23,101 bases of DNA from a virus, in the IMG/VR virus record IMGVR_UViG_3300020421_000151, positions 1 through 23,101 of that record, one strand, 5' to 3'. The translations under genes were made by a program, and so were the position numbers. This document shows positions 1 through 23,101 of the stretch, piece by piece. Position 1 is the first letter of the stretch. Each line of letters starts with the position of its first letter. The notes beneath the pieces were generated by a model. That model had not been told where the DNA came from. It saw nothing but the letters and a program-made list of their open reading frames with translations, and did no database searches.

Positions 1-37
1 CACGAATTTCGTTGTCGCTCAAATATCTTTTTTCCAT
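1..37 (-). CDS. partial CDS, N-terminus only, unknown product
   Basis: An ATG at 37 (minus strand) opens a frame that stays open to the window edge and begins MEKRYLSDNEIR. An AAGG Shine-Dalgarno-like sequence lies about 7 nt upstream, and a plausible promoter (-35 TTTACA, 18-bp spacer, -10 TATGCT) lies at 76-105. Only 12 codons are visible, so no family can be assigned. It is divergent from the 39-residue gene at 183. Because the genes to the right lack the large terminase, portal and capsid, one of these could begin here, but nothing in the visible residues supports a specific choice. Confidence 0.45.
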   Translation of the reverse strand, partial: MEKRYLSDNEIR

Positions 38-66
38 TTTTAAGCCTTTTTGTTGTCTGCTTGTGA

Positions 67-105
67 TTTACAGCAAGCATACATCATTTTTGTAATCTTT
101 GTAAA
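67..105. promoter_or_regulatory. overlapping divergent promoters
   Basis: On the plus strand, TTTACA (67-72) and TGTAAT (91-96) are separated by 18 bp and point to the gene at 183. On the minus strand, TTTACA (read from 105-100) and TATGCT (read from 81-76) are also 18 bp apart and point to the gene starting at 37. The two promoters overlap face to face, so polymerase bound at one would occlude the other. This is pattern matching to the sigma-70 consensus only. Confidence 0.35.
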
Positions 106-182
106 CCTTTGGTTCACACTTTAGTTGAATTAATTGATTTTTTTTTCCAGAATGAGGGCTCAACCAACCAGGAGGAGCTCCT

Positions 183-302
183 ATGTACAAAAAAGGCCAA
201 AAAGCACAGAAAACATCCGGCAAAGGGACCAAGCTTAACAAAGCTGCTGCAACCAATGGTGGCATTCGCGTTTCAGGAGCCAAGCCCGGATTTCCAAAAT
301 AA
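183..302 (+). CDS. small basic 39-residue peptide, hypothetical
   Basis: ATG at 183 is preceded at ideal distance by AGGAGG (170-175), the strongest ribosome binding site in this part of the window; the frame ends in TAA at 300-302. The product, which starts MYKKGQKAQK and ends GAKPGFPK, is very rich in Lys, Gly and Ala, has no acidic residue and no hydrophobic segment, so it could bind nucleic acid. I do not recognise a family. The AGGAGCTCCT palindrome (173-182) overlaps the ribosome binding site and runs up to the start codon. Tandem terminator-like hairpins follow the gene directly, which fits a short autonomous transcript driven by the promoter at 67-96. Confidence 0.6.
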   Translation: MYKKGQKAQKTSGKGTKLNKAAATNGGIRVSGAKPGFPK

Positions 303-325
303 ATGACCAGCTTTGCCGGGCTTTT
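282..325 (+). terminator. weak terminator-like hairpin 1 of 3
   Basis: AAGCCCGG (282-289) pairs perfectly with CCGGGCTT (316-323), with a 26-nt loop and a short T tract after it. The stop codon of the 39-residue gene sits in the loop. The long loop makes it a weak candidate alone, but two more hairpins follow within 80 nt. Confidence 0.35.
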
Positions 326-329
326 GTTC

Positions 330-368
330 CGCCCTTCCTTTGGATCTCCCGATGTGGGCGTTTTTTTT
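330..368 (+). terminator. terminator-like hairpin 2 of 3
   Basis: CGCCC (330-334) pairs with GGGCG (356-360), loop 21 nt, followed directly by eight T residues (361-368). The stem is short but the T tract is ideal for a rho-independent terminator on the plus strand. Confidence 0.45.
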
Positions 369-382
369 CCCGGCTTAGGAAG

Positions 383-408
383 AGCCCTGCTTCGGCGGGG
401 CTTTTTTT
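383..408 (+). terminator. strong rho-independent terminator, UUCG tetraloop
   Basis: An 8-bp stem (AGCCCTGC at 383-390 with GCGGGGCT at 395-402, one G-U pair) is closed by the very stable TTCG tetraloop and runs straight into a T tract ending at 408. The next base, 409, is the A of the ATG of the following gene, so that start codon abuts the terminator tract. It should end transcripts from the 183 gene; the downstream gene must depend on read-through or another start. Confidence 0.8.
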
Positions 409-780
409 ATGATTAAACATTACTACGGCTTTAAGCTCTCGCGGGTGGTTGATGCTGGCACCCTCGAGGGCATGGTTGACCTGGGATTTGATGTGTCCAT
501 GAAGGCCAGAGTCGAGCTCTTCGGGGTGCGCTGGCCAAGGCTTGATAGCTGCGATGCCAGGGAGAGAGAGGCGGCTGGAAAGGCCGTGGATGCGCTGGTG
601 GCCATTGTTCGAAGCACAGACATGGAAATCATGTCGCATTCGTTTATAGGCGGCGTGGTGTCGGCGGTGCCTTACGTTTGGATCGAGGATAGAAAAATTA
701 ATTTGTGTGAGGCGCTTGTGAACACTGGGTTTGCTCGGCCAGATGAGATTGGAAATAGAGGAGCGTGGTTTGACGATTAA
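409..780 (+). CDS. degenerate staphylococcal-nuclease-like (SNase/thermonuclease) protein
   Basis: The 123-residue protein follows the outline of the small phage SNase-like (TNase) family. There is an N-terminal strand pair around residues 9-25 (RVVDAGTLEGMVDLGFDV), a strand ending in the position of the family's GIDxPE motif (residues 36-45, VELFGVRWPRL), and the C-terminal strand-helix piece (YVWIEDRKINLCEALVNTGFA) that matches the usual YxxDGxxVNxxLVxxGxA pattern. The catalytic positions are altered: the usual DGDT is DAGT, and the Asp and Glu of the D-T-P-E motif are replaced by Arg. It may therefore be catalytically inactive or use another mechanism. The ATG abuts a terminator and lacks an independent ribosome binding site; the GGGG of the hairpin could serve. 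It overlaps the next gene slightly. Confidence 0.6.
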   Translation: MIKHYYGFKLSRVVDAGTLEGMVDLGFDVSMKARVELFGVRWPRLDSCDAREREAAGKAVDALVAIVRSTDMEIMSHSFIGGVVSAVPYVWIEDRKINLCEALVNTGFARPDEIGNRGAWFDD

Positions 781-946
781 GCAGTTGTTTAGGATCTATG
801 CGATGCGGCAAAAGATTGCTGCGTTGAAAAAAAAATTAGCGAAGAAAGGCGGGAGGGTTGATAAGAAAATTCCTCGAGAGCAGTTGGCCATGCTCGAGAA
901 CCAGGTTTGGCTCTCGCAGCCTTGGGTTTTGAACGAAGACAACTAG
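770..946 (+). CDS. small Lys-rich coiled-coil-like hypothetical protein
   Basis: I chose TTG at 770 because GAGGAG lies 7 nt upstream; an in-frame ATG at 743 would add nine residues but has no Shine-Dalgarno. Either start overlaps the end of the SNase-like gene, which suggests translational coupling. The product (about 58 residues from TTG) is basic in its first half (QKIAALKKKLAKKGGRVDKK) and ends with a Trp-containing tail (ENQVWLSQPWVLNEDN). No family is recognised. Its stop codon at 944-946 overlaps the stop of the convergent gene at 943-945. Confidence 0.5.
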   Translation: MTIKQLFRIYAMRQKIAALKKKLAKKGGRVDKKIPREQLAMLENQVWLSQPWVLNEDN

Positions 947-1170
947 GGCATCAACCACTCTAAATTGCCCGGTTCTCCTCCTGCGAGTTGGATGCCAAAA
1001 TTAATAGCATCACCTATTCCGCGTAGGTTTGCTGCAAAAGCCTCAACTTGTAAACCGTCTTCAAAAGAAGCGCCCTCTTTTTCCCATTGTTTAGCTTGTT
1101 TTAAAACTTTCGCTCTATTCGTTCCGATAATTAAATCGTTATGAAAAGTTATCATGTAATACACTTTCAC
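943..1170 (-). CDS. small hypothetical protein, 75 residues
   Basis: The start is GTG at 1170, placed 6 nt after AGGAG; upstream in-frame codons have no ribosome binding site. The protein begins MKVYYMITFHNDLIIGTN, has a charged middle (KQAKQWEKEGASFEDG) and a more hydrophobic C-terminal part (GIGDAINFGIQLAGGEPG). There is no convincing membrane helix or catalytic motif and I do not recognise it. It is convergent with the preceding plus-strand gene, sharing overlapping stop codons, so both ends are fixed within one another with no intergenic terminator. Confidence 0.55.
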   Translation of the reverse strand: MKVYYMITFHNDLIIGTNRAKVLKQAKQWEKEGASFEDGLQVEAFAANLRGIGDAINFGIQLAGGEPGNLEWLMP

Positions 1171-1659
1171 CGTTTTGCTCCTGTTTTGTTTGCTTACTAG
1201 TGTTATATGGAAAACTCGGTGAAAAGTAAGCGCGAGCAAAAAAAAATTTCGGTGAGTGAGGGCCTAGCCCTCTCCACCCCCACCCCGGTATGGTCAGAAG
1301 GGGGGGGTATTTGTAAGTTATTGATTTTATTACACTTCTTGATCTGTCTGTGTATGGCTATGTGTACAACCATACAGCCCATCCACAAGCATACACCCAT
1401 AAGCTCTTGTTTTTATTGATCTTTTTCCGTTTCTTCCCCACGCATTTGCCCCTTCTTGCTCTGTCACTGCGTGAGAGAGCGGCTATCCTCTATCGCCAGT
1501 GTATTCTTCGGCCTTACCACTGGCTTGCAGTAGGCCGTGATGTTCTGCTGCGCACCTGAGTTCATTCGGTCCTTTGATGTTGCCTGACGTTCCGTGTATA
1601 GGGCGTGACGGTTACAATCAAAGGCGCTTTGAAATAGCAGCCGAGGATCGCTCTCCGCG
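1171..1659. other. gene-free region with several inverted repeats, possible cis-acting packaging or regulatory region
   Basis: About 490 bp with no convincing gene. It holds a perfect 6-bp hairpin GAGGGC/GCCCTC (1258-1272), a C-rich stretch followed by an 8-G run near 1303, an inverted repeat TGTATGG/CCATACA (1351-1357 and 1370-1376), and a longer one GCCAGTG/CACTGGC (1495-1501 and 1518-1524). The right edge is the end of the small terminase gene. Phage cos or pac sites often lie beside terminase genes, so that role is possible, but I see no known cos sequence. Frames open here have no ribosome binding sites. Confidence 0.4.
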
Positions 1660-2109
1660 TCACTCCCCTCGATCACTATGACCAACAGGTACAACATCTT
1701 CACTGTTGATATCCTTCAATGCTTGTAGATGTTCTGACTGTAAATTGATTTGAACAGCTGGTCCTTGCTTCTCACCGTATCGCTCAGGATCTACCTTCCC
1801 AGCGATCCAACGTCTAGCATCAATCCTTACCTTTGCGATCTGCGCGTCAGCCGTATCGATGCAAGAGTCTGCGATCTTGATCGTCTCATCGGCCAACGTC
1901 TCCGCAAAATGTCTCTGAGCTCGCTTATAATCATCCCTACGACCAGGTTTACGATCCAACCAGCCATACCATATACGCTTGGATACCTGGTATTTCCTAA
2001 TCGCCTCAGTAACCGGGAGCCCGGTTGCCAAGTCTTCAAAAATGTCTTGCTCGCTCAAATCTAACCGAGCGTACAACTGCTTAGTAATCTTCTGTCCAGC
2101 CACTCTCAT
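1660..2109 (-). CDS. terS: terminase small subunit
   Basis: The protein (149 residues from ATG at 2109) has the build of the small-terminase family: an N-terminal helix-turn-helix (roughly residues 18-50, DIFEDLATGLPVTEAIRKY then WYGWLDRKPGRRDDYKRA) and an oligomerising helical region ending in the typical WIAGKVDPERYGEK motif (around residue 104-117). Small terminases recognise the packaging site on concatemeric phage DNA and recruit the large terminase ATPase/nuclease. The ribosome binding site is GGAG just upstream. The gene overlaps the 3' end of the zinc-ribbon gene, so they are one operon. The large subunit, normally next to it, is not downstream. Confidence 0.85.
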   Translation of the reverse strand: MRVAGQKITKQLYARLDLSEQDIFEDLATGLPVTEAIRKYQVSKRIWYGWLDRKPGRRDDYKRAQRHFAETLADETIKIADSCIDTADAQIAKVRIDARRWIAGKVDPERYGEKQGPAVQINLQSEHLQALKDINSEDVVPVGHSDRGE

Positions 2110-2401
2110 CAACTCCTATCTCTCTTAAAATATCACTCTCGAGCTCATCAAACTCGTTATACCCGCTTTTAGGCATGGTCATTGCCTCACGCTCCCAATC
2201 CGTTGCTCGGCGCGTCAGAGGCTTAGGTTTTGCCTCTGGCACCGTCTGTAATTTACGTTCACGAATCGGCCTCGTAAAGTAACTTTCTCTCGTGTTAAAC
2301 CTTAGTCCGCATTGTTTACACTCTCTTCTGCGTATAACGCTCTGAGAGTCCTTCTGAGTGTCCACAACGAAAGTTAGACCTGAGCACTGCGTACAGATCA
2401 C
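2081..2401 (-). CDS. NrdR-like zinc-ribbon protein, no ATP cone
   Basis: GTG at 2401 overlaps the stop of the endonuclease gene as GTGA. Residues 3-6 (CTQC) and 28-31 (CKQC) form a four-cysteine zinc ribbon; RRRECKQCGLRFNTRE closely resembles the zinc-ribbon half of NrdR, the ribonucleotide reductase repressor. The rest (about 70 residues, with KPKPLTRRATDWEREAM and an acidic tail) does not contain the ATP-cone domain that NrdR needs to sense nucleotides, so it should not be called NrdR. It is probably a small DNA- or protein-binding factor. Its place between an endonuclease and the small terminase suggests a late replication or packaging role, which is inference. Confidence 0.65.
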   Translation of the reverse strand: MICTQCSGLTFVVDTQKDSQSVIRRRECKQCGLRFNTRESYFTRPIRERKLQTVPEAKPKPLTRRATDWEREAMTMPKSGYNEFDELESDILREIGVDESGWTEDY

Positions 2402-2748
2402 AAAAGCTCTCCTTGGCCCTCAGATTTGCTCTCACGAGGTTTACCGCGAACAACTCTTGCCACTTGGTCCAACGCAGAACGATTCGACACCATTGTGCTA
2501 GTGAACCTAAGCACCCGATACCCATGTTCGAGGGCCAGGTTATATTTCTCACAATCTTTGTGAAAACCAGCCCCAGTCGTATGCCTTCCACCCGACCAGG
2601 TTCCTCCCTCGATCTCGGCAACCAACCAATGCCGAGGGAAAAGAAAATCAAACCGAAACCTTCGACCAGGTATCAGCATTTTCTCCCGCACATATCGGAT
2701 GCCAATTTCATCCAATTGTGCGGCAAACTTCTCCTCCAACTTACTCAT
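2398..2748 (-). CDS. DUF559/VSR-like PD-(D/E)XK endonuclease
   Basis: I start at ATG 2748 (MSKLEEKF, 116 residues); a longer frame upstream would translate part of the repeat region. The layout is that of the small phage restriction-endonuclease-fold proteins: an N-terminal helix, RFDF with Asp34, then AEIEGG with Glu45 and Glu47, and WSGGRHTTGAGF followed by HKDCEKYN and the hydrophobic strand YRVLRFT. Asp34 and Glu45/Glu47 are likely metal ligands. The phage role may be resolution of branched DNA before packaging, or nicking; this is inferred from its operon with the small terminase. The repeat cluster lies directly upstream. Confidence 0.75.
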   Translation of the reverse strand: MSKLEEKFAAQLDEIGIRYVREKMLIPGRRFRFDFLFPRHWLVAEIEGGTWSGGRHTTGAGFHKDCEKYNLALEHGYRVLRFTSTMVSNRSALDQVARVVRGKPRESKSEGQGELL

Positions 2749-3038
2749 AATTTGCGCAACTGCGTAGGTTGCGCAATATCTATATATAAGGAGCAACCTA
2801 CGCACTTACGCACACCTCCTAAAGCATTGATTCCATTACAGTTTTTCCTTGCGTAAGTTCCTCAAACAAACTTACGCACTCTCGAACTTACGCACTTCTG
2901 CAAACCCTTGGTGTATAAGGCTTTGCGAGTGCGTAGGTTATAAAAAGTGCGTAGGTTCGCAACTTACGCACTTACGCACTTACGCACTTTTTCCGAGCAA
3001 ATAACCAACTAAAAACCCGGCCACAAAAATAATCTCGA
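2749..3038. other. intergenic region holding the repeat cluster
   Basis: This 290-bp gap separates the EF-hand membrane gene from the endonuclease gene, both on the minus strand. Apart from the repeats it contains an AT-rich segment TCTATATATAAGG (near 2780-2791) that read on the minus strand could be a -10 element for the endonuclease-zinc ribbon-terminase operon. I found no matching -35 hexamer, so activation through the flanking repeats is a possible explanation. No ORF with a ribosome binding site is present. Confidence 0.5.
2760..2987. repeat. iteron-like cluster, consensus ACYTACGCAC
   Basis: Eleven copies of a 10-bp motif lie within 228 bp. Minus-oriented (ACYTACGCAC): 2796-2805, 2804-2813, 2870-2879, 2886-2895, 2962-2971, 2970-2979, 2978-2987. 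Plus-oriented (GTGCGTARGT or one-base variants): 2760-2769 and 2849-2858 (each one mismatch), 2929-2938, 2947-2956. The last three minus copies repeat every 8 bp, sharing two bases. Two TTGCGCAA palindromes (2752-2759, 2769-2776) and an AT-rich TATATATA segment (near 2781) adjoin. This resembles an iteron origin, a multi-site operator or a terminase-binding pac site; sequence alone does not decide. Confidence 0.85.
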
Positions 3039-3320
3039 TCACTTATGTCCATTCCTCTTGAGCACTACCTGACTGCCATATGCAGCAGCAATTACCCCCG
3101 CCATTGAGATATAAAAGAGGTCGCTAATTGACCCAATTGTTTGCAGCCGATCAGCATCGATGGGTAGTAATGCCAGGAACGGATAAACGCACATGGCAGT
3201 AATCGCCAGCCAGCTTTGCGACAACATGGTCGAGTCTTTCTCGAGCTTGCTGGCCAGTTGTGCTTCTTCCTGCGTAATTTTTCCATCACCATCTATGTCT
3301 AGTTCTATATCCGGGCTCAT
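3039..3320 (-). CDS. EF-hand, two-transmembrane protein (holin-like)
   Basis: 93 residues. Residues 8-19 (DIDGDGKITQEE) are a textbook EF-hand calcium loop with Asp at positions 1, 3 and 5, Gly at 6, Ile at 8 and Glu at 12. Two hydrophobic segments follow, about 36-53 and 66-83, so it is a small membrane protein with a soluble N-terminus and a basic C-terminus. The start ATG has an AAGGAGGACAA ribosome binding site and overlaps the methyltransferase stop as ATGA. The size and topology fit a holin or other lysis-related membrane protein; the single calcium loop is unusual for that and could couple activity to divalent ions. Function is not established. Confidence 0.65.
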   Translation of the reverse strand: MSPDIELDIDGDGKITQEEAQLASKLEKDSTMLSQSWLAITAMCVYPFLALLPIDADRLQTIGSISDLFYISMAGVIAAAYGSQVVLKRNGHK

Positions 3321-4372
3321 TTGTCCTCCTTAATTTGTTCGTTCAACACGATCCATGCTTTAGCTGCTGTTTGTGGCACTACTCCATTGCCCAAGAGCCT
3401 AAGTCTGTCCACCCGGTCGGCAATCCCATGAGCCACTCGACCCACGTTGGGTTCAACGTCCCAGATTTCTGTTCCACTGCATAATCCAGTCGGCTTCTCT
3501 TCTTGTCTTTGCCGTCCTTCCTGATGTTCGTTTGACCTGACCCCTTGTAAGCTGAAGCTGTCGGGGTTGGCCAGTTCTTCTTTGGGTTGTCCGATAGACT
3601 GTCGTTCACTGCCGCTCCTATATTCCAGCCGTGTCCTCCTGTCTCGTGCGAGGGTGCTACTCCTGTCCCTCCTGTCATCGCTGTCGGGGTTGGCCAATTC
3701 CTCGGTTCTTTGTGTACTTGCATCTGAACTTGTTGGGTTAGCCCATACTGTGCGTTCCTCCCTGTTTTCTTGTCGTATAACCTCTCGCCAGTTCTCGGAG
3801 GTTGGCCGTCTTTCGTTTGCAACCTCTCCAACGTGATACCGGGATCTTGCGCTGCGGGAGTTCGCCAAAATAAAGACTCTTTTTCTCTGGTGAGGTGCGC
3901 CGACTTCAGACGCGCTGAAAATTCCAAACGTCGTTTTGTAACCAAGTCCTTCCAGGTCTTCGATGACTTCTCGGAGTCCGAGAGAGATGTGTCCTTCGAC
4001 GTTTTCGAAGAAACACTGAACAGGTCTAACTGCTTGAATGATGTCGTGGATGTACGGCCAGAGGTGCCGGGGATCGTCTTTGCCTTTTCTTTTCCCTGCT
4101 GCTGAGAATGGCTGACAAGGATAGCCGCCAGTGAGGAGGTAAACTCTGTCTCGAAAGCAGTCCACTGGCAGGGTTTTAAGATTCGACCATATAGGCGCGG
4201 CATCCAATTGACCCGCTTCCATCTTTGCAGCCAGGTTCGCAATGGCGAAAGCTTCGATCTCCACATGAGCGACGACTCGATGTTCAAATCCGGCAAGCTC
4301 AAGTCCTCGCTCGATGCCACCATACCCGGTGCAAAGGCTAAGGACAGTGGATAGTTCTGCGGGAGAATCCAC
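3317..4372 (-). CDS. C5-type DNA cytosine methyltransferase
   Basis: 351 residues from GTG at 4372. Motif I (LSLCTGYGG, residues 11-19) binds S-adenosylmethionine; motif IV GGYPCQPFS carries the catalytic Cys86 in PCQ; motif VI FFENVEG (121-127) carries Glu of ENV; motif VIII HQRKRVFILA (161-170) follows; motifs IX-X end with RLRLLGNGVVP. The protein methylates C5 of cytosine in a specific DNA sequence, usually to protect phage DNA from host restriction or to change regulation. The target-recognition region (about 171-310) is very polar and contains several AN-P-S units (LANSRS, ANPTSS, LANPDS twice), a pattern known from other phage-borne cytosine methylases. The target is unknown. No partner restriction enzyme is next to it. 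It is in line with the holin and the EF-hand gene. Confidence 0.92.
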   Translation of the reverse strand: MDSPAELSTVLSLCTGYGGIERGLELAGFEHRVVAHVEIEAFAIANLAAKMEAGQLDAAPIWSNLKTLPVDCFRDRVYLLTGGYPCQPFSAAGKRKGKDDPRHLWPYIHDIIQAVRPVQCFFENVEGHISLGLREVIEDLEGLGYKTTFGIFSASEVGAPHQRKRVFILANSRSARSRYHVGEVANERRPTSENWREVIRQENREERTVWANPTSSDASTQRTEELANPDSDDRRDRSSTLARDRRTRLEYRSGSERQSIGQPKEELANPDSFSLQGVRSNEHQEGRQRQEEKPTGLCSGTEIWDVEPNVGRVAHGIADRVDRLRLLGNGVVPQTAAKAWIVLNEQIKEDK

Positions 4373-4375
4373 AAT

Positions 4376-4759
4376 TTATTTCTTCTTCCTCAGTGCAAAT
4401 ATCTTGTCAGCGCTGCGCAGCCCAAAGGACGCACTAATGGCCAGGAACAATAAATAGGTGTACCACTCATCGAGCTCGTTCAGCACATTAAAGCCATGCC
4501 GCACTCTCTCGATGATCTCCGGGTTATCAACGAACACGCCGTAAAAGATAGCGATCAATGGCGAGGCCAGGATCAAGCACCAGAACTCATCCTTGTAACT
4601 GTTGGTTGTAGCATCAGCCATCTTGCTTTCCCAATCACTGGTGCTCTCCAACACCTTCATCTTTTGCGAGTGCTTTGCTTGAGCTAACTCGCCCCTGTTC
4701 TTAATTATTGACCCGGCAATGTTCGCCACTGGCTGGATCAAACTGGTTAATAAACTCAT
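4376..4759 (-). CDS. 3-TM holin (GTA_holin_3TM-like)
   Basis: 127 residues. The N-terminus (1-20) is amphipathic or hydrophobic, followed by a charged helix, then KDEFWCLILASPLIAIFYGVF (about 56-76) and LDEWYTYLLFLAISASFGLR (about 96-115). The KDEFW ... EWY ... SFGLR pattern is characteristic of the 3-TM holin family first described in gene-transfer agents. Such holins permeabilise the inner membrane so that endolysin reaches the peptidoglycan. A strong AAGGAGGAG ribosome binding site precedes the ATG. It is in the early-type replication operon, not next to the M15 endolysin, and directly follows a terminator, so it may have its own transcriptional control. Confidence 0.75.
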   Translation of the reverse strand: MSLLTSLIQPVANIAGSIIKNRGELAQAKHSQKMKVLESTSDWESKMADATTNSYKDEFWCLILASPLIAIFYGVFVDNPEIIERVRHGFNVLNELDEWYTYLLFLAISASFGLRSADKIFALRKKK

Positions 4760-4793
4760 CGCTCCTCCTTATTCACTTATTCACTCCATTCAC

Positions 4794-4852
4794 AAAAAAA
4801 CCGCCCACCGTCGCAATCCGCTAGAACATTCGTTAAAGGGCAGTGGACGGTT
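4794..4852 (-). terminator. rho-independent terminator after the PAPS-reductase-family gene
   Basis: Read on the minus strand, ACCGTCCAC (from 4851) pairs with GTGGGCGGT (to 4800), nine pairs including one U-G, and is followed at once by a seven-T tract. The loop is about 34 nt. It lies just after the stop of the PAPS-reductase-family gene and before the holin, which suggests that replication genes and the holin-methyltransferase group form separate or attenuated transcripts. Confidence 0.65.
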
Positions 4853-4862
4853 CTTTGTTCAT

Positions 4863-5720
4863 CTAATCTCCGCAAAAACAAGGTATAGATTCATCGTCAT
4901 AACCAAACAAACTACCTTGGTCAGTTGCTATCATTTTCATATCTGCATAAGACGGCTGATCACTTCTGAATGTCCCTGCCTTCTGGCCTTTTCCTACCTT
5001 AGTCTCCATCTCCGACCACCAGTCAACTAAGTCAGGCCGTGCCTGAACGATAGATAGTTTTTTGTTGAAACCTTTCAGGAAACACAAATCACAATTGCCC
5101 CAGTCAGTCACACCATTGTTGTTAGGCAGTTCAAGATCAAAGTTTTGTTCTGTCCAGAACTCATACACCTCTTTGACGTCCACGTTATCGTCCACCAAAG
5201 GCAGTATGTTTCTTGGTTCCTTTCTCAGTTTGGCTGCTCTTCGTTGTTCGTCAGCCCTGATCCCAATGATGTTTGCCCAGTCAGTGTTGCCAAATTTATT
5301 CTTCATCCAGTCTCTGATTCGGAGCACTTTAAGCTCTTGTGTACAGAATCTAGCGACCGGGTTAGGCAGGTATTGCCTAGCAACAATAAGAGATTCAAAA
5401 GGCTCACCGTTCCTGCTTGCAGATTCGTAATTAACCTCTTTAGTTTCATACACATATTTGTTTTCGTTCTCTTCGCCAGGTCGAGCAATACACTCCAGCC
5501 AAGTGATATCCACACCCCAATGAACAGAACATGCCTGAACAAAGTCCAGTGTCTGCGTCATCTCTTTTCCTGTGTTCGCAAAGGTAACTGGTAGGTAGTC
5601 AGGCAACTGTCCGTCATGGGCATCAAGGATCTTCCAGAGCATGTACCCAGAAGTTCGACCACCACTGAAAGAAATGCACGCTGGTTCGTTTATGTAATAA
5701 GGATTAAAAGGGCGCTTCAT
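4863..5720 (-). CDS. PAPS-reductase-family (PP-loop) protein, phage type
   Basis: 285 residues. The ATP-pyrophosphatase PP-loop is SGGRTS at 19-24. Further hallmarks are TFANTGKE (47-53), ARFCTQELK with Cys126, GIRADEQRR (153-161), and two cysteine pairs: CDLC (210-213) in NCDLCFLKG, and CFC near the C-terminus (281, 283). These cysteines could bind an iron-sulphur cluster or carry persulphide. Family members reduce PAPS or APS, or activate a nucleotide for sulphur transfer (as DndC does for DNA phosphorothioation). A sulphur-assimilation role is unlikely for an isolated phage gene; nucleic-acid modification is an attractive inference, not shown. The start has GGGAG upstream and overlaps the end of the Prim-Pol gene by 17 nt. 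Confidence 0.85.
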   Translation of the reverse strand: MKRPFNPYYINEPACISFSGGRTSGYMLWKILDAHDGQLPDYLPVTFANTGKEMTQTLDFVQACSVHWGVDITWLECIARPGEENENKYVYETKEVNYESASRNGEPFESLIVARQYLPNPVARFCTQELKVLRIRDWMKNKFGNTDWANIIGIRADEQRRAAKLRKEPRNILPLVDDNVDVKEVYEFWTEQNFDLELPNNNGVTDWGNCDLCFLKGFNKKLSIVQARPDLVDWWSEMETKVGKGQKAGTFRSDQPSYADMKMIATDQGSLFGYDDESIPCFCGD

Positions 5721-7656
5721 TTTCGAGCTCCCAAATCGGCCTCACATATGAAAAACTCCGCCGTGCTTTTGCGTCGACCATCTCAAAAATCTCGAACTGG
5801 CCGTTGTCGATCCACACTTCCATCAACTGCTTGATCTTGCTCTTGACGCTCGCTTCTAAAACATCGAGCTCCAGCACCTCGGCCACGGCATTACCAAACC
5901 AGTGCTTGCTCCTCACATCCAAGCGCCAATCGCCCTCCTTCATCCGCCCTTTGACTGCCTCGAGGTCCTGCACCGTGATATCGCTAAACGCATCTGGCCA
6001 AGACCACGCCTCAACCACGCCGACGTTATCGCCGTTGGGCAAATCAATGGACCGCATCTCACGCCAGGAGTTGTCCGTTGTTGGCGGTGCGAGGTTGTCT
6101 TTCGAATCTGCTTCTCTCGTATAACGCCATGCCGTGCTCTCATCTATTCCAGCAAGCCTCGCTTCATCCGGCGTCATCTTCACCAGGCGGCGAACATGGC
6201 GAGCTTTATCGGTAAGAGCGCTTGCACCTCTGGCATCGTCATAACTGACGCTCGACCTCATCGCTTGCGCTTTCCTGGTGTGATGCACGATCTCAATTGA
6301 GCAATTAGCCCGGTCAGCAACAACTGCCCATTGCGTGACCACTGCGTTCATGGCCATGTTGTCGTTTTCGTTTATGTCATGAGTCGCAACGAAAGGATCA
6401 ATAATCACCACATCAATTTGGCAGCGAGTGATGAACTCAACCAGCAAATCAACAACTGGTGTCGGCACAATCTGATCACCAATTTTTTGCGTGACCATAA
6501 GCCGATCATCGCGGCCACTGTTCACAAATAGAGATTCTTCGTATTCTTCCGGCTCAATGCCGTAATGCAGCATGATCGCTGCGAGTCTGCGATGGAGCTC
6601 CTCGAGCGGGTCTTCAAGATTCCACACCCACACCCTGCGCTTTTCCGTCTCAACGCCCAGCAAGTTTCTGCCAGTGGCCATTGCTACCGCCTCGGCCATC
6701 GTGAGGGCAGTCTTGCCAGTTCCGCCACCAGCAACCGTCACGCTCAAAAATTTCCGAATGTAATGCCGCCCATACACCCACTCTCTTTTAGGGATGGCTG
6801 CAAAATCTGTGATTGCAAACGGCTTGGGTTGTAATCGGTGCGAGAGCTCTTCTTTTATCTCAACTAATTGCTTTTCTTTTTCTTCCGCTCTCACCCCCTC
6901 ATTGCGCTCATGCGTTTGCATAACAGAGCGAGCGGTCCTGATGATCTCCTCTCGATCAAGGGGTGGTCGGTTGAATTGATTCCACTGGAGGAGCTCTTCG
7001 ATTGTCTCGTTTAAAGAATGGCCATTTTTTATAAGGTGTCCTGCCTTCCTTGCAGTTGCGTCATTGCGTCCACTAACACCAACGCCACCCTCCTCCACAC
7101 CAAGTTTTGAAGGATCAAGAAGAAACCCTCCCTTGTTGTAGTCCTCGATACGCAAAACGTCTGTCTGCAAAACAGGCGGCAACTCTCGCCAATCACCGTC
7201 GAACCCCTCGACCACCTCTTCCGTATAAACCGCCCCGCTCTCATGAACTGAGCCTGGAGCAATGACAATGCCGCCCTTACCTCGCACATCGATCTTGGCA
7301 TTGGCGTTGGTGCTGTTTCTGATCTCTAAATCTGGCGATGCCTGAAAATAAAAATGCCTTCCTCTTGAAGTTTTGACCGTGCGTGGCGTGAAGGGCAGAT
7401 TCTCTTTGATCCAGACTTCGGCCTCTTGACTATCCGCATCGATCACCACCAATTGTTTGCCGCATACGATGGCATAGTTAGCGCCCTCAAATTCTCTACC
7501 GAGCCAACGCTCGTATAAATGGTCGGGCGGATCTTCAGTCTGCCACTGAGCCCAGGGTACAAGAGGATGTTTTCGTATAGGGTGGGCAGGAATGACGGTG
7601 AGCCCTTCTTCAATTAGTCTTTGCGCTTCGTCTCGAGCGCTCATCTCAGGAAGCAT
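5704..7656 (-). CDS. bifunctional Prim-Pol primase/polymerase with RepA-like (AAA_25) helicase domain
   Basis: 650 residues. The N-terminal domain (1-160) has the archaeo-eukaryotic-primase-type Prim-Pol signature: VIDADS with Asp73 and Asp75, the SRGRHFYF motif with His101, and KIDVRGKGG with Asp123. A linker leads to a RecA-fold helicase domain (about 280-480) with Walker A GGGTGKT (310-316), Walker B DVVIIDP (Asp420) and VHHTRK (457-462). Such fusions prime and unwind DNA to start phage replication. The C-terminus (about 550-650) has a winged-helix-like appearance. The first ATG (7656) overlaps the Cro-like gene; a second in-frame ATG at 7644 lies 1 nt beyond its stop and is an alternative. 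First large gene of the leftward operon. Confidence 0.9.
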   Translation of the reverse strand: MLPEMSARDEAQRLIEEGLTVIPAHPIRKHPLVPWAQWQTEDPPDHLYERWLGREFEGANYAIVCGKQLVVIDADSQEAEVWIKENLPFTPRTVKTSRGRHFYFQASPDLEIRNSTNANAKIDVRGKGGIVIAPGSVHESGAVYTEEVVEGFDGDWRELPPVLQTDVLRIEDYNKGGFLLDPSKLGVEEGGVGVSGRNDATARKAGHLIKNGHSLNETIEELLQWNQFNRPPLDREEIIRTARSVMQTHERNEGVRAEEKEKQLVEIKEELSHRLQPKPFAITDFAAIPKREWVYGRHYIRKFLSVTVAGGGTGKTALTMAEAVAMATGRNLLGVETEKRRVWVWNLEDPLEELHRRLAAIMLHYGIEPEEYEESLFVNSGRDDRLMVTQKIGDQIVPTPVVDLLVEFITRCQIDVVIIDPFVATHDINENDNMAMNAVVTQWAVVADRANCSIEIVHHTRKAQAMRSSVSYDDARGASALTDKARHVRRLVKMTPDEARLAGIDESTAWRYTREADSKDNLAPPTTDNSWREMRSIDLPNGDNVGVVEAWSWPDAFSDITVQDLEAVKGRMKEGDWRLDVRSKHWFGNAVAEVLELDVLEASVKSKIKQLMEVWIDNGQFEIFEMVDAKARRSFSYVRPIWELENEAPF

Positions 7657-7846
7657 CCCGCCAAACTGCGCAGCTAATTTCTTCGAGGTCGAGCTCCAGG
7701 AGCTCCATCAAACTTTTAATTCTCTCGGGCGGAATTTTGCCTCGATCATTCCAACTATAAATTGCTCTGCGAGAGATGTTTAATCGGTTGGAAAGGTTGG
7801 TAATTCCGAATTCTTTTATCTTTTGCCAAACTAAATCAGGGAGCAT
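7646..7846 (-). CDS. Cro-like helix-turn-helix repressor
   Basis: 66 residues with a compact HTH fold: WQKIKEFGITNLSNRLNIS then RRAIYSWNDRGKIPPERI, where the second part is the recognition helix and the WxxxGKIPxE pattern typical of Cro/YdaS-type proteins. It is the first gene of the leftward replication operon, divergent from the XRE gene at 8016, the arrangement of a phage genetic switch. The ATG has no clear Shine-Dalgarno (upstream is AGTACACAAAA), so initiation may be weak or leaderless. Role as Cro is inferred from position, size and fold. Confidence 0.75.
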   Translation of the reverse strand: MLPDLVWQKIKEFGITNLSNRLNISRRAIYSWNDRGKIPPERIKSLMELLELDLEEISCAVWRDAS

Positions 7847-8015
7847 TTTTGTGTACTATTAGTTCTTATTCGTACTAAGGTTTTACAGGAATAAAAAAGC
7901 AATTGCCAAACTTTTTTTTGCGTAACCCTTGTCAACCAGGAAGAAACAAGATAGCTTGTCTTGCGCTGTCCAAGAATGTCTTAGACAGACCTAACAAAAC
8001 AAAAGGAAGAAAGAA
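7847..8015. promoter_or_regulatory. divergent switch region with candidate operators
   Basis: This 169-bp region separates the two regulators. Two GTACTA half-sites begin at 7853 and 7872, 19 bp apart (about two turns). The second extends as GTACTAAGGTTTTACA and matches GTACTAAGAGTTTACA at 8987-9002 upstream of the recombination operon at 14 of 16 positions. A perfect 11-bp palindrome TGTCTTAGACA (7977-7987) lies 28 bp before the XRE start. A possible promoter for the XRE gene is TTGTCA (7929-7934) with TAGCTT 17 bp downstream. Which protein binds which element is unknown. Confidence 0.5.
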
Positions 8016-8423
8016 ATGGCGAAACAACGAGTCTTGTTCTGTGACCGACTCAGAGATTTACGAAAAGCAAGAGGTCTTTCGCTACGAGAGTTGTCAGAGA
8101 TTTTGCAAACAGAACATAAAGTAGATATTAGCCACACGGCTTTAGCGAAGTGGGAGAAAGATGTACCCGAAAGATCACCGCCCAGGAGAGAATTTGTTGC
8201 TGCACTTTGCAACCTGTTCAACGTTGAGCCGAGCTTTTTGCTAGATGAAATCTTTAGCGTCGGACCAGCGAAAAAACACACCGATGGCCGCTTTAAAGAT
8301 TGGCAGGATGTCGATCTTTTGAGCGATGAACGATATCAGATTCTTCTTAGCATCAAGCAAGAGCTACTTAAAGCTCAAGACGTAGAAACGAGGAGTAGAA
8401 ACAATGGGACTGGCAATACTTAA
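8016..8423 (+). CDS. XRE-family transcriptional regulator (CI-like position)
   Basis: 135 residues. The N-terminal HTH_3 domain spans about 8-75: FCDRLRDLRKARGLSLRELS, then ILQTEHKVDISHTALAKWEKDVPE where the recognition helix lies, then FVAALCNLFNVEPSFLLDEI. The remaining 60 residues are polar and contain no S24/LexA peptidase domain (no Ser-Lys dyad region), so it cannot self-cleave like lambda CI. It sits where a lysogeny repressor would be, divergent from the Cro-like gene. AAGGAAG precedes the ATG. It overlaps the start of the next gene by 20 nt, implying coupling. Confidence 0.8.
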   Translation: MAKQRVLFCDRLRDLRKARGLSLRELSEILQTEHKVDISHTALAKWEKDVPERSPPRREFVAALCNLFNVEPSFLLDEIFSVGPAKKHTDGRFKDWQDVDLLSDERYQILLSIKQELLKAQDVETRSRNNGTGNT

Positions 8424-8967
8424 CACCCGCTCGCAAGTGCGACAACAAATTTCTATATTGGTAAAAAATTTCATCGACACCGTTTACATGGGAAAAGTCT
8501 TTCCCTGCCACACCAGCAAATACGGCATTGAATTAATTCATTGCGTTGACTACCACACCGCAAAAGAAAGTCATTTTTGCGAAGCTTATATGAACCACCC
8601 GCTGGTTGAACGAACCATCAAAACAGCACCTTTATGGACAGACGGACGGCGCTTCAAGTTTCCAAGAGTTTATCTTGCGGCAAACATGACCAAAAATGGT
8701 GATCGAGTTATGCCAGCGCTCGTTTATTTGGCAGGATCAGAATGGTACAACCTGGGCATTCCAGCCGAATTCGATGACATAATGGAACCAATGTGGCGAT
8801 CCTTTGCCGAAGATGATGGCGTGTTCACTGTGCCTCATCCAGAGTTGCTTTTTGCTGAAAAGCCCGACGCATCTGGACGCACTCTTTATGAACACTGGCA
8901 AGCCTATGAAGATTTTTTAGCTGGATTTGATCCCGGCTCCTTCAAAGCGATAAAGCTCATAAAATGA
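8404..8967 (+). CDS. hypothetical protein coupled to the XRE regulator
   Basis: 187 residues, soluble, not recognised. GAGGAG lies 8 nt before the ATG, inside the end of the regulator gene. The sequence has an N-terminal helix (RQQISILVKNFIDTVYMG), His/Cys-containing stretches (LIHCVDYH, AKESHFCEAYMNH), a basic segment WTDGRRFKFPRVYLAANM, and an acidic, aromatic C-terminal half (YEHWQAYEDFLAGFDPG). There is no HExxH, so it is not an ImmA-type protease, and no S24 motif. The tight coupling to the XRE gene suggests it may control or be controlled with the repressor, for example as an antirepressor or immunity factor; this is only context. Confidence 0.65.
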   Translation: MGLAILNTRSQVRQQISILVKNFIDTVYMGKVFPCHTSKYGIELIHCVDYHTAKESHFCEAYMNHPLVERTIKTAPLWTDGRRFKFPRVYLAANMTKNGDRVMPALVYLAGSEWYNLGIPAEFDDIMEPMWRSFAEDDGVFTVPHPELLFAEKPDASGRTLYEHWQAYEDFLAGFDPGSFKAIKLIK

Positions 8968-8984
8968 AACACTTTGTCCCCAAA

Positions 8985-9053
8985 TAGTACTAAGAGTTTA
9001 CATACTTAAAAAGTTGCGCTAAGGTGTCCTAAATAGACTAACCGAGGCGCGAC
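8985..9053 (+). promoter_or_regulatory. promoter and operator of the recombination operon
   Basis: An 8-bp palindrome TAGTACTA (8985-8992) is followed by -35 TTTACA (8997-9002), 17 bp, and TAAGGT (9020-9025) as a weak -10. GAGG near 9043 is the ribosome binding site of the gene at 9054. The GTACTAAG..TTTACA block is shared with the switch region at 7872, so one regulator may control both. The palindrome abuts the -35, a classic repressor position. Confidence 0.5.
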
Positions 9054-9467
9054 ATGACCAACCTAAATCTCGTTAATCACAACGAACCTGATCTCGACCA
9101 GCTTGCAGAAATTTGGCTGATGCAAAAGGCTTGTGAGGAAGCTGCAAGAAAAAAGCGTTTAGAAGTTGAGCAACGAATGCTGCCTTTGCTTGAGCAAAAA
9201 GTCGAAGGCCAAGCAACCACAACGACCCGACATAACAAAAAGATTGTCGTTAAAAAACAAATCAAACGTAGCTTCGATGGCAAAGCCTTAAACGAAGTTC
9301 GTGATGAAATTCCAGCTGATATGTTGCCCCTGAAAATCAGCGAAGTGCTAGACACCAAGCGACTGCGATATCTGCAAAACAACGAACCTGAAACTTACAA
9401 GACGCTTTCGCGTTGTATTGTGTCTGAACCACAAAAACCAAACATTACGATTGAAACAATCCTCTGA
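9054..9467 (+). CDS. conserved phage protein upstream of Sak4 (DUF7173-like)
   Basis: 137 residues. A long charged helix (about 12-55, LDQLAEIWLMQKACEEAARK onward) is followed by a Thr-rich segment GQATTTTRHNKKIVVKKQIK and a C-terminal part ending RLRYLQNNEPETYKTLSRCI. The combination of a helical start, the basic strand and the RYLQxNEPExY motif resembles a conserved protein found immediately upstream of Sak4-type ATPases in other phages. I recognise the pattern from memory, not from a search. Molecular role unknown; the context says DNA recombination or replication. First gene of the operon behind the promoter at 8997-9025. Confidence 0.6.
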   Translation: MTNLNLVNHNEPDLDQLAEIWLMQKACEEAARKKRLEVEQRMLPLLEQKVEGQATTTTRHNKKIVVKKQIKRSFDGKALNEVRDEIPADMLPLKISEVLDTKRLRYLQNNEPETYKTLSRCIVSEPQKPNITIETIL

Positions 9468-9491
9468 GCTCGAATCCCCTTAGCACCATTT

Positions 9492-9538
9492 CTGGCGGGA
9501 GAGAGCTCAGAGTTATTCATGACTCCCGCCAGTTCTTT
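9492..9538 (+). terminator. inverted repeat, possible attenuator
   Basis: CTGGCGGGA (9492-9500) pairs perfectly with TCCCGCCAG (9524-9532); the loop is 23 nt and the tract TTCTTTT follows. It lies between the first gene and the Sak4-like gene of the same operon, so it would lower, not abolish, downstream expression, or act as an mRNA-stabilising structure. Confidence 0.55.
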
Positions 9539-9558
9539 TAAAAACAAAAGGAAACTTT

Positions 9559-10356
9559 ATGGCTATAGATTTATCTGCAATTAAAAAAACCAAGGGCTTA
9601 GGAAGCCCTCCAATGATTTGCATTCATGGCACAAGCGGAGTTGGCAAAACGACCTTCGCAAGCCAAGCACCCAATCCTATTTTTATCCAAACGGAAAAAG
9701 GTGAAGGCTTGTTAGAAATTGACACCTTCCATTTCGGGAGCGAAGGCATTGCGACCAGTTACGAGGAAGTTCTTGAGGCCGTGGACAGTCTTTTGAATAA
9801 CGATCACAAGTACAGCACATTGGTCATTGATTCAATTGATCACCTCGAGCCGTTGATCTGGGCAGACCTGTGCCAAAAGAACCGATGGGCTAACATTGAT
9901 AAGGCTGGCTATTCGCATGGCTACAATGCTGCCGCTCAGGAATGGCGAGTCTTCTTAAAAAAGCTTGAGACACTTCGGCAAACTAAGGAGATGGCAATCG
10001 TTCTGATTGCGCATAACCAGCAAAAGAAAATCGACGATGCTGAATATGGCCAATTAGACAAGCACGATCTCAAACTGCATCAGAAGAGCTCAAGCGTTGT
10101 TGCCGAAACCGTGGACTGCGTTTTCTTTGCAAAGCACAAAATTACATTGCGTAAAGAGGACAAAGGTTTTGGCCAGACTCGCAACAAAGGCATCGACACT
10201 GGCGAAAGAGTTTTAGTCACCACTGGTAGCCCGCATTACACGGCCAAGAATCGTTATAACTTGAAGGGAGAGATACCGCTTAGTTGGAGCGATTTTTGGA
10301 GCGCATTACAAGAAGCAATTAATCCAGAAAAAAAGGAGACAGCAGTAAATGGGTAA
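9559..10356 (+). CDS. Sak4-like RecA-fold ATPase (single-strand annealing/recombination)
   Basis: 265 residues. Walker A is GTSGVGKTT (24-32); Walker B is STLVIDSIDHLE with Asp90 and Asp93; IVLIAHNQQKK is the third motif, and YGQLDKHDLKLHQKSSSVVA follows. This is the pattern of AAA_24/Sak4 phage proteins, which anneal or exchange strands together with a cognate ssDNA-binding protein. Here that partner would be the DUF669-type protein encoded next. AAGGAAA precedes the ATG. The end of the gene overlaps the following start by 8 nt. Confidence 0.88.
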   Translation: MAIDLSAIKKTKGLGSPPMICIHGTSGVGKTTFASQAPNPIFIQTEKGEGLLEIDTFHFGSEGIATSYEEVLEAVDSLLNNDHKYSTLVIDSIDHLEPLIWADLCQKNRWANIDKAGYSHGYNAAAQEWRVFLKKLETLRQTKEMAIVLIAHNQQKKIDDAEYGQLDKHDLKLHQKSSSVVAETVDCVFFAKHKITLRKEDKGFGQTRNKGIDTGERVLVTTGSPHYTAKNRYNLKGEIPLSWSDFWSALQEAINPEKKETAVNG

Positions 10357-10864
10357 TCTAAATTTTTCAATCCAGAATGAGTCTGAAGATCAAGATCAAG
10401 GCTCTTACGACAACACACCAATCCCGCCAGGGAATTACCATGTAGTGATTTTTGATAGCGATCAAAGAGACAACAACCAAGGAACTGGGAAATGGTTGCG
10501 ACTTGGTTTTGAGGTCAAAGGCGGTCCGCAAGAGGGCAAGGACTTTAGTATTTTTTATAACATTCAGCATAGTAATCCGGTTGCTGAGAAAATTGCAGTT
10601 GAGGAGCTTTCTCGATTGTGCAGGGCAATTGGCCTTTCCGGCACGGCAGAAAACGAAGAGGACATCTTAAATAAAGAGCTCATCGTTGAAACCAAAATTG
10701 ACGTAGACAAAGAAGGCACGGAACGAGTAGCGGTCAAGAAATACAAACCGCTCCCTCAAGCAGCCCCGGCTCCTCAAGCACCAGTTAAGGCAGCCAACCA
10801 AAGCAACTTCGATGATCCAGTGCCAAACCTTGGTGGCGAGGAAAAAGCCCCTTGGCAGAGCTAG
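10349..10864 (+). CDS. DUF669-type single-stranded-DNA-binding protein
   Basis: 171 residues. The first 120 residues follow the DUF669 outline (PIPPGNYHVVIFDSDQRDNN, TGKWLRLGFEVKGGPQEGKD, FYNIQHSNPVAEKIAVEELS), a probable OB-fold. A Pro/Ala/Gln linker (PLPQAAPAPQAPVKAANQ) leads to an acidic tail ending EEKAPWQS, similar in design to the disordered linker and tail of SSB proteins that recruit partners. It sits between Sak4 and the exonuclease, so it likely coats recombination intermediates. The start ATG lies within the end of the Sak4 gene. Confidence 0.8.
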   Translation: MGNLNFSIQNESEDQDQGSYDNTPIPPGNYHVVIFDSDQRDNNQGTGKWLRLGFEVKGGPQEGKDFSIFYNIQHSNPVAEKIAVEELSRLCRAIGLSGTAENEEDILNKELIVETKIDVDKEGTERVAVKKYKPLPQAAPAPQAPVKAANQSNFDDPVPNLGGEEKAPWQS

Positions 10865-11877
10865 AGCTCATCGAAGCAATCGACCTGGCCGTGGCGGAAA
10901 ACAATCCGCCATCGGTCGGACGGCACTATCTTGGCGGCAGTCAGATTGGCGAAGAGTGTGAACGGAAGCTTTGGTACTCATTTCGTTGGGCGATGCTAAT
11001 TGTCTTTGGTCCTCGAATCTTGCGCCTCTTTGATAGAGGCCATCGCGAGGAGCCAGCCTTAATAAAATATCTGACCGACGCTGGCGTTGATTGTTACGAG
11101 GTTGATGAAAAAACTGGTGAGCAATTTGCAGTGACTTTTGCCTGGGGGCATGGCGGTGGACACCTGGACGGTGCATTAAAAAATCTGCCGGATCATCCTG
11201 AGTGGCACTTGGCTGAATTCAAAACCTCGAGCGACAAAGAATTTAAAAAGGTGCAGAAAGCAGGAGTGCGGTCAGCAAAGCCAGTCCATTACTCACAGAT
11301 GCAAATCTATATGCATCTATCTGGGCTCAAGTTTGCGGCCTACATTGTGGTGAATAAAAACGACGATGCACTTTACTTCGAGCGAGTTGAGTATGACCCG
11401 GATGAAGGAGCCAGGATTGAGGCAAAGGCCGAAGCGATTGTCGCTGCCGAGTCTCCGCCAACAAAGTTGAGTGAAGACCCGACGTTTTTTAAATGTCGCT
11501 TCTGCGATTACAAAGAGCTCTGTCATTACGAGGCAACGCCCCAGGCTAACTGCCGGACCTGTGTGCATTCGACACCAGAGAAAGAAGATGGCCGCTGGCT
11601 ATGTGAAAAGAAAAACCTGGAGCTCACGCGCCAGCTGCAAAAGCAAGGGTGTGATCAGCACCGCTTTATCCCGCACCTGATTGAAAACTGGGCAGAGTTC
11701 ATAGAAATGGACGGCGAGAGCGTGAAATATAAAAACACGCAGAATGGCAAAGAATTTTTGAACGGCGAGCCTGGATACTCCTCGATTGAGATCAGTTTGG
11801 TAAACGACGTTCAAATCATCGGCAATGAAATTGTTGATGAGATTAAAGAGACATTTGATGGGAGGGTTGCAGGATGA
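10852..11877 (+). CDS. PD-(D/E)XK exonuclease, Cas4/RecB-like with Fe-S cysteines
   Basis: 341 residues from TTG at 10852, which has GAGG about 10 nt upstream and overlaps the previous stop; no ATG gives a comparable length. The nuclease core has GGHLDG with Asp106, HLAEFKT with Glu122 and Lys124, and QMQIYMH (150-156), the order seen in RecB-family nucleases. Cys36 (EECERKLW) together with Cys215, Cys218 and Cys224 (FKCRFCDYKELC) fits the one-plus-three cysteine pattern that holds a 4Fe-4S cluster in Cas4 and AddB. A further CRTC follows at 234-237. The protein likely resects dsDNA ends for Sak4-mediated annealing. Confidence 0.85.
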   Translation: MAELELIEAIDLAVAENNPPSVGRHYLGGSQIGEECERKLWYSFRWAMLIVFGPRILRLFDRGHREEPALIKYLTDAGVDCYEVDEKTGEQFAVTFAWGHGGGHLDGALKNLPDHPEWHLAEFKTSSDKEFKKVQKAGVRSAKPVHYSQMQIYMHLSGLKFAAYIVVNKNDDALYFERVEYDPDEGARIEAKAEAIVAAESPPTKLSEDPTFFKCRFCDYKELCHYEATPQANCRTCVHSTPEKEDGRWLCEKKNLELTRQLQKQGCDQHRFIPHLIENWAEFIEMDGESVKYKNTQNGKEFLNGEPGYSSIEISLVNDVQIIGNEIVDEIKETFDGRVAG

Positions 11878-12011
11878 CCAAGATAACAATAGAGATCGAT
11901 GATGATGACGCGAGAGAGGCGCTCGAGTGGGCCGGAGAGGTTACGCAACTTTTGCAGGAGATAAAAGAAGAGATACGTCGGCAAAATGGGAAACAAGATG
12001 TCAGCGATTGA
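11874..12011 (+). CDS. 45-residue small protein, translationally coupled
   Basis: ATG at 11874 overlaps the exonuclease stop as ATGA; the preceding GGGAGG..AGG region supplies a ribosome binding site. The product starts MTKITIEIDDDDAREALEWA and ends RRQNGKQDVSD. It is acidic at first, then charged and helical. The end overlaps the DUF3310 gene in another frame. No family recognised. Support comes from the coupling and the ribosome binding site. Confidence 0.55.
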   Translation: MTKITIEIDDDDAREALEWAGEVTQLLQEIKEEIRRQNGKQDVSD

Positions 12012-12294
12012 TAAACAGGTTGGTGGTGATCATTACAAGAATATGCAGTTTGAACCTATCGAATACATCATGGCTAACAATTTGAATTTTTGCGAAGGAA
12101 ATATTGTTAAGTACATTTCGAGGTGGCGCGAAAAGAATGGCGTCGAGGATCTACGGAAAATTATACATAACGTCGAATTTTTAATAGAGAGAGAAGAGAA
12201 AAAAGAAAAGGAAGAGCTCGGAGAAGTGAACGATCAAAAACTGCAAGCATACATGCAACAAACTGGATGCGAAGGAGGAACATGCGACTCTTGA
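11998..12294 (+). CDS. DUF3310 family protein
   Basis: I begin at ATG 11998 (MSAIDKQVGGDHYKNM); an ATG at 11986 in frame would add four residues. The HYKNMQFEPIEYIMANNLNF ... GNIVKYISRWREKNGVEDLRK core is the DUF3310 signature, widespread in phages and shared with the T7 gp1.7 nucleotide kinase group. The C-terminus (after residue 60) is a charged helix and a tail with two cysteines (TGCEGGTCDS). A nucleotide-metabolism role is suggested by family members but not proven here. It overlaps the start of the next small gene. Confidence 0.85.
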   Translation: MSAIDKQVGGDHYKNMQFEPIEYIMANNLNFCEGNIVKYISRWREKNGVEDLRKIIHNVEFLIEREEKKEKEELGEVNDQKLQAYMQQTGCEGGTCDS

Positions 12295-12407
12295 AGAGAC
12301 GAAGCTGGGGCGATAACCCTGGCGATTGGAGAGAAAGAATTGCATGGCCAAGTGTGTACGGCTATGCGTTAACCGGAATAGTTTTAATAGGAGTTTTAGT
12401 AGCGTGA
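12282..12407 (+). CDS. 41-residue single-TM membrane peptide
   Basis: ATG at 12282 is preceded by AAGGAGGAAC, a near-ideal ribosome binding site. The peptide has a basic, Trp-rich N-terminus (MRLLKRRSWGDNPGDWRERI) and one hydrophobic helix near the C-terminus (YGYALTGIVLIGVLVA). The basic side should stay in the cytoplasm. Its TGA shares bases with the GTG start of the AlpA-like gene (GTGA), so the two are coupled. No family recognised; small phage membrane peptides can act in superinfection exclusion or lysis control, which is speculation here. Confidence 0.65.
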   Translation: MRLLKRRSWGDNPGDWRERIAWPSVYGYALTGIVLIGVLVA

Positions 12408-12601
12408 ATTTGTTGACCAAAAAAGAAGTGGCTAAAAAGTGTGGCGTCAGTACCCGCACCATTGATCGAATGTTAGATCGAGATCCTAGTTTTCCTAAGC
12501 CAAGAAAACCAATGGGGATCAAAGTGCATTACATTGCTGAAGAAGTTGATCAGTGGCTTTCCAAAGCAACGTCGGAGAATGCAAAGTCCTCGTACTCTTG
12601 A
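12404..12601 (+). CDS. AlpA/MerR-type HTH protein, probable excisionase
   Basis: About 65 residues from GTG at 12404, which overlaps the stop of the membrane peptide and has AGGAG about 11 nt upstream; a longer frame to 12326 runs through that gene in another frame. The motif VNLLTKKEVAKKCGVSTRTI then DRMLDRDPSFPKPRKPMG then YIAEEVDQWL is the AlpA-type winged HTH. Such proteins control integrase expression or act as recombination directionality factors. It converges on the integrase gene, and their 3' ends overlap by 52 bp. Confidence 0.8.
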   Translation: MNLLTKKEVAKKCGVSTRTIDRMLDRDPSFPKPRKPMGIKVHYIAEEVDQWLSKATSENAKSSYS

Positions 12602-13776
12602 ATTAATTTAACGCGCCTGTCGAAGAGATCGGTCCTCATGTAAGCGGCGAGGACCGCATTTCTCTCTCGGTGCCCGAGTTGGCGATCTGCGTCTTCGCGG
12701 GTTCCTGCACCAGTGGCCGTTGCCCAATCCATAAAAGTAGATCGAAAACCATGAATCGTGACTCGCTTGCCCAGGGCATCAGTACGAGAAAAAACGTCTA
12801 AGGATTTATCGAGCGAGTTGCTGCTAATGAATTTATTCTTGCCGCTCCCTGGAAACAATCTCTCATCTTGCGAATACTCTTTCATTTCCTGAAGTAACCA
12901 AAGCAATCTTTTAGGAATTGGTAGCTTATGCACTTCCCCACCCAGTTTTTGAATCGGGCACATCCAGACGCCAGATTGCAAATCAAAGTGGTCCCAGACG
13001 GCCTCTCTCGCATCATTACTGCGTACTTGGGTGAGCGAAATCAATTTTAGGGCGCTGTACGAGCCGCTTTTTCGGTCCCAAATCTCAGAAATAAAGCCTG
13101 GGAGCTCATCGAAAGGCAAAGCTGCATGGTGATTTATTTCTGGCTTGAACTTCGGTAAAAGGTTCTCGAGCAAGTTTTTATACTGAGCCGGATTCCTTTT
13201 TTCACTGATGCCTTTCGCAATCGCGTAGTCGATTATGTTTTCTACGCGAGATCGAGTGCGAACTGCTGTTTCGTGCTTGGTGGTCCAGATCGGTTTTAGA
13301 ACTTTCACAACATCGTCGGGATAGATGTCCTCGATTTCTTTCTTACCAATCACTGGCAAGATGTAACTGTTCAAAGTGTTCTGCCAGGACTGTTCGCTTC
13401 GGCCTCGATCATTCCAAACCGGGCGTTTGATATTTTTAATGTAGTCCTCGGCAACAACTGCAAACGAAGTAACTTTCTTTTCAGTCCTTCTGGCACTCGC
13501 AACTTTATTTTGTTTTTGTTCGCGCAAAAGCTCCTGCGGCGCTTGATCGGAGCTCAGGAGCTCGGCTGCTTTTGCTCGAGCTTGTTTAGGGGAGATTGCC
13601 GGGTAAGAGCCAATGTATATCCACTTACGTTTGCCGTCGATTGTTTGGCGGATACGCCACTGTTTTTTTGTAGCGTTTTTATTATTTTCTACATAAAGAT
13701 AGAGGCTCGGGGCGCAACGAAAGTTGCCAGATTTTTTTAAATTTTTCACTTGTAAGTCTGAAAGCGCTTTTGGCAT
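12550..13776 (-). CDS. int: P4-type tyrosine integrase
   Basis: I prefer ATG 13776 (MPKALSDLQVKN), the usual start of P4-type integrases; an in-frame ATG at 13800 would add eight residues, but those would be encoded by two GGGATACC repeats that look like integrase binding sites. The N-terminal DUF4102 arm-binding domain (1-85) is followed by a SAM-like core-binding domain and the catalytic domain. In the 408-residue numbering the active-site residues are Arg252 (LTQVRSND), His342 and Arg345 (HGFRSTF), His369 (LGHRERN) and Tyr379 (AAYMRTD). It catalyses site-specific integration at attP and sits next to it. Confidence 0.95.
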   Translation of the reverse strand: MPKALSDLQVKNLKKSGNFRCAPSLYLYVENNKNATKKQWRIRQTIDGKRKWIYIGSYPAISPKQARAKAAELLSSDQAPQELLREQKQNKVASARRTEKKVTSFAVVAEDYIKNIKRPVWNDRGRSEQSWQNTLNSYILPVIGKKEIEDIYPDDVVKVLKPIWTTKHETAVRTRSRVENIIDYAIAKGISEKRNPAQYKNLLENLLPKFKPEINHHAALPFDELPGFISEIWDRKSGSYSALKLISLTQVRSNDAREAVWDHFDLQSGVWMCPIQKLGGEVHKLPIPKRLLWLLQEMKEYSQDERLFPGSGKNKFISSNSLDKSLDVFSRTDALGKRVTIHGFRSTFMDWATATGAGTREDADRQLGHRERNAVLAAYMRTDLFDRRVKLIQEYEDFAFSDVALESH

Positions 13777-13778
13777 TG

Positions 13779-13798
13779 GGGATACCTTTAGGGATACC
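13779..13798 (+). repeat. left arm-type pair GGGATACC
   Basis: GGGATACC at 13779-13786 and again at 13791-13798, 12 bp apart, same orientation as the pair at 13975. It lies in or just before the integrase start. Probable arm-type integrase sites. Confidence 0.65.
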
Positions 13799-13824
13799 AT
13801 TTGATGGCGAAGTATGACATAGCA

Positions 13825-13894
13825 TGTCTAAGTATGTCTAACAAAAGATATGTAAGTGATTGTTTTTGTGACACTTAGTCTAGGTATGTCTAGG
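13825..13894 (+). repeat. paired GTCTA repeats beside the attachment core
   Basis: GTCTAAG (from 13826) and GTCTAAC (13836) are exactly 10 bp apart; GTCTAGG (13878) and GTCTAGG (13888) are again exactly 10 bp apart. The two pairs are 52 bp apart, so all four lie on about the same helix face. Between them is an inverted repeat TAAGTG (13853) / CACTTA (13872). Candidate binding sites for integrase, excisionase or a bending protein. Confidence 0.6.
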
Positions 13895-13900
13895 AGGTGG

Positions 13901-13920
13901 GACTCCCTGCCCCTCCGCCA
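13901..13920 (+). other. attP: attP core, identical to a tRNA-Ser-like 3' end
   Basis: GACTCCCTGCCCCTCCGCCA reads as the 3' end of a tRNA: last part of the T-loop (GACT), T-stem 3' strand CCCTG, acceptor 3' strand CCCCTCC, discriminator G and CCA. A G discriminator before CCA is typical of tRNA-Ser. Upstream bases do not form the rest of a tRNA, so this is only the shared core, as in attP. P4-type integrases commonly use tRNA 3' ends, and the integrase gene lies 125 bp away. Phage genes flank both sides, which indicates an unintegrated genome. The attB tRNA gene in the host is predicted, not seen. Confidence 0.75.
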
Positions 13921-13942
13921 CCAATGCTCTACAGCCCAGTAA

Positions 13943-13955
13943 AATCAAGAGGTTT
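13943..13955 (+). promoter_or_regulatory. IHF-like site in the right arm of attP
   Basis: AATCAAGAGGTTT matches the IHF consensus WATCAANNNNTTR at all but the last defined base. It lies between the core and the right GGGATACC pair, where a DNA bend would let integrase contact both. One-site match only. Confidence 0.4.
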
Positions 13956-13972
13956 GGTTTTTAAGGGGCTCT

Positions 13973-13995
13973 TAGGGATACCAATAGGGATACCA
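13973..13995 (+). repeat. right arm-type pair TAGGGATACCA
   Basis: Two copies of TAGGGATACCA (13973-13983 and 13985-13995) share the 8-mer GGGATACC and the 12-bp spacing of the left pair at 13779. Both pairs have the same orientation and flank the core, as expected of P and P' arm sites. Confidence 0.65.
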
Positions 13996-14014
13996 ATTGT
14001 TTTTGCCGTTGGTT

Positions 14015-15655
14015 TTACTGCATTAGCACTCGTTGCTCGTCGCGCAACATCATCAACCTTCGGAGCTCTTCGGGAGTCATTTGTCCTGATGGGTCTTCGT
14101 TCATGATTGCACCGCCTAATCGAGAGGCTTGTAATGGGAGTTGTAATTGCCGGAAGTCTGGAATCATGTCCAATAACTGCTGCTGTTGAGGGCTTAGGGC
14201 ATCTCGTTTCGGCAGTTTATCGAATGCACGATCTAACTGTCCTCGAGTCATGCCAGCTACCCTACTCACCTCTCCCATAACTCTAGGCGAAAACATAGGC
14301 AGTGCTGCCAGTGTACCTGGATTGGTCATGCCAGTTATCCCGGTTCCTGTTGCGGTCACAGCTTGTAGCCCTCGAGGAGTTGGCGAGTTCAGTGCTTGCC
14401 CGGCAATCCTTGGTAGTAAGAAATAATCTCCTGCTTCCTCGAGGCTCTCAACCAATTTAAGTCGATTGCCAAAGTTTGCATTCACGTTATTGCGCATCAC
14501 ACTTTGCAGTTTTCTAAGCGCAGTATCTGCCGACGCTTTATCGCTCAGTGATAGTGCTCGCTGCAATTCTCTTTCGAGCCGGGTGGCCTCCTCATAGGGC
14601 TGCATGACTTTTGAATACTCGGGCACCTGGTCGGTAATTTCTTTTTTGATAATGTCTCTGGCTTGCGCGACAACAACTGCCTCATCGCCAGGGTTGATGC
14701 CGGAAGGATATTCATTATCAATTCTTCTTTTTAAGATATCTAAACCTTTGGCATTATGTAACGCTGGGCTTTTCTGCCAATCAGAAACAAGACTTTGTAC
14801 TTTTGCTAATTTGTTTTGGCCAAGTTCAGAGAGCTCGGACACGCCTTCAAAATTGAATTTTTCTGCAAACTCACCAACCTTTGCAGCAAGCGCATCAAAA
14901 TCAACTGGCATTTTTTCAAGTTGTAACGCTTCTTTTGAAGTTACGAATTTATTTTGTTTTGTTTCTTTTAGTCTTCGCAACGCCGCAATGCCATCTTGCA
15001 CAATCGCGCCAGGCTCTTCTTGTCCACGCAAGTTTTCGACAAACCTTCTATCTGTTTCGCCACCCACTCGACCAGCGTTAAACGCTTGTTGTATCGATTC
15101 TTTTCCCGCGCCAGTTGTCATGCCGATTGCTGCTGGAACTCCCTCCGTAACAACTCCTCCTGCTGCTTGTAATGTATTTCCAGCGACTGCGAGCGGATCA
15201 ATCTTGCGACCCGCTTCTTCTAGTGCAGCCCCTGCTTTACCGACCATGCCTGGAGCTCTCGCAGCTAACATTCCGCCGCCAGTTAGGACGGTTGATACGT
15301 CACCAACAACACCAACTGGATCTTCTGCGACTGCAAGCTTAAACGCTTCGAGCGATCCGTAACGATTTGCGAAATAATCTCCGACTGCCTTTACGGTTTT
15401 CTCATCTGCTTGTTCGCCAGGGACTGCTAATTGAATCAAGCCAGCGGCAAAGGAATACAAGCCTTTTGCCGTGCCCACTGGATCAGTGATTGGCGTGACT
15501 AAATCTTCCGCGTATTTCAATGCGCTCTTAGGAAGGTTACCCACTGCTTGGCTTGCAACTTCGCCAAGGCTTAGTTCGGTTCCACCTTGCTTTTTATTTT
15601 GTAAGCGTTTTTCTCGCATCTCTTCTATTTGTTTGCGGTTAGCTTCTGAAGCCAT
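14015..15655 (-). CDS. large Ala/Gly-rich virion protein, putative DNA ejection/internal protein
   Basis: 546 residues, last gene of the leftward virion operon. The N-terminus is charged and helical (ANRKQIEEMREKRLQNKKQ). A hydrophobic, Gly/Ala-rich region follows (about 55-180, with DPVGTAKGLYSFAAGLIQLA, VGVVGDVSTVLTGGGMLAAR and GNTLQAAGGVVTEGVPAAIG), then long charged helices (about 210-400) and a Gln-rich C-terminus (SPQQQQLLDMIPDFRQLQL). Such alternation of amphipathic segments is common in podovirus internal ejection proteins that form a channel in the cell envelope. No enzyme motif is seen. The assignment rests on composition and on position after the tail genes. AAGGAAA precedes the ATG. 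Confidence 0.5.
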   Translation of the reverse strand: MASEANRKQIEEMREKRLQNKKQGGTELSLGEVASQAVGNLPKSALKYAEDLVTPITDPVGTAKGLYSFAAGLIQLAVPGEQADEKTVKAVGDYFANRYGSLEAFKLAVAEDPVGVVGDVSTVLTGGGMLAARAPGMVGKAGAALEEAGRKIDPLAVAGNTLQAAGGVVTEGVPAAIGMTTGAGKESIQQAFNAGRVGGETDRRFVENLRGQEEPGAIVQDGIAALRRLKETKQNKFVTSKEALQLEKMPVDFDALAAKVGEFAEKFNFEGVSELSELGQNKLAKVQSLVSDWQKSPALHNAKGLDILKRRIDNEYPSGINPGDEAVVVAQARDIIKKEITDQVPEYSKVMQPYEEATRLERELQRALSLSDKASADTALRKLQSVMRNNVNANFGNRLKLVESLEEAGDYFLLPRIAGQALNSPTPRGLQAVTATGTGITGMTNPGTLAALPMFSPRVMGEVSRVAGMTRGQLDRAFDKLPKRDALSPQQQQLLDMIPDFRQLQLPLQASRLGGAIMNEDPSGQMTPEELRRLMMLRDEQRVLMQ

Positions 15656-15669
15656 TTAAAATTTCCTTT

Positions 15670-17115
15670 TTATTTTACGTTGTAAGCGCCTAAATCGATA
15701 TTCCGCTTTATCAACAAATCTGCGATTACCTCAAATTCTTCATCGAAAGTATTTGGATCGTCTACGACTCGGGCAAACATTTCTGCAAGTTCTTTGTCGT
15801 CAAAGTCTGCGTAATCTTCTTCTCTGAAAATGCTTTCGTAAATCCCTTCCGCAACATTTTCTGTCCCTTTAAATCCTTTAAGGGTACCGTTCTTTTTGAA
15901 ATAAGAAATGGAATCTCTTTTTGCTTTTGACGCTTGCTCCATTGCGTTTCTCATACGAGCGAGCCTTCTCGCGTTAATGTGCGGAGGAAGCATGATGTTA
16001 TAGGCGTAAGCAACAAAGCGCTCACCCTCTTGTTGTGTAAACTGAGCGCCAAGAGTTTGTCGCAAGTCTTGTGTAATGATTCGATCTATCTGATCTTTCG
16101 TATCAATTGCTTTTGCACTCCGTCCAGGTAGAGGCGTAAAATAAACAACTCTGCCGCTAATTGAAGAACTGCCATCTCTAGGCTCTGCAAGCAAACCTGC
16201 AATCAAACCATTAAGTTCTTTATAGTTGCGCTGACTATTCGCGTATCCTCCTGCGTTTTCATAGGATTCAACTGTCGTTGCAAATTTTTTGTCGAGCTCT
16301 ATTTGACCTGGAGTCAATTCGACCCCACCTAATCTTCCTTTTAATGCTGCTAACTGTTCAGCAAAAATGTAATCAGGATCTCTACCTTGACGCATAATTT
16401 TATTCAGCAGTTCGGTTTTTTGCTCTGGTGTTTGCTTTGCAATTTCTGGGTTTAACTCCAGCATCTTGTCATAAATTTGTAGCGCAGCAGGAGGTGTTCT
16501 TTCGATAACTTTTTTCTGTTCTATATAGTCTGTGAAACTAGGAATCGGTTCTTTTTGCTCAATAGGTAAATTTTTATTTCTTTCATCAATTTGAGCAACT
16601 ACAACTTCATATTCTTTCATGTCGCCAGTAGATTGCCCGAGGATTGCCGCTTGGTTAGTTGATAGGTTTACTTGTCCCACACCAGCACCAGGGATATATT
16701 CGATGCCTCCAACAAGATTGCTGTAAATACTTTCCAATTGATCCAAAGGCGCGTTTTCAATTAATTCTGGTTTGATCGCAGTGTTTGCTTTGTACCACTC
16801 TCTCAGGTTTTCTCCTCTTTTAATTTCTTTCGCACTTTCTTGTAAGTCAATAAAGTTTTTTATATACGTTTGGTTTGCAAGTTGCCCTTTAATTGTAGGA
16901 GCCATGCCAAGCGCTTGTCTCGTACCTAAAGTCATGTTGTTGAAAAAGTTTCCTATCCCCTCGCGCAAATTTGTTGCGGGTGTATATGGATAGGGCAACT
17001 GAAGCGTTTGTTGATTAGGATTTAAAACATTTTGCATGATCGCGTTACGCTGATCGATTGGCAGCGCATTTAGTCGCTGAACTAACTCTTCATCTGCAAG
17101 CGCCATCTCGCTCAT
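15670..17115 (-). CDS. putative virion/ejection protein, 481 residues
   Basis: The ATG overlaps the stop of the 110-residue gene as ATGA, with GAGGA 6 nt upstream. The protein is helical and charged. Notable parts are NNMTLGTRQALGMAPT near residue 40-55, a long middle region with EQKTELLNKIMRQGRDPDYI, and a conserved-looking C-terminal section with LRQTLGAQFTQQEGERFVAY and MLPPHINARRLARM (around 360-400), which I associate with structural proteins of marine and other podovirus-like phages. It ends with a very acidic stretch (FREEDYADFDDKELAEMFAR). No catalytic motif. Likely part of the internal core or injection apparatus because of its neighbours. Confidence 0.5.
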   Translation of the reverse strand: MSEMALADEELVQRLNALPIDQRNAIMQNVLNPNQQTLQLPYPYTPATNLREGIGNFFNNMTLGTRQALGMAPTIKGQLANQTYIKNFIDLQESAKEIKRGENLREWYKANTAIKPELIENAPLDQLESIYSNLVGGIEYIPGAGVGQVNLSTNQAAILGQSTGDMKEYEVVVAQIDERNKNLPIEQKEPIPSFTDYIEQKKVIERTPPAALQIYDKMLELNPEIAKQTPEQKTELLNKIMRQGRDPDYIFAEQLAALKGRLGGVELTPGQIELDKKFATTVESYENAGGYANSQRNYKELNGLIAGLLAEPRDGSSSISGRVVYFTPLPGRSAKAIDTKDQIDRIITQDLRQTLGAQFTQQEGERFVAYAYNIMLPPHINARRLARMRNAMEQASKAKRDSISYFKKNGTLKGFKGTENVAEGIYESIFREEDYADFDDKELAEMFARVVDDPNTFDEEFEVIADLLIKRNIDLGAYNVK

Positions 17116-17444
17116 AACAATCCTCTTAAAATAAGTTGATCAGTGTTCATAAAGTTCGGGTTTTGATTTACGAAACCACCCATTGGTGCAATAGGTCCGG
17201 CTGCTTGAGTATATGGCGTTCCCGCAAAACCGCCTGAACTGCGCGAGTTTGCGGGTGCGTTTCTTATCATTTGCTCAATGAATTTTGCGTATTCCTCGGG
17301 GTCACTGAAAAGTTGTTTGATGCCGCTATTGTTAAACACATCACCCAAATAAGAAACCGGATCGCTTACGATATCGCCAAGATTTGATGCGGTATTTTGC
17401 AAGCTATCTCCGACCCCTCCAATTATTGCTTCGAGTATTTTCAT
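17112..17444 (-). CDS. hypothetical virion-operon protein, 110 residues
   Basis: Starts at ATG 17444 with AGGA close by, directly adjoining the stop of the hendecad-repeat gene, and ends in an ATGA overlap with the next gene. The N-terminal half is helical (EAIIGGVGDSLQNTASNLGD, then KQLFSDPEEYAKFIEQMIRN); the C-terminal half is Gly/Pro/Asn-rich and probably disordered (SSGGFAGTPYTQAAGPIAPM). No family recognised. Strict coupling on both sides shows it belongs to the virion module. Confidence 0.65.
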   Translation of the reverse strand: MKILEAIIGGVGDSLQNTASNLGDIVSDPVSYLGDVFNNSGIKQLFSDPEEYAKFIEQMIRNAPANSRSSGGFAGTPYTQAAGPIAPMGGFVNQNPNFMNTDQLILRGLL

Positions 17445-18716
17445 TTATCCTGCCCCCGGAACGCCAATATTGAATCCTCTCTGTGACGAACTTGAGGTTA
17501 ACGGATTAGGCAAGATACCAGCCGCGCCTCTCAACACATCAAACATTCGTAGAGGAAAGTCTCTTTCTTCTTGAAACCGTCGATAAAGGTCATCGAGGAT
17601 TCTCTGAGATTGATCCTGCTGCATATCACCCACGCCCAAAATTGCATTCATGTCTGCGAACGTAGTGCCTCGTAAATCTTGGCCAAGTGAGCCCAGTTGA
17701 TTGGCCGCATTCATTCTTAATCTCGCTGCATCACTGACGGCGTTCTGATTCGCAAGCGCTGCCCGAAGCCTGGCATCTTGGTTTGCTCGGCCTGTTTGAA
17801 ATCTCGTTGATTGATTAGCTAATCCGGCTCTAAGTGCTGCGTCTTGATTTCTGCCTTGCGCAGTTAAATCCGTTGATTGATTTGCCAATCTTGCTCGCAA
17901 TGCATTTTGGGCGTTTTGAGTTGCTCTGGCTTGCTCCGCTGCGAGGTTGCTCCTAGCCGCTGTTAAATTCGCTCCTTGATTGCTCTGTCGGGCTGCAAGG
18001 CTGCTTTGCTGATTAGATCGATCAGCCGTGAGTCCTCGGTTGGCATCGGCCTCAAGTCGTTTTGCTGCTGACTCAAAACCACTCTGCCTTAATCCGGCTG
18101 CCGTCTTTGCGGCTTGTTCCAAGGCTGCACGATTAGTTTCCGCTTCGACTATCCCTTGTCTGTCTCCGCCAAACGCTCCTGCGCTAATTGCGCTTGCGGC
18201 GTTTTGATTTTGCTGCATTTGCCTAGCTCTTTCGATGTCACCAAGGGCGCTGTCTACCACTGTGTCTTCAAACGTATTCATGTAAGGCGTCAGGCTTTGA
18301 TCTCGAAATCTTTCGGCAGCAATTGAATCAGCACCAATGTTTTGGGCATTGATCGCTGCAAACGGATTGATTCTTTCTTCTGAAATAAACCCTGGGCCAA
18401 TGTCTCTGGATGTCACACGATCCATTCCAAAGGTATCTGCGTTCACGGCCAAAGGGTTAAAATTGGTTAGGTTGCCAGTTGTGTTGATGGCGCTCATCAA
18501 CTCGTTCTGACCAATGCCAGCTTGGGCAGCATCAACCACGCCTTGCATTCCGGCAAGTTGCAAGGGACTGAAAGGCGATACTGTGGCTGCGTTGTAAGGC
18601 GCATACTCGGTGGTGTTATAGATATTCTTCCCGGTATTGAAAACATCCATTAAAGCCGCTTTTAATTGCGGGTCGAATGTTTGGCTACTCTCTGATTTAT
18701 TTTTCCCAAAACTCAT
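17445..18716 (-). CDS. hendecad-repeat virion protein, putative ejection/internal protein
   Basis: 423 residues. The N-terminal 160 residues contain FDPQLKAALMDVFNTGKNIY and SPLQLAGMQGVVDAAQAGIG, then an Ala/Gln-rich segment with ISAGAFGGDRQGIVEAETNR. From about residue 229 to 327 there are nine tandem 11-residue units (for example LTADRSNQQSS, LRARLANQSTD, LTAQGRNQDAA, LRAGLANQSTR), a hendecad pattern that predicts a right-handed coiled coil or extended amphipathic helix. The C-terminus has FQEERDFPLRMFDVLRGAAG. Similar AxxxxNQ-rich proteins recur in podovirus-like phages next to tail genes. Role in DNA ejection is inferred. Its ATG overlaps the previous gene's stop (TAATG). Confidence 0.65.
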   Translation of the reverse strand: MSFGKNKSESSQTFDPQLKAALMDVFNTGKNIYNTTEYAPYNAATVSPFSPLQLAGMQGVVDAAQAGIGQNELMSAINTTGNLTNFNPLAVNADTFGMDRVTSRDIGPGFISEERINPFAAINAQNIGADSIAAERFRDQSLTPYMNTFEDTVVDSALGDIERARQMQQNQNAASAISAGAFGGDRQGIVEAETNRAALEQAAKTAAGLRQSGFESAAKRLEADANRGLTADRSNQQSSLAARQSNQGANLTAARSNLAAEQARATQNAQNALRARLANQSTDLTAQGRNQDAALRAGLANQSTRFQTGRANQDARLRAALANQNAVSDAARLRMNAANQLGSLGQDLRGTTFADMNAILGVGDMQQDQSQRILDDLYRRFQEERDFPLRMFDVLRGAAGILPNPLTSSSSQRGFNIGVPGAG

Positions 18717-19588
18717 TATGATTGTCCTTTAAATCTTAGCCACTCATCGTCGGTGACAAATCCTGATAAGTCGTAGTCTGCGCCCTGATTGATAGCAGAA
18801 GAATTTTGTCTGATGGCTTGCTCTCGCGTTTTACCTCTTCCCATTAACTCTTCAATTCTTTGTTCGTATGGGGACATCTGCGGCGTATTGCCAGCCGCCT
18901 GATCTAAGATCGGTGCGCTTGAATTATTGGTTGCTTGTGCATTTCGCTGTTGCTCCATCGCTTCCATGTAGGCAGCTACACCGCCGCCAGGATACCCGCC
19001 GCTTTGTTGCTGAGTTTCTTGGGCGTTTATCATTTCTTCGCGTGTAAAAAATGGATCAGTTGCAGAAGACTGCTGCGTGGCAGAATTTGTGGCATTGGTT
19101 GCTGCATTGGCGTTTTGTTGGATTTGCCCAATGTTGATCGTTCCCCAGGGCGTGTGAATATAATTTGGCATATCATATGCCGGGCCTTGTGGTTGAGTGG
19201 GCTCTGGAGTTGGATCTGGGTTTACAGGCTCTGGAGGCGGCGCATAGTTGCTGCCCGGTGCCATATACTGCTGGTAATATCCGGGCATCGGCTGATTCAC
19301 CAGCAAACGTCCGTTGTATTGCGAGGGACCATAAAAATCCAATCCAGGTCGGTAATCACTTTGAAAACCCGGCGTCATGCGATCAAACAATCGGTGGCCA
19401 GGGTTATAAATACTTGAAGTATTAGAGGGCTGATACATATTCTGTTGATAAAATCCACCACCCATTGGGTTTTGAAATCCACCACCCATTGGCTGAACAG
19501 CACCGCCAGTTTTCAATCCGCCAGCAGTTCTGTTTTGGCCTCCGCCTCCCCTTCCGCCTTTTCCTCCGCCTTTTCCTGACGCGCTCAT
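18716..19588 (-). CDS. Gly/Pro/Gln-rich low-complexity virion-operon protein
   Basis: 290 residues. The first 55 are almost only Gly, Lys, Arg, Gln and Met (GKGGGKGGRGGGGQNR, then a tandem repeat of NPMGGGFYQQ/QPMGGGFQ type), followed by Tyr/Pro-rich sequence, a proline-rich run (APPPEPVNPDPTPEPTQPQG) and Asn/Gln/Ala-rich regions. The C-terminal 50 residues look folded (SPYEQRIEELMGRGKTREQA, then VTDDEWLRFKGQS). AAGGAGG precedes the ATG, which overlaps the gp13-like stop. Probably a largely disordered structural or assembly protein; no family recognised. The two GGGF repeats are also visible in the DNA at about 19455-19495. Confidence 0.6.
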   Translation of the reverse strand: MSASGKGGGKGGRGGGGQNRTAGGLKTGGAVQPMGGGFQNPMGGGFYQQNMYQPSNTSSIYNPGHRLFDRMTPGFQSDYRPGLDFYGPSQYNGRLLVNQPMPGYYQQYMAPGSNYAPPPEPVNPDPTPEPTQPQGPAYDMPNYIHTPWGTINIGQIQQNANAATNATNSATQQSSATDPFFTREEMINAQETQQQSGGYPGGGVAAYMEAMEQQRNAQATNNSSAPILDQAAGNTPQMSPYEQRIEELMGRGKTREQAIRQNSSAINQGADYDLSGFVTDDEWLRFKGQS

Positions 19589-19977
19589 TTAACCTCCTTG
19601 AACATTGTTACGTGCGCAACTTTATAATCTAAATCTGCGAGTGCCTTCACCCACCCTTTGCGCCCCGACAAACTAATGAATTGTGCATCGAGTTGTTTCG
19701 CCCATTCGCCAAGCGTTTCGTCGATGCTTTTAATTTCTGATAAATCTCCTGCTGCTAAAAAAATATGCAAGGCTCTCATGTTTGGGTACTCACAAATCTC
19801 TGTGACCAAACAAGATCGCTCCATGGGCCAGAACTGCATATCCTGGCTTGCCACTCCTCGCACAATGTCCCTAAACGAATGCGTGTTGTGACCAAACTCC
19901 AATGCCTTCTCGAGCATTTCTTGATATGGCAGCATCGCCTCGAGGGGTGTTTGCGCTTGTAAACTTTGTTCTCTCAT
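19585..19977 (-). CDS. GNAT-like, T7 gp13-type internal virion protein
   Basis: 130 residues. The pattern FWPMERSCLVTEICEYPNMR ... LHIFLAAGDLSEIKSIDETL ... WAKQLDAQFISLSGRKGWVK is that of a family in many phages, resembling an N-acetyltransferase fold and, in position, T7 gp13. No acetyl-CoA-binding R/Q-x-x-G-x-G/A motif is obvious, so enzymatic activity is doubtful. T7 gp13 helps virion morphogenesis and internal-core assembly. It is coupled to both neighbours by ATGA overlaps and sits between tail and ejection-like genes. Confidence 0.65.
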   Translation of the reverse strand: MREQSLQAQTPLEAMLPYQEMLEKALEFGHNTHSFRDIVRGVASQDMQFWPMERSCLVTEICEYPNMRALHIFLAAGDLSEIKSIDETLGEWAKQLDAQFISLSGRKGWVKALADLDYKVAHVTMFKEVK

Positions 19978-20180
19978 ACAGTGCTCGCACTTAGGTTGCC
20001 CGAATTATCAACGGCGATTTTATATCGAGTACCATTTGGACTCTTAATAATGACTCGACCATCGCCCACCTCGATATCCTGATTCTTTTTGTGATTCAAA
20101 TAATCGGCTTGCTCAATTGCCAGGTTGGTTTGCGAAATCGTTACCCGGTCATATCGATCATTTGGTGTTGGCAGGATCAT
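19974..20180 (-). CDS. small hypothetical virion-operon protein, 68 residues
   Basis: ATG at 20180 overlaps the stop of the tail protein as ATGA; a longer frame upstream would lie within that gene. Sequence features: NDRYDRVTISQTNLAIEQAD, then a beta-rich part IEVGDGRVIIKSPNGTRYKI and VDNSGNLSASTV. No family recognised. The beta-rich C-terminus could be a short decoration or tail segment. Confidence 0.65.
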   Translation of the reverse strand: MILPTPNDRYDRVTISQTNLAIEQADYLNHKKNQDIEVGDGRVIIKSPNGTRYKIAVDNSGNLSASTV

Positions 20181-21652
20181 CGCTTGCCTCCTGCTACGGC
20201 ATCGAGTCGCATGGTGCCAACTCGCCAATCGCTATTTTCTGCTGCATCAATTCGCATAGAAACTTGCCGCCCCTGGAACCTAACGCTCGTTGGATTGGCC
20301 ATCGTGAAAGGACCGTGGCTTGTCTCTGTACCATTCGGATACAGGCGCGTTTTAAAAGTCGCAGTAACGTCACCCTGGTTTTTTTCATCAGGGATTAACT
20401 GTCGCGCCACCATTAAATTATCGCCGTTCCCGAGCTCCACAGGGCCGCTCTGCACGAATGGCGTTTCTCCGTCGTAGGCATATCCGACTTCATGCTCATA
20501 AACATAGCCGTCCGTTCCAACCATTTGCGGGTACAAAAACACCCCGGCATCTGCACCAGCAGTTCGAGCGAGTGTTCCTACATTCCAATGATTATCACGA
20601 TAATTCCAAACGACGTAGCTATCGTTCTCGATGCTATTGACTGATGGATAAAACCACCAAACCTCATTGAATTCAGAATTCAAAACACCAGCAATTTTAG
20701 ATCGCTGCGCTTTGTTAATGTTGCTAAAGAAAAAATCACCCACTGCACTTTTCAACACTTGCACCGAGCCCGAATAAATATGGAATGAATTGAGTCCCAC
20801 CCAAACAGCAAATTGGTCCGCCACCACACAACCATTGGCGCTTACCGTTCCGCAGCCGTCCCCCACTCGCTGGAAGCTGTAGACGAAGGGCGGCCCCGCG
20901 TACCTCGCAACGTGCGCGTCGGTGGTTGTTAACAGGAGCGTCTCACCTCGCAGACTGTGGCCACTGACCAAAGAGCCATCCGTTGTTAGGTTTTGACCAC
21001 CCGCCTGATTTGTTGCGGCGGCTGCCCAAAGATTATTGTCTTCCTGATCACTCCATTCTACTCGATTGTTTTCTCCGCCAGCCCCGAGCGCAAAAACAAA
21101 TCGTTCATCGGTCACTACAATGGCCGTGGTGTTTGTTGGCGCATTGCTCAGAACGGCAGCCACTGTGCCAGTGTTGTTTGCCCACTGATAAATCTTGCCG
21201 TCGGACGTAGCACAAGCGATGGTGTATTCACCCCATGTGTCCAGCGACCAAGTGTCCGCAACTGAATAAGTGCCAGTGTCTGGCCGCAAGGTGCCCCATT
21301 CAAAACTTCCCCAAGTTGAGCCACCCCAAGCAAGATTTTGTGAGGCGCTTGCATTGCCAGCACTAAAACCAACTGGCGTAATGTCATGCACTTGCCCGGC
21401 TTCCTGAATAACATAAAGCTTCGTGTTTGATCCTGCGATTGTTCGTCGGTTGCTTGAGTTATCAATGTAGGTCAACAATGCTCGAACACTTCCTGCAAGC
21501 GCACTTGCTGATCTTTTCCGCCACCCCTTAACTGGCTGTAACGAACTCTCATACCACCTAACCAAATTTCCATCGTTCCAACTGTTAAGTTGTTGAAACT
21601 CGGTGCCGTTCTTAACGATGCCTGGAGGGATTGCGAGTGGGATTAAAGCCAT
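20177..21652 (-). CDS. P22 gp10-like tail accessory / packaged-DNA stabilisation protein
   Basis: 491 residues, beta-rich and without helix-forming charge patterns. The opening (FQQLNSWNDGNLVRWYESSL, then KGWRKRS) is typical of the phage stabilisation-protein family related to P22 gp10. Repeated beta-sheet units with Trp and Gly-Asp turns (WGGSTWGSFEWGTLRPDTGT, WSLDTWGEYTIACATSDGKI, VWWFYPSVNSIENDSYVVWN) suggest a beta-propeller. Such proteins close the portal ring or form the tail hub. The position between the endolysin and gp13-like gene fits a short-tailed phage. Start ATG directly adjoins the M15 stop. AGGAGGG-like site is not obvious, so translation may be by coupling. Confidence 0.75.
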   Translation of the reverse strand: MALIPLAIPPGIVKNGTEFQQLNSWNDGNLVRWYESSLQPVKGWRKRSASALAGSVRALLTYIDNSSNRRTIAGSNTKLYVIQEAGQVHDITPVGFSAGNASASQNLAWGGSTWGSFEWGTLRPDTGTYSVADTWSLDTWGEYTIACATSDGKIYQWANNTGTVAAVLSNAPTNTTAIVVTDERFVFALGAGGENNRVEWSDQEDNNLWAAAATNQAGGQNLTTDGSLVSGHSLRGETLLLTTTDAHVARYAGPPFVYSFQRVGDGCGTVSANGCVVADQFAVWVGLNSFHIYSGSVQVLKSAVGDFFFSNINKAQRSKIAGVLNSEFNEVWWFYPSVNSIENDSYVVWNYRDNHWNVGTLARTAGADAGVFLYPQMVGTDGYVYEHEVGYAYDGETPFVQSGPVELGNGDNLMVARQLIPDEKNQGDVTATFKTRLYPNGTETSHGPFTMANPTSVRFQGRQVSMRIDAAENSDWRVGTMRLDAVAGGKR

Positions 21653-22009
21653 TCAATAACTCCAGATCGCAGGGCTAATCCTATTAGGATCAACGTCTAA
21701 ATGAATAAAACGGCCATCGCCTTTTTGATTAACGCCAATCCTATTAATGCCGTGCTCCATTGCCGAGCGAATCACGCGCAAGGCTTGCTCGCCTCTCACA
21801 CCAATGTCAACTGCGTAACCGTCAGCATGACTTCCAGGCTTCGATTTTTTTGCCTCAATAGGATGCTCTGGGCATCGGTAACCGCTGGTGACAATGAAGG
21901 GGAAACCACACTCGCGTCGCATGATGTTTAGCACATCGACGATGTCTTGCTTGATTCCTTGTTGTTGGCAGTGCTGGCACATAAATTCTTCCGGGGAAAA
22001 ATAATTCAC
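21653..22009 (-). CDS. M15-family peptidase, endolysin
   Basis: 118 residues, start GTG at 22009 inside a GTGA overlap with the previous stop. It has the M15_3 signature: FIVTSGYRCPEHP (38-50), SHADGYAVDI with zinc ligands His61 and Asp68, and FIHLDVD with His103 and acidic Asp105. These enzymes cut peptide stems of peptidoglycan (L-Ala-D-Glu or D-Ala-D-Ala type). Two extra Cys (CQHC at 11-14) near the N-terminus are part of a common variant. It is lysis-related but lies directly upstream of the tail-protein gene. Confidence 0.9.
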   Translation of the reverse strand: MNYFSPEEFMCQHCQQQGIKQDIVDVLNIMRRECGFPFIVTSGYRCPEHPIEAKKSKPGSHADGYAVDIGVRGEQALRVIRSAMEHGINRIGVNQKGDGRFIHLDVDPNRISPAIWSY

Positions 22010-22218
22010 TTCTTCACGATTTCAATCTTCGGGTCAGGGTTAGCCATCGACTTAATGGTCATGGCGTAAAAATTTAACAAGGCGGTGATCTCTGTTTTCC
22101 TGACCTCGAGCGTGTGTAAATCTTGCTGGAGTTCTGTCATGCGTTCAGCAAAACCCATTGCCTCTTCGCCGAGCTCCTCTAAATTAATCTCTTCGTTGTC
22201 GATGATAAACGTGGTCAA
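22006..22218 (-). CDS. DUF6447-like small phage protein
   Basis: About 70 residues from TTG at 22218, which follows GGAGG by 4 nt; an in-frame ATG at 22254 has no ribosome binding site. The layout is a short strand with acidic loop (TTFIIDNEEINLEELGEEAM) and a coiled helix (MTELQQDLHTLEVRKTEITA), reminiscent of DUF6447 proteins found beside phage structural and lysis genes. No catalytic motif. Coupled to the M15 gene through GTGA. Confidence 0.55.
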   Translation of the reverse strand: MTTFIIDNEEINLEELGEEAMGFAERMTELQQDLHTLEVRKTEITALLNFYAMTIKSMANPDPKIEIVKK

Positions 22219-22265
22219 GCAGCCTCCGATAACCCCAGATATGGGATAAAACATAACTTATTATT

Positions 22266-22820
22266 TTAACATTTTGCTCGACCACACTTACGCATGTTGC
22301 GCTGCCTTTCTTTTGCGTTCTCAAGTTTTTTGATGGCCGACTTTAGCTGTGCGTCTTTGTATTCGCCATGCAAAAACCAACCAGCCCATCCTAGAAAAAC
22401 AAAAGACACCGTGATGAATGCACTCGCTGAAAGTGCTTGCATTTTTTTTCTGCGCTCTGCTCTCTTTTTGCCAATTTCTTTTAAGTAGGCAGTGTGCTCA
22501 CGCTGGCTTTTTTCCATGAGCCGCATTGCGTCTTGGTAAATTTTCTGGCCACCAGGGAGCATTCGGAAATGGTCTTGCAGGGATTGTCTTGCTTGTGCGG
22601 CTTTTGCTCTACTGGTTGCCAGTTTAATTGAATCTGCCTGGCTTAAAGGCTTGCGAGTTTTTTTCTTGCGCTCCCACTTATCAAGGCGCTGGTTTGCATC
22701 TTGAAATTTGTCGAGAATGCCAACCGCTTGCTCGACATTGCCGCCAGTCTCGCGCAGCGTGTTAAGCCCAGCATTAACCGAGTTTAAAATTCCTAGAATG
22801 GCCGAAATTTCGGCAAACAA
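22266..22820 (-). CDS. coiled-coil protein with one transmembrane helix, lysis-region hypothetical
   Basis: 184 residues from TTG at 22820 (no ATG before residue 85 and no clear ribosome binding site; the perfect palindrome GCCGAAATTTCGGC at 22801-22814 covers the first codons). An amphipathic N-terminal section (AEISAILGILNSVNAGLNTL) and basic, Gln-rich helices lead to a single TM helix at about 130-151 (SASAFITVSFVFLGWAGWFL) and a short charged C-terminus. The topology (long soluble domain, then TM) differs from a spanin. Role unknown; adjacent genes are membrane/lysis proteins. Confidence 0.6.
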   Translation of the reverse strand: MFAEISAILGILNSVNAGLNTLRETGGNVEQAVGILDKFQDANQRLDKWERKKKTRKPLSQADSIKLATSRAKAAQARQSLQDHFRMLPGGQKIYQDAMRLMEKSQREHTAYLKEIGKKRAERRKKMQALSASAFITVSFVFLGWAGWFLHGEYKDAQLKSAIKKLENAKERQRNMRKCGRAKC

Positions 22821-22825
22821 CGGAG

Positions 22826-22990
22826 CTAACCGAAATAAGTGTTAAAAAGCATCACTCCCAAGATCCAAGGGTAAATAGCCCAGACACTGAGTTCTAGGCG
22901 ATTCATCCTGGCTGACCCGCGCTCGAGACGATCAAGGATATTTTGTTGGCGCTCAAGGCAGAGCTTTTCGTGCGCTTTCAGGTCATCCAT
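22826..22990 (-). CDS. XhlA-like small membrane protein, probable lysis component
   Basis: 54 residues from ATG 22990, stop TAG 22826-22828. It starts MDDLKAHEKLCLERQQNILD with a coiled helix, then RLERGSARMNRLELSVWAIY, then a C-terminal hydrophobic helix (VWAIYPWILGVMLFNTYF). This charged helix plus C-terminal TM matches small XhlA/holin-associated proteins common in phages. The ribosome binding site is weak. It heads the visible lysis-virion operon. Confidence 0.65.
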   Translation of the reverse strand: MDDLKAHEKLCLERQQNILDRLERGSARMNRLELSVWAIYPWILGVMLFNTYFG

Positions 22991-23034
22991 TTTTTAGCGC
23001 TTAGACACTTCAGTTAGGGCCATAATTTATATTC

Positions 23035-23101
23035 CTACGGTAGATGTCTGTATACTGATTCATGAACCTTTACGACCCCACGCTTAAACTGAGCTACTCT
23101 G
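23035..23101 (-). CDS. partial C-terminus of an upstream minus-strand gene (possible)
   Basis: One minus-strand frame is open from the window edge to a TAG at 23035-23037. It encodes about 21 residues ending RGVVKVHESVYRHLP. It has the same direction as the virion operon and would be the end of the gene before it. The other two frames are closed by stops close to the edge. Too short to identify. A competing plus-strand frame begins at ATG 23062 behind an extended -10-like TGTATACT (23049-23056). Confidence 0.3.
   Translation of the reverse strand, partial: RVAQFKRGVVKVHESVYRHLP

Follow-up and report, generated by a model that had tools for sequence, protein, structure and literature searches.

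The viral DNA analysed here (23,101 nt, positions 1 to 23,101 of IMG/VR record IMGVR_UViG_3300020421_000151; hereafter the window) carries a tight cluster of 10-bp repeats, and the question is what this cluster does. An earlier note, made from the letters alone, had suggested an origin of replication with iterons for the Prim-Pol/helicase, a multi-site operator or the terminase pac site. For the first of these the support is strong: at the level of sequence, the array is linked to the Prim-Pol gene, its anatomy is conserved and it co-evolves with the C-terminal wing of the Prim-Pol. We consider it very probable that phage replication starts at the array, where the Prim-Pol helicase would bind by this wing, IHF would bend the DNA and an AT-rich part would melt.

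The motif ACYTACGCAC was said to occur eleven times in both orientations, and a motif count confirmed this, with nine exact copies and two that carry one mismatch (2760-2769 and 2849-2858, both on the minus strand) within 2760-2987. The whole window holds 13 matches, a count reached in none of 100 dinucleotide shuffles (mean 1.39, maximum 5). Just two matches lie outside the array, each with one mismatch: the one previously placed near 22285 was found at 22286-22295, but it was not the only one, as another lies at 2505-2514. The iteron word of the window is ACTTACGCA, also written ACTTACGCAC. The features of the array and its surroundings are as follows.

2760-2987, both orientations: array of 11 copies of ACYTACGCAC, the proposed replication origin (motif count, relatives)
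2962-2987, plus strand: three overlapping iterons with an 8-bp period, starting at 2962, 2970 and 2978 (motif matches; triplet kept in most relatives)
2929-2956, minus strand: two inverted iterons, 2929-2938 and 2947-2956 (motif matches, relatives)
2849-2895, mixed strands: middle iterons 2849-2858 (minus, one mismatch), 2870-2879 (plus) and 2886-2895 (plus) (motif matches)
2820-2832, minus strand: IHF-consensus box AATCAATGCTTTA (WATCAANNNNTTR) (consensus match, fixed offset in most relatives)
2796-2813, plus strand: tandem iteron pair, 2796-2805 and 2804-2813, flanking the AT-rich tract (motif matches)
about 2775-2789, no strand: AT-rich tract, candidate DNA-unwinding element (composition, duplex stability)
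2752-2776, no strand: hairpin TTGCGCAAC / loop CTACGCA / GTTGCGCAA, beside the AT tract (inverted arms)

The overlapping triplet was present as described, and a second tandem with the 8-bp offset lies at 2796/2804. Read in the orientation of the Prim-Pol gene, the iterons follow the pattern ---++--+--+ with spacings of 8, 8, 14, 18, 44, 16, 20, 46, 8 and 35 bp. The 8-bp period had been regarded as an oddity, a worry that vanishes once the whole conserved geometry of the array is considered. If the endonuclease starts at ATG 2748, the array is confined to the gap that separates ORFs 3039-3320 and 2398-2748; the claim that no gene overlaps it fails if the upstream GTG 2805 is used.

Profile searches confirmed the flanking genes that had been named, with the Prim-Pol helicase upstream and the endonuclease, NrdR-like and small terminase genes downstream. 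The order on one strand is Prim-Pol, other genes, array, DUF559-like endonuclease, NrdR-like zinc ribbon and Sf6-type small terminase. The genes and domains used below are listed here.

5704-7656, minus strand: Prim-Pol with PriCT-1, RecA-type (AAA_25) helicase and C-terminal winged helix, the proposed initiator (Pfam, AlphaFold)
5737-5973, minus strand: C-terminal winged helix of the Prim-Pol, residues 562-640 (AlphaFold, Foldseek)
5743-5775, minus strand: wing, residues 628-638, whose changes track iteron changes (co-evolution)
2398-2748, minus strand: DUF559/VSR-like endonuclease (phrog_503), downstream of the array (profile search)
1660-2109, minus strand: Sf6-type terminase small subunit, TerS (profile search)

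The primase domain matched PF09250 in Pfam. AlphaFold gave a winged helix both when the C-terminus was modelled by itself and when the whole Prim-Pol was, with helices at 562-574, 587-594 and 602-617 and strands at 621-628 and 633-640. The best Foldseek matches of the C-terminus in the PDB were winged-helix regulators, with a probability of 0.99 but a weak E-value (0.02). In the window, a PAPS-reductase-like gene (4863-5720) and a C5 cytosine methyltransferase gene (3317-4372) lie between the Prim-Pol and the array, and likewise in locus L091, so that this interval appears as a recurrent insertion spot for accessory genes.

The surroundings of the array were also compared with those of known origins. 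An adjoining AT segment had been claimed, and a TATATA tract was indeed found at about 2775-2789; among the 25-mers of 2700-3050, the one with the lowest stability begins at 2776 and ranks at the 99th percentile of the window. The tract directly adjoins the tandem iteron pair, and its core is 97-100% A/T in 30 distinct sequences. The reported TTGCGCAA palindromes are present, but they are the two arms of one hairpin, whose loop lies inside an iteron. The order after the last tandem iteron pair is A/T tract, then hairpin. The stem, of 5-13 bp, beat shuffles at p<=0.05 in 23 of 28 distinct sequences, and it was kept with 17 different best stems among the 28 distinct loci, its sequence varying. 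The IHF-consensus box at 2820-2832, missed in the first reading, keeps a constant offset in most long arrays, that of the window included. Consensus matches numbered 54 in 18.7 kb of array DNA versus 66 in 572 kb elsewhere (25-fold enriched), while the perfect consensus was absent from compact arrays of about 150 bp (L026-L039, L093) and from L081. Short repeats clustered close to the gene of an initiator, an adjacent AT-rich region and an auxiliary IHF site, absent from the compact class, are all features of iteron-type origins; wing-iteron co-evolution suggests that their remaining feature, an initiator DNA-binding domain matched to the iterons, is here as well.

The earlier note had proposed a search of relatives for the same motif at the same place. 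The array and its geometry were found at that place, but the centre of the iteron differs by lineage. A Prim-Pol protein search returned 80 viral loci, and arrays were mapped in 57 viral loci, including the window, with Prim-Pol proteins 39-91% identical; in all of these the array lies downstream of the Prim-Pol gene, where contigs extend far enough. Eight further loci end too early for the presence of an array to be judged. The array of the window recurs in the same position in three close relatives (L009, L011, L014), with a mean column identity of 94%. A blind k-mer scan showed that most Prim-Pol loci have one repeated word clustered downstream of the gene, differing by lineage: ACTTACGCA, ACTGACGCA, ACTGTCGCA, ACTGGAGCA, ACTGGAGAA, ACTGGCGCA, ACTGATGCA, ACTGGTGCA, ACTGTAGCA, ACCGTCGCA or GGTGTCGCA. 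These words share the skeleton ACYKNNGCA around a lineage-specific centre. Spacing and orientation are nearly constant across lineages, and 10-11 iterons are conserved. For example, the spacings are 9, 8, 14, 18, 44, 16, 20, 45, 9 and 35 bp in L024 (iteron ACTGTCGCA) and 8, 9, 14, 18, 44, 16, 20, 45, 9 and 34 bp in L053 (iteron GGTGTCGCA), both with the orientation pattern of the window. The geometry of these two arrays is thus the same as in the window within 1 bp, yet every repeat has changed.

In a second scan based on the Prim-Pol alignment, all seven new testable viral loci had arrays (L120, L155, L157, L158, L161, L163, L164), although L155 is close to L075 and L157 is close to L158. Additional viral loci with arrays reach down to 45-47% identity. 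Arrays were also found beside Prim-Pol homologues in Bradyrhizobium erythrophlei (L103) and an alphaproteobacterial MAG (L105). The lineage of L051, L052 and L091 (wing KHRKMRAFV) did not show the predicted ACTGGCGCA array in the sequence examined; in L091, GGGTCAC repeats accompanied by two inverted AATCAATGACTTA IHF boxes lie at +2205 to +2400 after the Prim-Pol instead, and the downstream genes are different. Rhizobium phage RHph_X2_26 (H1), the best cultured Prim-Pol match, has no array downstream of the gene, and its C-terminus differs. Four loci with exact-motif matches (L010, L012, L013, L015) were not counted as relatives because no window protein matched there. Two of them carry tandem ACTTACGCAC repeats (L012 10419-10838, L015 2275-2315), perhaps convergent iterons or low-complexity repeats.

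If the Prim-Pol reads the array, its DNA-binding region should change when the iterons change. Iteron changes were placed on a tree of Prim-Pol residues 1-600 with 56 leaves, and 14 of the 17 fell on branches where wing residues 628-638 change (Fisher p 1.5e-8). Because Fisher values ignore branch length, comparison with other segments is the fair control, and the best of 488 other 11-residue segments of the Prim-Pol gave 8e-5, none coming near the wing. On matched leaves, the wing gave 1e-7, 2.5e-6 and 2.2e-8, versus 3e-4 for the best TerS segment, 0.013 for the endonuclease and 0.003 for the NrdR-like protein. The partial Mantel correlation for Prim-Pol residues 612-650 was 0.30 (p 0.012) among the 21 loci with all proteins and 0.18, with a borderline p of 0.053, among all 37 representatives; it was negative for TerS, the endonuclease and the NrdR-like protein. 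A whole-tree covariation scan by column was confounded by the GGTGTCGCA clade, and the wing did not stand out in it; close pairs and branch counting took its place. Many of the metagenome contigs are near-duplicates, which the tree and close-pair tests handle.

Close pairs gave the same picture. Their wings differ by 39% on average when the motifs differ versus 6% when the motif is the same, while the endonuclease and TerS differ no more in pairs with different motifs (10% versus 11-12%). Between L078 and L080, 12 of the 13 listed Prim-Pol differences fall in residues 613-648, the endonuclease and NrdR-like proteins are identical, and TerS differs by 1.4%. Since the endonuclease can be identical between phages with different iterons, it is not the iteron binder. 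L043 and L045 are identical in Prim-Pol residues 546-627 and in TerS; their wings are ASRHMRKHI and SQRRLRKYV and their iterons ACTGTCGCA and ACTGGAGCA. The DNA identity of such pairs dips only at the last 100-200 bp of the Prim-Pol gene and at the array.

The wing residues also appear to correspond to particular bases. The core x1-R-x2 pairs with bases 5-6 of ACTGNNGCA, as follows: SRH with TC; QRH, TRH or NRH with AC; QRR with GA; HRK with GC; TRM with AT; SRQM with GT; and SRQP with TA. Two exceptions were seen, L021, with SRRP and AC, and the lineage of the window, with a different wing, AKARRSFSYV, and ACTTACGCA. Outside the training set, the correspondence agreed for L157/L158 (TRM, AT), L155 (QRH, AC), L103 (RR, GA) and L105 (RK, GC), while the wings of L161, L163 and L164 fell outside the known rules. 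L042 and L055 could not serve as blind tests, as their contigs stop before a readable array or carry another gene there. Separate lineages with like wing residues have the same bases (HRKM/HRKL with GC, SRHM with TC, QRRL/QRRP with GA), as direct recognition predicts. These patterns are suggestive of a recognition code. A further reading, which we hold tentatively and rate somewhat below an even chance, is that the code evolves fast: the central bases of every iteron would be set by a few wing residues (roughly x-R-x, 631-633), the iterons within one origin would all switch together with the geometry kept, and relatives would repeatedly become mutually non-cognate replicons. Competition among co-infecting phages, satellites or origin-targeting nucleases might drive such change.

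Could the co-variation be a by-product of recombination, which swaps the 3' end of the Prim-Pol gene and the array as one linked block, rather than a sign of direct recognition? The two changed stretches are contiguous in L078/L080, as a block swap would have it. However, a conserved 470-bp HNH gene splits them in L043/L045, L060/L064 and L074/L075/L076, with the identity dips persisting on either side, and the recurrence of like wing residues with the same bases in separate lineages also speaks against this explanation, which we judge distinctly improbable. The small HNH-type gene lies between the Prim-Pol stop and the array in several lineages (L023, L040, L074; 0 to about +460). It is conserved while both neighbours change, and is perhaps a homing endonuclease beside the origin.

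The position of the array just upstream of the endonuclease, NrdR-like and TerS operon, in the window and in relatives, would also suit a packaging site, in which TerS would bind the iterons as part of a cos/pac region; in lambda cosB, too, repeats (the R sites) occur together with an IHF site. This reading is very unlikely, because TerS is 98.6-100% identical in three pairs in which all iterons changed (L043/L045, L078/L080, L074/L075), and its partial Mantel value was -0.13, versus +0.30 for the Prim-Pol C-terminus. By Mantel test, close pairs and branch counting, the sites do not track the small terminase, and the earlier suggestion of a pac site is abandoned. A better packaging candidate is a second conserved non-coding element just past TerS (window about 1190-1330, minus strand), in which a C-tract and then a G-tract (CCCCCCC...GGGGGTGGGGG) come after an IHF-consensus box, AATCAATAACTTA in the window and AATCAATGACTTA in most relatives. 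It was also found in L017, L023, L029, L026, L036, L040, L045, L058, L078 and L080, about 1.2-1.4 kb past the array, and is a candidate packaging or late regulatory site. The same gene order raises the possibility of an operator, at which the Prim-Pol wing or a phage repressor would regulate the co-directional late-gene operon with no origin function. The multi-site operator of the earlier note is compatible with the data, and iteron initiators often autoregulate too, but it explains less than an origin does and is not needed. The co-varying domain belongs to a replicative Prim-Pol/helicase and not to CI or Cro; origins typically contain an AT tract, an IHF box and a hairpin, as this array does; and a sigma-70 consensus scan found no promoter in the array above chance, a result that is neutral for the origin reading. 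We therefore regard a pure operator as improbable. An attP, with arm-type and IHF sites for the phage integrase, is extremely unlikely, even though about 230 bp with repeats in both orientations and an IHF site resembles lambda attP. The integrase gene (12550-13800) is 10 kb away and not next to the array, arrays persist in relatives with serine-recombinase-like genes (L040, L074, L093), and the iterons co-vary with the Prim-Pol, not with the integrase. The pac, attP and CI/Cro operator readings were thus rejected on TerS identity, integrase distance and co-variation with the Prim-Pol domain. GC skew, proposed as a check, was one-directional in the window and six relatives of 35-37 kb, with no sign change at the array; it counts neither for nor against an origin because the skew is set by one-directional coding.

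For the preferred reading, a replication origin bound by the Prim-Pol, the following mechanism can be proposed. Several Prim-Pol protomers would bind the iterons through their winged-helix wings, and IHF would bend the stretch that separates the two iteron groups. The AT-rich tract beside the tandem pair could then be opened by the complex, the attached helicase ring would be loaded there and the attached Prim-Pol would prime, with the hairpin perhaps as the site of priming. A single polypeptide would then serve as initiator, helicase and primase and would itself recognise the origin from which it works. Evolutionary evidence bears on one of these steps, binding specificity; the others are proposed by analogy with P4 alpha, SaPI Rep, pRN1 ORF904 and RSF1010.

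In the P4 alpha protein, a single polypeptide holds a primase, a helicase and, at its C-terminus, a winged helix by which it binds the origin repeats (PMC4234260). The protein described here is alike in having primase, helicase and, by AlphaFold, a C-terminal winged helix in one chain, with repeats at the origin as in the ori/crr iterons. Unlike P4, whose primase is of the Toprim type, it has an archaeo-eukaryotic Prim-Pol and an AAA_25/RecA-type helicase, and most arrays include an IHF box. As its primase domain is PF09250 and not Toprim, it works alike but is not a member of the P4-alpha family. The iteron sequence of the window is presumably unrelated to the P4 iterons. SaPI Rep, like SCCmec Cch2, is an initiator helicase that reads, with its C-terminal domain, iterons lying immediately downstream of the gene that encodes it (PMC7581432). 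That arrangement is the same, but SaPI Rep is a D5/SF3-type helicase of Gram-positive islands and not of the RecA type, and the text consulted describes no wing-iteron series for SaPI. In pRN1 ORF904, an archaeo-eukaryotic primase, a helicase and a C-terminal winged helix are combined, and the origin downstream of the gene has a stem-loop conserved in form and not in sequence (PMC4234260). The domain layout, the downstream origin and the varying stem-loop are shared; however, pRN1 has an SF3 helicase and a large stem-loop origin without iterons, whereas here iterons dominate and the hairpin is small.

In the PLE satellites of Vibrio cholerae, the DNA-binding domain of RepA_N/ori modules co-varies with the iterons, only cognate pairs replicate, and an anti-satellite nuclease targets the iterons (PMC8263062). 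The co-variation of an initiator domain with origin iterons is similar, but PLE uses an N-terminal RepA_N domain, a replisome hijacked from the helper phage and few allelic types, whereas here the replicase belongs to the phage itself, and at least 10 iteron types go with one wing of it. The oriV of RSF1010 has 20-bp RepC iterons, an AT-rich region and ssi hairpins, served by a separate RepA helicase and RepB' primase. Iterons, AT-rich tract, hairpins and a dedicated initiator, helicase and primase are thus common to both, but RSF1010 uses three separate proteins in place of one fused protein and 20-bp iterons in place of iterons of about 9 bp.

Iteron origins downstream of an initiator helicase and read by its C-terminus (P4, SaPI), and initiator-origin co-variation (PLE), were already known. 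A description of the origin of the Prim-Pol/RecA-helicase family was not found in the open-access literature searched, which omits most subscription journals, and the novelty therefore appears to be a P4/SaPI-like origin that belongs to a Prim-Pol family not described before and comes with a natural series of unusual richness. A likely origin is located and its proposed binder named in little-characterised phages known mostly from environmental metagenomes, and the short DNA sequence that each Prim-Pol variant should bind becomes predictable. Since wing and iterons are nearly all that distinguishes the members of natural pairs, specificity could be tested without designed variants. How and why about ten iterons change together with their protein, and so often, becomes a testable question in replicon evolution.

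Repeat clusters were also seen downstream of more distant RepA-like helicase genes, in Rhodoferax phage P26218 (TTGTAGCAG, L167 2866-2998), Microcystis phage Mae-Yong1326-1 (GACTGGCGC, L168, about 198-391 into the downstream stretch) and podovirus ctfPj964 (TACTCACAG, L170, about 744-1010 into it). Therefore, the rule of an array downstream of the helicase may reach cultured phages. For the Microcystis phage, the wing and bases (RK, GC) agree with the putative code.
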